Shown here: one piece after another, positions 1-64,000 of the stretch
How the letters are laid out: every line of letters starts with the position of its first letter
How positions within the stretch are numbered: the first letter of the stretch is position 1
NCBI RefSeq assembly: GCF_000012865.1
Contig: NC_007503.1
Span: 2,025,001-2,089,000 of the forward strand
DNA from: Carboxydothermus hydrogenoformans Z-2901
Lineage (GTDB): Bacteria > Bacillota > Z-2901 > Carboxydothermales > Carboxydothermaceae
Direction: 5' to 3'
DNA length: 64,000 nucleotides
Position numbers and translations under genes: made by a program
The notes under the pieces: model-generated
Told to the model about the DNA's origin: nothing
The model's database searches: none
Seen by the model: only the letters and a program-made list of their open reading frames with translations

Positions 1-326
1 TTGGTACTTTATCCTGGGTAATTAAACGGGTGGCCACCGATGCCGCTTCGGTGTTATCTGACTTATTGTCATACTTGATAATTTCGAGCTTTTTGCCGTT
101 TATGCCCCCGGCAGCATTGATTTCATCCAGGGCAAGGGTAAACCCGTTCAAGGCAGATTGACCAAAGGAAGCCACATTACCCGAAAGCTCTAAGTTTACA
201 CCAATCTTGATTACATCCTCACTTTTCTTTTCCCCGGTAGATTTAGTCCCACATGCCGACGTAAAAACTAACAAAAACGCCAGCAAGGAAACCAATAATA
301 AAGTTGTAAATCCTTTTCTCTTCATC
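1..326 (-). CDS. ABC transporter substrate-binding lipoprotein, branched-chain amino-acid type (partial)
   Basis: This is the N-terminal 108 codons of a periplasmic-type solute-binding protein; the rest lies beyond the window edge. The start at 326 (MKRKGF) follows a GGGAGG site by about 8 nt. A hydrophobic signal ends in a lipobox (FTSAC), so the protein should be lipid-anchored outside the membrane. The mature start (IKIGVNLELSGNVASFGQSA, then LDEINAAGGINGKKLEII) is typical of the LivK/Leu-Ile-Val-binding family. The ligand cannot be read from this part; amino acids, amides or aromatic acids are possible. The permease and ATPase partners would be expected at lower coordinates outside the window. 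Confidence 0.85.
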
Positions 327-507
327 TTCCATCCTCCCGTAAACTTTTATATATTTAAAAAAACAAACAACAAGCCTATCTTGCTCCTACCATCCCTCCA
401 TTCTTCAAAATTTATTTAATTTTAAAAATAATTTTAGCTTATAACATAATTTTCTGTCCAGTATTTGCAAGAAGTATACATAATACCCGAAACATCTTCG
501 AGTTTAT

Positions 508-1698
508 CTATTCATACCTCAAAGCTTCAATGGGATCAAGTTTAGCTGCCTTATTGGCAGGATATATACCAAATACCACTCCTACCAGCGTCGAGAAAAA
601 TACGGCCAAAACCATGCTCCACCAGCTCACAATAAACGGCCAGCCGGCAATTTTTGCCACAACAAAAGCAATTATCACCCCCAGGATTAATCCAATAATC
701 CCGCCAAGCAAACATAAAAGGAGCGCTTCAATTAGAAATTGGATTAATATATCCCGTCTTTTGGCTCCAATGGCTTTGCGTATCCCAATTTCCTTGGTTC
801 GCTCCGTTACCGATACTAACATGATATTCATAACCCCAATTCCGCCAACAAATAAGGAAATCCCGGCAATAGAGCTTATGATAAGGGTAACTAATCCCAG
901 CACTTTATTGGCCACCTGCAGCTGTTCTTCCATGTTAAATCCTTCGTATAAATCTTCCGTTCGGTGGCGTTTATTTAATATGCGCTTGGTTTGTTCAATA
1001 GCTTCCTTAACCTTATCGGCCGATACCGCTTCCCCTTCTAACTGATCTACCCTGGTAGTATTAAAAAGCCGCTGCCAGGAAGTAAGCGGGAGATATATCC
1101 GGTAATTGGGCATTCCCATATTAAAGCTTAAGGTTTCGGTTTTAGAAACACCCACCACGGTAAAAGGTAAACCTCTGATTTTAATGGTTTTTCCGGTAGC
1201 ATCCGCGGTACCAAAAAGTTCTTTTGCTCCTTTTTCATCAATTACGGCTACTTTGCGAAAATACTTAACATCTTCCTCAATTAAAAATCTACCGTTAACT
1301 AACTGAATATTCCGCACCTCTTTATACTCGGGAATCGTCCCCACCACAATTAAGTCAATTTTTTTGCTGCCAGAAGCTCCTTTGGCCATATCATAGCCGG
1401 AAGGAACTATTCTTTTCACTGCCGGGGCCCCCGCTTCTACCGCGCGGACGTCATCTAACGACAAACGTTGATCCGGACGCAAGGTTTCCTGGCCAATGGT
1501 TTTGGCGTACATGAAAAACAGGTTGGAACCAATACTTTTCATCTGCCCGAGAGTTGCTTCTTTCCCCCCCTGACCGATGGACAGCACCGCCACCACCGCC
1601 ATCACACCAATAATTACCCCAAGGGCAGTTAAAAAAGAGCGCATTTTGTTGGCCCATAGGGAAGAAAGCGCAACCCTTAAACTCTCTTTAAGCTCCAA
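508..1698 (-). CDS. MacB-like ABC transporter permease
   Basis: This is a 396-residue permease of the MacB/FtsX class. A short cytoplasmic start and first membrane helix (about residues 20-42, with the typical ALGVIIGV stretch) are followed by an extracellular MacB_PCD domain (about 45-265). A C-terminal FtsX domain has three helices and the signature TERTKEIGIRKAIGAKRRDI, ending LDPIEALRYE. It works as a dimer with the ATPase at 1688-2386 and the adaptor at 2383-3420, exporting a substrate or transmitting force across the membrane. Its start overlaps the ATPase gene by 11 nt, indicating translational coupling. The substrate is not evident; antimicrobial peptide or drug export is common for the family. 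Confidence 0.9.
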   Translation of the reverse strand: MELKESLRVALSSLWANKMRSFLTALGVIIGVMAVVAVLSIGQGGKEATLGQMKSIGSNLFFMYAKTIGQETLRPDQRLSLDDVRAVEAGAPAVKRIVPSGYDMAKGASGSKKIDLIVVGTIPEYKEVRNIQLVNGRFLIEEDVKYFRKVAVIDEKGAKELFGTADATGKTIKIRGLPFTVVGVSKTETLSFNMGMPNYRIYLPLTSWQRLFNTTRVDQLEGEAVSADKVKEAIEQTKRILNKRHRTEDLYEGFNMEEQLQVANKVLGLVTLIISSIAGISLFVGGIGVMNIMLVSVTERTKEIGIRKAIGAKRRDILIQFLIEALLLCLLGGIIGLILGVIIAFVVAKIAGWPFIVSWWSMVLAVFFSTLVGVVFGIYPANKAAKLDPIEALRYE

Positions 1699-2386
1699 CG
1701 CCTTGCCCCCTCTCTATTGCCCGGTCTTCGACAATTTCGCCATCACGAATTCTAATTAACCTTTTAGCAAAGGAAGCCACATCCGGTTCGTGGGTGACCA
1801 AAATAATTGTTACCCCTTCCTGGTTTAAGCCGGTTAAAATATTCATAATTTCCGTACTGGATTTAGTATCTAAGTTTCCCGTTGGTTCATCGGCTAAAAT
1901 TAATAAAGGATTGGTAACTAACGCCCGGGCAATGGCCACCCTTTGACGCTCACCGCCGGAGATTTCATTGGGCTTATGCTCTAAACGATGGGAAAGTCCA
2001 ACCTTTCTTAGAGCTTCAATTGCTTTTTCTTTCCTTATTCCAGGTTTTACTCCTTGATAGAGAAGAGGTAGTTCGACATTTTTTAAGACGTTTTCCCGCG
2101 GCAGAAGATAAAAGTTTTGAAACACAAAGCCAATTTTTCGGTTTCGGATTTCCGCCAGCTCATTATCGGATAGACTTCCTACATCTACCCCGTCTAAATA
2201 GTATTTTCCGCTATCCGGACGGTCCAAGCACCCCAGAATATTCATTAAGGTAGATTTACCCGAACCCGACGGTCCCATGATGGCCACAAACTCGCCTGCG
2301 CTTACGGTAAAGTTAATGTTTTTTAAAACTTCTACCCGATTTTTACCGAGAAGATAGCCTTTGGTTAAGTTTTCGACCCGAATCAT
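1688..2386 (-). CDS. ABC transporter ATP-binding protein, MacB/LolD type
   Basis: This is a 232-residue ATPase of the LolD/MacB subfamily. It has Walker A GPSGSGKST near residue 40, a signature loop ISGGERQR (the usual L of LSGG is I), Walker B LLILADEPTGNLD and the switch histidine in ILVTHE. It would energise the FtsX-type permease encoded just downstream. It overlaps that permease by 11 nt and the upstream adaptor gene by 4 nt, so the three form one translational unit. The length is normal and all catalytic motifs are intact. Confidence 0.93.
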   Translation of the reverse strand: MIRVENLTKGYLLGKNRVEVLKNINFTVSAGEFVAIMGPSGSGKSTLMNILGCLDRPDSGKYYLDGVDVGSLSDNELAEIRNRKIGFVFQNFYLLPRENVLKNVELPLLYQGVKPGIRKEKAIEALRKVGLSHRLEHKPNEISGGERQRVAIARALVTNPLLILADEPTGNLDTKSSTEIMNILTGLNQEGVTIILVTHEPDVASFAKRLIRIRDGEIVEDRAIERGQGVGA

Positions 2387-3420
2387 TTAACTTTCACCTT
2401 ATCCCCATCTTTTAGCTCAGCCGGCGGGTTTACAACTACCAGGTCACCTTTTTTGACTCCGGATAAAACTTGGGCTTTTAAATCATCGCTAAGCCCCAGC
2501 TTTACTTCTTGAAGTTTTACCTTATCTCCCACCACTATAAACACATATTTCTTCGTATCCCTCTCCACGATTGTTTCTAAGGGAAGGGTTAAAACTCCGT
2601 TTTTCCGCCCCGCTTCGATTTTTAAGTCTACTTTATAGCCTGGCTTTAGCCCTGTAATATCCCCGGTGATTTTACCGTTAAACCCTACTTTAATCTCTTC
2701 CCCCTGGGCCGATACCGTCTTTACCGCCTGCGGTTCTACCGTTTCAATTATCCCGGTATACTCCCGCTCCAAACCTTCCGCTTGGGCAGTAAATTTTTGC
2801 CCCGGGGAAATTAAGGCAGCATCAAATTGGTTTACCCTTCCTTTTACCTTAAAACCTGATAAATCCCCCACCACAATTACCGGAACACCAGGATTGGCGG
2901 TTTGTCCCGCTTCCACATTTACCGCTAAGACTACCCCCGAAAGCTTAGTTTTAAGCTGGGTCTGGGCAATTTTCTCCTTTAACATCTCTACCCGATCGCG
3001 GGCCGACTTTAGCTGGACTTCCAAGCTTTTGGTAGAGGTTTGGTTCATCCCCGGAAGTTTTTCTGCTTTTTTGGCATCACTTAGCTGGACTTCAAGTAAT
3101 TCTACCTGGTTTTCGGCTTCTTTTAACTGATTTTTTAACTCAGTATCGTCAAGTTTTAAAACCACCTGCCCCGCCTTTACCTTTTGCCCAGGTTTTACCA
3201 GGACCTCTTTTACCGTGCCCGGTGTATAAACATAGATGTTTTCCGTTGTTTTAGGTTCAATCGTACCTTCAGCAAAAGCATATTTGACAATATCCCCTTC
3301 GGCTACCTTGGTAGTCTTAACGGCTATTCCCGGATTTTTTTTAATTTTAACAACATTTAAGCCTGCAACCCCGCCAATAAACAAGACGATTACAACTATA
3401 GCTAATATTTTTTTCTTCAT
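2383..3420 (-). CDS. MacA/HlyD-family efflux adaptor (membrane fusion protein)
   Basis: The adaptor has about 345 residues. A single N-terminal membrane anchor is followed by a lipoyl/biotinyl-like half (TPGTVKEVLVKPGQKVKAGQ), a coiled-coil hairpin rich in E, Q and K (about residues 95-150), the second lipoyl half and beta-barrel domains. In a Gram-positive cell it sits on the outer face and contacts the MacB-like permease. I chose the ATG at 3420 (MKKKILAIVV); a TTG at 3447 would add nine residues that overlap a palindrome at the insertion-element border. Its native upstream region appears to have been replaced by the element at about 3447-5010, so expression may now depend on sequence at that edge. 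Confidence 0.88.
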   Translation of the reverse strand: MKKKILAIVVIVLFIGGVAGLNVVKIKKNPGIAVKTTKVAEGDIVKYAFAEGTIEPKTTENIYVYTPGTVKEVLVKPGQKVKAGQVVLKLDDTELKNQLKEAENQVELLEVQLSDAKKAEKLPGMNQTSTKSLEVQLKSARDRVEMLKEKIAQTQLKTKLSGVVLAVNVEAGQTANPGVPVIVVGDLSGFKVKGRVNQFDAALISPGQKFTAQAEGLEREYTGIIETVEPQAVKTVSAQGEEIKVGFNGKITGDITGLKPGYKVDLKIEAGRKNGVLTLPLETIVERDTKKYVFIVVGDKVKLQEVKLGLSDDLKAQVLSGVKKGDLVVVNPPAELKDGDKVKVK

Positions 3421-3446
3421 AACGCCCTGGTCATCCAAACTGTGCA

Positions 3447-3600
3447 AAACTGCATCAGTTTAGAAGGTTGGGGTATTTGTTGTCCGCCTTTCAGACTGTC
3501 CCAGCCCCAACTGGCGGTATTTGGGACAGCCATAGCCCCTGCCCCAAGAAGCAGGAACTGGCCGTGGCCTTTCAGCCACCTTCTCCCATACCGCTTACGA
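3447..3600 (-). ncRNA. Candidate guide-type (omega/reRNA-like) region at the 3' end of the tnpB-like gene
   Basis: The last codons of the tnpB-like gene and about 120 nt after its stop contain several closely spaced stems. They are GTGGC/GCCAC (3564-3568 with 3575-3579), CCTGC/GCAGG (3538-3542 with 3551-3555), CTGTCCCA/TGGGACAG (3496-3503 with 3522-3529) and AAACTG/CAGTTT (3447-3452 with 3456-3461). Active TnpB nucleases use an RNA from exactly this position, overlapping the gene end and reaching the element's right border. The stems are seen in the sequence; the RNA role is inference. Confidence 0.3.
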
Positions 3601-4942
3601 GCATCCTCTTCAGCGGTGACAGGTCACGATATAATGGCCTGTCCAGGAGAGCTCCGGTCAGGAGGGCTACCCGCAAAACTCGCCACGGTTTGTACGGTAA
3701 GGTTTTCCCCTTTACCGCAGTACCTTCATTCCTTCCTTCGGTTAATGTAGATACCGACCGTGACTCGCTTTGCAGGCTTTTCAAAAGCTCTCTATACTTC
3801 AAGGGAATTTTCTCCCTTAAAGCCAACCCTCTTCGGGCTATCACATAGGCTGCTGCTGTATCTTTGGTTAAATTAAACTGCGGTGCATACTTTAACATTC
3901 CTATCACGCTTGTATAAGCCGGACTTACTTCTCTTATGGCTACCCCGTACCTTTTGGCAAGTATCTTTATTCTGGCAATAAGCTTTCTATAGCTAAAACC
4001 GTGCTTTACCCTTCTGGATTTTCTTCCCTTGTAATCTCCCCGGTAGCCTTTGTCTTTTATCGCTAACTTTTCCATTACAATGCCTTTGTTTTTCTTAAGG
4101 GCTAATTTTACAATTTCGTTGGCGTACACCCACGCAAAGTAATCCCTTTTCTCTTTTCTCCCGTCCCAGAGATGCGGTGTGGGGATTTCTCCTAAGCTTT
4201 CTAAATTGCCATCTTTCTTTATTTCAGCCCAGGCGATGTGGGATGGAAAAGCATTTAAGTCTATCCCGATAGCTCCATGGCTGAAATCTATCGATACATC
4301 AGGAAGGTCTTCTTCAAAAGAAATGTAAGCATAGTATTTATTGTTTTTCCTCTGCAGACGAACGCTGTAAGGACAGGAATTTAGCATTGCTTCTGCAAAC
4401 TTTCTCCATTTCTTATGAGAACTTTTAAGCTGGATAAACAGCCATTTCCTGTTGCCTGTATTTATCCTTAGAAAAAATTGACCTTTTTCTTCGATAACTC
4501 TTAAATTTAAGTTCCCCTGTTTGGTTTTATCCCCTCTGGAGAAAAGAGTTCCTTTGCGTTTATCTTCCCACTCTTTTTTGTACTTTTGCCTTTGCTTACT
4601 GCTTAAATGCTTGCTTTTTAGTCTATAAAACAACACTTTCCCGCCAAAGATAACCTTGCGTGGGTTTTCTCCAAGTTCTCTGATACTTTGTAAAATTTCG
4701 TTAGCTTCAAGTATAGCATCGTCTGCATATCTGGAATTCAATCCAAAGAGGCTTTGCAGTTCTTTCTTCAGTTCTTTTCGGGCTTTTCCTTCAAGCAGGC
4801 GGTTATAGGCATATCTCTTGCAGGAGTTCCACTTTCGCATTAAGTTATCTACTACCTCTTTCTCCTCTGCCCTTGGAAATAACCGTGCCTGTATTGTTAT
4901 GACTTGCTTCACGGCTTTCACCACACTTACGATTTTGTACAA
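3572..4942 (-). CDS. TnpB-like RuvC-fold protein lacking the usual zinc finger
   Basis: This 456-residue protein of the IS605 OrfB/TnpB superfamily keeps the RuvC acidic triad. D228 is in GIDLNAFPS, E291 in GIVMEKLAIKD and D361 in LTKDTAAAYV. Canonical TnpB has a CxxC...CxxC zinc ribbon between the second and third RuvC motifs. Here only about 20 residues (SPAYTSVIGMLKYAPQFN) separate the conserved SPAYTS motif from D361 and they contain no cysteine. The C-terminus has an extra basic tail of about 70 residues (WRVLRVALLTG, LYRDLSPLKR). Such TnpB-related proteins are annotated as transposases but are better seen as RNA-guided nuclease relatives. The start is TTG at 4942, with AAGGGA about 11 nt upstream. 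The gene is not visibly broken. Confidence 0.8.
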   Translation of the reverse strand: MYKIVSVVKAVKQVITIQARLFPRAEEKEVVDNLMRKWNSCKRYAYNRLLEGKARKELKKELQSLFGLNSRYADDAILEANEILQSIRELGENPRKVIFGGKVLFYRLKSKHLSSKQRQKYKKEWEDKRKGTLFSRGDKTKQGNLNLRVIEEKGQFFLRINTGNRKWLFIQLKSSHKKWRKFAEAMLNSCPYSVRLQRKNNKYYAYISFEEDLPDVSIDFSHGAIGIDLNAFPSHIAWAEIKKDGNLESLGEIPTPHLWDGRKEKRDYFAWVYANEIVKLALKKNKGIVMEKLAIKDKGYRGDYKGRKSRRVKHGFSYRKLIARIKILAKRYGVAIREVSPAYTSVIGMLKYAPQFNLTKDTAAAYVIARRGLALREKIPLKYRELLKSLQSESRSVSTLTEGRNEGTAVKGKTLPYKPWRVLRVALLTGALLDRPLYRDLSPLKRMLVSGMGEGG

Positions 4943-5014
4943 TTAAACTTTATCCCTTGCTGAGTAAGTATTATTGCACTATTCTGCATTGTTTGTCTTA
5001 ACTGTTGCTGCCTC

Positions 5015-5680
5015 CTAAGCCATTTTCTGTAAACTTTGTCCGCCAAAAAACGCGCTTATAATTGAAATTAAAATAAAAATTATTAACCAAAAAGCGATGC
5101 TTTTTTTAGTATCGGTATTAAAAGCTTTCCCGTAACCATAGCCTAACAATACTATACCCCAAAGGGTAAAAAAGTCAATTTTAGACAGAAATATGTGGAT
5201 AAAATCCATCTTTACTTCTCCCGGCAAAAGTAATAAAAACGAAGTTTTTACATCAAGATAATTTTCAGGCTTCATATAGTAAACAAGTCCGTTCCGGATA
5301 ATATTCCCCAATAAAATCGGTACCCAGCTTAAAACCGCAATTTTTAAATAAAGCCCCATTTTCCCTTCTACTCCCGCAAACTGGGAGTATAAAGATAAAA
5401 CCAGCCCAATTAAAAGCCAGATAAGAAACGGTGTTATTCCAGCTCCAATTAACCCGCTAATCTTTGCCCCTTGAAGGGCGACGGTAAGTTGTTCCGGCGG
5501 TATTTTATCTACTAACATTTTTTTCATGGTTTCAAGCATAACTGGCATGCTAAGCCATGCCGCAAACACATTTAACACTGCAATGATAATTCCGCTTAAC
5601 CAAAAATTTGTTTTCTGCCATTCTTCCTGAAAAACTTCTCCGGGAGCATAAATGACTTTAATTAAATTAGTTAAGCCCAT
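5015..5680 (-). CDS. Yip1-family integral membrane protein
   Basis: This 221-residue protein has about five membrane helices and a Yip1-domain layout: an amphipathic N-terminus (YAPGEVFQEEWQ), a helix at about 28-50, then helices near 75-98, 110-130, 168-186 and 193-213. A GGAGG site lies 6 nt before the ATG. Yip1-like proteins often sit next to MacA/MacB-type exporters in Firmicutes, and the same orientation here suggests it was the first gene of that operon before the TnpB element landed behind it. The molecular function is unknown. Confidence 0.75.
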   Translation of the reverse strand: MGLTNLIKVIYAPGEVFQEEWQKTNFWLSGIIIAVLNVFAAWLSMPVMLETMKKMLVDKIPPEQLTVALQGAKISGLIGAGITPFLIWLLIGLVLSLYSQFAGVEGKMGLYLKIAVLSWVPILLGNIIRNGLVYYMKPENYLDVKTSFLLLLPGEVKMDFIHIFLSKIDFFTLWGIVLLGYGYGKAFNTDTKKSIAFWLIIFILISIISAFFGGQSLQKMA

Positions 5681-5786
5681 ATTCCTCCACTCCTTTGCTT
5701 TTAACTTTTCCTTTTTTCCTTAAAGGTCTTTTACCATACCCTGGGGTTTTCTAAAGGCCAATTACCACCTCCTATCCTGTCATAAT

Positions 5787-5933
5787 CTATAAGCTATGTC
5801 TTCGTTTTACGAAAAACCCGGTCATAGCCACCCCCAAAATTCCCGCAACAACAACTCCTAAAACAGCCCCCGGCCAAGGAGTTAAACTAACAATAAAATA
5901 AAAAGCAACTAAAATCCCTCCCCATGGCCCCAT
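5787..5933 (-). CDS. Short membrane-protein ORF, possibly the tail of a deleted gene
   Basis: A 48-codon ORF (start MGPWGGILVAFYFIV, end GFFVKRRHSL) encodes two hydrophobic stretches and a basic C-terminus. It begins inside the Walker A region of the truncated ABC ATPase fragment but in another frame, with GGAG just upstream of the ATG. It looks like the C-terminal end of a larger membrane protein joined to the ATPase remnant by a deletion, though it might be translated by itself. I do not recognise the family. Confidence 0.4.
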   Translation of the reverse strand: MGPWGGILVAFYFIVSLTPWPGAVLGVVVAGILGVAMTGFFVKRRHSL

Positions 5934-6039
5934 TAGCTCCAAGAAAGCCAAAAATCTCCCCGGGATACACCTCCAAGTTTAAATCCAAAACCACCGGGTA
6001 ATCACCGTAATATTTGGTTAAATGTTTAATTTCCAGAAT
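5926..6039 (-). pseudogene. N-terminal fragment of an ABC transporter ATP-binding protein
   Basis: Directly after the stop of the gene at 6052-6717, and in the same frame, codons read EIKHLTKYYGDYPVVLDL, then NLEVYPGEIFGFLGANGA. This is the first strand, the A-loop tyrosine region and the beginning of Walker A of an ABC ATPase. The match stops inside Walker A (GANGA, then MGRDFS instead of GKTT) and the frame soon ends at a TAG. No ATG opens it; CTG or ATT would be needed. Everything after Walker A is gone, so this is a deletion remnant. Confidence 0.75.
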
Positions 6040-6051
6040 TGGGGTTTTATT

Positions 6052-6717
6052 TTATTTAAGATTTGGAGTTATAAGAAATATTATTTGCCGGGTTTTATCC
6101 TGGACGGATTTAAGCGTATCCTGGCGGGACTTAATTTGGTCTAATTCTTTCTCCGGGCGGACAATCTTTGTAATGGTTTCTAAAAACCGTTCCGGTTCAT
6201 CGGCGTTAATTAAAATTTCTCGGACAAACCCCCGCCGGCTTTTATCAGGACCAGAAGATGGGGCTTTAACCATAATTGGCTCCGAAAGGTTTAATTGGAT
6301 GACATCACTATTGCGTGAAAGACAATACAGCCGCTCACCTTCCCGGTAAACACTTACATTTAATAAATCTCCCTGAGGAGCTGAAGCCAAAGATACCGCC
6401 CTAGCCTCCATCACCAACGAAAGCGGCAAACGGCATTTAAACCTCGGACCCAGACAAATAATAAGTTCATCAGGAGTTAAAACATGCGCCGACCCAAGCA
6501 TTAGACGGTTTAAGTTTGAAACATAAAGATATAACGCTAGCATTAGAGCAAGTACCAGGTAAAATAGCCAATTTTTAGTCATCATCATATAAATAGCAAT
6601 TCCCACTATTAAAATTTCCACAGTCACTATCACCTGTAAGGCCCATACGAACTGTCTTAATTGGTGACTCTTTTTGGTATTAGTAAAGACTTTTTTATTT
6701 TCATTATCCGGCAACAT
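6052..6717 (-). CDS. Two-helix membrane protein with a cytoplasmic domain, unknown function
   Basis: This 221-residue protein is not one I recognise. Residues about 20-45 and 48-68 form two membrane helices. The rest (about 75-195) is soluble and beta-rich, reminiscent of bacterial PH-like domains (LTPDELIICLGPRFKCRLPL), and is followed by a charged helix at about 188-210. The start ATG at 6717 has only a weak GGTGGTG site. It directly precedes the ABC ATPase remnant, so it may once have belonged to an ABC transporter operon. Confidence 0.6.
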   Translation of the reverse strand: MLPDNENKKVFTNTKKSHQLRQFVWALQVIVTVEILIVGIAIYMMMTKNWLFYLVLALMLALYLYVSNLNRLMLGSAHVLTPDELIICLGPRFKCRLPLSLVMEARAVSLASAPQGDLLNVSVYREGERLYCLSRNSDVIQLNLSEPIMVKAPSSGPDKSRRGFVREILINADEPERFLETITKIVRPEKELDQIKSRQDTLKSVQDKTRQIIFLITPNLK

Positions 6718-6782
6718 AACACCACCAATTACTTTTTTCCACCTTTTATAATAAATTCCTTTAACTTTAAATAATTTTTAAC

Positions 6783-7046
6783 TTAGTTATTTTTTGTAAA
6801 CGGCGGTCCAGCCAAACCCAGGGGAAAACCTACAGCGATAGCAGTACCAATGCCTGTTTGAGTAATTTTAGGGGATTGAAAAAATAAAAAGTCTACTATA
6901 CCTATTACAATTAAAACGATAACAGGTAGCATAAATCCTACTGATAGCCTTTTTCTTTCTGGAATCACCGGTCTTAAGCGATATCCGATTAAGTACGCAA
7001 CAGGAGTAATTATTAAAGAAACAAAAACCAATAACAGGTAATTCAC
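6783..7046 (-). CDS. Small hydrophobic membrane protein, unknown
   Basis: This 87-residue protein starts at GTG with GGGGGA upstream. Two or three membrane helices are visible (about 3-22, 38-55 and possibly 62-80), separated by a short basic loop (RLRPVIPERKRL). The C-terminus is GLAGPPFTKNN. No family is recognised. It lies between an unknown membrane gene and decayed sequence and may be part of the same eroding block. Confidence 0.5.
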   Translation of the reverse strand: MNYLLLVFVSLIITPVAYLIGYRLRPVIPERKRLSVGFMLPVIVLIVIGIVDFLFFQSPKITQTGIGTAIAVGFPLGLAGPPFTKNN

Positions 7047-7217
7047 CTGAATTCCCCCTGTATTAGTTCCCTTTAAGAAAGCTATAACCGCGAAACCATT
7101 AACACAATTAACGGCTTTACCGCTGGCTATAAAATAGCCGCCAGGAACATAAGAAATCCTGCAGCCTTACAGACAACAAAAAAATTATGTCATAAAAGGC
7201 CAAATGAAAATGGTTTT

Positions 7218-7265
7218 TTATGGCTCATAGATCATCTTCCTGGTCATACCGCCATCAATTAATAG
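7218..7265 (-). pseudogene. C-terminal tail of a short-chain dehydrogenase (remnant)
   Basis: Fifteen codons followed by TAA read LLIDGGMTRKMIYEP. This closely matches the extreme C-terminus of many classical short-chain dehydrogenase/reductases (consensus ...DGGMTRKMIY...), where it forms part of the subunit interface. No upstream SDR sequence remains; the preceding bases belong to the neighbouring lipoprotein gene. It cannot be functional. The rest of the 7047-7273 gap holds one short palindrome (GGCTAT-AAA-ATAGCC, about 7133-7147) and nothing else I can interpret. Confidence 0.65.
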
Positions 7266-7273
7266 GTTTTTTC

Positions 7274-7856
7274 TTACTGCGCCGCAAGCCAATCTACTTT
7301 CCAAACCCCATTGACCTTTACAACCCGCCAATATCTATTTTCGAAAGTTACAGTATGCCCACTCTTAAATCTATGAGTGTCGGAAACTTTAACAAAGGCC
7401 ATCCTTGCATCTTTTATTTCAAAACTGCCAATTTTATAGTTAATAAGCCTTGCATTATCCAAAGCTCTTTTAAAGTCAGCATAAGATACTTCAGGTGGTA
7501 CGTTCAGCAACCGGTATGCTTTTTGCCAATCACCTCGAAGTTCAGCTTCCAGATAAGCCTTTACTGCATCTACCGGAGTATTTTTATTGATATCATATAC
7601 GGAAATTTCCTTAATTTGCTTTTTAAGCAGTTTAATCTCATCAAGATATTGATAATATGCGTCATATAAAAGACTTTCGACATTACTTAAACGTAACTCC
7701 AAATTAAAAAATTTCTTTTTCAATGGTCTCAAGTCTGCGCATTTCATCATTTTGATTATTTTTACAACCGGTTAATGATAATAAAGCTAATATTAAAAAA
7801 AATGTAATTATTATTTTAAATTTAGTTTTTTTCCGTCTAATAATTTTATTATTCAC
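7274..7856 (-). pseudogene. Lipoprotein gene with a single-base frameshift
   Basis: Two overlapping frames make one protein when a single base is removed from the A6 run at 7706-7711. The first frame (GTG at 7856, with GGGAGG upstream) gives a signal peptide with lipobox LTGC and a coiled-coil start (RRLETIEKEIF), then stops at once. The other frame continues the coil (NLELRLSNVESLLYDAYYQYL) and then a domain of about 110 residues ending WKVDWLAAQ. That domain resembles the compact cone-shaped DUF4878/NTF2-like modules found after lipoprotein signals (AYLEAELRGDWQKAYRLL). Either the gene is broken in this strain, translation shifts frame, or the base is a sequencing error. Confidence 0.7.
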
Positions 7857-7933
7857 ATCAAAATAGCCCTCCCTTTTTATAATCAAACTTTTCGGTATTT
7901 CCTACCCCAGGGCAATTTTAAATTTACTTTTCC

Positions 7934-8602
7934 TTAACTTTTATTCTTTTTTTCCTGCTCGTAAAGCTGATAGGAATAAACCATTACCGCTACCGTGGTA
8001 AAAAGGGGCAGTAAAATAAACATTAATAACTCCACCATCGGCGGTAAAAAGGCAGCCAAAGCCATTATGATTCCGGAAGCTATAAAAAATTTGCCAGAAG
8101 CTTTATGGGTTTTTTCCCAGACCGTAGGGCTTTCTAACGTCCAGGGGGTACGGATGCCAAAAAAATAGTTTGACTTTATTTTCCCCATGGTAAGACCGAT
8201 TAGGGCAAAGATAAAACCTATACCAACAGGTACGAGTTCCCCGATCGGTACTTTGTAGCCAAGGCCTGCGAAAAGTATAGCTACCTGCATAACCCCCATG
8301 AATAATAAAAAGCCATTAATAAATAAAACATAAACCCCAAAAAACTTTTCGTAATTTTCCCGCCGGGGGTCAATAAAGGGAATAACTATAAATAAGAGAA
8401 ATAACCCCAGGGTAAAAAAGGGTAAAAACCAAACCCCAAAACCTTTAGAACTCCAGCCGTCAACCTCCCCGTATAAATTCCAGTGGGTCGGTATTTTAGA
8501 CGGAAGCATTGGATATAAGTAAAAACTTACGCCAAAAATGGCGATGAGGATTAGCAAAGAAAACCAGTAATAACGGAGAAAATTTTTCAAGGTAAATTTC
8601 AT
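7934..8602 (-). CDS. SdpI/DUF1648-family membrane protein
   Basis: This 222-residue integral membrane protein begins with a DUF1648 module (PMLPSKIPTHWNLYGEVDGW, about residues 31-50). It continues with an SdpI-like segment of several helices and the hallmark NYFFGIRTPWTLESPTVWEKTHK (about 143-165). In Bacillus subtilis, SdpI gives immunity to the SdpC toxin and acts in signalling, but many homologues have no toxin partner, and none is seen here. The gene stands alone; an ATG at 8602 follows a GGAGGGCG site. Confidence 0.85.
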   Translation of the reverse strand: MKFTLKNFLRYYWFSLLILIAIFGVSFYLYPMLPSKIPTHWNLYGEVDGWSSKGFGVWFLPFFTLGLFLLFIVIPFIDPRRENYEKFFGVYVLFINGFLLFMGVMQVAILFAGLGYKVPIGELVPVGIGFIFALIGLTMGKIKSNYFFGIRTPWTLESPTVWEKTHKASGKFFIASGIIMALAAFLPPMVELLMFILLPLFTTVAVMVYSYQLYEQEKKNKS

Positions 8603-8621
8603 ATTTCGCCCTCCTTTAGGT

Positions 8622-8659
8622 GAAAAAATAAACAGCAGGAAAGGTTAACATTCCTGCTG
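8622..8659 (-). terminator. Rho-independent terminator of the ferritin-like gene
   Basis: A 9-bp stem CAGCAGGAA/TTCCTGCTG (8633-8641 with 8651-8659) is followed on the minus strand by a T-rich run, directly after the gene ending at 8669. Confidence 0.85.
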
Positions 8660-8668
8660 CCGAAAATT

Positions 8669-9142
8669 TTAAGAAATAAGCTTTTTACTTAGCTTCAATA
8701 CGTGTCCCCGTTCTTCGTTTATTAATTTATCGACCATCGCTTTATCTTTATCATCAACTAAATTTTTAAGTTCCAGGAAAAACAACAAACTATCTTTTTC
8801 AAACTCCAAAGCAAATTTTAAAGCTTCGTTGGCATCGGTAATTTTGGATGCTATTTCTTCGACCTTTTTATCCTGAAAGAGATGAAGATTAACGATACTT
8901 TCTATATATTCCCGGTACTCATCAAAGTAGGTCTCCGGCAGGTTTTCCGCTTTGACATCACCAAACATCCTTTTAAAATCTTCCTCGTGCTTTACTTCTT
9001 CATCGGCCAGCTCATCAAACAGTTTTTCCAGCTCCGTTCCGGCAAAGGTAACCGCAAACTGGCGGTACATGGCAAGGCCGTTTCTTTCCACACTTACGGC
9101 AAATTCTAAAACTTCTCCTAAACTAAGTTTTCCTATATGCAT
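8669..9142 (-). CDS. Ferritin-like diiron protein (rubrerythrin-type domain)
   Basis: This 157-residue, all-helical protein has the four-helix ferritin-like pattern. A glutamate is in helix 1 (SVERNG), ExxH in helix 2 (DEEVKHEEDF), a glutamate in helix 3 (LEFEKDSLLFF) and a second ExxH in helix 4 (EERGHVLKL). These eight ligands form a diiron site in rubrerythrins and relatives, which reduce peroxide or sense iron and oxygen. There is no C-terminal rubredoxin domain. It is separated by 2 nt from the zinc-ribbon gene upstream, so the two are probably co-transcribed and end at the terminator at 8622-8659. Confidence 0.85.
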   Translation of the reverse strand: MHIGKLSLGEVLEFAVSVERNGLAMYRQFAVTFAGTELEKLFDELADEEVKHEEDFKRMFGDVKAENLPETYFDEYREYIESIVNLHLFQDKKVEEIASKITDANEALKFALEFEKDSLLFFLELKNLVDDKDKAMVDKLINEERGHVLKLSKKLIS

Positions 9143-9144
9143 TT

Positions 9145-9612
9145 TTAAAACCTCCTGAATTCCTTTTTTAGATTATATTCTTCATTTTTCTGTAAATCCC
9201 TTTTTATTCTTACCGGTAAATATTTTTTCGCCACTTTTAACCAAAAATAAGTGATAAGAACCGTAAACCCCAAGAACAAAAGGCCGTTAAATCCTTCACT
9301 TAAGATAATTTCTATCGATTCCCCTGCGGCGATCATTTCTCTAAAGCTTTTAATAAACTGGGAAAAAGTAAAAATACAAACAATAAGCCACAGTATCCCC
9401 ATAAAGATAAATCCTATAATAACCCCCGGCTTGCTGGATAAAGGTTTATCCAAAAGCCGCCGGCTAACATGTACCCCTTGCCACATCGCAGCCGCCGGGT
9501 CAATGATTACCTGGTTTAGATCAAGGTTATTGCCACAGTTTTTGCAAATTTTAACTTCTTCTTCATTTAAAAAACCGCAGTAAGGGCAAAGGGGTGAAGA
9601 TTTAGAAACCAT
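9145..9612 (-). CDS. Zinc-ribbon membrane protein
   Basis: This 155-residue protein has an N-terminal zinc ribbon (CPYCG near residue 9 and CKNCG near 23), a short linker, two membrane helices (about 62-84 and 105-127) and a basic C-terminal tail (RIKRDLQKNEEYNLKKEFRRF). Proteins of this plan are common in Firmicutes but have no assigned role. It is close-packed with the ferritin-like gene downstream, which hints at a shared stress or redox context. Confidence 0.7.
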   Translation of the reverse strand: MVSKSSPLCPYCGFLNEEEVKICKNCGNNLDLNQVIIDPAAAMWQGVHVSRRLLDKPLSSKPGVIIGFIFMGILWLIVCIFTFSQFIKSFREMIAAGESIEIILSEGFNGLLFLGFTVLITYFWLKVAKKYLPVRIKRDLQKNEEYNLKKEFRRF

Positions 9613-9645
9613 CTGTAAACTCCCCCTTAAGGTAAATGCTTACCT

Positions 9646-10554
9646 CTAAAGCAGGGTTAAAAAAGGCAGAATTATTGGCACAATTATTGTTAATACCGTC
9701 CCTGATAAAAGGGCGATAGCCCCGTAATAGGGTCCCTGAACCCGGGTAATTACTCCCAAGGTGGTATCCATGGAAGTAGCTCCGGCCACCGCAAGCGGAA
9801 AGTACGGAAAAAGGCGTGCTAATAACGGGGTTAAGAGGATAGTAAATAACTCCCGTAAAACATTGGCTAAAAATCCAATTGTCCCGGCTTCAATCCCCAG
9901 GTTTTTGGCTAAAATGGCAGTGGTTACGCTGTAAAACCCCATGCCTGCAGCCGAAGAGACAGAAATTCCAGGATTTATATTAAATATCAGGGCAAAAGCC
10001 ATTCCCCCAAGAATGCTTCCTAAAAGAGCTAATAGAGGAAAGGAAATTATTTTTACCCCTTTTTCGCGAACCTTTTTTATGAGCTCCCGGTCCCCACCAA
10101 AACTTACACCGGTTCCCAGGTACAAAAAAGCAAGGGCAAAAGTAATGATCCTGTCACTTAGGTTAAGAAATTTTTCCGGTAAAAGATATGCTCCCCCTAC
10201 TCCTCCTAAAACCACCGTTAAAACCAGTAAGCCTACAAATTTAAGGTCATCGTGAGTTTGGGAAAGATTTTCTTCAGCTACTTCTACTTTGGCTTTTCTT
10301 TCAAAAAGGTAAATTAAAAGCATACTCCCTAAGGCAGCAAAAAGCATAATTCCAAAACTTTTAAGCCCAAGAACCATAAGGTTTTTTAAAACTTCCTGGT
10401 TGGTAGCAAGTTTTGCTCCAATCACAAAAAGAAGGACAAATAAAGAAAGACTAAACATTTTTATAAGTAAGCGGTTTAAAAAAGAAGACCACTTAAAATA
10501 TCCCAGAAAAAATCCAAAAGAAAATAAAACAAGCGGTAAAGCAATATAAAACAA
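9646..10554 (-). CDS. LysO-family (DUF340) transporter
   Basis: This 302-residue protein is made almost wholly of membrane helices, matching the LysO/YbjE family (DUF340). The family's best-known member exports lysine in Escherichia coli. Typical stretches are ITFALAFLYLGTGVSFGGDR in the middle and SAAGMGFYSVTTAILAKNLG, then AVAGATSMDTTLGVITRVQG, in the C-terminal half. The start is TTG with GGGGGA upstream. Lysine or a related cationic amino acid is the likely substrate, but this is family inference. Confidence 0.85.
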   Translation of the reverse strand: MFYIALPLVLFSFGFFLGYFKWSSFLNRLLIKMFSLSLFVLLFVIGAKLATNQEVLKNLMVLGLKSFGIMLFAALGSMLLIYLFERKAKVEVAEENLSQTHDDLKFVGLLVLTVVLGGVGGAYLLPEKFLNLSDRIITFALAFLYLGTGVSFGGDRELIKKVREKGVKIISFPLLALLGSILGGMAFALIFNINPGISVSSAAGMGFYSVTTAILAKNLGIEAGTIGFLANVLRELFTILLTPLLARLFPYFPLAVAGATSMDTTLGVITRVQGPYYGAIALLSGTVLTIIVPIILPFLTLL

Positions 10555-10586
10555 TGCCTAATCCCCCGCCCTTATAAATTTTTAGT

Positions 10587-11378
10587 TTATCTTCCTTTAA
10601 ACTTGGGAGGTCTTTTTTCAATAAAGGCATTAACCCCTTCCCGAAAGTCTTCGGTTTCCGCCACTAAAGACTGATAAAGCCGCTCGTATTCAAAGAAGGT
10701 GTTTAAGTCCAGTGATGTAGCTAAATGCAAAAGCTTTTTCGCATAGCCGTATGCCCGGGTAGGACCATCGGCTAACTGCTTCGCTAAATTCATCGCCTCA
10801 TCCAAATAAAGGTCATCATCCACCACCCGGTTTACAAGCCCTAATTCATAAGCTTTTTCAGCTGAAAACCGGTCGGCAGTAAAGATTAGCTCTTTCGCCC
10901 GGTGTACCCCCAGAGTCCGGGCTAAGAAAAACAGCCCCGATAAATCCGGCAAAAGCCCTACCTGGGCAAAAGCCAGGGAAAAAATCGTTGACCGGGCAGC
11001 AATAATAATATCGGTAGCCAAAGCAATACTAAGTCCTGCCCCAACGGCATAGCCATGAACTGCCGATATTACCGGCTTCTCCATATTTATCAGAAGGGTA
11101 AGCCAGTTGTGAACTAAATTTTCCATTAAAGTAACCCGCTGGTCTGCCGGCGTTTTGGCAAAATTAGAAAGCATCCTTTTCACATCGCCACCGGCACAAA
11201 AACCGGGACCGGCACCGGTTAAGACCACCGCTCGTATATTTTCGTTATTTTTAACCTGAAGGAGAATTTCGGCCATTTCCACCTGCATTTCTTCATTAAT
11301 GGCATTAACCGCTTCCGGCCGGTTTAAAGTGATAATCCCAACTTTGCCGTTTTGTTCAAAAAGTACCGTGTTGCCCAC
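10587..11378 (-). CDS. Enoyl-CoA hydratase/isomerase (crotonase) family, PaaG-like
   Basis: This 263-residue crotonase-fold enzyme acts on acyl-CoA thioesters. The oxyanion-hole segments are present (GAGPGFCAGGDVKRM near 55-69, VHGYAVGAGL near 107-116). The two catalytic glutamates of true hydratases are missing: the position equal to rat Glu144 is S117 and that of Glu164 is F137. An aspartate at 145 in GLLPDLSG matches the Asp used by PaaG-type isomerases. A delta-isomerase or other PaaG-like activity is therefore more likely than hydration. It has its own promoter (11413-11441) and starts at GTG. Confidence 0.85.
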   Translation of the reverse strand: MGNTVLFEQNGKVGIITLNRPEAVNAINEEMQVEMAEILLQVKNNENIRAVVLTGAGPGFCAGGDVKRMLSNFAKTPADQRVTLMENLVHNWLTLLINMEKPVISAVHGYAVGAGLSIALATDIIIAARSTIFSLAFAQVGLLPDLSGLFFLARTLGVHRAKELIFTADRFSAEKAYELGLVNRVVDDDLYLDEAMNLAKQLADGPTRAYGYAKKLLHLATSLDLNTFFEYERLYQSLVAETEDFREGVNAFIEKRPPKFKGR

Positions 11379-11412
11379 TTCCTCATTCCCCTTTGCTCAT
11401 ATTTTCCTCATT

Positions 11413-11441
11413 ATTATAAGGGGTTTGTGAATAATTTTCAA
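11413..11441 (-). promoter_or_regulatory. Sigma-A-type promoter of the crotonase gene
   Basis: TTGAAA (11436-11441) and TATAAT (11413-11418) are separated by 17 nt, ending 35 nt before the GTG start at 11378. The spacer contains TTATTCACAAA, a motif that recurs nearby, as TTTGTGAATGA at 11480-11490 on the plus strand. Confidence 0.75.
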
Positions 11442-11496
11442 ACTTTTTAGGCAAAACTTTTAACTTTTCCTTAACACTTTTTGTGAATGAGAGCAC

Positions 11497-11525
11497 TTGT
11501 TTTTGAATGATTTTTTGTATACAAT
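11497..11525 (+). promoter_or_regulatory. Plus-strand promoter for the short ORF at 11551
   Basis: TTGTTT (11497-11502) and TACAAT (11520-11525) are 17 nt apart. A similar block, GTATACAATAT, recurs at about 11682-11692, downstream of the short ORF, and could mark a second start site or a duplicated operator. Confidence 0.5.
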
Positions 11526-11550
11526 ATACTTAGAGCAGGAGGTGCCACCG

Positions 11551-11601
11551 ATGACAATTTTTTATTATGAAATTCTCGCCCTGATAAATAAAAACCATTA
11601 A
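11551..11601 (+). CDS. 16-codon ORF resembling a degenerate holin-like (TxpA-type) toxin start
   Basis: A perfect AGGAGGTG (11537-11544) lies 6 nt before an ATG that opens MTIFYYEILALINKNH. The promoter, ribosome site and opening residues recall the short 'putative holin-like toxin' genes of Firmicutes (start MT-x-YE-x-L), where the product is a hydrophobic peptide of about 30 residues. Here the frame closes before the membrane segment, so this may be a decayed copy. A terminator follows at 11753-11777. The gap from 11379 to 11829 otherwise holds no supported gene. Confidence 0.35.
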   Translation: MTIFYYEILALINKNH

Positions 11602-11752
11602 AACTTTTGCGCTTGGCCCCTGCTTTTCAGCGTACTTTAACAAAAACTTTACCAAAACCCTCTGGTATTTATGATGTTTTTGGTATACAATATGCACTGC
11701 AAGCTTCCTTAGTTTAACGTTTCTTTTTCTTAATGTACACAACCCGAATCTT

Positions 11753-11777
11753 CCCGCCAAAATTGGCGGGTTTTTTA
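11753..11777 (+). terminator. Plus-strand rho-independent terminator
   Basis: The GC-rich stem CCCGCCA/TGGCGGG (11753-11770) is followed by TTTTTT. It closes a plus-strand transcript starting near 11530 and is independent of the minus-strand terminator beside it. Confidence 0.8.
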
Positions 11778-11786
11778 TTAAACATA

Positions 11787-11818
11787 CAAAAAGGAGCCTT
11801 CCTTTCAGGAAAGCTCCT
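11787..11818 (-). terminator. Rho-independent terminator of the DUF2680 gene
   Basis: The stem AGGAGC-x-TTCC/GGAA-x-GCTCCT (11792-11818) is followed on the minus strand by a short T run, 12 nt after the gene ending at 11830. Confidence 0.8.
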
Positions 11819-11829
11819 CACCTGATAAA

Positions 11830-12231
11830 CTAATTGGTTGCCGGAGGGGTAGTTGGAGCATAAGCACCGCCGCCAAATCCGCAGCCACCAAAGCCGCCTC
11901 CAAATCCGCAGCCACCATAGCCAGCTAAAGCGTTGGGACAGGCAGCTCCAGGTCCAAAGCCATAACCACCAGGTCCGGGAGTAATAGCAGCAGGATTTTT
12001 CTCAAGATAGTCAAGCCTTGCATCGATGTTCTTTTTAATCACTTCACCTTGCTCTTTGGTGAGAAGACCCGCTTTCACCCGCACATCCACCATCTTTTTC
12101 TGAATTTCAGCCATTTGCTGGTATAAACTTTTAAGTTCATCCAGCTGGGGATTGGTGACTGCAGCAATTGCCGGAACGGCCACCACCAATAATAAAACCA
12201 CTATTAAACCTGCCAAAAGTTTTTTCTTCAT
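11830..12231 (-). CDS. DUF2680-type secreted protein with Gly/Cys-rich tail
   Basis: This 133-residue protein has a clear signal peptide (KKKLLAGLIVVLLLVVAVPAIA). A helical DUF2680-like domain follows (about residues 26-80; LYQQMAEIQKKMVDVRVKAG, LTKEQGEVIKKNIDARLDYL), then a low-complexity tail rich in Gly with three cysteines (GYGGCGFGGGFGGCGFGGG). The role of the family is unknown; it is exported and frequently small. The gene stands alone with its own terminator. Paired GTAAC repeats spaced 11 nt lie about 75-90 nt upstream of the start and may bind a response regulator. Confidence 0.75.
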   Translation of the reverse strand: MKKKLLAGLIVVLLLVVAVPAIAAVTNPQLDELKSLYQQMAEIQKKMVDVRVKAGLLTKEQGEVIKKNIDARLDYLEKNPAAITPGPGGYGFGPGAACPNALAGYGGCGFGGGFGGCGFGGGAYAPTTPPATN

Positions 12232-12553
12232 TATTTCACCTCCCGTTTTTCATTTCCTGCTTCTAAATTTACCACCGAATCTTTAGCAAACCGTGCCGAA
12301 TTTGTTACGATTTTGTTACAGAAAACAGTATCCGGTAAACTACCGAAACATTAAGCGCTGAACCTAATAGTAACCACCCGTAATAATTAAAACAACAGCC
12401 AAAAATATTACCTCAGGGTTACGAAGAGAGTAGGAAAGGCTAAAGTTAACCTAATTAGATTTCATCATATGATTTAAAAAAATAATCTTTGCCAAAAGTA
12501 CGCAAAAAATTTTAAAATATTTTTAAAAAAGTCCCATTACAAGGTGAGAATTG
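12232..12553. other. Divergent intergenic region with an 11-nt-spaced direct repeat
   Basis: This 322-nt gap separates the DUF2680 gene from the methyltransferase-like gene. Plus-strand GTTAC occurs at 12304-12308 and 12315-12319, one helical turn apart within TTTGTTACGATTTTGTTACA; on the minus strand this reads GTAAC-N6-GTAAC. Tandem repeats of this period are typical of OmpR/PhoB-class regulator sites. The rest is AT-rich and shows no gene I can support. Confidence 0.4.
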
Positions 12554-13345
12554 ATGTTTTACAAAAAGCTTCAAGAAATCGCCAATGAAGATACTCGAAA
12601 CTTTTTTAACGAATATACTCCCCACCGGGAAAAACTGATGGCCGAAATCTTAAAGGCAAAATCTTCCGGACGGGCTATTATCCTGGGTGCAGGAAATTGC
12701 AATGACATAGATTTAAATGAGCTCAGTAAAACCTTCGACCAAACTTTTCTTCTCGATATTGATGTAACGGCAATGGAGCTGGGATTACAAAGGCAAAAAC
12801 CCATTTACCCGGAAAAAATTAAAATTTTAGAATTTGATTTAACCGGTATTTTAGCCAATATTCAACTGGTAATCCGGGATACTTCCTTGGACACACTTCT
12901 AAATGCCTTAAAAGCGGTAAACGATAATCCAAAACTCCCCGAAGGATTCGAACAGAGCTTTGATTTGGTTGTATCCGCCGGTGTTATTACGCAGATAATT
13001 TATCCGTTAAAAGCAGCCGATTTCATGGCCGGCTTTTATTCCATCCATGATTTGTTGGAATTCTTAAGAGACCGTCTTTTTCGTCAACATCTCAAATTAA
13101 TTTCCCGGCTTTTAAAGGATGACGGTCGAGCAATTTTTACCGTTGACCATCCGCTGCACGATTATCCCCCGGAAGAAGCAGTTAAATGGCCCAGACTTTA
13201 TATCCGGAGAACTTCCAGGCTCTACGATCAGCTAATTGAAGAGTCTCCTTTAGCAGATGCTGTCCCACCTACCTACTGGCACTGGGAAATACCGGGGAAT
13301 CACTTTCTCGTGGAATGCCATATACTAAAGCGCAAAAACTTTTAA
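12554..13345 (+). CDS. SAM-dependent methyltransferase-like protein
   Basis: This 263-residue protein has a probable Rossmann-type methyltransferase core. The glycine loop AIILGAGNCNDIDL (about 40-53) is followed by an acidic strand end FLLDID (about 66-71) and a later LLKDDGRAIFTVDHPLH segment (about 180-200). The usual motif IV position reads FDLVVSAGVITQII. The target is not evident. It is one of the few plus-strand genes, convergent with argH and sharing its terminator. I prefer ATG at 12554 over TTG at 12551 because AAGGTGAG is better spaced to it. Confidence 0.6.
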   Translation: MFYKKLQEIANEDTRNFFNEYTPHREKLMAEILKAKSSGRAIILGAGNCNDIDLNELSKTFDQTFLLDIDVTAMELGLQRQKPIYPEKIKILEFDLTGILANIQLVIRDTSLDTLLNALKAVNDNPKLPEGFEQSFDLVVSAGVITQIIYPLKAADFMAGFYSIHDLLEFLRDRLFRQHLKLISRLLKDDGRAIFTVDHPLHDYPPEEAVKWPRLYIRRTSRLYDQLIEESPLADAVPPTYWHWEIPGNHFLVECHILKRKNF

Positions 13346-13370
13346 AAGCCACTTTCGGTCTTTAAATTGC

Positions 13371-13400
13371 CAAAAAAAACCACCCGCGCGGGTGGTTTTT
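13371..13400. terminator. Bidirectional terminator between the methyltransferase gene and argH
   Basis: A nearly perfect palindrome AAAACCACCCGCGCGGGTGGTTTT has T runs in both directions. The argH stop codon (13399-13401) lies in its flank. Confidence 0.85.
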
Positions 13401-14769
13401 ATGCTAATGCTTCCCGGGCTTGTCTTAACTGTTCAATTACCGCCTGAGGGGCAGGCCCCCCGAAAAGCTTCCTTTTAGCTAAGACATTTTCAATTTTAAG
13501 CTTTTCGTAAATATCCTCTTCGATTAATGGCGACATCTCTTTAAGCTCATCCAAGGAAAGCTCCAACAGTTCCCTTCCAGTTTTTTCGGCTTTTAACACC
13601 AGTTCTCCAGTAATCCTGTGAGCTTCTCTAAAAGGAACTCCTTTTTCCACCAGGTATTCGGCCAAGTCGGTAGCATTAAGAAATCCTTTTAAAGCCGCCT
13701 TATACATAGCCCCCTGGTTAAATTTAATTGTTTTCAGCATTCCAGTAAAAACCCTTAAACTTCCCTTTAAGGTATCGACGGTATCAAAAAGCGGCTCCTT
13801 ATCTTCCTGCATATCCTTGTTATAAGCTAAGGGCAAACCTTTCATCATCGTTAATACCGCCATTAGATTGCCGTATACCCTGCCGGTTTTACCCCGGATA
13901 AGTTCGGCAGCATCGGGATTTTTCTTTTGGGGCATCATGGAAGAGCCGGTAGCATACCGGTCATCAATTTCCACAAAGGAAAATTCTTTGCTATTCCAAA
14001 GAACAATTTCTTCGGAAAAGCGGCTTAAATGCATCATCGTAGTGGCCGCCGCAAAGAGAAATTCTAAGATATAGTCCCGGTCCGATACCGCATCAAGACT
14101 ATTTTCACAGACACCATTAAAACCTAAAAGTTCGGAAACAAACTCCCGGTCTAAAGGTAAGGTGGTACCGGCCAGTGCTCCGGCTCCCAGCGGCGACCTA
14201 TCAGCCCGTTTTAAACAATCGTAAAAACGGCTTCGGTCCCGGTCAAACATCCAGAAATATGCCAAAAGATGATGGGCCAGGGTCACCGGCTGCGCCCGCT
14301 GCAGGTGAGTATAACCGGGCATGATAGTGTTTAAATGCCCTTCGGCCAGATTAATTAAAGTTTCCTGGAGCTCTTTTATAAGAGCAATAATAGCCGTACC
14401 TTCTTTCTTTACATAAAGCCGGGTGTCTAAAGCCACCTGGTCGTTACGGCTACGACCGGTGTGAACTTTTTTCCCCACGTCCCCGATTTTCTTAATTAAT
14501 AGCGTTTCAATATTCAGGTGAATGTCTTCGGCTTCAGGGGAAAAATCCACCTTACCGGCTTTTATCTCCTCTAAAATTTCTGTAAGTGCCCCAATAATTT
14601 TCTCTTTTTCCTCATTGGTGATTATACCCTGCCGGGCCAGCATCGTCACATGGGCAATGCTCCCCCTGATATCTTCTTCGTAAAGCCGCCAGTCAAAGTG
14701 GATTGAGGCATGAAAATCCCGCATTTCCCGGTCGGTATCCTTTTCAAAGCGTCCACCCCAGAGCTTCAT
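13399..14769 (-). CDS. argH: Argininosuccinate lyase
   Basis: This enzyme splits argininosuccinate into arginine and fumarate, the last step of arginine synthesis. It is 456 residues long, normal for the family. The fumarase-superfamily signature [12 protein letters not shown] holds the catalytic serine, [12 protein letters not shown] the substrate site, and [13 protein letters not shown] the middle conserved region with the histidine used in catalysis. It is the last gene of the arg operon, 15 nt after argG, and its transcript ends at the shared terminator. Confidence 0.97.
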
Positions 14770-14784
14770 TTTCCTCTCCTTTAC

Positions 14785-15990
14785 CTACTTCTGGTATGGT
14801 TTCTGGGTCATAGCCCTTACTTTAAGTGGAAGACCAAATAAATTAATAAATCCTTCGGCATCCTTCTGGTTATAGAGGTTATCTTCACCAAAGGTAGCTA
14901 AATCTTTAACATAAAGGGAGTAAGGAGAAGTTATACCGGCCGGGTAAATATTTCCTTTGTAAAGCTTAACTCTGACTTTTCCTGTAACCGTTTCCTGGGT
15001 TTTGTCCACAAAAGCTTCCAGAGCTTCCCTTAGAGGCGTAAACCATAAGCCATCGTAAATAAGTTCGGCATACTTTAAGGCTACCATCTGTTTAAAGTGC
15101 ATGGTCTGCCGGTCTAAAGTTAAGCTCTCTAACTCCCGGTGAGCAAAGGTTAAAATGGTCCCTCCGGGAGTTTCGTATACTCCCCGGGATTTCATACCCA
15201 CCAAACGGTTTTCCACCATGTCGGCAATACCAATTCCGTGCTTTCCGCCAAGCTCATTAAGCTTAAAAATTAATTCCACCGGCGAAAGTTTTTCCCCGTT
15301 TACCGCTACCGGTTCTCCTTTAACAAACTCTATTTCTACATACTCCGGCTGGTCCGGTGCTTTTTCCGGAGGGTTGGTAAGTAGGAGCACATCTTCCGGC
15401 GGTTCAACGGCCGGGTCTTCTAAAATACCCCCTTCGTGGGAAAGATGCCAGAGGTTTCTATCCATGCTGTAAGGCTGCTTCTTGGTAACCGGTACCGGAA
15501 TCCCTCTCTTTTCGGCATAATCAATGGCATCTTCCCGGGATTTTATCTCCCATTCCCGCCAGGGAGCGATGATTTTTAAATCCGGATTTAACGCTTTAAC
15601 GGTAAGTTCAAAACGTACCTGGTCGTTACCCTTACCGGTTGCCCCGTGAGCTACCGCCACCGCCCCTTCCTTTTCCGCTATCTCCACCAACTTTTTAGCA
15701 ATAAGCGGACGGGCTACCGAAGTTCCCAGAAGGTATTTATTTTCGTACACCGCTCCTGCTTTCAGCATGGGAAAAACAAAATCCCGGACAAACTCTTCCT
15801 TAACATCTTCAATATATATTTTGGCAGCGCCGCTTTTAATCGCCTTTTCCCTTAAAGGCTCTAATTCTTCCCCCTGGCCCACATCGGCCACCATGGCAAT
15901 GACTTCGTAACCGTAATTTTCTTTAAGCCAGGGAATGATAATCGAGGTATCCAGGCCACCGGAATAAGCCAAAACTACTTTTTCCGCCAT
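14785..15990 (-). CDS. argG: Argininosuccinate synthase
   Basis: This enzyme joins citrulline and aspartate using ATP to form argininosuccinate. It is 401 residues long, with the N-type ATP pyrophosphatase P-loop AYSGGLDTS at residues 8-16, [14 protein letters not shown] (about 115-128) and [15 protein letters not shown] as expected. It lies between argF and argH in the operon; the 43-nt gap to argF contains its ribosome site and no terminator. Confidence 0.97.
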
Positions 15991-16033
15991 ATTTATACCT
16001 CCCGTTGTATTTTTATACGCATTAAATCCTAAA

Positions 16034-17011
16034 TTATCCTAAGAGTAAAGTCAAGATAGCCTTTTGGGCGTGCAGCCGGTTTTCCGCCTCAGCAAAGACC
16101 ACCGAATGTTCACCATCGATCACTTCGGCGGTCACTTCTTCACCCCGGTGGGCAGGCAGGCAGTGGAGGAAGATAAAGTCCTGCTTGGCATGGCTTACCA
16201 GTTCACCGTTAACCTGATAGGGTTCAAAGACTTTAACCCGCTCAGCACTTTCCGCCTCCTGCCCCATCGAAGCCCAAACATCGGTTACCACCACATCGGC
16301 ACCGGTAACCGCTTCCACCGGATCGTGGGTTAATAATAATTTTGTTCCCCACCTGCTGGTTTCCTTTTGGGCAATTAAACTTACTTTTTGATCCGGTTCA
16401 TATCCCGGTGGGGTTGCCACGGCCACTTCCATACCTACCTTGGCTGCACCAATCATTAACGAATGGCAGACGTTGTTGCCATCCCCTACCCAGGCCACCT
16501 TTAAACCTCTTAACTGCCCCTTATGTTCTTTAATTGTCAGTAAATCCGCCATGATTTGACAGGGATGTTCGTAATCGGTAAGACCGTTAATAACCGGCAC
16601 ATCGGCATAGTAGGCCAGTTCTTCTACTTCGCTATGACTGTAGGTGCGAATCATAATACCATCCACCATCCGGGATAAGACCCGGGCAGTATCGGCAATC
16701 GGTTCACCCCGGCTTAATTGCGAGTCGGTAGCGGTTATAAAAAGAGGATATCCTCCTAACTGCACCATACCAACTTCAAAGGAAACCCTGGTCCGGGTGG
16801 AATTTTTGCTAAAAATCATCGCCAAGGTTTTCCCTTTTAAAATCGGAGTCGAAATTCCCTTTTTTTGCCGGATTTTTAATTCCGAAGCTAAATCCAATAC
16901 TTCCTCTATCTCCTCCCCGGTCAAATCGTTCATTGAAAGAAAATCCCGTCCCCGGTAGGATGCTATCATCTTTTCTAATTTCTCGGCAAAGGCGAAATCA
17001 TAAAGCTCCAT
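16034..17011 (-). CDS. argF: Ornithine carbamoyltransferase
   Basis: This enzyme transfers the carbamoyl group to ornithine, making citrulline. At 325 residues it shows the carbamoyl-phosphate loop [13 protein letters not shown] (about 69-81), HPCQ (about 149-152) and the ornithine-binding [13 protein letters not shown] (about 284-296). The start overlaps argD by 14 nt. I name it argF because it sits in a biosynthetic operon rather than in a deiminase cluster. Confidence 0.95.
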
Positions 17012-18194
17012 CTACGCCCGCCTCCTTTACGGCCAGCAAAATTTTTTCCGAAGCTTCCCGGATTTCTTCCCGGGTAATTATTAGCGGAGGTACAATCCTT
17101 AAAATCCACTCCCCAACGTTATTTATTAACACTCCTTTGGCTAAAAGTATTTCAGAAACCCGGCCTGCTCCCGGGAAATTCAGCTCAATTCCCAGCATAA
17201 GTCCGTATCCCCGCACTTCTTTGATACCCGGTGCATCCGCTAAGAGGGTATAAAATAACTTACCTTTATCCAAAACCTCCTCTAAAAATCCCGGCGCTAA
17301 AACTTCTTCAAGAACGGCCAAAGCTGCGGTACAGGCCAGGGGATTTCCCCCGAAGGTCGAAGCATGGTCCCCCGGCTCAAAAGCCTTGGCCACTTCTTCT
17401 TTGGCCAACACCGCCCCAATGGGTACTCCTCCGGCAAGGCCTTTGGCCAGGGTAATGATATCCGGCACCACCCCGAAGTGTTCAAAAGCAAATAATTTGC
17501 CCGTCCGGCCAACCCCCGTCTGTACTTCATCAAAGATAAGCAAGATATTTTTTTCCCGGCAAAGTTCTGCTACTTTTTGCAAATACGCGGGGTCAGCCGG
17601 ATTTACTCCCGACTCCCCCTGCACCGGCTCTAAAATAACCGCTGCAGTTTTGGAAGTTAGAGCTTTTTCCAGGGCATTCAAATCATTATAGGGCACGTAA
17701 ACAAAACCGGGCACCAAAGGGCGAAAAGGTTTCTGGTATTTTTCCTGACCGGTAGCCGAAAGGGCCCCCATGGTTCTTCCATGGAAAGAGTTAACGGCAG
17801 AAATAATTTCGTATTTTTCTTCCCCTTTTTGCCACCAGTATTTGCGGGCAAGCTTTATGGCCCCTTCCACCGCTTCCGCCCCGGAATTGGCAAAAAATAC
17901 CCGGTCAAAGGGAGAATTTTCCACAAGCTTTTGGGCCAGTTCCACCTGGGGCCGGGTGTAAAATAAGTTACTGGTATGGTGTAAAGTTTTAACCGCCGTT
18001 TCGACCGCTGCCGTTAACTTGGGATGAGCATAACCCAGGGTATTTACCGCAATGCCCGCAACCAAATCCAGGTATTTATTCCCCGCATCATCGTAAACAT
18101 AGGAACCCTTACCGGAAACCAAATAAACCGGTTTTCGCCGGTAAGTTTGCATTAAGTATTTACTTTCCTTTTCAATGAGCTCCTTGTACTCCAT
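16998..18194 (-). CDS. argD: Acetylornithine aminotransferase
   Basis: This PLP enzyme converts N-acetylglutamate semialdehyde and glutamate to N-acetylornithine and 2-oxoglutarate. It has 398 residues, fold-type I, class III. The PLP lysine is in ITLAKGLAGGVPIGA, preceded by LIFDEVQTGVGRTG with the conserved Asp. It may also serve lysine or ornithine reactions, as family members do, but the operon setting supports the arginine role. It overlaps argF downstream and lies 15 nt after argB. Confidence 0.95.
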   Translation of the reverse strand: MEYKELIEKESKYLMQTYRRKPVYLVSGKGSYVYDDAGNKYLDLVAGIAVNTLGYAHPKLTAAVETAVKTLHHTSNLFYTRPQVELAQKLVENSPFDRVFFANSGAEAVEGAIKLARKYWWQKGEEKYEIISAVNSFHGRTMGALSATGQEKYQKPFRPLVPGFVYVPYNDLNALEKALTSKTAAVILEPVQGESGVNPADPAYLQKVAELCREKNILLIFDEVQTGVGRTGKLFAFEHFGVVPDIITLAKGLAGGVPIGAVLAKEEVAKAFEPGDHASTFGGNPLACTAALAVLEEVLAPGFLEEVLDKGKLFYTLLADAPGIKEVRGYGLMLGIELNFPGAGRVSEILLAKGVLINNVGEWILRIVPPLIITREEIREASEKILLAVKEAGVDGAL

Positions 18195-18209
18195 CGCTAC
18201 CTCCCATTT

Positions 18210-19094
18210 TCAGGGAGTGAGCATTGTGCCCACCCCAGCATCGGTGAAAATTTCTAATAGCAATGAATGGGCAATACGGCCATCGATAATGTGCACCGAA
18301 CCAACGCCCCGCTTTATAGCGCTTATGGCACTTTCGGCTTTGGGAATCATCCCGCCGCGGATTACTCCCCGGTTAATTAGCTCTTTCACTTCAGCAATAG
18401 TGGCCTTGGAAAGGAGAGAATTTTCGTCCTTTTCATTAAGCAAAATTCCGGGAGTATCGGTTAAAACAATCAGTTTGTCGGCTTTTAAAGCTACTGCTAC
18501 CTCCGCCGCCACTTCATCGGCGTTTATGTTATAAAATTCCCCGCTACCATTGGAGCCCACCGGCGCAACTACCGGAATGTAGCCTTTATCAATTAAAGTT
18601 AAGAGAATTTCCGGATTTACCTCCGAAATTTCCCCTACATAACCGAGATCAAGGTACTCTTCCCCCGTGGGCTCCGGATTTTTCGCAAGTTTTTTATGGG
18701 CTTTTATAAGCCCCGCATCCTTTCCCGAAAGGCCCACCGCTTTGCCTCCGGCTTTTTCAATAAGTCCAACAATCTCTTTATTGACCTTTCCCACCAGCAC
18801 CATTTCCACTACTTCTAAGGTAGCTTCGTCGGTAACCCTCAACCCATTTATGAAGTTTGACTTTATGTTTAGCTTATTTAACATGCGGCTGATTTCCGGG
18901 CCACCGCCGTGTACTACCACCGGGTTAATCCCCACAAACTTCATCAATACTAAATCATTAATAACCGCTTCTTTTAACTGGTCACTGACCATGGCATGAC
19001 CGCCGTATTTAATGACTATTGTCTTGCCGTAAAACTTTTTAATATAGGGAAGAGCTTCTATTAAAACTTTAGTTTTTTCCAAGTATTTTTCCAT
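18210..19094 (-). CDS. argB: Acetylglutamate kinase
   Basis: This enzyme phosphorylates N-acetylglutamate, the committed step. It has 294 residues with IVIKYGGHAM (phosphate loop), VVHGGGPEI and PVVAPVG. A helix of about 20 residues precedes the first strand (KYLEKTKVLIEALPYIKKF). Such an N-terminal helix is characteristic of the hexameric, arginine-inhibited kinases, so feedback inhibition by arginine is likely. It is packed 14 nt after argJ. Confidence 0.96.
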   Translation of the reverse strand: MEKYLEKTKVLIEALPYIKKFYGKTIVIKYGGHAMVSDQLKEAVINDLVLMKFVGINPVVVHGGGPEISRMLNKLNIKSNFINGLRVTDEATLEVVEMVLVGKVNKEIVGLIEKAGGKAVGLSGKDAGLIKAHKKLAKNPEPTGEEYLDLGYVGEISEVNPEILLTLIDKGYIPVVAPVGSNGSGEFYNINADEVAAEVAVALKADKLIVLTDTPGILLNEKDENSLLSKATIAEVKELINRGVIRGGMIPKAESAISAIKRGVGSVHIIDGRIAHSLLLEIFTDAGVGTMLTP

Positions 19095-19108
19095 CTTTTT
19101 CCCACCTT

Positions 19109-20308
19109 CTAAGTCCGGTAACTGGCATTGATTTTCACGTAATCGTAGGTTAAATCACAACCCCAGGCTACCGCATTTGCATCGCCTTCGTTTAAATCAA
19201 TGGTTACTATTACTTCCTCGCGAGCTAATTCTTCTTTAGCCTCCTCCTCCGAAAAAGGAAGGGGCACTCCCTTTTGCAATACTTTTACCTTACCCAGGTA
19301 AATATCGATTTTCTCCACCGTTATTTCTTCTCCGGCATACCCAACCGCAGTAATTATCCGTCCCCAGTTAGCATCTTCCCCAAAAACCGCTGCTTTAAAG
19401 AGGTTAGAAGAGGTAACTGTTCGCGCAATTTTCCGGGCTTTCTGAAGGCTTTCAGCGTTAACCACCCGTACCTCGATAAGCCGGGTCGCTCCTTCCCCGT
19501 CCCGGGCAATAGCTTTTGCCAAACAAATTGCCACGTATTCCAGAGCATTCTTAAATTTTAAGTAAGCTTCTTCCTCTTTACTTTCTACCCAGACCCCAGA
19601 AAGTCCATTGGCTAAAACCGCCACCATATCGTTGGTACTGGAATCGCCATCCACCGAAATCATATTAAAGCTTTCGTCTACCACTTCCCGCAATGTTTCC
19701 TGTAAAAGCTCTTTTTCCATACCAATATCGGTGGTAATAAACGCCAGCATTGTCGCCATGTTAGGGTGAATCATTCCTGAACCTTTAGCTATACCACCGA
19801 CCTTCACCGTCTTCCCGTAAACTTCAAATTCTACCGCAATTTCTTTGGGAACCGTATCGGTGGTCATAATCGCTTCCGCCGCAGCTCCGCTTCCCTCCCT
19901 GGATAAAGCCTGGCAGGCCATCCTTATTCCATTAAGCACCTTATTAACAGGAAGCGGCACGCCGATTACCCCGGTAGAAGCCACCAGAATCTGCGAAATA
20001 GGTATTCCCAGGCATTTTCCTGTTTCATCAAGCATCTGGCGGGCAGCCAGCATTCCCTCTTCGCCAGTACAGGCGTTGGCATTGCCGCTATTGACTACAA
20101 TGGCTGAAATAAGCTGGTCTTTGATATTTTCCATAGATAAAAGTATTGGTGCTGCCTTCACTTTATTGGTCGTGAAAACCGCAGCCCCTACCGCCGGTTT
20201 TTCGGAAAAAATCACCGCTACATCTTTTTTGCTCTTTTTTATCCCCGCATGAACCCCGGCCGCCAAAAAACCTTCGGGTGCGGTAACTCCACCTTGAATT
20301 TTCTTCAT
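19109..20308 (-). CDS. argJ: Glutamate N-acetyltransferase (ornithine acetyltransferase)
   Basis: ArgJ recycles the acetyl group from N-acetylornithine to glutamate; bifunctional forms also use acetyl-CoA. The 399-residue precursor is self-cleaved before the nucleophilic threonine, here A185-T186 in [10 protein letters not shown]. The oxyanion residues (STGVIG, about 111-116) are present. No argA or argE lies in this operon, which fits a cyclic pathway that relies on ArgJ; whether this one is bifunctional cannot be read from sequence alone. Confidence 0.96.
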
Positions 20309-20320
20309 TTTAACTCCCTC

Positions 20321-21334
20321 CTAAAAGTAAATTCCCGTATTTTTAAGTCCGCAGGTTTCGTCAAGTCCGGCCATCAAATTCATATTTTGCACCGCCTGCC
20401 CCGCAGCCCCTTTGCCCAGGTTGTCAATGGCAACGGTCACGATAACCATTCCTCCCGGCTCCTTATTAACGGCAATTAAAGCATTATTGGTTCCGTAAAC
20501 CGCCCGGGTTTCCGGTAACTGGCCGTCCGGAAGGATTTTTATAAAAGGTTTGTCCTGGTATTTTGCCAGGTAAATCTTTCTTAACTCTTCCAAAGAAACA
20601 TCCGTAGTAAGATTCAGATAAATAGTCCCCAAAATTCCTCTTTTCATAGGAACCAGGTGAGGGGTAAAAATAACTCTTAAGCCTTTCGCAAACATATTTA
20701 AGAAATTTTCCATTTCCGGTAGATGTCGATGTTTACCTCCAACTCCGTAAGGGCGAAAGTTTTCCGCTACTTCCCCAAAAAGCGTTTCTCTTTTAGCCGC
20801 TCTCCCGGCACCCGTTACTCCCGATTTCATATCGCTAATGATTACACCTTGAAGCAAATCCTTTTCGGCTAAAGGAAGAACCGCCAGCAAAAACGCCGTT
20901 GGATAGCAGCCTGGATTGGCTATAAGCCTGGCAGTTTTTATTTTTTCGGAAAAATATTCCGTAAGACCATATACTGCTATTTCCAAAAGTTCGGGAGCCG
21001 GATGCGGCCCGTACCATTTATCGTAAACTTCCAGAGGAAGGCGAAAATCCGCCGACAAATCGATAACCCGGACCCCTCGTCGGATTAATTCTTGAGCATA
21101 ACGGCCACTCTCTCCGTGAGGTAAAGCTAAAAAAGCAAAATCAGGATTAAAGCCTGAGAGTTCTTCTAAAGGCTTCACCTTGCCGGCGAAACCAAGGCCG
21201 AGAAAATGCTTCTCCACTTCCACCTCTTCTCCCCGGCTAAAGAGGAAGAGCCCGGTAACTTCCGGATGCATAGATAATAACCTGATCAGTTCAGCACCGG
21301 TATAACCGGTAGCACCAACCACTGCAACTTTCAA
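20321..21334 (-). CDS. argC: N-acetyl-gamma-glutamyl-phosphate reductase
   Basis: This NADPH-dependent enzyme reduces N-acetylglutamyl phosphate to the semialdehyde. It has 337 residues, with Rossmann loop GATGYTGAEL at 7-16 and catalytic C143 in ANPGCYPTA. It is the first gene of the operon. The start is TTG at 21334, 6 nt after a strong AGGAGG; no in-frame ATG is close. Transcription starts at the promoter 21365-21393, which overlaps a candidate ArgR box. Confidence 0.96.
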   Translation of the reverse strand: MKVAVVGATGYTGAELIRLLSMHPEVTGLFLFSRGEEVEVEKHFLGLGFAGKVKPLEELSGFNPDFAFLALPHGESGRYAQELIRRGVRVIDLSADFRLPLEVYDKWYGPHPAPELLEIAVYGLTEYFSEKIKTARLIANPGCYPTAFLLAVLPLAEKDLLQGVIISDMKSGVTGAGRAAKRETLFGEVAENFRPYGVGGKHRHLPEMENFLNMFAKGLRVIFTPHLVPMKRGILGTIYLNLTTDVSLEELRKIYLAKYQDKPFIKILPDGQLPETRAVYGTNNALIAVNKEPGGMVIVTVAIDNLGKGAAGQAVQNMNLMAGLDETCGLKNTGIYF

Positions 21335-21364
21335 AGCTGCCCCTCCTTTTCCGATATATTTATA

Positions 21365-21393
21365 ATATTACATACTTTTGTATATTTATGCAA
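21365..21393 (-). promoter_or_regulatory. arg operon promoter with an ArgR-like box
   Basis: TTGCAT (21388-21393) and TAATAT (21365-21370) are 17 nt apart, about 31 nt upstream of argC. The -35 element lies in TTGCATAAATATACAA (21378-21393), an imperfect dyad with arms TGCAT/ATACA, close to the ARG-box pattern TGNAT-N4-ATNCA. Binding there would block RNA polymerase when arginine is plentiful. The regulator gene is not in the window. Confidence 0.55.
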
Positions 21394-21403
21394 TATTTTT
21401 GCT

Positions 21404-21434
21404 AAAAAAAATTCCGGAAAGTTTCTTTCCGGAA
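21404..21434 (-). terminator. Rho-independent terminator of the MFS gene
   Basis: A perfect 10-bp stem TTCCGGAAAG/CTTTCCGGAA (21412-21434) is followed on the minus strand by eight T. Confidence 0.9.
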
Positions 21435-21446
21435 TAATCCTTTCCC

Positions 21447-22679
21447 TTAACTCGCTTTCCCAAGGTACGAATATTTCCTAAACTCATAATAATACCAAAG
21501 CGTACCCAAACAATACAATATTGCTACCACCCAAAAAATTAACGGATAACCGCCAAGCCGGTAAAAAATCGTACTAATAGGTCCCCCAATAGCCCAGCCC
21601 AAAGAAAAAGTAGCTTGATTTAAACTTAAAATAAGTCCCTTCCGGGACGGATCCACTATCAACACGTTTAATGCTTGAAACAAGGGAGTCCCCGCATTCA
21701 TTAAAGCGTGGCGCGTTAGTAACACAAGTACCGCCCAAGATAGGTAGGGCACATATCCCAAATAAACGGCAAACGGTAAGGATATTAGGTTAAAGAAAAC
21801 AAACGCCCGCACCAAACCAAACCTGCGGGAAACTTTAGTTCCCATTACCATAGCTAAAGATGTTAACCCCTGGGCTCCGGCTAAAATAAGGCCAATAAAA
21901 GTATTGGAAACTCCAAAACGGTTTGCAAAATACAGGTTTAAATAGGGCATAAAGAGACCCGAGCCGGTACCAATTAAAAGCGAAAAAATAAAAATTGTTC
22001 TAAACACTGAAAATTCTTCAGTATCCGCAGATATTCCTTTAATTGTTGCCCAAAAATCATCTTTTATCTCTAACTTGCGACCCTTTTCCAAATGGGTTAA
22101 AAATAAATTTCCCGCCAAAAAAATTAAAGCCCCTGAAATTAGCGAGGCCCGGTAGCTGGCTTTAAGGGATAGCATTCCGGATAAAAGGTCGGATAACATT
22201 CCGCCTGCAAAATTGCCGAGCATTGAAGCGATCATAATTGAAGAATAGTGAAGCCCTATTAATTTTACTTCTTCTCCCGGTAGGGAAACTTCTGATAAAT
22301 AAGGCACACCATTTACCACTAATACCGAAAATCCCAACCCAAAAAGAAAAGCCGCCAAAATAATTAATCCGGGTTTTTCAAAGATTCCTTGGAAAATAAG
22401 CATTATTCCAGCAACAAAACTTCCCCAGAAAATAAAGCGGCGCCGTCCGTACCGGTCGCCGATATAACCCGCCGGAATCATAAATAACGCCTGGGCCAAA
22501 GAACTTGCTGCCACCACCTGACCAGCAACATCCATCCCCAGGCCCAGTTGCTTTAAGTATAAATTAAATAACACCTGGTAAACACCATAACCAAAATTCA
22601 CAAATAGCTGGGATATTAAAAATTTTTTTGCACTTTTTCCTGCAGTAATAAAGGATTTAATCAAAGACTGTTCCTTCAT
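21447..22679 (-). CDS. Major facilitator superfamily transporter
   Basis: This 410-residue protein has about 12 membrane helices in two halves. The loop between helices 2 and 3 carries the MFS motif A-like GYIGDRYGRRRFIFWGSF (about 77-94). A second-half counterpart is MGTKVSRRFGLVRAF. The substrate is unknown. The gene follows the AmmeMemoRadiSam locus after an 83-nt gap with no terminator, so it might be co-transcribed with it. It ends at its own terminator. Confidence 0.88.
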   Translation of the reverse strand: MKEQSLIKSFITAGKSAKKFLISQLFVNFGYGVYQVLFNLYLKQLGLGMDVAGQVVAASSLAQALFMIPAGYIGDRYGRRRFIFWGSFVAGIMLIFQGIFEKPGLIILAAFLFGLGFSVLVVNGVPYLSEVSLPGEEVKLIGLHYSSIMIASMLGNFAGGMLSDLLSGMLSLKASYRASLISGALIFLAGNLFLTHLEKGRKLEIKDDFWATIKGISADTEEFSVFRTIFIFSLLIGTGSGLFMPYLNLYFANRFGVSNTFIGLILAGAQGLTSLAMVMGTKVSRRFGLVRAFVFFNLISLPFAVYLGYVPYLSWAVLVLLTRHALMNAGTPLFQALNVLIVDPSRKGLILSLNQATFSLGWAIGGPISTIFYRLGGYPLIFWVVAILYCLGTLWYYYEFRKYSYLGKAS

Positions 22680-22762
22680 AGTCTACTCCAACGTTGTAAA
22701 GTTTTTCATATAATCAAAGTTTATTATTAATTAATACAACTTTATCCATAAAAAATCCTTCC

Positions 22763-23755
22763 CTAAAGAATAATTTTAACTTTATTTTTACATTGCCGGC
22801 AGGTATCTCCTGAAAGTCCAGGAGTATCCACCCCAAAATAATCCCGCCGAATTAATAATGCCCCACAATGAGGACAAAAAGTATCATTGGAAGCATCGGG
22901 CAAATTGCCAAGGTAAACGTAGTTTAGATATTTCCTTGCTATCTCCCGGGCCCGGATTAAACTTTCCACCGGGGTAGGCGGTAAGTTAAACTTATAACGC
23001 GGAAAGTACCGGGAAAAGTGCAAAGGAATATCCCGGTCCAAATTTGCTAAAAACTTTGCCAATTCCTCAATCTGTTCGGGCGCATCATTAAGCCCTGGAA
23101 CGAGCAACGTAGTAACTTCGACATGGGCTCCAAAAGCTTTGGATGTTTCAATAGCCTCTAAAACCGGAGTAACGCTCCCCTGACAAATATCACGGTAATA
23201 CTCCTCGGTTATCCCTTTTAAGTCGATATTGAGAGCATCAATAAAAGGTAAAATTTTTTTTAAAGGTTCTTTATTGATAAAACCGTTAGTTACCAAAACG
23301 GTTTTAAAACCAAGCTCTTTAATTAAAGGAGCTGAAGCCTCTATGTATTCATACCAGACTACGGGCTCCGAATAAGTATAAGCGACCCCAATCATTTCTT
23401 GAGATTTATATCTTTGAGCAAGTTTTACCAAATCTTCCGGTAGAAGTTTTTCACCGGTTTCGGCAATTTGGGATATTTCATAGTTTTGACAAAAACCGCA
23501 ACGAAAATTACAGCCAAAAGTTCCTACGGAAAGGATAGTACTTCCAGGATAAAAGTGGTAAAGCGGCTTTTTTTCGATAGGATCTATATTTATAGCAGTT
23601 ATTTTCCCGAAGTTTAAGGAATACAATCGCCCGTTTACGTTCTTTCTCACCCGACAGCGCCCGGTTTTACCGTCTGCAATGCGGCAACGGTGCGGACAAA
23701 GACGGCATTGAACTAAAGAATCCCCTATTACCTCGTAAAAAACAGCTTCTTTCAT
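22763..23755 (-). CDS. amrS: AmmeMemoRadiSam system radical SAM enzyme
   Basis: This 330-residue radical SAM enzyme is related to pyruvate-formate-lyase activating enzymes. The [4Fe-4S]-binding CxxxCxxC is in GTFGCNFRCGFCQNYE (about 78-93). Before it is a cysteine-rich segment (CRLCPHRC, then GRCRVRKN), and the C-terminus ends in a ribbon (CPHCG and TCRQC). This arrangement is characteristic of AmrS. The family co-occurs with Memo-like and AMMECR1-like proteins; here both are fused in the gene 9 nt upstream. The reaction is not established. An anaerobic life style is implied. Confidence 0.9.
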   Translation of the reverse strand: MKEAVFYEVIGDSLVQCRLCPHRCRIADGKTGRCRVRKNVNGRLYSLNFGKITAINIDPIEKKPLYHFYPGSTILSVGTFGCNFRCGFCQNYEISQIAETGEKLLPEDLVKLAQRYKSQEMIGVAYTYSEPVVWYEYIEASAPLIKELGFKTVLVTNGFINKEPLKKILPFIDALNIDLKGITEEYYRDICQGSVTPVLEAIETSKAFGAHVEVTTLLVPGLNDAPEQIEELAKFLANLDRDIPLHFSRYFPRYKFNLPPTPVESLIRAREIARKYLNYVYLGNLPDASNDTFCPHCGALLIRRDYFGVDTPGLSGDTCRQCKNKVKIIL

Positions 23756-23764
23756 AAGGCCACC

Positions 23765-25165
23765 TCAAAAATACCGCTCTACCAAAAACCTTTCAATTTT
23801 CACCGGCTCGTCCGGCGCTATCCCTGCTTTTCTTTTGGCAATTGCAAGCTGTTTTTCTACCGTATCCACGCCTTCTAAATTGGGAAGTAATAGCCCGCGA
23901 CGAAATCCTTTAGAAACTATCACTCCGTATTTTTTGGGGTCTAATTCCGATAAATCCCTAACTTCTTCGGGAGGATAAAGAATATCCACCGAGTAGGTGA
24001 GTTCATCCAATTCGTGTTCTTCCACCGGCTCAAATCGCGGATCATGTAGTCCGGCTTCCAAACTGTTTCTGATAATCTCTTCTGCCAAGTTTTCGGTGGC
24101 AGGCGCTATCGTACCGATACATCCCCGCAGTTCTCCGTCTTTTTTAATGGAAACAAAGACCCCCGCTTTCCGCTTAAAAATCTCCGGTAGTGGATCCGGC
24201 GGAGTTATGGTTTTACCGGTACGTACGTAAGTTTCCAAAGCCTCCCGGGCAAGCCGCACATAGGGCGACTCCTTTTCCCGGCGCTTTTTTATTTCCTCCT
24301 GTTTTTTGGCAATTAATTTAGGATAAAAGTAGCGCTCTTTATCTTCCCCCCGGGCTTCGACTTCCGCCACCATATAACCGACCCCAAAAGGCCCTTCGTA
24401 GCTAAGCACCCTGCTTCTTACCTGATATCCTTCAAAAGCACCAAATAACATAATAAAGGAACGAAGACCGCACTCTCCTGCTTGCTCGGCAAAGCTTTTA
24501 TCAATAGTTAAAAGTTCCCAAGGGTCACCATGGGTAAAAATATCTACCATCAGCCGGTCAAAGTAACGCCCTGAAGGATCGTAACCAGCTGGGGCATCCA
24601 AAGTTAAACGGTGAGATAAATCCCCCGATGCTATGATAACAATTTTGCGCTTAAGTTCTGCAGCTACTTCTCTAATTATTGTGCCCAAACGGTAAATCTC
24701 GGAAAAAGGTATAAGCCCCTGGCTTATCACGACAAGTTTATACTTTTGCTCCGGATCTAAATAATAAAGCGGTACCATTGTTCCGTGGTCGAGAAAAGCG
24801 GGAACCCGCACTGCTCGAGCCAGGCTCTCATCAATCCCGGCAACCGCCAGCCCTTCTTGCTTAGCTGCTGTAAGTAAAGCTTGAACCAATTCGAGATCAT
24901 TTTGGTAGGAAAAGGTGATATGGGGTGCACCAAAACTTCCGAAATTTCCGTTCAGCTTCTCATTAATATTAACCGCGACCACATCGCTGAAAAGCGGAGC
25001 ATGGGGAGAAATTACTATTAATGTTTCCGGATTTATTTTCTTAATTTTTTCCTTGAGCTCTTTTAAAGCATTAATAGTATTTTGACATTTCTTTTCCTCT
25101 CCCCGCCCAATTTCCGGGAGAATTATCGGCGGGTGCGGTACTGCGATCCCATAAAGATTACCCAT
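23765..25165 (-). CDS. Fused Memo-like and AMMECR1 protein of the AmmeMemoRadiSam system
   Basis: This 466-residue protein has two domains. Residues about 1-275 match the Memo/LigB class III dioxygenase fold ([35 protein letters not shown]), with histidines placed as for a metal site. Residues about 295-466 are an AMMECR1 domain with the hallmark [10 protein letters not shown] and HDPRFEPV. In many prokaryotes these are separate genes; the fusion with a neighbouring AmrS strengthens the view that all three act on one process. It is 2 nt after a 41-codon cysteine-rich ORF and 9 nt before amrS. The function remains unknown. Confidence 0.9.
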
Positions 25166-25167
25166 CT

Positions 25168-25293
25168 TTATTCCTCCCCTTCAAATTCTCTGGGGCAAAC
25201 ATCCTTTGGTTCCTGGCAATATCCCTCACACAGTTCGCAACTGCCGTATTCGGCACAATCAAAGCAAACACAGGATAAACAAAGGTTCGGCAT
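25168..25293 (-). CDS. 41-residue protein with eight cysteines, first gene of the AmmeMemoRadiSam operon
   Basis: This short ORF opens at ATG 25293 with GGAGTGGTG upstream and ends 2 nt before the Memo-AMMECR1 start. The next gene's GGGGAGG lies inside its last codons, a sign of coupled translation. It has cysteines at 5, 8, 10, 13, 19, 22, 26 and 33 ([16 protein letters not shown], then [17 protein letters not shown]) and an acidic end. The spacing CxxCxCxxC plus CxxC could bind zinc or one or two iron-sulfur clusters, perhaps as an electron carrier or metallochaperone for the radical SAM partner. I recognise no family. Confidence 0.7.
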
Positions 25294-25346
25294 ATCACCA
25301 CTCCATGGAAGGTTTTCTTAAATTTTATTATATGTAATTTTAGCCA

Positions 25347-25383
25347 AAAATAAAATAAAGAAGGCTGTCTATTGCGACAGCCT
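25347..25383 (-). terminator. Rho-independent terminator of the OPT transporter gene
   Basis: The stem AGGCTGTC/GACAGCCT (25362-25383) is followed on the minus strand by a long T-rich run, 13 nt after the gene ending at 25397. Confidence 0.88.
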
Positions 25384-25396
25384 CCCTGAACTTTCC

Positions 25397-27319
25397 TTAT
25401 GCTTCTTTTTTATTGCTTGCAACGTAGCGATATAAAATTAACCCCAAGACCACAAACATGGCCAGGCCCCACCAGGGGTTACCTGCTATTGTTAGCTTAG
25501 AAAAGATGGCAACTTTTTCCGAAAGGCCTTTATAGGCTAAAAAGGCAATGACTATTCCCATCAGCGCATCGCCAGCTATTAAACCGGAAGAAAATAAGAT
25601 GCCTTTTTCCACTTTTTCTTTTAAAGTTTCTCCGGAGAAAGCCCGATCAATAAACCAGCGGATAACCCCACCTGCCAGAACCCCGGTGCTAAGGTGTAAC
25701 GGCAAGTAGAGACCAATAGCTACCGGTAAAATAGGGAGCTTTAATACCGCTAAAATGATTCCAATCACTACTCCCGACAAAACCAGTGCCCAGGGAAGGG
25801 TTCCGGTCATGACACCTTTCACCACCATCGACATGAGGGTTGCCTGAGGTGCGGGTATTTTATCGGTCCCAAGGCCGTAAGCCTGGTTCAACATTAAGAT
25901 TACCCAGCCAACAACGATAGTGCTGGCAATACCACCAATTAAGACGCCAATCTGGACGTATTTGGGAGTAGCGCCAATAATGTATCCTGTTTTTAAGTTC
26001 TGAGCCAAGCTTCCGGCAATAGAAATAGCTACGCAAATTGTTGCACCGGTGGTAATCGCCGCAATCATACCCTTTGTTCCCACTACACCAATTGCCTTTA
26101 ATAAGAGGGTACTGGCCAGAAGGGCTGCAATGGTCATGCCGGAAACAGGCAAGTTAGATACCCCAACCAAACCGGCAATCCGCGCCGAAACTGCTGCAAA
26201 GAAAAAGCCAAAGAGCACAATGGAAAGGGCACCCATCCAGGTAACTTTCATCTGGGGAACTATAAGAGCTGTGATGAAGACCCCTAAAACCCCGAAGAAA
26301 ATAGCCACTACGCTAATATCTTGGTTGGTCCGCTTTTGCTCACCACTTTGGCCTTTTGCCAATCCTCCCATAGCAGCTTTAAAAGAGTTAATAATCATGG
26401 GAAGGGACCGGCCAAGGCTGATAAAACCTCCCGCAGCCACCGCACCGGCACCGATATAGCGGATATACTTGGACCAAATGGCCCAGGCATCCATTTGGGC
26501 AATGGGTACGGTACTCGGGAAAATGGGGTTAGGTACACCGGCTCCAAAGTAAGAAATAAGCGGAATTAAAACAAACCAGGCCAGTAATCCCCCTGCAAAC
26601 ATGTAAAGACCAATTTCTAAACCTACAATAAAGCCAACACCCATTAGAGAGGCTAAAATATCGAAGCCAAAAACTCCGTTTTTAAATCCCGGAATATTCC
26701 ATTCGATTTCTTCTTTAAAAAGGCCAAAAGCACCGGATAACAGTTTATAAATACCGCCAATAAGACCTCCCCATAAAATCCCGGAAGCCGATTGGCCACC
26801 AACCTGCCCCGCTACCAGCACTTCTGCGGTGGCCATACCTTCGGGATAAGGAAGGATACCGTGCTCGTCCACTGTTAGGTTCTTTCTTAAAGGTACCACA
26901 AATAAAACCCCGAGAATCGTACCAAGGGTTGCCACCACCGCAATCTTGGCCAAAGTAAACTGGTCTTTAAACCCCCAGATAATTAATGCCGGTAAAGTAA
27001 ACATTACGCCGCTGGCAATACTTTCCCCGGCGGAACCAATTGCCTGAATAATGTTAGTTTCTAAAATATTTTGCTTCCTTAAAAGTCCCCGGATAATTGC
27101 CGTTCCAATAACCGCCCCGGGGATTGAGGCTGAAACAGTCATACCAACCTTAAGTCCCAAATAAGTATTGGTAGCACCAAATAATAAGGCCAGTAAAATA
27201 CCCATGATAAGTGAGACAACGGTCATTTCCGGAAGCCTTGTCGTAGGTGGAACATAAGGCTCATACTGGTCTCCCGGAATACCACCGTACGCAGTGTGGG
27301 ATAAACCTTTCTTTTCCAC
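25397..27319 (-). CDS. OPT-family oligopeptide transporter
   Basis: This 640-residue protein has roughly 14-16 membrane helices typical of the OPT family, which imports peptides or metal chelates using the proton gradient. The N-terminal hallmark is GATNTYLGLKVGMTVSASIPG (two parts of about 20 residues near 48-68), with EGMATAEVLVAG near 160 and later repeats of small residues. The prokaryotic branch it resembles is the peptide-type OPT. The start is GTG at 27319, 8 nt after GGAGG. It is a single-gene unit with its own promoter and terminator. Confidence 0.9.
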   Translation of the reverse strand: MEKKGLSHTAYGGIPGDQYEPYVPPTTRLPEMTVVSLIMGILLALLFGATNTYLGLKVGMTVSASIPGAVIGTAIIRGLLRKQNILETNIIQAIGSAGESIASGVMFTLPALIIWGFKDQFTLAKIAVVATLGTILGVLFVVPLRKNLTVDEHGILPYPEGMATAEVLVAGQVGGQSASGILWGGLIGGIYKLLSGAFGLFKEEIEWNIPGFKNGVFGFDILASLMGVGFIVGLEIGLYMFAGGLLAWFVLIPLISYFGAGVPNPIFPSTVPIAQMDAWAIWSKYIRYIGAGAVAAGGFISLGRSLPMIINSFKAAMGGLAKGQSGEQKRTNQDISVVAIFFGVLGVFITALIVPQMKVTWMGALSIVLFGFFFAAVSARIAGLVGVSNLPVSGMTIAALLASTLLLKAIGVVGTKGMIAAITTGATICVAISIAGSLAQNLKTGYIIGATPKYVQIGVLIGGIASTIVVGWVILMLNQAYGLGTDKIPAPQATLMSMVVKGVMTGTLPWALVLSGVVIGIILAVLKLPILPVAIGLYLPLHLSTGVLAGGVIRWFIDRAFSGETLKEKVEKGILFSSGLIAGDALMGIVIAFLAYKGLSEKVAIFSKLTIAGNPWWGLAMFVVLGLILYRYVASNKKEA

Positions 27320-27427
27320 AACTCTTACCTCCGTTTTTCAATGTTTTTTGTTAGTTTAAACCAAGCATTAATTTTTTACTCCTGCCGTGGCTCGCCATCC
27401 TGCAATTTTTGTATGTACACAGTATAA

Positions 27428-27455
27428 ATTATACACTTTCGATATCATCCGTCAA
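27428..27455 (-). promoter_or_regulatory. Promoter of the OPT gene with a dyad over the -10 box
   Basis: TTGACG (27450-27455) and TATAAT (27428-27433) are 16 nt apart, about 109 nt before the start. A palindrome GTATAA-A-TTATAC (27422-27434) covers the -10 element and could be an operator. Confidence 0.55.
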
Positions 27456-27473
27456 TCTTTTCTTAAAGTATAA

Positions 27474-27532
27474 AAATAGGGACAGTCCCTTAAACCACCG
27501 TTAAAGTTTAAAGATAGGGACTGTCCCTATTT
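27474..27532. repeat. 17-bp perfect inverted repeat at the cwlD 3' end
   Basis: AAATAGGGACAGTCCCT (27474-27490) and its exact reverse complement (27516-27532) flank a 25-nt spacer that itself has TAAAC/GTTTA arms. Each arm also contains the small palindrome AGGGAC-x-GTCCCT. The cwlD stop codon (27527-27529) lies in one arm. The structure can serve as a terminator for cwlD (a TATTTTTATA run follows on the minus strand), but its form also recalls REP-type repeats. Confidence 0.7.
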
Positions 27533-28246
27533 AAAATACTTTAAAACAGCTAAATAAATGGCAAAGCTTACTTTTTCCCGGTAATCGGGGTCTAACAAAA
27601 GCCGTTCCTCTTCAGGATTTGATAAAAACCCTACCTCGGCAATTGCCGAAGCCATCTGGGAGTTACGATTTATAAAATAATCGCCGGATTTAGCCACCCG
27701 GTTGGTATTTGCCAAAATTGTTTTAAAGCTGTCCTGAATATGCTCCGCCAACCTTTTTCCTCCACTATCTCCTTCCTGATAAAAAGTCTGAGCACCGCGG
27801 TACTTGCGCTCCGGAAAACTATTAACGTGAATGCTTATTAATACCTCCGCATGTTTTTCTTCGGCAAACTGGATGCGCCGGGCTAAGTCTTGTTTTTTCC
27901 GGATCGAATACCCCCGAATCCCCGGATCAGCCAAATCATAGTCACCAGAACGGGTAAGATAAACCTGGGCACCTGCCATTTGTAATTTAGCCGCCACCCG
28001 GCGAGCTATATCAAGGGTAATATCCTTCTCCACCGCCCCCTGTTGTCCTTTACACCCCGGGTCCTGACCTCCATGCCCTGGATCTATGACAATAATCCTA
28101 TTGGCAACCGCCACCGCTAAGACCCGTACTTCCTTATTTAACAAAATATTTCTAAAAACTGAACCTAATACCGTTAAAATTATAATTCCCACCATTACCG
28201 CCAGAACTTTTTGCCGAGTTATGCGATATACTTTAAAAATAATCAT
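27527..28246 (-). CDS. cwlD: N-acetylmuramoyl-L-alanine amidase, CwlD-like
   Basis: This 239-residue cell-wall amidase (Amidase_3) has one N-terminal membrane helix (about 13-30). Zinc ligands and catalytic residues are in IDPGHGGQDPG (H about 57), VEKDITLD (Glu) and ISIHVNSF (His). The C-terminal EVGFLSNPEEERLL carries the final glutamate. CwlD cuts peptide side chains from spore peptidoglycan so that muramic lactam can form in the cortex. A sigma-E-like promoter lies just upstream, consistent with mother-cell expression. The gene end runs into the inverted repeat. Confidence 0.88.
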   Translation of the reverse strand: MIIFKVYRITRQKVLAVMVGIIILTVLGSVFRNILLNKEVRVLAVAVANRIIVIDPGHGGQDPGCKGQQGAVEKDITLDIARRVAAKLQMAGAQVYLTRSGDYDLADPGIRGYSIRKKQDLARRIQFAEEKHAEVLISIHVNSFPERKYRGAQTFYQEGDSGGKRLAEHIQDSFKTILANTNRVAKSGDYFINRNSQMASAIAEVGFLSNPEEERLLLDPDYREKVSFAIYLAVLKYFK

Positions 28247-28270
28247 TACCTATACACCTCCGGCTTGTAA

Positions 28271-28299
28271 ATTATATGCCAAGCCGAAGGGCATTATTA
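28271..28299 (-). promoter_or_regulatory. Sigma-E-type sporulation promoter of cwlD
   Basis: TAATAAT (28293-28299) and CATATAAT (28271-28278) are 14 nt apart, close to the sigma-E pattern (K)MATATT-N14-CATACAAT. The predicted start is about 18 nt before the cwlD ATG, with GGAGG between. Confidence 0.45.
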
Positions 28300-28417
28300 A
28301 TGTAAATTTCAATAAAGTCCGCCTATCCCGGTGCAATTAGCTTATAAAACCGTCTTTCCTTTATCCAAAAACCCTTTTTAACCATAAAATATTATAGCAA
28401 GAAAAAGGAGGGATAAA

Positions 28418-28936
28418 ATGAATCACAAAAATAACGACTTTCAGCTAAACTCCCCTTATCCTCCGGTGAAGGTTAAAAATCCCAATACCATGTATGCTGA
28501 AATTTTAATGGACGATTATGCAGGTACCGCCGGAGAACTTACCGCCATTACCCAGTACTTGTATCATCACTTTGAAAGCGAAAAAACAAATCCGCAAATT
28601 GCTAAACTTTTTGAAGGGGTAGCCTTAGTTGAAATGCACCACCTTGAAATACTCGCAAAGTTGATTATCGCCTTTGGCGGAAATCCTACCTATCGGGGTA
28701 GTTTTGGTAATAATTTCGCTTACTGGAGCGGACACTACGTTAATTATTCCCAAAATATACGGGAACAACTGATAGCCGATATTCACGCAGAAAAAACCGC
28801 AATCGTCAATTATCAGAAGCATGCAGAAATTATTGATGATCCTTACGCCCGGCCAGTTCTCTATAGAATTATTGAAGATGAGGAATTGCATTTAAAATTA
28901 TTTAAGGATGCCTTAAAAAGCTTAAGGGAAGGTTAA
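28418..28936 (+). CDS. Ferritin-like diiron protein, Mn-catalase/CotJC-related
   Basis: This 172-residue plus-strand protein has a four-helix ferritin-like pattern. A glutamate is in DDYAGTAGELTAITQYLYH, ExxH in LVEMHHLEIL, a glutamate in IHAEKTAIVNYQKH and a second ExxH in IEDEELHLKLF. The N-terminal extension of about 25 residues (SPYPPVKVKNPN) resembles CotJC-like spore-coat proteins and manganese catalases. A role in peroxide removal or metal handling is likely; the exact metal is not readable. It has a strong AGGAGGG site and is divergent from cwlD. Its stop lies in a terminator. Confidence 0.75.
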   Translation: MNHKNNDFQLNSPYPPVKVKNPNTMYAEILMDDYAGTAGELTAITQYLYHHFESEKTNPQIAKLFEGVALVEMHHLEILAKLIIAFGGNPTYRGSFGNNFAYWSGHYVNYSQNIREQLIADIHAEKTAIVNYQKHAEIIDDPYARPVLYRIIEDEELHLKLFKDALKSLREG

Positions 28937-28950
28937 CCCTTCCCTTTTAC
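28924..28950 (+). terminator. Terminator of the plus-strand ferritin-like gene
   Basis: The stem AAGGGAAGG/CCTTCCCTT (28924-28932 with 28938-28946) with a short T tail overlaps the stop codon. Confidence 0.75.
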
Positions 28951-29060
28951 TTTATCGAAAAACTCCATTACCTATTTTTATTGATTTTATGAACATTTTA
29001 ACTATATACCCTTAAGTAACCTGGTTGGCAAACTTTAAAATTGCAATCAAGAAAAAACAT

Positions 29061-29090
29061 AAAAAAACCAGGCAGATTTGCCTGGTTTTT
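29061..29090 (-). terminator. Rho-independent terminator of rplM-rpsI
   Basis: The 10-bp stem AAACCAGGCA/TGCCTGGTTT (29065-29088) is followed by a T7 run on the minus strand, just after rpsI. Confidence 0.92.
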
Positions 29091-29095
29091 CCCCC

Positions 29096-29488
29096 TTATC
29101 TCTTGGTCCACTGAGGTCTTCTCCGGGACTTCCGTAAACCGTATTTTTTCCGCTCGACCATCCGGGGATCCCGGGTAAGAAAGCCTGCTTTTTTCAGCAC
29201 CGGTCTTAACGAAGGATCAGCCTGAACCAAGGCCCGCGCAATACCAAGTCTCACGGCACCTGCCTGACCGGAAATGCCGCCACCATGAACTTTTGCCTTA
29301 ACATCAAACTTCCCAACAGTATTGGTGAGTTCCAAGGGTTGTTTAACAATAATCTGCAGGGTTTTTCTCGGGAAGTATTCTTCCAAGGATTTGCCATTTA
29401 TGGTAATGTTCCCTTCGCCGGGAACCACAAACACCCGGGCGACCGCTTCTTTTCTCCGGCCCGTACCGTAGAAATTAACTACTGCCAT
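29096..29488 (-). CDS. rpsI: 30S ribosomal protein S9
   Basis: This 130-residue S9 has the start [12 protein letters not shown] and the basic C-terminal tail ending RRRPQWTKR, which reaches the P-site t[22 protein letters not shown] is the family signature. It is co-transcribed with rplM 25 nt upstream and ends at the terminator 29061-29090. Confidence 0.98.
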
Positions 29489-29513
29489 CTAAAACGCCTC
29501 CCTTCGCCCGTAT

Positions 29514-29945
29514 CTAAAATTGCCAGATTTCCGGCTTTTGAGCTTGATGCGGATGTGATTCCCCGGCATATACCTTAAGCTTCTTAAAAAGCTTTCTTCC
29601 CAGCCGGTTGTGAGGAAGCATCCCTTTTACAGCTTTTTCAAAAGCCAGGACCGGATTAGTTTTCATTAAGATTCCGTAGGGAATAGCTTTTAAACCGCCT
29701 GGATAGCGGCTGTGACGGTAAAACATTTTCTTTTCTAACTTTTTCCCGGTTAAAACAGCCTTTTCGGCATTAATGATAATAACAAAATCACCAGTATCTA
29801 CATGAGGAGTAAATTCCGGTTTGTGCTTACCTCTTAAAAGCTTAGCAGCCTCACTGGCTACCCGTCCGAGGGGTTTTCCAGCAGCATCTATAACATACCA
29901 TTTCCTTTCCACTTCATTGGGCTTAGCCATGTATGTGGTTCTCAC
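29514..29945 (-). CDS. rplM: 50S ribosomal protein L13
   Basis: This 143-residue L13 is an early-assembly large-subunit protein. The conserved segments are [31 protein letters not shown] and the [11 protein letters not shown] motif. GTG at 29945, 6 nt after GGAGGG, is taken as start; an ATG 15 nt later is possible. The 5' untranslated region holds an L13 leader hairpin, so L13 probably represses its own synthesis. Confidence 0.97.
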
Positions 29946-29975
29946 CTTGTTCCCTCCTTTTGCCGTAACTATCGC

Positions 29976-30011
29976 GGTATTGCCAATGGGGGCTCGTCAC
30001 TGGCAAATACC
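29976..30011 (-). ncRNA. L13 leader (autoregulatory mRNA structure)
   Basis: On the minus strand a hairpin with arms GGTAT-TTGCCA and TGGCA-ATACC (about 10 bp, one bulge) sits between the rplM promoter and gene. This matches the L13 leader described in Firmicutes, where free L13 binds its own message. Confidence 0.7.
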
Positions 30012-30023
30012 TATACCATTATA

Positions 30024-30052
30024 ATTTTATGGGAATACCCCTGGCCTGTCAA
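30024..30052 (-). promoter_or_regulatory. rplM-rpsI promoter
   Basis: Consensus TTGACA (30047-30052) and TAAAAT (30024-30029) have a 17-nt spacer. It overlaps the last codons of the cation exchanger gene, so the large upstream operon and rplM-rpsI can be expressed separately, although readthrough is possible. Confidence 0.85.
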
Positions 30053-31071
30053 GCAATTCTTCGATTAAAAATGTAAATTAAGTAAAAAATATAAATACAG
30101 CCGTTAAATATTAAAGTCCAGGCACTTAATCTCCGCCGGAAATTAACCAGAAAAAGCGCCGCGACCGCCGCAAAAAAAGCCAATATACCGCTTAAAACTA
30201 CATCCGTCGATAAACGCCACGAAGTAAAGATTATCCCAATTGAGGTTATAACCGAGCTTTGAAAAACCATCGCTCCGGTAATGTTTCCTAACGCCAAAGT
30301 ATCTTTCCCGCTTCTCATCCACACTACACTGTTGAACTTTTCGGGAAGTTCTGTAGCTATGGGTGTAATAACTAAAGATAAAGCCATTGGCGATATTCCT
30401 ATTAAGTGAGCCAATTGGGTCAAATTAGCTACAAAGTACTTAGCCCCCACCACAATCATCAAGAGGCTTATTATCAGCTGCAAAAGTATCGCCCGAATCC
30501 TGGGAATTGTCCTCTGGGGAGTAAAGATTAACGGATCCACTTCCCCGATCTCACCGCTATCTTCATTAACCGTTTTATAGACATAAATTAAATAGCCAAA
30601 AACTAATATTAAAGCAATAGATCTTTGCATAAAACTATGGGGTACAAAAGCCGCCAAATACGAAAGGGTATAAAATAAAAGAAAACTTTTGATATCCCTT
30701 AGAAAAAGCCCACGTTCCAAAACAACCTCGCTCCCGAAAGTCCGCCGGCGACTGAAAAGTACCGAAGCGGTGCCGGTTACCATAAAACCAATGGTAATAA
30801 GCATAAACGGTGCACCTAAAATCGCTCCAATACCAATTTCAGTGCTGTGGTCCGTTTGACTGCCGAAAAAAATAGCAATAACCGGAACCATTGTTTCCGG
30901 CAACGCTGTCCCTACCGCCGCAAAAATGCTTCCCACCGCTCCCTGGTTAAAACCAAAACGGCGGCCAAACCATTCCACCGCATTGGTAAAAGTCAATGCT
31001 CCCCCTAAAATAAGCAAAAGATTAAAAATTAACAGGCCCCCCAGATACGTCAAGGCTTTCCCCTCTTTCAA
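30049..31071 (-). CDS. Calcium/cation antiporter family (CaCA) membrane protein
   Basis: This 340-residue protein has about 10 helices in two homologous halves. The alpha-repeats are visible: GTALPETMVPVIAIFFGS (about 52-69), followed by a GAILGAP-like segment, and ITPIATELPEKFNSVVW (about 234-250), followed by GNITGAMVFQSS. The acidic GTALPE/ATELPE pairs bind the cation in sodium/calcium and related exchangers. It is the last gene of the ribosomal-ecf-truA transcript, overlapping truA by 4 nt. There is no terminator before the rplM promoter. Confidence 0.85.
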   Translation of the reverse strand: MKEGKALTYLGGLLIFNLLLILGGALTFTNAVEWFGRRFGFNQGAVGSIFAAVGTALPETMVPVIAIFFGSQTDHSTEIGIGAILGAPFMLITIGFMVTGTASVLFSRRRTFGSEVVLERGLFLRDIKSFLLFYTLSYLAAFVPHSFMQRSIALILVFGYLIYVYKTVNEDSGEIGEVDPLIFTPQRTIPRIRAILLQLIISLLMIVVGAKYFVANLTQLAHLIGISPMALSLVITPIATELPEKFNSVVWMRSGKDTLALGNITGAMVFQSSVITSIGIIFTSWRLSTDVVLSGILAFFAAVAALFLVNFRRRLSAWTLIFNGCIYIFYLIYIFNRRIA

Positions 31072-31808
31072 TAAAAAACTTTCACAAGAAAAAGACCGTG
31101 GGCTGGGGCAGTTTTACCGGCAAGCTTTTTATTTCCGGTGGTTAAAATTTCTCTAACCCTTTCCGGATGGCCATTTAAGCCAATTTCCACCAGCGTACCG
31201 GTTAAAATTCTGGCCATCTTATACAGGAAAGAATCGGCCACAAACGTAAAATACCCTAAAAAACCATCCTCCCGGTAACTTGCCTCAAACATGGTTTTAA
31301 TCGGGTTTTTACCGCTACTTCCCGCTGCTCCAAAGCCGGAGAAGTCATGGGTACCGATTAAATATTCCAGGGCCTTTGCTACTTTTTCCCGGTCAAGTTT
31401 TTGGGGCAAAGCCCAGGCATACCGTTCATAAAAGGGTGAGGGAGGACCGTAATACAAATAATACCTGTACTCCTTTTTTCGGGCTGAATATCGTGCATGA
31501 AAGTCATCCGGCACTATTTCAGCTTCTAAAACTCGAATTGCGGTTGGAAGGGTATTATTTAAAATTTCCGGAATTTTATCTACCGGCGCTTTCCAGGGCG
31601 CCGAAAAATTTACCACCTGCCCCAGAGCATGAACTCCAGCGTCGGTTCGCCCAGCCCCAATTACTTTTACCGGTTCTTTTAAAATTTTATGAAGCTTTTC
31701 CTCTAAAATGCCTTGAATCGTCTGCGGGGTATTTTTTTGCTTTTGAAATCCTGCAAAATTAGTGCCGTCGTAGGCAATGGTTAGCTTAAAATTTGGCAGG
31801 AAAACCAC
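31068..31808 (-). CDS. truA: tRNA pseudouridine synthase A
   Basis: TruA makes pseudouridine at positions 38-40 of the anticodon stem. It has 246 residues, with the catalytic Asp in GAGRTDAGVHALGQ (about 51-64). YDGTNFAGFQKQ and the C-terminal LTGTLVEIG are also typical. It overlaps ecfT by 23 nt and the exchanger gene by 4 nt; the ecfA1-ecfA2-ecfT-truA order after rplQ is common in Firmicutes. Confidence 0.97.
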   Translation of the reverse strand: MVFLPNFKLTIAYDGTNFAGFQKQKNTPQTIQGILEEKLHKILKEPVKVIGAGRTDAGVHALGQVVNFSAPWKAPVDKIPEILNNTLPTAIRVLEAEIVPDDFHARYSARKKEYRYYLYYGPPSPFYERYAWALPQKLDREKVAKALEYLIGTHDFSGFGAAGSSGKNPIKTMFEASYREDGFLGYFTFVADSFLYKMARILTGTLVEIGLNGHPERVREILTTGNKKLAGKTAPAHGLFLVKVFY

Positions 31809-32604
31809 CCCAGAGCTTTAAGATTACAAATAGCACGGTAAGTAAAAAATTTAAAAACAGGAAAAGATAGTCTTTGGCCGCAAATTTTAACGGCTTTAAT
31901 TTCCCGCGGGGGGCGCCTATGCGGTAACCTCTGGCCTCCATCGCTACCGCTAACTCATCGGCCCGTTTAAAAGCATTAATAAATAGGGGAATAATTAGGG
32001 GAAGCATCATTTTGGCTTTGTTAGAAAACCCCCGGGTGTTAAAATCAGCTCCCCGGGACTCCTGGGCTTTAATTAGCCGCTCCGCCTCCGCCGTTAGCGT
32101 CGGTATAAACCTGAGCGCTATGGTTAGCATTAATGCAATTTCTCCATACGGCAAACCAAATCGGCCAAAAGGTTTTAAAAGGCTTTCCAATCCATTAGTT
32201 AACTCCGTCGGTGAGGTGGTAGCGGTCAGAAGATATGCCGATAGCAGCATTACCACCAAGCGTAAAAATACTATTCCGCTGTTCACCAATCCTTCCCGGG
32301 TTATCTTCAAAGGACCTAAGGTAATTAACTTTTCGCCCGGCGTAAAAAAAAGCTGAAGAATTAACGCCAAAACCAAGATAAAAACTACAGGCTTTAGCGC
32401 CTGCCAAAACATTTTCGGTTTAATACCTGCTAAAAAGGTAACCAATATTACACCGAAGAGCAAAAACCCGAGAAACAGTAAGTTGTCTAAAAAAAACACC
32501 AGGAAAACCGCCACAAGCAAACTAAAGAATTTGGTGCGCGGGTCTAAACGATGGATGAAGCTATTCCCGGGAATGTATTGACCAATGGTATTGACATTAA
32601 GCAT
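31786..32604 (-). CDS. ecfT: Energy-coupling factor transporter transmembrane protein
   Basis: EcfT is the shared membrane scaffold that couples ATP hydrolysis to vitamin-binding S components. It has 272 residues and about six helices. The two cytoplasmic coupling motifs ESRGAD and EARGYR lie near residues 187 and 223. The gene overlaps ecfA2 (8 nt) and truA (23 nt). S components are not in the window. Confidence 0.95.
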   Translation of the reverse strand: MLNVNTIGQYIPGNSFIHRLDPRTKFFSLLVAVFLVFFLDNLLFLGFLLFGVILVTFLAGIKPKMFWQALKPVVFILVLALILQLFFTPGEKLITLGPLKITREGLVNSGIVFLRLVVMLLSAYLLTATTSPTELTNGLESLLKPFGRFGLPYGEIALMLTIALRFIPTLTAEAERLIKAQESRGADFNTRGFSNKAKMMLPLIIPLFINAFKRADELAVAMEARGYRIGAPRGKLKPLKFAAKDYLFLFLNFLLTVLFVILKLWGGFPAKF

Positions 32605-33436
32605 CGCCCCGCACCACCCTTATTATTTCCCCCACAGTTTCCTCCAAAGAAGCGGTCATCTTTACTTTATGACCCCGGCTTTGCAAAAGTTTTATGACCT
32701 GGGCATACACCGGTAAGCTTAACCCGGGTATATTTTTTTCCATAAGCTTATGAAATACCTCGTTTTTTTCTCCAAAAGCCGCTATCCTGCCTCGGTCTAA
32801 AACTAAAATCTGGTCGCAAAGATAGGCCACTTCTTCCATGTTATGCGAAACAATAATTACCGTAACCCCCTGCTTTTTTAGAGACAATAAAAGCCGGTAA
32901 ATGGTTTCTTTCCCCACCGGATCTAGGGCAGCCGCCGGTTCATCTAAGATCAGGTATTTGGGTGATATACCCAAAACCGAAGCTATCGCCAGTCTTCGTT
33001 TTTCGCCACCGCTTAATTCAAAAGGCGACCTTTTTAAATAGGTTTCATCCAAACCTACTTGTCTTAATAGTTCCGCCGCTTGCCCTTCGGTTAATTCCCT
33101 TCCAAAATTTTTTGGGCCAAAAGTGAGTTCATCAAATACCGTTTCAGCAAAAAGCTGATGTTCCGGGTACTGAAAAATAAGCTGCACTTTCTGGCGTATT
33201 GTTTTTAAGTTTGCTTTTTTGGAAGTTACAAGACCGTCTACCACCACGTTACCCCGGGTTGGGGTTAAAAGACCGTTTAAAAGCATGAGAAGCGTTGATT
33301 TTCCGGAACCCGTTGGCCCGATAATCCCAGTTATAATTCCTTCGTTAAAGTTTAAGTTAATGGTATTTAAGGCAATAACCTCCATTGGCGTTCCGGGATT
33401 ATAAACAAAAGTTACATCCTTTAACGTAATCGGCAT
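32597..33436 (-). CDS. ecfA2: Energy-coupling factor ATPase 2
   Basis: This is one of two different ATPases of the ECF module. It has Walker A GPTGSGKST, signature ELSGGEKRR and Walker B YLILDEPAAALD. The ATG at 33436 (MPITLKDVTF), with GGAGG upstream, is preferred; a longer frame would extend into ecfA1. It overlaps ecfA1 by 16 nt. It pairs with EcfA1 and EcfT for vitamin or metal uptake. Confidence 0.94.
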   Translation of the reverse strand: MPITLKDVTFVYNPGTPMEVIALNTINLNFNEGIITGIIGPTGSGKSTLLMLLNGLLTPTRGNVVVDGLVTSKKANLKTIRQKVQLIFQYPEHQLFAETVFDELTFGPKNFGRELTEGQAAELLRQVGLDETYLKRSPFELSGGEKRRLAIASVLGISPKYLILDEPAAALDPVGKETIYRLLLSLKKQGVTVIIVSHNMEEVAYLCDQILVLDRGRIAAFGEKNEVFHKLMEKNIPGLSLPVYAQVIKLLQSRGHKVKMTASLEETVGEIIRVVRGDA

Positions 33437-34254
33437 ATTTCCTCCACCAGCATTTCCGGGGTTGTCACCGTATCGGGTACGAAAATTTTCTCCGCCCAAA
33501 GCCGCTCCAGAAGTTTATAAAGTGGGGGTATATCAAGCCCTAATTGCCGAACTAAAGGTTTTTGTCTAAAGAAGTTATTGGGTGTTCCGTCAAAAGCAAC
33601 CCTTCCCCGGTCAAAGGCTATTAGGCGTTTTGCCCTTAAAGCTTCTTCCATGTAATGGGTTATAAAAATAATCGTAAGTTTTTCCTCTTCGTTAAGCTTT
33701 AGTAATAAATTTAAAACTTCCTGCCTGCCCGCCGGATCAAGCATGGAGGTGGGTTCATCTAAAAGCAAAATCCGCGGCCTTAAAGCTAAGGCTCCAGCAA
33801 TAGCCAGCCTTTGCTTTTGTCCTCCCGATAAAGCATATGAAGCCCTCTGTCGAAGTTCCCAGAGCCCCGTTAACTTAAGTGCTTCCTCCACCCGCTTTTT
33901 TATTTCCCCGGTCGGCAAGTTCAGGTTTTCCGGCCCAAAGGCCACGTCCTCTTCTACCACCGCCGCTACAATCTGGTTGTCGGGATTTTGAAAAACAAGA
34001 CCAATCTGGGTTCCTAAGAGTCCTTCCTCTTTTAGCTTTTTGGGATTTCTACCTAAAACTTCTACATAACCCTCATTAGGCTCCAAAAGCCCGGCTAACA
34101 ATTTTATAAAGGTAGTTTTTCCGGAGCCATTTGGTCCAACTAAGGCTACCAGTTCCCCTTGCAAAAAGGAGAGGGATACGTTTTGTAACGCATACCTCTC
34201 CTTTTCTGCAGCATAATGATAGCTCAAGCTATTGGTTACAATGACCGTTTCCAT
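33421..34254 (-). CDS. ecfA1: Energy-coupling factor ATPase 1
   Basis: This 277-residue ATPase has Walker A GPNGSGKTT, LSGGQKQR and Walker B ILLLDEPTSMLD, plus the switch histidine FITHYMEE. It starts 2 nt after rplQ and opens the ecf-truA part of the ribosomal transcript. Together with EcfA2 it forms the heterodimeric motor under EcfT. Confidence 0.94.
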   Translation of the reverse strand: METVIVTNSLSYHYAAEKERYALQNVSLSFLQGELVALVGPNGSGKTTFIKLLAGLLEPNEGYVEVLGRNPKKLKEEGLLGTQIGLVFQNPDNQIVAAVVEEDVAFGPENLNLPTGEIKKRVEEALKLTGLWELRQRASYALSGGQKQRLAIAGALALRPRILLLDEPTSMLDPAGRQEVLNLLLKLNEEEKLTIIFITHYMEEALRAKRLIAFDRGRVAFDGTPNNFFRQKPLVRQLGLDIPPLYKLLERLWAEKIFVPDTVTTPEMLVEEICRLR

Positions 34255-34256
34255 AA

Positions 34257-34595
34257 TTAAAGGAGCTCCACCAAAACCATCATTGCACCATCGCCCCGCC
34301 GGGGTCCAATTTTCACTATCCGTGTATAGCCCCCCGGACGATCGGCATACTTTGGACCAATTTCTTTAAAAAGTTTTCTTACGACATTTTCTTCGTATAA
34401 ATAAGCTAAAGCCTGACGGCGATTATGCAGGGTGTCGTTTTTAGCTAAAGTGATAAGCTTTTCCGCTACCGCTTTAGCAGATTTCCCCCGGGCCTCGGTG
34501 GTTATTATCTTCCCCTCTTTTAAGAGGGAAGTCACCAAGTTTCTTAGCATCGCTTCCCGGTGGTCTTTCCTTCTGCCAAGCTTATAATGGTACAT
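34257..34595 (-). CDS. rplQ: 50S ribosomal protein L17
   Basis: L17 has 112 residues from the ATG at 34595 ([17 protein letters not shown]), 6 nt after GGGAGGG. A longer in-frame reading would overlap rpoA and is not supported. [17 protein letters not shown] is the C-terminal signature. It follows rpoA by 13 nt, the usual end of the alpha operon. Confidence 0.97.
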
Positions 34596-34608
34596 CTGCT
34601 TCCCTCCC

Positions 34609-35550
34609 TTATTCTTCCTCTTTCCGCAAGGAAAGGCCCATGGAGTTGAGTTTGGAAATAACCTCTTCAAGCGACTTTTTCCCTAAATTGCGAACTTTCA
34701 TCATATCCGCTTCGGTCTTCTGAATTAGTTCGCCTACCGTATTGATTCCTGCCCGTTTCAAGCAGTTATACGAGCGTACCGATAAATCCAGGTCTTCAAT
34801 GGGCATTTCCGCCAATTTTTCCTTGGCGTCCTCTTCTTTTTCAACCATAATTTCCACACCGGTAGCCCGTTCATTTAAGTTAACAAAAAGCTGCAGGTGC
34901 TCAACCATGATGCGAGCGGCAAGGCTTACCGCCTCATCGGGTCGAATGCTTCCATCGGTCCAAACTTCCAGGGTGAGCTTATCATAATCGGTAATCTGAC
35001 CAACCCGCGTATTTTCTACCTGGAAGTTCACTTTGAGCACTGGAGAAAAGATGGAGTCTACCGGTATTACGCCAATAACATGCTCGCCCTTTTTATTCCG
35101 CTCCGCCGGTACATAACCCCGACCCCGGGCTACAGTCATTTCCATAAAAAGACGACCGCCCTCTGCTATATGGGCTATTACAAGGTCGGGGTTTAAAATT
35201 TCTACCTCCGGTGGGGCAATTATATCTTTGGCGGTAATGACACCCTCACCTTCAGCTTCGATTCTCAAAACCTGTTCCTCATCCCCGTGAAGCTTCAGCG
35301 TAAGATTTTTAATGTTTAAGATAATTTCCGTTACATCTTCCACTACCCCGGGAACCGTTGAAAATTCATGGAGTACCCCTTCAATCTTTATGGAAGTAAC
35401 AGCAGCTCCCGGGAGGGAAGATAAAAGTATCCGCCGCATTGAGTTGCCGAGGGTAATCCCGTACCCCCGTTCCAAAGGTTCAATCACAAAACGGCCGTAA
35501 CGGTCGTTTAACTCCTCGGTTTCAATTTTCGGTTTTTCAATTTCAAGCAC
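34609..35550 (-). CDS. rpoA: RNA polymerase alpha subunit
   Basis: This 313-residue alpha subunit has an N-terminal assembly domain (about 1-228; [20 protein letters not shown] near 31-50) and a C-terminal domain (about 245-313; [20 protein letters not shown]) that binds UP elements and activators. The start is GTG at 35550 (MLEIEKPK), 7 nt after GGAGGG. It is located between rpsD and rplQ as in other Firmicutes. Confidence 0.98.
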
Positions 35551-35588
35551 AAAGGGACCCTCCTTTAAAGGGAATACCCGTCAAGCTC

Positions 35589-36215
35589 TTATCTGGAGTA
35601 GAGCTCAACAATGAGATGCTCCTCGACGGGGATATCGATATCTTCCCGTTTTGGCAGTGCTTCAACCTTACCGACAGCATTGTTGGCATCGTAGGAAAGC
35701 CAAGCCGGTAAAGTTTTGCTGGCGGCCCGTTCCATAATTTCCTTGGCTATCGGAGAGTCCTTCTTTTCTTCTTTTAAAGCAATTACGTCGCCAACTTTGA
35801 CCAGGTAGGATGGTATGTTAACTTTCCGTCCATTTACCGTAAAGAAATTATGCCGTACCAACTGCCGGGCCTGAGCGCGGGACTCAGCCAGTCCGAGCCG
35901 ATAAACCACGTTATCGAGCCGTCTTTCCAAAATTACCAACAAGTTTTCACCGGTAATCCCCGGCTGTCTTTCGGCCATTTCAAAATAACGCCGGAACTGC
36001 GCTTCCAATACTCCGTAAATTCGCTTTGCTTTCTGCTTTTCCCGCAGTTGCAGGGCATACTCGGTGGGCTTTTTCCTTGTGTGTCCGTGCTGACCGGGAG
36101 CATAATTTCTCCTGGCAATGGCACACTTATCGGTATAGCAGCGATCTCCTTTCAGGAAAAGCTTTATTCCTTCCCTGCGGCAAAGCTTGCAAACAGGACC
36201 CGTATATCTCGCCAT
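35589..36215 (-). CDS. rpsD: 30S ribosomal protein S4
   Basis: S4 nucleates 30S assembly. This 208-residue copy is of the cysteine-containing type, with C9-x2-C12, C26 and C31 ([17 protein letters not shown]) able to bind zinc. The S4 RNA-binding domain is [20 protein letters not shown]. In Firmicutes S4 often represses its own gene, but no leader is visible in the 15-nt gap to rpsK. Confidence 0.97.
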
Positions 36216-36230
36216 TTCGTTATCTACCTC

Positions 36231-36617
36231 CTATACTCTCCTACGTTTCGGTGGACGACACCCGTTATGAGGAATCGGGGTTACGTCCTTAATAAGGCTA
36301 ACTTCCAGGCCAGCAGCTTGCAACGAGCGGATTGCCGCTTCCCGACCTGCGCCTGGTCCTTTCACATAAACCTCAACAGTCTTTACGCCAAATTCCATCG
36401 CTTCTTTAGCAGCTTTTTCCGCAGCTAACTGTGCGGCAAAGGGAGTGCCTTTCCTGGTTCCTTCAAAGCCAACGGTTCCCGCACTTGCCCAGGAAAGGGT
36501 GTTCCCCTGGGGATCGGTTATGGTAACAATTGTATTGTTAAAAGTAGACTTGATATGGGCTACTCCTTGCTCAACATGCTTTTTTTCCTTTTTTCTGGCT
36601 TTTGTCCGGCGAGCCAT
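36231..36617 (-). CDS. rpsK: 30S ribosomal protein S11
   Basis: S11 has 128 residues from the ATG at 36617 ([15 protein letters not shown]), which is 5 nt after GGAGGG; the ATG one codon earlier is too close to it. The signature is [20 protein letters not shown] at the C-terminus. It forms part of the platform with S18 and S6. It lies in the alpha operon between rpsM and rpsD. Confidence 0.97.
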
Positions 36618-36635
36618 CATATCCCTCCTTTAAGC

Positions 36636-37007
36636 TTACTTCTTCCGTTTTACACCAACGGTTCTTCTGGGCCCTTTCCGGGTACGAGCGTTGGTTCGGG
36701 TTCTCTGTCCTCTAACCGGTAAGCCTTTCCGGTGACGAATACCCCGGTAGCAGCCAATTTCAATAAGCCGTTTAATATTCAACGCAACTTCCCGTCTTAA
36801 TTCTCCTTCGACCTTGTAGTTCTTTTCAATCTCATCCCGAAGCTTTGCCACTTCTTCTTCGGTCAAATCTTTAACCCGAGTATCGGGGTTAATACCGGTC
36901 TTCTTTAAGATAACATTAGCTGTTGGTCGACCAATACCGTAAATATAAGTTAAGGCAATTTCGACCCTTTTATCTCTCGGAAGATCCACACCAGCAATCC
37001 GAGCCAT
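36636..37007 (-). CDS. rpsM: 30S ribosomal protein S13
   Basis: S13 has 123 residues from ATG 37007 ([19 protein letters not shown]). The upstream in-frame extension lacks homology and was rejected. Conserved [20 protein letters not shown] and a basic tail contact the head and P-site tRNA. It lies 19 nt after rpmJ. Confidence 0.97.
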
Positions 37008-37026
37008 TACCGCACCTCCTAAGAAA

Positions 37027-37161
<135 letters not shown>

Positions 37162-37380
37162 CTACTTGTGCCGGTAGATAATCCTACCCCGGGTCAAATC
37201 ATAGGGTGATAATTCAACGGTTACCCGGTCACCTGGCAAGATTCGAATAAAATTCATGCGTATTTTCCCGGAAACATGGGCTAACACTTTATGCCCATTA
37301 TCCAGCTCGACCCGAAACATTGCGTTTGGAAGGGGCTCCACTACCGTGCCTTCCACTTCAATGACATCATCTTTCGACAT
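37162..37380 (-). CDS. infA: Translation initiation factor IF-1
   Basis: IF-1 occupies the A site during initiation. It has 72 residues from ATG 37380 ([20 protein letters not shown]), a single S1-like OB fold with [20 protein letters not shown]. The longer upstream reading overlaps the KOW gene and was rejected. In order: KOW protein, infA, rpmJ. Confidence 0.97.
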
Positions 37381-37396
37381 TAAGCAATCAACCTCC

Positions 37397-37669
37397 TCAC
37401 CCATCCAGTTCTTCGCCCTTTTCGGCAAACGATTTAAGAAATTTCCGGATCTCCGGATTGCTCAGTTTACCCTCGTCTGGAAAACGGTAGTTTAAAAATT
37501 TCAAATGACGGACGTTTTTCTTTTTGGGATTTTCAATACGACGGTGCTGACCATCAACCACTTCAACATAACGGTCATTAATAACCCGATAGATAATGTA
37601 GAAGTTTCCGCAATCACGGCCGGCTGTGGACAGCACTACTTGGCCGGGACGGATTTTGTCTAAATGCAT
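37397..37669 (-). CDS. KOW-domain RNA-binding protein (L14e/L6e/L27e-like)
   Basis: This protein has about 90 residues with a KOW-type fold ([20 protein letters not shown], then [18 protein letters not shown]). Proteins of this kind sit between map and infA in many Clostridia and resemble archaeal and eukaryotic L14e/L6e/L27e. It may be a ribosome-associated or assembly factor; no function is established. I prefer ATG 37669 (MHLDKIRPG); ATG 37681 gives four more residues. Confidence 0.8.
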
Positions 37670-37691
37670 GACCTTCACCACCCATTCCTTT

Positions 37692-38447
37692 TTACGGCAA
37701 GGTTAGAATCATGGGCCCATTTTCGGTAATAGCAATGGTGTGTTCAAAATGGGCTGACCATTTACCGTCCCGGGTTACCACCGTCCATTTGTCCGGAAGG
37801 GTGAAGACCTCATAGGTTCCAATGTTAACCATCGGTTCGATTGCTAATGTCATTCCCGGGACCAACCGAGCACCACGACCCGGCTTACCGTAGTTGGGCA
37901 CGTTCGGCTCCTCATGCAGCGCTTTGCCAATTCCATGTCCCGCATATTGTCTCACCACGGAAAACCCGTGGCGAACCACGTAGCTTTCGACCGCATGGGA
38001 AATGTCCGAAACCCTATTGCCAACCACGGCTGCCTCAATCCCGGCGTAAAGCGATGCTTCGGTCACTTCAATGAGCTTTTTAGCCTCGGGAGAAACTTCC
38101 CCCACGGGCCAGGTTTTTGCAGCATCGCCATAATATCCGTCCACAACAGCTCCAATATCAATACTAATAATATCTCCATTCCGCAATTTTCTTAAACCAG
38201 GGATTCCGTGAACCACTTCTTCATTAATTGAAGCACAGATAGTTGCCGGAAAACCATATAAGCCTTTAAAAGCTGGCTTTCCGCCTAATTTTTTAATTGT
38301 TTCTTCTGCAATTTTATCAAGTTCTAAGGTAGTTATCCCCGGTTCAATCGCTTTTTCCAAGGCCTGAAGAGTCAGGGCGACAATTCGCCCCGCCTCCCGC
38401 ATAAGCCTTAATTCTTTTTCTGTTTTAACGGTAATCAATTTTCTCAC
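37692..38447 (-). CDS. map: Methionine aminopeptidase, type I
   Basis: This 251-residue enzyme removes N-terminal methionine from new proteins. Metal ligands appear in [19 protein letters not shown] (two Asp), [12 protein letters not shown] (His), AIEPMV (Glu) and the late HFEHTIAI (Glu). The start is GTG at 38447, 3 nt after the secY stop. The usual adk gene between secY and map is missing, so map is coupled directly to secY. Confidence 0.96.
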
Positions 38448-38450
38448 CAG

Positions 38451-39710
38451 CTACTTAATAAAACCTTGATAATGTCTCATTAAAAGGTAAGATTCTAACT
38501 GTTTCATAGTATCCAGCGCCACACCAACAACAATCAGGAGAGCAGTACCACCAAAGGTTACATTGGGAATCCGGGCTATTGCCATCACGATATTGGGCAG
38601 TATGGCAATAAAGGCCAAGAATACTGCGCCAGCAAAGGTTACCCGGCTCATGACCTTATCGATATATTCTGCCGTTGGTCTTCCAGGACGAATTCCAGGG
38701 ATAAAGCCCCCGTATTTCTTAAGGTTTTCGGCAATATCCAAGGGGTTCATGATAATCGCAGTGTAAAAATAGGTAAAGCCAATAATTAGTAAAGCGTATA
38801 AAATGGTGTTAATTACAGTTCCCCAGCCAAAATATTTTAAAACCCACTGGGCAAAACTGTTTTGGGGAAACCATCCCGCAATAGTAATCGGGAACATCAA
38901 AAGTGAAGAAGCAAAAATTATCGGAATAACCCCTGCCTGATTAACCTTGATGGGCAGGTGAGTGCTTTGCCCGCCGTAAACCCGGCGGCCGACAACCCTT
39001 TTTGCATACTGCACCGGAATTCTCCGCTGGGCTTCGTTAACCACTACAACGGCGTAAATTGCGGCTACAGCAATTACGGCTAAGATTAAAACGTTTAAAA
39101 TGTTTGCCGTACCGGCAGAAACGTAATCAATAATCGTTTTAATGGAACCAGGGATCCTGGAAACAATCCCGGCAAAAATTATTAGCGATATCCCGTTACC
39201 AATGCCCTTTTCGGTAATCTGTTCCCCAAGCCACATTAAAAACGCTGTTCCCGCGGTAAGAGCAAGGGCAACGTATAAATATGTTAAGATTCCGGGGTTG
39301 TTTAAGGCCGATCTTAAACCAATTGCCATGAAGAAACCTTGAATAAAGGCTAAGATGACGGTTCCATACCGAACGTACTCGGTAATTTTCCGCCGACCTT
39401 CTTCCCCTTCTTTAGCCAGCTTTTCCAGGTATGGTATTACCACCGTTAAAAGTTGCATAATAATCGAAGCGTTAATATACGGGGTAATACTCATGGCAAA
39501 AATGGTAAATTTCTTAAAGGCACCACCGGAAATAACGTCAAAAAACCCCAAAATTGTACCCGATTGGATTAATTCTTCCATGCGGGCCAGGTTAATTCCC
39601 GGTACCGGTATATGAGCTCCGATACGAAAGACCAAAAGCATCAATAAGGTAAAGAGCAATCTACTCTTTAATTCTTTAGCCTTCATGGCATTGCGGAGGG
39701 CATCAAGCAT
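38451..39710 (-). CDS. secY: Protein translocase subunit SecY
   Basis: SecY forms the protein-conducting channel. It has 419 residues and 10 membrane helices. The signatures GINLARMEELIQ, ISPFGG-like plug region and GIRPGRPTAEYIDKVMSRVT are present, and the cytoplasmic loop VVNEAQRRIPVQYAKRVVGR is conserved. It abuts rplO with no gap. SecE, its partner, begins at the opposite end of this window. Confidence 0.97.
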   Translation of the reverse strand: MLDALRNAMKAKELKSRLLFTLLMLLVFRIGAHIPVPGINLARMEELIQSGTILGFFDVISGGAFKKFTIFAMSITPYINASIIMQLLTVVIPYLEKLAKEGEEGRRKITEYVRYGTVILAFIQGFFMAIGLRSALNNPGILTYLYVALALTAGTAFLMWLGEQITEKGIGNGISLIIFAGIVSRIPGSIKTIIDYVSAGTANILNVLILAVIAVAAIYAVVVVNEAQRRIPVQYAKRVVGRRVYGGQSTHLPIKVNQAGVIPIIFASSLLMFPITIAGWFPQNSFAQWVLKYFGWGTVINTILYALLIIGFTYFYTAIIMNPLDIAENLKKYGGFIPGIRPGRPTAEYIDKVMSRVTFAGAVFLAFIAILPNIVMAIARIPNVTFGGTALLIVVGVALDTMKQLESYLLMRHYQGFIK

Positions 39711-40151
39711 TTACAGCACCTCCGCTTGCCCGCCGGCAGCGGTAATTTTTTCTTTTGCCGATTCACTAAAGGCATGTGCTTTAACGGTAAGCGCTTTCTT
39801 TAGTTCGCCGCCGCCTAAAATCTTTACACCGTCCCCTATTTTCTTTATTATACCAGTTTCCAGCAGGAGTTCTGGAGTTACCACTGTCCCATCTTCAAAT
39901 TTATTTAAGCGGTCCACGTTAATGGCAATGATTTCTTTGGCAAATTTATTGTGAAAGCCGCGTTTGGGTAATCTCCGGTAAAGGGGCATCTGGCCACCTT
40001 CAAAGCCTGGTCTGACGCCGCCGCCCGAACGTGCCTTTTGTCCTTTTTGTCCACGTCCCGCAGTTTTTCCAAGGCCAGAACCTATTCCCTGACCTTTCCG
40101 GGTGGGTTTTTGCCGCGAACCAGGCACAGGCCTTAAATCATGTAACCGCAT
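39711..40151 (-). CDS. rplO: 50S ribosomal protein L15
   Basis: L15 has 146 residues. The Gly-rich basic N-terminal part ([20 protein letters not shown]) threads through 23S rRNA, followed by the globular end ([20 protein letters not shown]). It lies in the spc operon between rpmD and secY. Confidence 0.98.
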
Positions 40152-40162
40152 TTTCCCACCTC

Positions 40163-40345
40163 CTAAATTTCCTCAACTTTTAATAAATGGCTCACTTTAT
40201 TTATCATCCCGCGGATTTCAGGAGTATCGGCTTTGATAACGGTCTGGTTGAGTTTTCTCAATCCCAGGGACTTTACCGTTGCCTTCTGCCGTTCACTTTG
40301 TCCAATGACGCTTTTTACCAGGGTAATTTTCAGCTTCTTTTCCAT
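40163..40345 (-). CDS. rpmD: 50S ribosomal protein L30
   Basis: This short bacterial-type L30 has 60 residues ([20 protein letters not shown], then [14 protein letters not shown]). It lies in the normal spc position, 12 nt from rpsE and 11 nt from rplO. Confidence 0.96.
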
Positions 40346-40357
40346 GAGTTATCCCTC

Positions 40358-40861
40358 CTAGCCCTTCAAGATTTCGGCCGGGGTTTTTCCACGAAGTTTT
40401 GCTACCATTTCCACGGTTTTTAACGACTTCAGTGCTTCAATGGTAGCATGGGCCATATTGTGGGGATTATTGGAACCCAAGGATTTGGTTAGGATGTCCC
40501 GCACACCTGCCATTTCCAATATTGCCCGTACTGCGCTACCGGCAATAACGCCGGTACCAGGTGCTGCTGGCTTTAATAACACCTTACCCGCACCGGCTTC
40601 ACCAATAATTTCATGGGGAATTGTAGTATTAACAATAGGAACTTTGATCAGATTTTTCTTGGCATCTTCAATGCCTTTTCTAATAGCATCAGGAACTTCC
40701 GGAGCTTTACCAAGGCCCACGCCCACATGCCCTTTTTGATCGCCAACTACCACCAAGGCGCTAAAGGAAAAACGCCGTCCACCTTTAACAACCTTCGCTG
40801 TACGGTTGATCGCAATAACTTTTTCGCTCAACTCCAGTTGACTGGCATCAATTCTTGCCAT
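40358..40861 (-). CDS. rpsE: 30S ribosomal protein S5
   Basis: S5 has 167 residues with the double-stranded RNA-binding-like N-terminal domain ([20 protein letters not shown]) and the C-terminal part ([20 protein letters not shown]). It helps decoding accuracy and the helicase activity at the mRNA entry channel. The loop residues altered in spectinomycin resistance (VKGGRR region) look wild type. Confidence 0.97.
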
Positions 40862-40879
40862 CGTTATCCCTCCTTTTCT

Positions 40880-41248
40880 TTAAAATTGCAGGCCACCTTC
40901 CCGTGCTGCTTCCGCCAATGCTTTAACCCGTCCGTGATAAAGATATCCGCCCCGGTCAAAAACGACCTTTTCAATCCCTTTCGCTTTGGCCCGCTCAGCA
41001 ATCAGCCGGCCAACAGCTTTTGCTGCTTCAATATTGCCGCCGTAGCCAATTTTCCCTCGCAATTCCGGATCGAGGGTAGAAGCTGCAACCAGGGTACGCC
41101 CGCTGACATCATCGATAATCTGGGCATAAATGTGTTTTAAGCTTCTATATACGTTTAATCTCGGTCTTTCCGGAGTTCCATGAATTTTCTTCCGAACCCG
41201 TAAATGCCGCCGTTTTCTTTCCAGATTCCGGTTGGTTTTGGTAATCAT
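40880..41248 (-). CDS. rplR: 50S ribosomal protein L18
   Basis: L18 binds 5S rRNA. It has 122 residues with a basic N-terminus ([19 protein letters not shown]) and the C-terminal [20 protein letters not shown] signature. It lies 18 nt before rpsE and after rplF. Confidence 0.97.
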
Positions 41249-41275
41249 CGACTACCCCCCTTTTCTAAAAACGTT

Positions 41276-41824
41276 TTACTTCTTGCCTTTACCGCCGGTT
41301 TTACCAGCCTTTCTCCGAATTACTTCGTCGGTGTACTTAATTCCCTTTCCTTTGTACGGTTCAGGCTCCCGGACAGCACGGATAGTTGCTGCAAAATTAC
41401 CAACCAGTTCTTTATCAATTCCCTTGACAATAATCTGGTTTTGAGCGGGAACTTCTATCTCAATCCCTTCGGGCGGATCCATTTCCACCGGGTGAGAATA
41501 ACCGACCGTTAAAACCAGTTTACGTCCCTGCTTTGCCGCCCGGTAGCCTACCCCAACCAACTCAAGGCTTTTTTGATAACCGTTGGTAACGCCAACGATC
41601 ATGTTATTAATTAAAGTCCGGGTAAGGCCATGGAGGGCTTTATGTTCTTTTTCATCGGAAGGTCTTTCTACCAGGATTTGCGAGCCATCAAAAGTTATTT
41701 TCATATCCGGGTGAAATTCCCGGGTCAAGCTCCCTTTCGGACCCTTTACGGTAACCGTGGTTCCTTCTACTTTTACTTCAACCCCTTGTGGAACCGGGAT
41801 TGGTTTTCTGCCTATGCGGGACAC
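41276..41824 (-). CDS. rplF: 50S ribosomal protein L6
   Basis: L6 has 182 residues with two similar domains. The start is [16 protein letters not shown] and the C-terminal signature is [20 protein letters not shown]. It lies near the factor-binding site. It is the normal spc gene between rpsH and rplR. Confidence 0.98.
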
Positions 41825-41845
41825 AAAATCACCTCCTGGATTTTA

Positions 41846-42244
41846 CTACCAAATATAGCAAATAACTTCGCCGCCTAAGCCTTCTTTGCGGGCTTTTTTA
41901 TCGGTCATTATTCCTTTCGGTGTCGAAATGATAGCAATCCCGAGACCCCCTAAAACCCTGGGTAGTTCGTCTTTCTTAGCGTATACCCGAAGTCCGGGCT
42001 TGGAGATACGCTTTAGTCCTGAAATAACCCTCTCTTTATTGGGGCCGTACTTCAAAAATATCCGTAAAATCCCTTGCTTGCCGTCCTCAATGTACTCGTA
42101 ATCCTTGATAAAGCCTTCCTCTTTTAAAATCTCCGCAATTGCCCTTTTTACCTTGGAGGATGGCACTTCTACCTTCTCGTGATAGACCATATTTGCGTTT
42201 CTAATCCGAGTTAAAAAATCAGCAATGGGATCGGTCATAACCAT
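41846..42244 (-). CDS. rpsH: 30S ribosomal protein S8
   Basis: S8 has 132 residues ([21 protein letters not shown]-terminal GVMTDKKAR-like signature [20 protein letters not shown]). S8 is a key assembly protein and, in Escherichia coli, the spc operon repressor. ATG 42244 is chosen for its spacing from GGGGG; the family start could be the ATG two codons on. Confidence 0.97.
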
Positions 42245-42262
42245 GGTATTTACCCCCTTTCT

Positions 42263-42448
42263 TTACCAGCTGGCTTTCTTAACGCCCGGAATCTCTCCTT
42301 GGTGGGCAAGTTTTCTAAAGCAAATCCGGCACATGCCAAAATCACGCAAGTACGCTCTCGGTCTTCCACAGATTTTACACCGGTTGTATTTTCTTACTTT
42401 AAATTTTGGCGGCCTTTGCGCTTTGGCAATCATCGATTTCTTGGCCAT
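42263..42448 (-). CDS. rpsN: 30S ribosomal protein S14, zinc-binding type
   Basis: This 61-residue type-Z S14 has C24-x2-C27 and C40-x2-C43 ([22 protein letters not shown]) that hold zinc. The zinc-free long form, used under zinc shortage in some Firmicutes, is not in the window. It is in the normal spc position between rplE and rpsH. Confidence 0.97.
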
Positions 42449-42464
42449 AAACGTCCCCCTTTCC

Positions 42465-43025
42465 TTATCTGCTGAAGGGCATTCCCATTAATTGTAACAA
42501 TTCCCGAGCCTCTTCATCGGTTTTAGCGGTAGTAACGAAAGTAACTTCCATACCCCGAACTTTATCAATTTTATCATAGTCAATTTCCGGGAAAATAAGC
42601 TGCTCCCGTAAACCTACCGAGTAATTTCCCCGACCATCAAAGGATTTGGGCGATAAACCCCTGAAGTCCCGAACCCGGGGAAGTACTATATTGACAAATT
42701 TGTCCATGAATTCATACATCCGGTCACCGCGCAGGGTAACTTTTACGCCAATAGTAGCTCCCTGCCGTACTCTAAAACCGGCCACCGATTTCTTGGCTTT
42801 GGTAAGGACCGGTCTTTGTCCGGTGATAGCCATAAGATCGGCAACTGCAGCATCCACAGCTTTAGGATTTTGCAAGGCTTCGCCTAAGCCGATGTTTATC
42901 ACTATTTTTTCAAGTTTTGGCACTTGCATTTTATTTTTATATCCAAACTTTTCCATCATTGCCGGTATTACATCGTTTTGATATTTATCCTTAAGTCTGG
43001 GCACGGTATAACCTCCTTTCGCCAC
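42465..43025 (-). CDS. rplE: 50S ribosomal protein L5
   Basis: L5 has 186 residues, with the 5S-binding signature [20 protein letters not shown] and [19 protein letters not shown]. It contacts 5S rRNA and P-site tRNA. It begins 3 nt after rplX. Confidence 0.97.
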
Positions 43026-43028
43026 GGC

Positions 43029-43352
43029 TTACCTGTCAAGGCTCTCGCCGCATTTTTTACAAACTCTAATCTTCTTGCCATCCGCTAAAAACTTCTTCCC
43101 GACCCGGGTGGGCTTGCCGCAGCTGGGGCAGATCACCATCACGTTACTTACGTGAATCGGGGCTTCTTTCTCAACAATACCACCCTGGGGAAGTTTGGGA
43201 TTGGGACGGGTATGTCTTTTAACGATATTTACGCCCTCAACCACAACTCTATTTTCCTTGGGCAAAACCTGCACGATTTTTCCCTTTTTGTCTTTGTCTT
43301 TACCTGCAATGACTAAGACCATATCGCCCTTTTTAACCTTTAATTTTGGCAT
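43029..43352 (-). CDS. rplX: 50S ribosomal protein L24
   Basis: L24 has 107 residues, with an N-terminal KOW motif ([20 protein letters not shown]). The C-terminus carries CPSCG and CKKCG, a zinc-ribbon pair that only some L24 proteins retain. It starts large-subunit assembly. Confidence 0.96.
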
Positions 43353-43364
43353 AATCCCACCTCC

Positions 43365-43733
43365 TTAAAGGACTTCCGGAGCCAGGGAGATGATTTTCAT
43401 GAAATCCTTTTCCCTCAGTTCCCGGGCTACCGGTCCAAAAATTCGGGTACCCCGTGGGCTCTTATCGTCCTTAATAATTACTGCAGCATTTTCGTCAAAT
43501 TTAATATACGTACCGTCCGGCCGGCGCACTTCTTTTTTGGTCCGAACAACTACTGCTTTAACCACCTCTCCCTTTTTCACAACGGCATCGGGTGTTGCTT
43601 CCTTAACGGAGCAAACGATTATATCACCTAAACTTGCATATCTCCGGTTGGATCCTCCTAAAACCCGGATGCACATTAATTTTTTCGCGCCGGTGTTATC
43701 GGCGGAATTCAATATGGTTTGTACTTGAATCAC
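43365..43733 (-). CDS. rplN: 50S ribosomal protein L14
   Basis: L14 has 122 residues: [19 protein letters not shown] and the signature region [18 protein letters not shown]. It sits at the subunit interface. It lies 12 nt before rplX and 31 nt after rpsQ. Confidence 0.98.
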
Positions 43734-43764
43734 TTGCTGCTACCTCCTTTCAGGTAGAACCTGC

Positions 43765-44061
43765 TTAACCTTCAATAGTTTCAAGATTTTCCTCTTCGCC
43801 TAACACTTTGCCCCGCTCGATAATCTCCACAACTCTCCATCTCTTTTCCTTGGAGAGGGGCCGAGTCTCGGCAATTTTTACTATGTCGCCAGTCCGGCAG
43901 GCGTTATGTTCATCGTGGGCTTTAAACTTCTTTGTTCGGCGAATGGTCTTTTTATAAAGGGGGTGGCTGACCAACTCCTCAACGGCAACTACCACCGTTT
44001 TATCCATTTTATCGCTAACGACCCGTCCGATTTTTATTTTTTGGACTTTTTTCTTTTCCAT
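43765..44061 (-). CDS. rpsQ: 30S ribosomal protein S17
   Basis: S17 has 98 residues, about ten longer than usual because of an acidic C-terminal extension ([15 protein letters not shown]). The OB-fold core ([20 protein letters not shown]) and [17 protein letters not shown] are normal. Confidence 0.96.
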
Positions 44062-44077
44062 CTTCTACGCCCCCTTT

Positions 44078-44287
44078 CTACTTCTCCACTTTTTGTCTGG
44101 CAATTTCTCTTTCCCGGATAATGGTATTAACCCGAGCTATATCCCGCCGCACCTCACGGATTCGGGATGGATTATCCAATTGACCGGTGGAAAGCTGAAA
44201 CCGAAGTTTAAAAAGCTCATCTTTTAAACTCGCCAATTTTTCCACTAATTCCGCATCGGTTAATTCTCTTAATTCTTTAGCTTTCAT
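44078..44287 (-). CDS. rpmC: 50S ribosomal protein L29
   Basis: L29 has about 69 residues ([40 protein letters not shown]), an all-helical protein by the exit tunnel. The ATG at 44287, about 8 nt after AGGTGG, is preferred over a GTG 12 nt earlier. It overlaps rplP by 11 nt. Confidence 0.93.
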
Positions 44288-44708
44288 GGGCTTCACCACC
44301 TACTTCCCGTTTCACAAATTTGGTTTTGATGGGCAGTTTATGGGAAGCAAGTCTCAGCGCTTCACGCGCAACTTCTTCCGATACCCCAGCAAGCTCAAAC
44401 ATAATCTTACCGGGCTTTACTACTGCCACCCAGTATTCCGGGGCACCCTTACCACTACCCATCCGGGTTTCAGCAGGTTTTCTGGTAATCGGGTGGTCCG
44501 GAAAGATGTTTATCCAGATTTTACCGCCCCGGCGGATATAACGGGAAATAGCTACCCGCGCAGCCTCAATCTGCTGGCTGGTAATCCATGCCCCTTCTAC
44601 TGCCTGTAAGCCGTATTCCCCAAAATGAAGCTGGGTTCCTCCTTTGGCCTTACCCTTGAGGCTGGGGCGGTGGGGACGTCTATATTTAACCCGTTTTGGC
44701 ATTAACAT
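44277..44708 (-). CDS. rplP: 50S ribosomal protein L16
   Basis: L16 has 143 residues ([14 protein letters not shown]). [20 protein letters not shown]-like signature: [40 protein letters not shown] is also typical. It helps form the A-site finger region of 23S rRNA. It begins 2 nt after rpsC. Confidence 0.97.
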
Positions 44709-44710
44709 GG

Positions 44711-45379
44711 TTATTCGCCTCCTTCTGTACTAACGCTCTCCTTCTTAACCTCAGGCAATACCTCACCTTTATAAATCCACACTTTTACGCCAATTTTTCC
44801 ATAGGTGGTTAACGCTTCGGCAAAACCGTAATCAATATCCGCCCTCAGGGTTGTTAAAGGTACCTTGCCCTCGCTATACCATTCGGACCGGGCGATTTCC
44901 GCGCCGGCTAAGCGACCGCTGCAAGCTACTTTAATACCCTGGGCACCCATTTTCAAAGCCCGGGACACCGCCTGTTTCATTGCCCGCTTATAGGAAATCC
45001 GCTTTTCAATTTGGGCAGCAATATTTTCTGCTACAAGCTGGGCATCAATTTCCGGAACTTTGATCTCGGCGATATTGATATTTATTTGCTTGCCGGTCAT
45101 CTTTTCTAACTCTTTCCGCAATACTTCAATTTCTGTTCCGCCTTTACCAATCACCATACCTGGCCGGGCAGTATGAATAGTAACTTTCACCCGGTTGGAA
45201 GCCCGCTCAATTACAATTCGAGAAATTCCAGCTTGATAAAATTTGGTTTTAATGTATTTACGAATTTTTAAGTCCTCATGCAAAAGCTCCTGGTAATGTT
45301 TCTTATCAGCAAACCACTTGGCATCCCAGTCTTTGATAATACCTATTCTCAGTCCTTTTGGATGAACTTTCTGACCCAC
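44711..45379 (-). CDS. rpsC: 30S ribosomal protein S3
   Basis: S3 has 222 residues. I place the start at GTG 45379 (reading [14 protein letters not shown]), 5 nt after GGAGGG and 1 nt after the rplV stop; the longer frame would add ten residues overlapping rplV. The KH domain has [20 protein letters not shown]. It lines the mRNA entry channel. Confidence 0.95.
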
Positions 45380-45380
45380 C

Positions 45381-45722
45381 TTAGCCCTCCTTCCTTTCCG
45401 CAACGACAATAGTTATATGGCTGGTCCTTACCCGCCAGAGATCCACGCGACCCTGAGCCCGCGGGTTATAACGCTTTAATGTCGGTCCCTGGTCCACATA
45501 GGCTTTGGCTACATAAAGGTTTTCTTTAGACATATCATGATTGTTTTCGGCGTTGGCAATTGCCGACCTTAAAACCTTTTCAATAAAATACGAAGCTTTT
45601 TTCGGGGTATACCGCAAAATCGCCAGCGCTTCCTCCACATCCTTGCCCCGAATTAAATCAATTACCTGCCGGGCTTTTCGCGGTGAAATCCGGATATATT
45701 TTGCCACTGCACGTGCTTCCAT
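45381..45722 (-). CDS. rplV: 50S ribosomal protein L22
   Basis: L22 has 113 residues. Its long loop ([20 protein letters not shown]) lines the exit tunnel and macrolide site, and no deletion is seen there. [20 protein letters not shown] is the N-terminal signature. Confidence 0.97.
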
Positions 45723-45742
45723 GAAAATCCCTCCTCTCTTGA

Positions 45743-46027
45743 CTACTTGAGGGCAGTAGACCTTTCCGTATGGTCTCCATGTCCCCTGAAGGTACGGGTA
45801 GGAGCAAATTCCCCTAACTTATGTCCAACCATCTCTTCGGTAATATAAACCGGAACGTGCTTTCTTCCATCATATACGGCAATAGTATGGCCTACCATCT
45901 GTGGAAAAATAGTAGACCGTCTTGACCAGGTTTTAATAACCCGCTTTTCACCTTTAGCATTTAACTCCTCAATTTTTTTCAGAAGTTTTGGATCACAATA
46001 TGGTCCTTTCTTGAGTGAACGACCCAA
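45743..46027 (-). CDS. rpsS: 30S ribosomal protein S19
   Basis: S19 has 94 residues ([20 protein letters not shown]; signature [20 protein letters not shown]). It lies in the S10 operon between rplB and rplV. Confidence 0.98.
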
Positions 46028-46048
46028 GCTGGCTACCTCCCTTCATGG

Positions 46049-46873
46049 TTACTTCCGTCTCTTAATAATTAACTTAGAGCTTGCTTTATTTTTCTTCCGT
46101 GTCTTAACCCCCAAGGTAGGTTTACCCCAAGGAGTAACCGGGTGACGTCCAATCGGTGAACGACCTTCACCACCGCCATGCGGGTGGTCTACCGGGTTCA
46201 TAACAACACCGCGAACCGTAGGTCTAATTCCAAGCCAGCGAGCCCTTCCAGCCTTACCAATGGTAATATTTTCGTGCTCTAAATTACCCACCTGTCCGAT
46301 GGTTGCCCGGCATTCCAAAAGGACTTTCCGCATTTCGCCCGAGGGAAGGCGTAAAATTGCGTACCTGCCCTCTTTACCAAGGAGCTGCGCCGCCGTTCCA
46401 GCCGCGCGCACCAACTGTCCACCTTTTCCCGGATAAAGCTCGATGTTATGAACTAAAGTACCTACCGGAATATTGGCAAGCGGCAGGGCATTACCCACTT
46501 TGATGTCCGCATCCGGACCGGACATTAAAACATCGCCCACTTTCAATCCATGGGGAGCAATTATATAACGCTTCTCGCCATCAGCGTATGCTAACAACGC
46601 AATTCGAGCAGTCCGGTTGGGATCATATTCAATCGCCACAACTTTTGCCGGAATCCCATCTTTATTTCGCTTAAAATCAATTATTCGATACATCCGTTTA
46701 TGACCGCCGCCCCGGTGCCGAACCGTCAGCCGTCCCTGATTATTCCGTCCCGCATGCTTCTTTAAGGGAACTATCAAAGATTTTTCGGGCTCGGTTTTGG
46801 TAATTTCTTCAAAGGACGAAACGGTAACAAATCTCCGACCGGGGGAGGTGGGTTTGTAAGTTTTTACAGCCAT
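46049..46873 (-). CDS. rplB: 50S ribosomal protein L2
   Basis: L2 has 274 residues and is needed for subunit association and peptidyl transferase. The signature near the C-terminus is [20 protein letters not shown], with the conserved histidine. The basic tail is [18 protein letters not shown]. Confidence 0.98.
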
Positions 46874-46901
46874 CCTTTTCCCTCCTTTTATCTACTACCG
46901 G

Positions 46902-47189
46902 TTATACGCCTTCAAACAGTTCGATTTTATCACCGGCTCTTAACTTAACAATTGCTTTTTTGTATTCAGGGGTCCGGCCAACAAAACGACCAACCCGTTT
47001 CATTTTTCCTTTAACCCTGATGGTATTTACCTTTTCAACTTTTACTTTAAATAGCTCCTCAATTGCATTTTTAATTTCAATTTTGTTGGCATTTTTATCA
47101 ACAATAAAAGTATATTTGTTTTCCTGGGCTAAATCCATAGATTTTTCGGTTATTAACGGCCTAATGATTATATCCCTTGGATTTTTCAC
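46902..47189 (-). CDS. rplW: 50S ribosomal protein L23
   Basis: L23 has 95 residues ([20 protein letters not shown]). It docks signal recognition particle and trigger factor at the tunnel exit. It abuts rplD with no gap. Confidence 0.97.
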
Positions 47190-47810
47190 TTAAAACACCT
47201 CCTCCACTTTTAGGACCGCATCACGGGTCATGATCAGCTTGTCGTGATTCAGGAGGCTTAATGCATTGAGGCTGGGAGCTGTCATTACGGAAACTCCCGG
47301 TATATTGCGGGCCGATTTTTCCACTATTTCATCATAACCTGCGGTGACAATTAAAGTCTTGCCGTTCACCTTGAGGTTATTTAATACTCTAATCATTTCT
47401 TTGGTTTTTGGTGCAGCAAAAGTTAAACTATCTACTACTATAAGGTTATTTTCATTTACTTTGTCGGAAAGCGCTGACTTCAACGCCGCCCGGCGTACCT
47501 TTTTGGGTACAGAATAACTGTAATCACGGGGATGTGGACCAAAGACGATACCACCCTTCCGCCAAAGGGGTGACCGAATACTACCATGCCGGGCACGGCC
47601 AGTTCCTTTTTGTCTCCAGGGCTTTCTGCCACCGCCAGATACTTCACCCCGAGTTTTTGTATCGTGAGTTCCCCTTCTTTGATTTGCCAGGTACATTAAT
47701 GAAACTTCATATAAGACCGCTTTATTCACCGGAGCCCCGAAAATTTCGTCTTTTAGTTCAATTTCTCCAACCTGGGCTCCTTCCATGTTGTAAACCGGAA
47801 CTTTGGGCAT
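47190..47810 (-). CDS. rplD: 50S ribosomal protein L4
   Basis: L4 has 206 residues. The tunnel loop is the basic stretch [20 protein letters not shown] near residue 54. Besides assembly, L4 represses the S10 operon in Escherichia coli; no equivalent leader is evident here. It lies between rplC and rplW. Confidence 0.97.
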
Positions 47811-47838
47811 CTTTATCCCCCTTTCTTAACCAAAACTT

Positions 47839-48468
47839 CTATTTTCCTTTTACTGCTTCTTTGATGATTAAAAGGCTTCCTCTAATACCCGGAACCGAAC
47901 CTTTTATAACCAGTAAATTTCTCTCTGGATCTACCTTAACAACCTCTAAGTTTTGAATAGTTACCCTCTCCATACCAAGTCGTCCGGGCAACTTCCGGCC
48001 TAAAAATACCCGAGCCGGTCCTTTTGCACCCAGTGAACCGGGCCGACGGTGGTATTTTGAACCGTGAGCCATTGGTCCCCGGTGAAAACCATGCCGTTTA
48101 ATCCCACCGGCAAACCCTTTACCTTTTGATATTCCAGTAACATCAACTTTCTCGCCAACGGTAAAAATGTCTACCTTTATCTCCTGTCCTACTTCATAAG
48201 CATCGATATTTTCCACCCGAATCTCTCTTAAATACCGCATGGGCTTAACATTTGCCCGATTAAAATGCCCTTTTAACGGCTTGTTTACTTTACTTTCCTT
48301 TATTTCCCCAAAACCAAGCTGGATAGCATTATAGCCATCATTAGCTATTGTTTTCTTCTGCACTACCACGCAAGGCCCAGCCTCAATCACCGTCACCGGT
48401 ATTGCCCTGCCGTCTTCGGTGAAAATTTGGGTCATTCCGACTTTTCTTCCTAAAATTCCTTTCGGCAT
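47839..48468 (-). CDS. rplC: 50S ribosomal protein L3
   Basis: L3 has 209 residues from ATG 48468 ([16 protein letters not shown]), which suits the AGGAGG site; a GTG nine bases earlier is too near it. The signature is [20 protein letters not shown]. It helps form the peptidyl transferase centre. Confidence 0.97.
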
Positions 48469-48480
48469 TTGTTTCACCTC

Positions 48481-48789
48481 CTACAGCTTAATCTCAATAT
48501 CTACTCCCGCCGGCAAATCGATCCGCATTAACGCATCGATAGTTTTTGGGGTGGGATCGATAATATCAATTAAGCGTTTATGCACCTTTAATTCAAACTG
48601 CTCTCTGGAGTCTTTATCGATATGGGGCGAACGCAGCACGGTATACAAGCTTCTTTCGGTGGGAAGCGGAATAGGTCCCGATACGCTCGCACCCGTCCTC
48701 TTGGCCGTTTCAACAATTTTCGCAGCGGACTGGTCCAAGATGGTATGCTCAAAAGCTTTTAGTTTAATTCTGATTTTTTGTTTATTCAC
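48481..48789 (-). CDS. rpsJ: 30S ribosomal protein S10
   Basis: S10 has 102 residues ([20 protein letters not shown]) and contains the S10 signature AVRSPHIDK-like stretch [16 protein letters not shown]. It also pairs with NusB in antitermination. GTG start at 48789. It follows tuf by 94 nt; that gap holds a GC-rich hairpin but no clear promoter, so the S10 genes may depend on readthrough from tuf. Confidence 0.97.
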
Positions 48790-48828
48790 GCATTACCCCT
48801 CCTTTTATTTCCCTTTTACATAAAACAC

Positions 48829-48861
48829 CGGAGGAAGGGGAATAAATTCCCCCGCCTCCTG
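48829..48861 (-). terminator. Hairpin between tuf and rpsJ, possible partial terminator
   Basis: A long stem (GGAGG with CCTCC, and GGGGAA with TTCCCC) follows the tuf stop. Only GGTGTTTTATG comes after it on the minus strand, so termination should be incomplete. It may set the ratio of EF-Tu to ribosomal protein messages. Confidence 0.5.
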
Positions 48862-48883
48862 TTTTTTGCCGGGAGAGGCTTTA

Positions 48884-50086
48884 TTACTCTTCGATCGCGG
48901 TAACAACGCCCGCGCCTACAGTTCTGCCACCTTCCCGAATAGCAAATCTCAATCCTTCTTCAATAGCAATCGGTGTGATAAGCTCAATATGAATCTTTAC
49001 GTTATCCCCGGGCATTACCATCTCTACACCTTCTGGTAAATGGATTACTCCCGTTACGTCCGTCGTCCGGAAGTAAAACTGCGGCCGGTATCCATTAAAG
49101 AACGGTGTGTGCCGTCCCCCTTCTTCCTTCGTCAATACGTATACCTCAGCAAAAAACTTCCGGTGCGGCTTTATCGTACCAGGCTTCGCCAATACCTGCC
49201 CCCGCTCGATTTCCTTCCGGTCTACTCCCCGTAATAACGCTCCTATGTTGTCCCCTGCTACCGCTTCGTCTAACACCTTCCGGAACATCTCCAGTCCCGT
49301 TACTACCGTCTTCCGCGGAGCATCCATCAATCCTACTATCTCCACTTCTTCTCCTATGGTTATCCGTCCCCGCTCTACCCGGCCGGTCGCAACCGTCCCA
49401 CGTCCGGTAATGGTAAATACGTCCTCTACCGGCATTAAGAACGGCTTATCTACATCCCGCTGCGGTGTCGGAATGTATTCGTCTACCTTGTCCATTAACT
49501 CCAATATCTTCCCACACCACGGACAATCTTCCTTGCCACAACCGCACTCCAATGCCTTCAACGCCGACCCTGCTACTACCGGTACTTCATCCCCGGGAAA
49601 CTCGTACGTGCTTAAAAGATCCCGCACTTCCATCTCTACAAGCTCCATTAACTCCGGATCATCTACCATGTCCGCTTTGTTTAAAAATACCACAATGTAG
49701 GGAACTCCTACCTGACGGGCTAACAAAATGTGCTCCCGCGTCTGCGGCATAGGACCATCAGCTGCAGACACAACCAGGATAGCTCCGTCCATCTGCGCCG
49801 CTCCCGTTATCATGTTCTTTACGTAGTCCGCGTGTCCCGGACAGTCTACGTGGGCATAGTGCCGCTTCTCGGTCTCATACTCCACATGCGCTGTATTAAT
49901 GGTAATTCCTCTTTCCCTTTCTTCCGGAGCATTGTCAATCTCATCGTACCTCTTTTGCTGGGCTAATCCTCTCTTCGCCAGCACCGTAGTAATTGCTGCG
50001 GTTAAAGTGGTCTTCCCGTGGTCTACGTGACCTATCGTCCCAATGTTTACGTGGGGCTTTACCCGCTCAAATTTTGCCTTCGCCAT
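48884..50086 (-). CDS. tuf: Elongation factor Tu
   Basis: EF-Tu carries aminoacyl-tRNA to the ribosome. It has 400 residues, with G1 [10 protein letters not shown] (19-28), [11 protein letters not shown] (81-91), NKAD (136-139) and GSALK near 173. An insert after it holds four cysteines (C181, C183, C188, C191) not found in Escherichia coli EF-Tu. Similar inserts occur in related Clostridia and might bind zinc. It is the last gene of the str group, 15 nt after fusA. Confidence 0.98.
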
Positions 50087-50101
50087 CGTTACTCCTCCTT
50101 T

Positions 50102-52180
50102 TTACTTACCTTGTCTTTTTTGAATAATTTGATCTGCCAAGTTCTTTGGCACTTCCTCATAATGGGAGAAATGCATAGTATAAGTACCCCGTCCCTGGGT
50201 TTTCGAACGGAGATCGGTAGCATAACCAAACATTTCAGCTAATGGTACATAGCCTCTTACAACCTGCATGTTATTCCGGGCTTCCATACCTTCAATCCGT
50301 CCCCGGCGAGAGTTGAGGTCACCGATAACCTCACCCATGTATTCTTCCGGAACAACAACTTCAACTTTCATAATAGGTTCTAAAAGAACCGGATTTGCTT
50401 TTAAAACCGCCTGTTTAGCGGCCATGGAACCGGCAATTTTAAAGGCCATTTCTGAAGAGTCAACTTCGTGGAAGCTACCATCAAACAGCGTTACCCGAAC
50501 GTCGATAACCGGATATCCTGCCAGTACTCCGGATTCTAAGGCTTCCCGTACACCAGCATCTACTGCCGGGATGTATTCCTTGGGAATCACGCCACCAACA
50601 ATTTTATTGACAAACTCATAACCTTTACCGGGCTCCAGCGGTTCAATTTCAATCCAAACATGACCGTATTGACCGCGTCCACCGGTTTGCCGGATGTACT
50701 TACCTTCAGCCTTGGCAGTCCCCCGAACGGTTTCTTTGTAAGCAACCTGGGGCTTACCAACATTGGCTTCAACTTTAAACTCCCGCATGAGCCGGTCGAC
50801 GATAATTTCGAGGTGTAATTCACCCATGCCAGCAATAATGGTCTGGCCGGTTTCCTGGTCGGTCCACATCTTAAAGGTGGGGTCTTCCTCAGCTAAACGC
50901 TGCAGGGCAATACTCATCTTTTCCTGGTCCTGCTTGGTCTTGGGTTCAATCGCAACGTTAATAACAGGCTCGGGGAATTCCATGGATTCTAAAACAATTG
51001 GATGCTTTTCATCGCAAATGGTATCTCCAGTGTGGGTATCTTTTAAACCAACTGCTGCAGCTATATCTCCGGAACATACTTCATCAATTTCTTCCCGGTG
51101 GTTAGCATGCATCCGTAGCAAGCGACCAATCCGCTCTTTCTTCCCTTTGGTGGAATTTAAAACGTAAGAACCGGCTTTAAGGACACCGGAATAAACCCTG
51201 AAGAAGGTGAGCTTACCCACATAGGGATCAGCCATAATCTTAAACGCCAGAGCGGCGAATGGTTCGGAATCGCTTGCCTTCCGGAAGTCTTCATCACCCG
51301 TTTCGGGGTTAATCCCGCGCACTGCCGGAATATCCACCGGAGAAGGTAAATAATAAACAATAGCGTCTAAAAGCGGCTGAACACCTTTATTTTTAAAGGA
51401 AGAACCGCAAAGTACCGGAACAACTTTTACAGCAATTGTTGCTTTTCTAAGTCCCGCTCTGATTTCTTCGGGAGTTAGTTCTTCCCCATCCAAGTATTTC
51501 AACATTAGTTCTTCATCAGCTTCCGCTGCTGCTTCCATTACTTTTTCCCGATACTCAGCTACCAAATCTAACATCTCAGCAGGAATTTCCGCTTCCGCTA
51601 ATTGAGTACCGAGGTCATCGGTATAAATAATCGCTTTATTTTCAATTAAATCGATAACTCCCTGGAATGTATCTTCATTTCCAATGGGGAGCTGAATCGG
51701 TACCGGATTGGCCCCCAGGCGTTCTTTAATTTGCCTGACCACTTCAAAAAAGTTTGCTCCCATCCGGTCCATTTTGTTAACATACGCTATCCGCGGAACA
51801 CCATATTTATCGGCCTGACGCCAGACAGTTTCCGATTGGGGTTCAACGCCACCAACAGCGCAAAATATCGCCACGGCGCCGTCTAAAACCCTAAGCGATC
51901 TTTCAACTTCCACGGTAAAGTCCACGTGGCCGGGCGTATCAATAATGTTAATCCGGTGATTTTTCCAAAAGCATGTAGTAGCCGCTGAGGTAATGGTAAT
52001 ACCCCGCTCTTGTTCCTGGACCATCCAGTCCATGGTTGCGGCACCATCATGCACTTCGCCCATTTTATGCACTTTACCGGTATAGAAGAGAATACGCTCT
52101 GTTGTAGTCGTTTTGCCGGCGTCAATATGAGCCATAATCCCGATGTTTCTCGTCCGTTCCAACGGGTATTCTCTCGGCAT
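50102..52180 (-). CDS. fusA: Elongation factor G
   Basis: EF-G drives translocation. It has 692 residues with G1 [15 protein letters not shown] (about 17-31), DTPGHVDF and [10 protein letters not shown], followed by domains II-V. The 15-nt gaps to rpsG and tuf indicate tight coupling. The sites where fusidic acid resistance changes arise show no obvious change. Confidence 0.98.
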
Positions 52181-52195
52181 ATCGTATTCCCTCCT

Positions 52196-52693
<498 letters not shown>

Positions 52694-52704
52694 TCAGTTA
52701 CTTT

Positions 52705-53085
52705 TTACTTCTTAGCTTTAGGCCGTTTTGTTCCGTACTTGGAACGACCTTGATTGCGGTTCTGCACTCCAGCACAGTCAAGCGCTCCCCGAACGATATG
52801 ATATCTCACACCAGGAAGGTCCTTAACCCGGCCACCCCGTACCAATACCACCGAGTGTTCCTGTAAGTTGTGACCGATACCGCCGATATATGCGGTAACT
52901 TCAATGCCATTAGTTAAACGTACCCGGGCTACTTTCCGTAAGGCAGAGTTCGGCTTTTTCGGGGTTGTCGTATAGACTCTGGTACAAACTCCTCTTTTTT
53001 GCGGGCATCCTTTGAGCGCCGGTGCACTGGATTTCACTGCTACTTTTTCCCTACCTTTTCTCACTAACTGATTAATCGTTGGCAT
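52705..53085 (-). CDS. rpsL: 30S ribosomal protein S12
   Basis: S12 has 126 residues. Both lysines associated with streptomycin sensitivity are present ([30 protein letters not shown]), predicting a wild-type decoding loop. It is 3 nt after the L7Ae-like gene. Confidence 0.98.
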
Positions 53086-53088
53086 TTA

Positions 53089-53352
53089 TTACACCTCCTT
53101 CCCCGGATCAATAATTGCAGCACAGGCACAACCTACAGCAATACCGCAGCTTTTTCCCAATTCTGCCATAGTATCTACGGTTTCAACTGGAACATTTTTT
53201 TCCTTGCAGAGGGCCACCACCGGATCGGTAACCCGCTTTTCTGCATCTAAGGCAATAAAAACTTTTATCGCTTTCCCTTTTTGGAGGGCTTTTAAAGTTT
53301 GCTTGGTGCCAACCGTCCTGTTTTTGGTTTCCTTAATCTCCGAAAGCGGCAC
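53089..53352 (-). CDS. L7Ae-family ribosomal protein (YbxF/RplGB-like)
   Basis: This 87-residue L7Ae-type protein (QTLKALQKGKAIKVFIALDA; later GKSCGIAVGCACAAIIDPGK) should bind kink-turn RNA. In Bacillus the homologue sits at the head of the str operon, as here, and associates with ribosomes, but its role is not settled. GTG start at 53352, 7 nt after GGGAGG. It is the first gene after the str promoter. Confidence 0.92.
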   Translation of the reverse strand: MPLSEIKETKNRTVGTKQTLKALQKGKAIKVFIALDAEKRVTDPVVALCKEKNVPVETVDTMAELGKSCGIAVGCACAAIIDPGKEV

Positions 53353-53385
53353 TATACTCCCTCCCGCCTGTTAACACACTTTTAT

Positions 53386-53414
53386 ATGATAGCATTTTGC
53401 AAAATCCTTGTCAA
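53386..53414 (-). promoter_or_regulatory. Promoter of the str/S10/spc/alpha transcript
   Basis: TTGACA (53409-53414) and TATCAT (53386-53391) are 17 nt apart. The spacer contains the perfect palindrome ATTTTGCAAAAT. It lies 34 nt before the L7Ae-like gene and is the only strong promoter I could find for the next roughly 23 kb downstream. Confidence 0.85.
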
Positions 53415-53449
53415 TTCATCTAAATTTTCGCCGGAGGTAATATCCATTA

Positions 53450-53495
53450 AAATTTTGTTAATTTTTCAGGGGCCGTGAGGTCCCGGCCCCTGAAA
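53450..53495 (-). terminator. Terminator after rpoC
   Basis: A 12-bp stem TTTCAGGGGCCG/CGGCCCCTGAAA (53464-53475 with 53484-53495) directly follows the rpoC stop. The T-rich tail is imperfect. Confidence 0.8.
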
Positions 53496-53497
53496 TT

Positions 53498-56400
53498 TTA
53501 CTCTTCATTCTTGGCCTGAACCATGATATTGCGGTAACGGGCCATACCCGTACCCGCAGGTATTAACTTACCGATAATCACATTTTCCTTAAGGCCTAAA
53601 AGCGGATCAACCTTACCTTTAATAGCCGCTTCGGTAAGCACCCTGGTGGTTTCCTGGAACGATGCCGCCGATAAGAACGAGTCAGTTGCCAGCGAAGCCT
53701 TAGTTATCCCCAGCAGTACCCTCTTAGCGGTTGCCGGTTTTCCACCTTTTGCAATAACTTTAGCATTTTCATCTTCAAATTCAAAAATATCCACCAGGCT
53801 TCCCGGTAAAAGGTCGGTATCACCGGAATCCTCAATTTTTACCTTTCTTAGCATTTGCCTAATAACTACCTCAATATGCTTATCGTTAATTTCCACACCC
53901 TGCATCCGGTAAACTTTCTGCACTTCCTGGAGGAGATAAAGCTGAGCCCCCTCGATACCTTTAACTTTAATTAAGTCATGGGGGTTAATAGGCCCTTCCG
54001 TTAGTTCGTCCCCGGCATATACTTTATCTCCGGTCTGGACTTTGATGCGTGCTTGATAAGTTATAGGATATACCTTGCGTTCTCCGGTCTCCTGATTTAT
54101 GACCTCAATTTCCCGGCGTCCTTTGTTATCCCGAACCTCAACCACACCATCAATTTCGGTAATAATCGCCTGGCCCTTGGGTCTCCGGGCTTCAAACAGT
54201 TCTTCGACCCGCGGTAAACCCTGGGTAATATCCTCACCGGCAACACCACCGGTATGGAAGGTCCGCATGGTAAGCTGGGTACCCGGTTCTCCGATACTTT
54301 GCGCGGCAATAATTCCTACCGCTTCGCCGATATCTACTATGCTGTTGGTAGCAAGATTTCGACCGTAACACCGGGTGCAAACCCCGTGGCGAGTGCGACA
54401 GGTTAATACGGAACGGATTTTAACCTTCTTAATATTTGCCGAAACAATTTTTTCAGCGATTTCTTCAGTAATTTCCTGGTTTTTCGCGACCAGTAATTCG
54501 CCCGTTTCCGGATGGACTACATCTTCCGCAGCCACTCTCCCCAAAATTCTATCTTCAAGTTTTTCAATAACATCAGTCCCGTCTTTCACATCGGTTACAT
54601 AAATACCATCTTCGGTACCGCAATCTTCTTCCCGGACTATAACATCCTGGCAAACGTCAACCAGTCGCCGGGTAAGGTAACCGGAGTCGGCAGTTCTAAG
54701 CGCCGTATCCGCCAATCCTTTCCGTGCTCCGTGGGTGGAAATAAAGTATTCTAATACCGTTAACCCTTCCCGGAAATTAGCTTTAATCGGCAGGTCAATG
54801 ATTCTTCCGGAAGGATCGGCCATCAATCCCCGCATTCCGGCTAACTGGCGAATCTGCTGAATGTTACCCCGGGCACCGGATTTGGCCATCATATAAACGT
54901 GGTTAAACTGGGAAGCTTCCAGGGTTTCCACCAGTTTTTTCGTTACCTTTTCGGTTGCCGCATTCCAGATATCTACCACCCGCTGATAACGTTCATCTTC
55001 GGTAATTAAACCCCGGCGGTACTTGACTTCAATGTCCGCCACCATCCGGTCCGCTTCTTCTAAAATTTCCTGCTTTTCTTTGGGAACGGTAATATCTACG
55101 ATACCAATGGTAAGACCGGCCTTTGTTGCATAATGGAATCCAAGTTTTTTAAGACCGTCTAACAAGTAGCCGGTTTTTTCATAGCCAAGCTTTCTATAGG
55201 ATTCGGTAACAATTTTTCCCAGGGCTTTTTTATCAACTAAGTGATTTATAAATCTTAACTCTTCGGGAATTACCTCATTAAATATTATCCTTCCCGGAGT
55301 GGTCTCTAACTCCACTATTTCTCCCCGTATGGGATAGCGAACTTTTATTTTGGTGTGAAGCTCGATAACCCCTTCTTCATAAGCCATTATTACTTCTTCC
55401 GGATGGGCAAATTTCTTGCCTTCACCTTTAGCCCCGGGCTTTTCTACCGTCAGGTAGTAACTGCCAATAACCATATCCTGAGTCGGTACGACTACAGGCT
55501 TTCCATCTTTAGGGTTCAAGATATTGTGGGAAGAAAGCATTAAAAGTCGAGCTTCCGCCTGGGCTTCCGCCGAAAGAGGCACGTGAACCGCCATTTGGTC
55601 GCCATCGAAGTCAGCGTTGTAAGCGGTACAAACCAGCGGGTGAATTTGTATTGCCCTACCTTCCACCAGAACCGGTTCAAAAGCCTGAATTCCCAAACGG
55701 TGCAAGGTAGGCGCCCGGTTTAAAAGCACCGGATGTTCTTTAATTACCTCTTCCAGGACATCCCAAACCTCGGGTTTGACCCGCTCCACCATGCGCTTGG
55801 CACTTTTAATGTTGTGAGCAATACCGTCGGCCACTAATTTTTTCATAACAAACGGTTTAAACAACTCTAAAGCCATTTCCTTTGGCAAACCGCACTGGTG
55901 CAACTTCAATTCCGGGCCAACCACGATAACCGAACGACCGGAATAGTCCACCCGCTTACCCAATAGGTTTTGGCGGAAACGCCCCTGCTTACCCTTTAAC
56001 ATATCCGACAGGGACTTTAAGGGCCGGTTTCCGGGTCCCGTTACCGGACGGCCACGCCGGCCATTATCGATAAGAGCATCCACCGCTTCCTGCAGCATGC
56101 GCTTTTCATTCCGGACAATGATGTCCGGTGCCCCTAATTCCAGAAGCCTTTTTAAGCGGTTGTTACGGTTTATTACCCGCCGGTACAGGTCATTTAAGTC
56201 CGACGTGGCAAACCGGCCACCGTCTAACTGGACCATCGGCCGCAGTTCCGGAGGAATAACCGGAATAACATCTAAAATCATCCATTCCGGCCGGTTGCCG
56301 GATTTTCTAAACGACTCGACAACTTCCAATCGGCGGAGTGCTCTGATCCGCCGCTGTCCGGTTGATTCTTTAATCTCCGCCTTGAGCTCGGCGGAAAGTT

Positions 56401-56956
56401 CATCTAAATCTATTTCCGCCAAAAGCTCTTTTATCGCTTCTGCTCCCATTCCCGCTTTAAAAGCATTGCCGTACTTTTCCCGGGCTTCCCGATACTCCGT
56501 TTCGGTCAGCAACTGCTTTTTAAGAAGGGGAGTTTCCCCGGGGTCAATCACGATGTACGAAACAAAGTACAAAACTTTTTCCAGGGAACGGGGAGACATA
56601 TCCAGTAAAAGGCCCATCCGACTGGGAATCCCTTTAAAATACCAGATATGCGATACCGGAGCAGCAAGCTCAATATGGCCAAGCCGTTCCCGCCGCACTT
56701 TTGAACGAGTTACTTCGACCCCGCAGCGGTCACAGACGACTCCCTTATAACGAACCCGTTTATATTTACCGCAGTGACACTCCCAGTCTTTGGTAGGGCC
56801 AAATATTCTTTCGCAAAAAAGTCCATCCCGTTCCGGTTTTAGAGTCCGGTAATTTATTGTTTCCGGCTTTTTAACCTCTCCATGGGACCAGGCACGGATT
56901 TGATCCGGAGATGCAAGACCAATCTTAATACGCTCAAAGTTATTTAGAACCAGCAA
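53498..56956 (-). CDS. rpoC: RNA polymerase beta-prime subunit
   Basis: Beta-prime has 1152 residues. The N-terminal zinc-binding domain has C60, C62, C75 and C78. The catalytic magnesium loop [14 protein letters not shown] is near 447, and a second zinc site appears in CGTEDG...[13 protein letters not shown]. The start is TTG at 56956, 7 nt after GGAGAG. It follows rpoB by 23 nt and ends at a terminator. Confidence 0.98.
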
Positions 56957-56979
56957 GGAGCTTCTCTCCTTTCAATAAT

Positions 56980-59900
56980 TTAATCCTCCAGGTCACCATC
57001 AAAATCATCATTAATCTCAAAATCCGCTTCTACTTCTTCCTCATAATATTCGTTTTTTACTTCGTCTCGATCCGCAATGCTTGCCGCTAAGCCGTATTCT
57101 TCGGCTTTTTCACCTATATCATCGTCTATTTCCTTAATTTCTACTTCTTCATCATTATCGGTGAGAACTTTAACGTCAAGCCCCAAGCTTTGCAGTTCCT
57201 TGATTAATACCTTGAACGATTCTGGAACACCCGGTTCAGGGATATTCTCTCCTTTAACAATTGCTTCGTAGGTTTTTACCCGACCAACCACATCGTCCGA
57301 CTTAATGGTGAGAATTTCCTGCAGCGTATAAGCGGCGCCGTAGGCCTCCAAAGCCCAAACCTCCATTTCCCCGAACCGCTGCCCACCAAACTGGGCTTTT
57401 CCACCCAGCGGCTGTTGGGTAACCAGAGAATACGGACCGGTAGACCGGGCATGGATTTTGTCGTCTACCAGGTGAGCAAGTTTCAGCATATAAACATAGC
57501 CTACCGTTACGCGGCTGTCAAAAGGCTCACCGGTACGTCCATCTCTTACTTCTATCTTGCCGTCTTCCGGAAGTCCCGCTTTTCGCAGCGCCTCAAAAAT
57601 GTCTTCTTCGGTAGCCCCGTTAAAAATCGGAGTTGCTACATTTATCCCAAGAGCCTTGGCAGCCCACCCCAGGTGACACTCCAGAATCTGTCCAATATTC
57701 ATCCGGGAAGGAACACCCAGAGGATTTAAAACAATTTCCACGGGGGTGCCGTCGGGTAAGAAAGGCATATCTTCTTCCGGCAAAATCCTTGCCACAACAC
57801 CCTTATTACCGTGGCGACCAGCCATCTTGTCCCCGACGGAAATTTTCCGTTTCTGGGCAATGTAAACACGGACCAGCATATTTACTCCCGGAGAAAGCTC
57901 GTCGCCATTTTCCCGGGAAAAAACTTTAACATCGACAACTTTTCCGGATTCTCCGTGAGGAACCCGCAGGGATGTATCCCTGACTTCCCGGGCCTTTTCC
58001 CCGAAAATAGCCCTAAGAAGTCTTTCTTCAGCAGTAAGTTCCGTTTCTCCTTTGGGAGTGACTTTACCTACCAGGATATCCCCCGGACGGACTTCAGCCC
58101 CTATCCGGATAATTCCCCGTTCATCTAAATCTTTTAAGGCATCTTCACCAACATTGGGAATATCCCGGGTAATCTCTTCAGGACCAAGCTTGGTATCCCG
58201 GGCATCACATTCGTATTCTTCAATGTGAATGGAAGTAAAAACATCTTCTTTAACCAGCTTTTCGCTTATCAAAATAGCGTCTTCATAGTTATAACCTTCC
58301 CAGGGCATGTAGGCCACCAAAACATTTTTACCTAAAGCCAGTTCACCGTGATCGGTAGACGGACCATCGGCAATAATTTGGTCCTTCTCCACCCGTTCAC
58401 CTTTCCTAACAATCGGCTTTTGATTGATACACGTCCCCTGGTTGGACCGTTGAAATTTTATAAGCTTATACCGGTCTATTTGCCCCTGGTCGTTTCTTAT
58501 GACGATCTCATCCGCAGTAACTCGCTCCACAACTCCAGGATTCTTGGCCAGAACCACAACCCCCGAGTCTTTAGCAGCCTTGTACTCAATACCGGTGCCA
58601 ACTACCGGCGCTTCGGTCCGGATAAGCGGCACTGCCTGCCGTTGCATGTTAGCACCCATCAACGCCCGGTTGGCATCGTCATGTTCTAAGAAAGGAATTA
58701 GGGAAGTTGCCACCGAGAAAACCTGTTTGGGAGAAACATCAACAAAATCAACTTTTGAAGGCTCGACGTGCAAGATTTCGCTGCCATGCCGGGCATTGAC
58801 CATTTCATCTAAAAATTTTCCTTCCGGAGAAAGCCTGACGTTAGCCTGAGCAATAATGTATTTTTCTTCTTCATCGGCAGTTAAGTAAACAATTTCATTG
58901 GTTACAACTCCCCGCTCCTTATCAACCTTGCGGTAGGGAGTTTCAATAAAACCAAATTCATTTACCCGGGCATAAGTAGTAAGATTACCGATAAGACCAA
59001 TGTTAGGACCTTCCGGCGTTTCAATGGGGCACATCCGCCCGTAATGGGAGTGGTGAACGTCCCGCACTTCGAAACCAGCCCTTTCCCGGGAAAGTCCTCC
59101 CGGTCCCAGAGCCGAAAGCCGCCGTTTATGGGTTAATTCGGCCAGAGGATTGGTTTGGTCCATAAACTGGGAAAGCTGGCTGGAACCAAAGAATTCTTTA
59201 ATGGCAGCTACAATAGGTCTTGTATTTATTAAAACCTGCGGGGTTAATGAATCGGCATCCTGAATGGTCATCCGCTCCCGCACAACCCGTTCCATCCGGG
59301 CTAAACCGATCCTAAATTGGTTTTGCAGTAATTCCCCTACCGACCGGAGCCGGCGATTGCCTAAATGGTCAATATCGTCTACCTTCCCCTGTCCCCGCAT
59401 TAATCCTAAAAGATAGCGAATGGTATAAATTATATCTTCGTTAGTAAGTTCCCGAATAAACTCCCTTTTAACGGGAACATAGTCATTTAAATATTTATCA
59501 TATTCTTTTTCACCGTCTTCCTCGAGGTAACGGTATAATACCCCGTGATTTAATTTTTTAAATAGCTTGTATCGTCCAACATTACCCAGATCGTAACGTT
59601 TTGGATCAAAAAACATTGAATCTAAAAGAGTTTTCGCACTCTCCACCGTAGGCGGTTCACCCGGGCGGAGCTTTTTATATATTTCAATTAACGCTTCTTC
59701 CCGGGAATCGGTATTGTCTCTTTCGAGGGTAGCGATAATTTTATCATCATGGTCAAATAATTCCGCAATGCGCCCTTTTGATTCGTACCCAAGCGCCTTT
59801 AAAAGCACCGTTACGGGAAGCTTACGGGTACGATCGATACGGACATATATATGGTCATTTACATCCGTTTCAAATTCTAACCAGGCCCCCCGGTTTGGGA

Positions 59901-60378
59901 TAATTGTTGCCAGGTACATTTTTTTACCGTTAGGGTCGACCTGTTCCGAAAAGTAAACCCCCGGGGAACGAACCATTTGACTGATTACAACCCGTTCAGC
60001 ACCGTTAAAAATAAAGGTACCTTTTTCCGTCATTAAGGGGAAATCCCCTAAAAATACTTCCTGCTCTTTAATTTCTCCGGTTTCCTTATTTAAAAGTCTT
60101 ACCTTTACTCGAAGAGGGGCAGAATATGTAAAATCCCGTTCTTTGCACTCCTCCACAGAGTATTTGGGTTTACCAAGGTAGTAATCTAAAAACTCTAAAG
60201 ATAAATTACCGGTAAAATCGGTAATCGGGGATATTTCCCGAAAAACTTCCCTTAACCCTTCATCTAAAAACCACTGGTACGATTTTTTCTGAATTTCAAT
60301 GAGATAAGGAAGTTCCAGGATTTCGGGAAACTTGGCATAGCTATAACGGATTTTTTTCCCGACCTGCACCGGTATCAT
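56980..60378 (-). CDS. rpoB: RNA polymerase beta subunit
   Basis: Beta has 1132 residues. The rifampicin pocket ([20 protein letters not shown], then [10 protein letters not shown]) has the sensitive-type residues. The C-terminal clamp region ends in an acidic tail ([20 protein letters not shown]). ATG 60378 follows GAGGGG. Upstream lies an unusual leader with a candidate short ORF and a hairpin that could control entry into rpoBC. Confidence 0.98.
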
Positions 60379-60394
60379 TAAACTATCACCCCTC

Positions 60395-60455
60395 AGAAAA
60401 AATTAAAAGCCAAAAAGGTAAAAAGGCAAAAAGAAGCCCTTTTGCCTTTTTACCT
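60395..60455 (-). terminator. Terminator-like hairpin in the rpoB leader (possible attenuator)
   Basis: A perfect 16-bp stem AGGTAAAAAGGCAAAA/TTTTGCCTTTTTACCT (60416-60431 with 60440-60455) has an 8-nt loop. It is followed on the minus strand by TTTTTGGCTTTTAATTTTTT and then rpoB 17 nt later. It lies downstream of the rpoB promoter and so would cut the message before the gene unless relieved. Confidence 0.6.
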
Positions 60456-60519
60456 AAAAATATTCAAGGCAATACTTCACATTACCATATTGTATCCAAA
60501 GTCGCAAGATATTACACAT
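60454..60519 (-). CDS. Candidate leader peptide ahead of rpoB
   Basis: A 21-codon ORF (MCNILRLWIQYGNVKYCLEYF) lies between the rpoB promoter and the hairpin. GGAGG (60520-60524) touches the ATG, which is too close, but an in-frame TTG at 60507 is 12 nt away and gives a 17-residue peptide. The stop codon at 60454-60456 lies in the first bases of the hairpin, as in translation-controlled attenuators. This may be chance; no family match is known to me. Confidence 0.3.
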   Translation of the reverse strand: MCNILRLWIQYGNVKYCLEYF

Positions 60520-60551
60520 CCTCCAATTTAATTATAAGATGGCATTTTTAA

Positions 60552-60580
60552 ATGATATCACAAGTATTTGTGATTGTCAA
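60552..60580 (-). promoter_or_regulatory. rpoBC promoter with dyad in the spacer
   Basis: TTGACA (60575-60580) and TATCAT (60552-60557) are 17 nt apart. The spacer is the dyad ATCACAA-N4-TTGTGAT (60557-60574), and a second dyad TTACCTCC-C-GGAGGTAA (60589-60605) lies just upstream of the -35 box. The remainder of 60606-60782 has no gene I can support. Confidence 0.8.
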
Positions 60581-60782
60581 TAAACGGATTACCTCCCGGA
60601 GGTAAAAACTCATCACAACAACCGAAATTTTGTTCAGCACCAAAATTAACCATTCCGAGCGTTCGATTTTCTTGATTTAATTATACCAAACTCCGGGGGT
60701 TTTGAATTCTTTATAATAGTGGGCTAAACAGCAGCAGAAAATAAATTCTACCCTAACTATGTGCCAAACCTTGCTTCCACAT

Positions 60783-60814
60783 AAAAACCCCCGGCTTTTT
60801 GCCGGGGGTTTTTT
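60783..60814 (-). terminator. Rho-independent terminator of rplJL
   Basis: The stem CCCCCGGC/GCCGGGGG (60788-60808) with T runs closes the rplJ-rplL message just after rplL, separating it from rpoBC. Confidence 0.93.
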
Positions 60815-60824
60815 GGAAAAGTTA

Positions 60825-61208
60825 CTATTTAATTTCAACAGTAGCGCCAACTTCTTCAAGCTTGGCCTTGATAGCTTCGGCATCAGCTTTGCTGACTTTT
60901 TCCTTAACAGGCTTCGGAGCACCATCCACCAAATCCTTGGATTCTTTGAGGCCAAGGCCGGTGATTTCCCGGACAACTTTAATAACGTTAACTTTTTGTG
61001 CCCCGGGGCTGACGAGAATTACATCAAATTCGGTCTTTTCTTCCTGAGCAGGTGCCGCAGCAGCAGCTCCGGCAGCAGGAGCAGCAGCAACCGCTACAGG
61101 AGCAGCAGCGCTGACACCAAACTCTTCTTCAAAAGCTTTTACAAGCTCAGCAAGTTCGAGAACAGTTAAACTTTTAACAGCCTCTAAAATTTCTTGTACT
61201 TTGGACAT
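60825..61208 (-). CDS. rplL: 50S ribosomal protein L7/L12
   Basis: L7/L12 has 127 residues: an N-terminal dimer domain ([20 protein letters not shown]), an Ala-rich hinge of about 20 residues and the C-terminal domain ([20 protein letters not shown]) that recruits GTPases. It follows rplJ and ends at a strong terminator. Confidence 0.98.
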
Positions 61209-61275
61209 TTATGCCACCTCCAAAAATATTTTTTTCGTATTTATGGTTAAGCCCATAGGCTTATACCCGATAAAA

Positions 61276-61806
61276 TTATTCCTCGCCCGCTTTCTGCTTG
61301 CGGATTGCTTCAAGGGCATAAACAAATTTTCTAAGCATACCGGCAAGAGCTCCAGCAAATCCGTAAAGGGGAGCTTGCATGCCACCAAGAAGCTTTGCCA
61401 AAAGAACGTTTCGCGGTGGAAGATCGGCAATGGCTTTGACCTGGTCCTTTTCCAAAACAATATTTTCCAGGATTCCAACTTTAATTTCTAAATTAGGATG
61501 ATCTTTAGCAAAATCAAATAAAACTTTCGCAGCTGAAGCTGGATCTTCTTTGGCCACAGCCAAAGCAGTTGGCCCTTCTAAATAAGGATCCAATCCGGTA
61601 ATACCCAAGTTATGGGCAGCCCGTTTAGCTAACGTATTTTTTACAACTTTAATTTCCGCACCTTTTTCCTTGAGTTTCCGCCGAAGTTCGGTCATTTCAG
61701 CCACAGTAAGCCCCCGGTAGTCAACCAGTATTGCCGCCTGGGAGCTTTTAATCATTTCCTCAATCTCCGCTACTACCTTTGCCTTTTGTTCAATAATCGG
61801 TTTCAA
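61276..61806 (-). CDS. rplJ: 50S ribosomal protein L10
   Basis: L10 has 176 residues and anchors L7/L12 dimers to 23S rRNA (ILVDYRGLTVAEMTELRRKL). TTG start at 61806, 11 nt after AGGAGG. It lies downstream of an L10 leader that probably senses free L10-L12 complex. Confidence 0.97.
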   Translation of the reverse strand: MKPIIEQKAKVVAEIEEMIKSSQAAILVDYRGLTVAEMTELRRKLKEKGAEIKVVKNTLAKRAAHNLGITGLDPYLEGPTALAVAKEDPASAAKVLFDFAKDHPNLEIKVGILENIVLEKDQVKAIADLPPRNVLLAKLLGGMQAPLYGFAGALAGMLRKFVYALEAIRKQKAGEE

Positions 61807-61836
61807 CTAACGATCCACCTCCTCGAAAGCAATTAA

Positions 61837-61960
61837 GGCCGCCGTAGACACACGGCGGCCTTGGGTTTTTCTTCCTTAAGCCTTGCCTCGGTTGGCGGTT
61901 TCCCATTAAGCACTCAGGCACCAACGGTCTACGGCAAATAAATATTTATTTGCCACAATG
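61837..61960 (-). ncRNA. L10 leader (ribosomal protein autoregulatory attenuator)
   Basis: The leader contains CCGTAGACCGTTGGTG and GGGAAACCGCCAACCGAGGC, hallmarks of the Firmicute L10 leader. A GC-rich hairpin (61837-61860) stands just before rplJ. A nine-base segment in the leader (plus strand 61927-61935, GTCTACGGC) is complementary to one arm of that hairpin (61841-61849, GCCGTAGAC). This gives two exclusive folds, as expected for attenuation by L10. Confidence 0.8.
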
Positions 61961-61963
61961 GTC

Positions 61964-61992
61964 ATTTTAACACATGTCAAACGATTTGACAA
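61964..61992 (-). promoter_or_regulatory. rplJL promoter
   Basis: TTGTCA (61987-61992) and TAAAAT (61964-61969) are 17 nt apart. The transcript would begin just before the L10 leader. Confidence 0.75.
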
Positions 61993-61994
61993 CA

Positions 61995-62690
61995 CTATTT
62001 AACTAGCTTTAAGTGATTTATTTTAATGCCAGGCCCCATAGTTGATGAAACTGTTACACCTTTTAAATATTGACCTTTTGCACCTGCGGGCTTGGCTTTT
62101 ATTAAAGCATCCATTAAGGTGTTGAAGTTTTCCACAAGCTTTTCTACCGGGAACGACACTTTTCCAATCGGCACGTGGACAATACCAGCTTTATCTACCC
62201 GGTACTCAATCTTACCGGCTTTAATTTCGGCAATCGCTTTTGCCACTTCAAAGGTAACGGTTCCAGTTTTCGGGCTGGGCATTAACCCTTTAGGACCCAA
62301 AATTTTACCTAAACGCCCCACAGCTCCCATCATATCCGGAGTCGCCACCACTACGTCAAAATCGATCCAACCCTGAGCAATTTTTTCAATATATTCTTCG
62401 GCCCCAACATAATCAGCACCGGCAGCTTCTGCTTCCTTCGCCTTTTCCCCTTTTGCAAAAACCAATACTTTTCGGGTTTTACCGGTACCGTGAGGCAGCA
62501 CTACGGCACCTCTTACCTGCTGATCGGCATGCCGGGGATCAACCCCAAGTTTTACAGCCACTTCAACGGTTTCATCAAACTTAGCAAAGGAAAGCTCCTT
62601 TACCAGACTAAAAGCTTCCGCCGGTTCATATAACTTGGTTTTATCAACTTTTTTCGCAGCTTCTAAATATTTCTTTCCATGTTTTGGCAT
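61995..62690 (-). CDS. rplA: 50S ribosomal protein L1
   Basis: L1 has 231 residues, with [20 protein letters not shown] and the signature [20 protein letters not shown]. It forms the L1 stalk that moves E-site tRNA and can repress its own message. It follows rplK by 77 nt. Confidence 0.98.
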
Positions 62691-62767
62691 TTTTCCTTCC
62701 CTCCTTGTGGTATTAGCGGAAAGACACTCCTCCCACTTTTTAGCAAAATTTTAATATACTAAAAAAA

Positions 62768-63196
62768 TTAGTCTACAACTTCAATTCCCATACTCCGGGC
62801 AGTACCTTCAATCATTCTCATTGCTGCCTCAACATCGTTGGCATTTAAATCTTTAAGCTTAAGCTCAGCAATTTCCCGAATTTTAGCCCGGGTAACTTTA
62901 CCCACTTTTTTCTTGTTGGGCTGGCCAGAACCCGATTCTATTCCGGCAGCTTTCTTAAGAAGGTCCGAAGCCGGCGGAGTTTTAGTTACAAAGGTAAAGG
63001 ACCGGTCTTCGTAAACTGTAATTTCAACGGGGATAATCATACCAGCCTGTTGAGCAGTACGCTCATTGTATTCTTTAACAAAAGCCATTATGTTAACCCC
63101 GTGCTGACCAAGGGCAGGACCAACCGGGGGAGCAGGCGTCGCTTTACCTGCTGGAATTTGTAATTTCACTACTGCAACTACTTTCTTAGCCATCTT
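62768..63196 (-). CDS. rplK: 50S ribosomal protein L11
   Basis: L11 has 142 residues from ATG 63196 ([20 protein letters not shown]) after GGAGGTG; upstream in-frame codons are not part of the family. It forms the GTPase centre and is the partner of RelA and thiostrepton. Prolines near [15 protein letters not shown] are conserved. Confidence 0.97.
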
Positions 63197-63214
63197 TTCA
63201 CCTCCATTCAAAAA

Positions 63215-63736
63215 CTATATCTTAGTTACCTGGGAAAAATCAAGTTCAATGGGAGTTTCTCTCCCAAACATAGAAACCAAAACCTTTACTTTCCCCTTAT
63301 CCGGGTAAATTTCTTCAACATTTCCAACAAACCCTTCAAAAGGTCCAGCATTTACCCGAACAGGTTGCCCAATTTCCAAATCAATTTTCGTCCGGGGTTC
63401 ATCAATACCCATCTGCTTCATAATTTGCCGTACTTCCTGAGCAGTCAAAGGAATGGGCTTGGACCCCCCAACAAAACCGGTTACTCCGGGAGTATGTCTA
63501 ACCACATTGTAAGACTCGTCAGTTAAAATCATTTCCACTAAAACATAACCGGGGAAAATTTTGCGTTTAGAAACCTTTTTCTTTCCGTCTTTAATTTCTA
63601 ACTCATCTTCCATGGGGACCAAAATGCGAAAAATGTGATTCCCCATGTTTAATGACTCAATTCTTTTTTCTAAGTTGGCTTTTACTTTGTTTTCATGTCC
63701 AGAATAGGTATGGACGACATACCAGTTTTTTTCCAT
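63215..63736 (-). CDS. nusG: Transcription termination/antitermination protein NusG
   Basis: NusG has 173 residues: an NGN domain (NWYVVHTYSGHENKVKANLE; FPGYVLVEM) and a C-terminal KOW domain (GQPVRVNAGPFEGFVGNVEE). It couples RNA polymerase to factors and ribosome. It lies between secE and rplK, as usual. Confidence 0.97.
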   Translation of the reverse strand: MEKNWYVVHTYSGHENKVKANLEKRIESLNMGNHIFRILVPMEDELEIKDGKKKVSKRKIFPGYVLVEMILTDESYNVVRHTPGVTGFVGGSKPIPLTAQEVRQIMKQMGIDEPRTKIDLEIGQPVRVNAGPFEGFVGNVEEIYPDKGKVKVLVSMFGRETPIELDFSQVTKI

Positions 63737-63756
63737 TACAAGATTCCTGCCTTTAC

Positions 63757-64000
63757 CTATTTAAGAAGTAAGTTCAGGAAAAAGCTTAAAAACGAGTCAA
63801 AAAGCCAGATGATAAGGCCTACAATAATAACGGTTAAAAAAACAACTCCCGTATAAACAATTGATTCATTTCGGGTCGGCCAGTGGACTTTTTTCACCTC
63901 GGCCCAAACACTCCGAAAATACTGCTGAGTTTTTACCCAGGCTCCCTCACCCGCTTTAGAAGCTTTCCGGGTCTCTTTCCCAGCTTCGGTTTTAGAAATT
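63757..64000 (-). CDS. secE: Protein translocase subunit SecE (partial)
   Basis: The C-terminal 80 residues of SecE lie before the window edge. They include WAEVKKVHWPTRNESIVYTG, the conserved amphipathic helix and membrane entry, and one membrane helix (VVFLTVIIVGLIIWLFDSF). The stop codon is at 63757-63759, 20 nt before nusG. The N-terminus is outside the window. Confidence 0.95.
   Translation of the reverse strand, partial: ISKTEAGKETRKASKAGEGAWVKTQQYFRSVWAEVKKVHWPTRNESIVYTGVVFLTVIIVGLIIWLFDSFLSFFLNLLLK

Follow-up and report, generated by a model that had tools for sequence, protein, structure and literature searches.

The window analysed here is a stretch of 64,000 nucleotides corresponding to positions 2025001-2089000 of the single contig of 2,401,520 bases that makes up the genome of Carboxydothermus hydrogenoformans Z-2901, an anaerobe. 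On its minus strand, at positions 25168-25293 with the stop codon included, lies an ATG-initiated open reading frame (ORF) encoding an acidic, cysteine-rich microprotein of 41 residues, with cysteines at positions 5, 8, 10, 13, 19, 22, 26 and 33. A sequence-only reading of this DNA had described exactly this 41-codon ORF and these eight cysteines; the strand, which it left unstated, is minus, and the plus-strand frame at 25168-25293 contains no such ORF. The window contains 456 ORFs of 25 to 80 aa, and none of the others has more than six cysteines; one other has six. Its TAA codon occupies positions 25170-25168, and two nucleotides separate it from the ATG (position 25165) of the next gene, which encodes a Memo(LigB-like)-AMMECR1 fusion protein of 466 aa (23765-25165, minus strand; PF02900, 1.7e-45; PF01871, 6.5e-49). 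The Shine-Dalgarno sequence of Memo-AMMECR1, GGGGAGG, lies within the last codons of the microprotein (25173-25179, minus strand), and GGGAGGA is kept in all three Carboxydothermus species that we compared. The earlier statement that the ORF ends 2 nt before Memo-AMMECR1 and contributes to its ribosome site was therefore accurate.

The microprotein heads a gene string in which all three components of the AmmeMemoRadiSam system (TIGR04335, TIGR04336 and TIGR04337) are present: the Memo-like and AMMECR1-like parts, which are fused, and a dedicated radical SAM gene. The fusion protein scored above the cut-off with TIGR04335 (140.5 bits) and at 27.0 bits with TIGR04336, whose cut-off is 26. The radical SAM enzyme of the system, with 330 aa, follows at 22763-23755 on the minus strand (TIGR04337, 305.6 bits against a cut-off of 220), and a gene for an MFS transporter (21447-22679, minus strand; PF07690, 3.2e-38) comes after it, as it also does in C. 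islandicus (L051 8616-9848). Because the gap between the microprotein and Memo-AMMECR1 is only 2 nt and the Shine-Dalgarno sequence of the latter is inside the ORF, translational coupling of the two, and hence matched amounts of the two proteins, appears likely from the gene arrangement. The microprotein gene is probably co-transcribed with the Memo-AMMECR1 and radical SAM genes.

The signals ahead of the ORF are conserved. A GGAG sequence 7 nt before the ATG (25301-25304, minus strand) is the Shine-Dalgarno sequence of the microprotein, and GGAGTGGTG is identical in the three Carboxydothermus species. A TATAAT sequence (25327-25332, minus strand), about 33 nt upstream of the ORF, is a probable -10 element, and the block TTTTGGCTAAAATTACATATAAT is likewise identical in the three species; if it is used as such, the leader would be about 27 nt long. 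The sigma-70 scan did not flag this TATAAT, and no good -35 element is present. Further upstream, the terminator scan placed an intrinsic terminator of the OPT transporter gene at 25358-25387 on the minus strand, which sets that gene apart from the microprotein operon. Beyond the OPT gene, an inverted repeat from GGGACAGTCCC / GGGACTGTCCC lies between the OPT and cwlD genes (27463-27544) and gave only sub-threshold Rfam matches. Near cwlD, a gene at 28418-28936 encodes a 172-aa protein that is ferritin-like or manganese-catalase-like by appearance only, and it is conserved in C. islandicus.

The microprotein ORF was present at the same place in all three Carboxydothermus genomes examined, with identities of 90 and 80 per cent in the other two. 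The sequence-only reading had held that unconserved cysteines or a disrupted ORF in close relatives would count against it; all eight cysteines, together with 29 of the first 31 residues, are invariant in the three species and the ORF is intact in each. Differences fall mainly at third codon positions, and dN/dS is approximately 0.04-0.06; over the first 36 codons of the three species, a small sample for such an estimate, dN was 0.01-0.06 and dS 0.3-1.3 (NG86). Compared with Memo-AMMECR1, the microprotein has a similar dS and a lower dN, so the conservation lies in the protein and is not unusual in the DNA. This substitution pattern indicates that the microprotein gene is a genuine protein-coding gene under purifying selection. 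In C. islandicus (L051) the microprotein stands 2 bases ahead of Memo-AMMECR1, with the radical SAM gene next and then the gene for the MFS transporter. The place of the OPT transporter is taken there by an ORF of 152 aa whose N-terminus is signal-like (L051 5432-5890). Because the upstream neighbour differs in C. islandicus and the pair nevertheless persists, what the microprotein is linked to is the Memo-AMMECR1 operon, not the DNA further upstream. In the main text of the paper on the C. pertinax transcriptome, the microprotein, Memo-AMMECR1 and radical SAM genes go unnamed.

Outside the genus, the DNA ahead of 41 Memo-AMMECR1 loci belonging to other families in the same phylum (600 nt each, 379 nt in one) contained no comparable ORF. 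Six of these 41 upstream regions contain ORFs with 4-6 cysteines that are apparently unrelated to the microprotein. When 396 other genomes of the phylum were searched with a profile built from the three species, no stand-alone match was convincing as a relative. The two best-conserved heptapeptides were also scanned against 84,980 species, a search sensitive to close relatives only, and returned one confirmed relative, that of C. islandicus. A CxxCxCxxC scan of the C. hydrogenoformans genome yielded no second microprotein, and tblastn against plasmids gave no match. Weak matches of the microprotein or its profile elsewhere were mostly out of frame within ordinary genes (such as valS-like and rpoC-like ones), apart from one oxidoreductase described below, and the output of a cysteine-spacing DNA pattern run over 399 genomes was mainly low-complexity sequence. 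Three Memo-AMMECR1 matches contained in-frame stops or were in two pieces (G045:C25:15528-16355, G007:C4:29663-30469 and G013:C34:79322-80697); these are damaged copies, or else Memo and AMMECR1 are encoded there by separate genes. By these sequence searches, the microprotein is restricted to the genus Carboxydothermus, and distant forms sharing the cysteines alone may occur in other genera. Because all 41 Memo-AMMECR1 loci elsewhere are without it, the AmmeMemoRadiSam system works without the microprotein.

These results divide the earlier proposal of a partner for the radical SAM system. The short cysteine-rich ORF that was to be sought upstream of Memo/AMMECR1 genes was there in all three Carboxydothermus genomes and at none of the 41 other loci. 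A constrained, cysteine-rich gene does stand directly before Memo-AMMECR1 in each of the three species, a TIGR04337 gene follows Memo-AMMECR1 in the window, and a metal-type protein beside a radical SAM operon is plausible. A partnership with the widespread AmmeMemoRadiSam system as such is not supported.

Searches for known families and structures gave little. The microprotein matched no family of Pfam or NCBIfam at E up to 1, zinc-finger and ferredoxin families included; the HdrC and Fer4_17 profiles did not reach their cut-offs, and no PDB match or Rfam family was found. The AlphaFold2 model, computed from a two-sequence input, had a mean pLDDT of 47.7 and was uninformative. Like bacterial ferredoxins, which carry CxxCxxCxxxCP twice, the microprotein has eight cysteines, is acidic and has a proline after its last cysteine, but it lacks CxxCxxCxxxCP.

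Beyond the genus, the best in-frame match fell on a segment of a GltD/HdrD-type oxidoreductase in an 850-aa frame (G177, L041), where the alignment pairs CLQCECKDCVGECEFLDDYCEHPKEL with a stretch of 28 residues. The microprotein has a motif in common with fused oxidoreductases of the GltD/HdrC type (NF045663; Fer4_17, PF13534; HdrC), namely that of their first iron-sulfur site: CLxCxCxxCx(3-5)C, with PK nine residues on, in an acidic, cysteine-rich segment. In a combined alignment of both groups, eight columns, C5, L6, C8, C10, C13, C19, P29 and K30, are invariant. The same segment occurs in approximately 40 other genomes of the phylum, in proteins mostly of 600-860 aa, and its context matches NF045663 and the 4Fe-4S domain Fer4_17. 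In those proteins it is a stretch of about 40 residues that shares the chain with a second cluster site and with FAD and CCG domains, whereas the microprotein stands alone, has two extra residues before Cys19 and extra cysteines at 22 and 33, and ends at residue 41 without the second CxxCxxCxxxCP site of the HdrC/Fer4_17 module. Among 399 genomes, the only short stand-alone carriers of the segment were the Carboxydothermus microproteins; an HdrC-like subunit in a 134-aa frame (G359) carries the segment plus a second cluster site. Two related proteins have a plain HdrC-type CxxCxxCxxxC at the same site (L148, CCECKLCMKEC; L149, CSGCNLCMQNC). These are stand-alone HdrC-like and HdrC-HdrD-like proteins (L148 935-1337 in G359 and L149 1083-2241 in G045), the former adjoining a CCG-type subunit, and the two loci are split relatives of the fused GltD/HdrD oxidoreductases. 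The consulted passages of the Stn transhydrogenase paper (PMC10482914) leave the cluster ligands at the related motif unstated.

When the microprotein was scored against a profile of the segment built without it, in a family picked after the search, it reached 8.8 bits, which was equalled by 86 of 5000 shuffles that preserved the cysteines and by 2 of 5000 full shuffles. All positions of CLxCxCxxCx3C...PK are present in it, with two residues inserted. Homology to the GltD/HdrC-type iron-sulfur segment is suggestive only; the likeness is mostly one of cysteine spacing, and the microprotein is better said to look like an iron-sulfur segment than to be a homologue of one.

We tentatively favour, at somewhat short of an even chance, the explanation that the gene encodes a lineage-specific microprotein with one or two metal centres, probably [4Fe-4S], which serves the neighbouring proteins as a small docked accessory for redox or cluster handling. 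The microprotein would probably be transcribed and translated together with Memo-AMMECR1 and the radical SAM enzyme of the AmmeMemoRadiSam system and would fold around one or two metal centres, a number suggested by the presence of eight invariant cysteines in an acidic protein of 41 residues from an anaerobic organism. The CxxCxCxxC...C segment, with the N-terminal cysteines, probably holds a [4Fe-4S] cluster, which is favoured at that site because the motif resembles an iron-sulfur segment. The microprotein may then dock on Memo-AMMECR1 or on the radical SAM enzyme, where it could pass electrons or protect or deliver a cluster. From the sequence we infer metal binding, the kind of metal, the redox role and the partner. 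The dN below that of Memo-AMMECR1, the invariant cysteines, the constant 2-nt linkage and the motif resemblance were counted for this explanation; the weak motif score, the lack of a family or PDB match, the low pLDDT and the absence from the 41 other loci were counted against it. The narrower proposal that, in Carboxydothermus, a free-standing iron-sulfur microprotein has become dedicated to supplying the AmmeMemoRadiSam proteins with electrons or to carrying clusters for them is unlikely in our estimate.

The main rival, which we rate as less probable than a redox or cluster-handling accessory, is a zinc-binding structural or adaptor microprotein that mediates the assembly of Memo-AMMECR1 or its partner. 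The eight cysteines can suit zinc equally well: they are all invariant and fall into four pairs (CxxC, CxxC, CxxC and Cx6C) that fit two Zn(Cys)4 sites. C5/C8 with C19/C22, and C10/C13 with C26/C33, would give two interleaved sites in a cross-brace like that of the RING type. The likeness to the iron-sulfur segment favours an iron-sulfur centre, and zinc-finger families, as noted above, give no match.

We also considered that the ORF might be a cysteine-responsive leader peptide, in which decoding of cysteine codons, slowed by cysteine shortage, alters translation or transcription of the downstream operon. With eight cysteine codons in 41, and with coupled translation made likely by the 2-nt gap and the internal Shine-Dalgarno sequence, the ORF resembles the short polycysteine ORFs that stand directly before operons in mycobacteria and respond to cysteine (Canestrari et al. 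2020, as cited in PMC9094748). Unlike what is described for those ORFs, the cysteines here are spaced and do not form a run, a Shine-Dalgarno sequence is present, and the constraint extends to the other residues: at non-cysteine codons alone silent changes were still in excess (P approximately 0.02, 0.0005 and 0.04 in the three non-independent pairs of species). The RNA is of ordinary stability (z = 0.01), the leader belongs to no Rfam family, and a terminator would not fit between the ORFs. The constraint outside the cysteines, the ordinary RNA stability and the spacing of the cysteines make a leader peptide less likely, and we regard it as improbable.

Just as doubtful is the idea that the gene is real and has no functional tie to its neighbours; it might then encode, for instance, a microprotein for general metal binding or redox work that came to lie before the operon. 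The presence of the microprotein in one genus only, where the operon is widespread, fits such an origin. Against it, all three species, the one with a changed upstream neighbour among them, keep the microprotein immediately ahead of Memo-AMMECR1, and its ORF bears the Memo-AMMECR1 ribosome site.

SCIFF is a cysteine-rich peptide linked to a radical SAM enzyme, and the microprotein is likewise small, cysteine-rich and near a radical SAM gene. That it is a ribosomal peptide substrate of the adjacent enzyme, modified and perhaps exported by the MFS transporter, is highly improbable, even with the peptide, radical SAM and transporter genes in one string in the two species examined, since the enzyme falls in a different family, TIGR04337, whose Memo-AMMECR1 partner genes in other genomes have no such peptide upstream, and almost the full length is conserved with no visible division into leader and core.

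The accessory for redox or cluster handling would matter mainly for what it may reveal about its neighbours. We know of no reaction for the widespread Memo/AMMECR1/radical SAM trio, and the papers retrieved on the AmmeMemoRadiSam system itself mention it only in passing. As the microprotein is confined to one genus, what it can teach in general is limited. It also illustrates how easily a conserved metal-type microprotein can be missed. Being locked to the trio in one lineage, it is a cheap experimental handle. Should the microprotein prove to bind a cluster and to dock on a member of the trio, this would suggest that the reaction needs electrons or cluster repair and would point to the recipient protein; if it proved to be a dedicated donor or carrier, it would open a first way into the redox chemistry of Memo-AMMECR1 and of the radical SAM enzyme that partners it.
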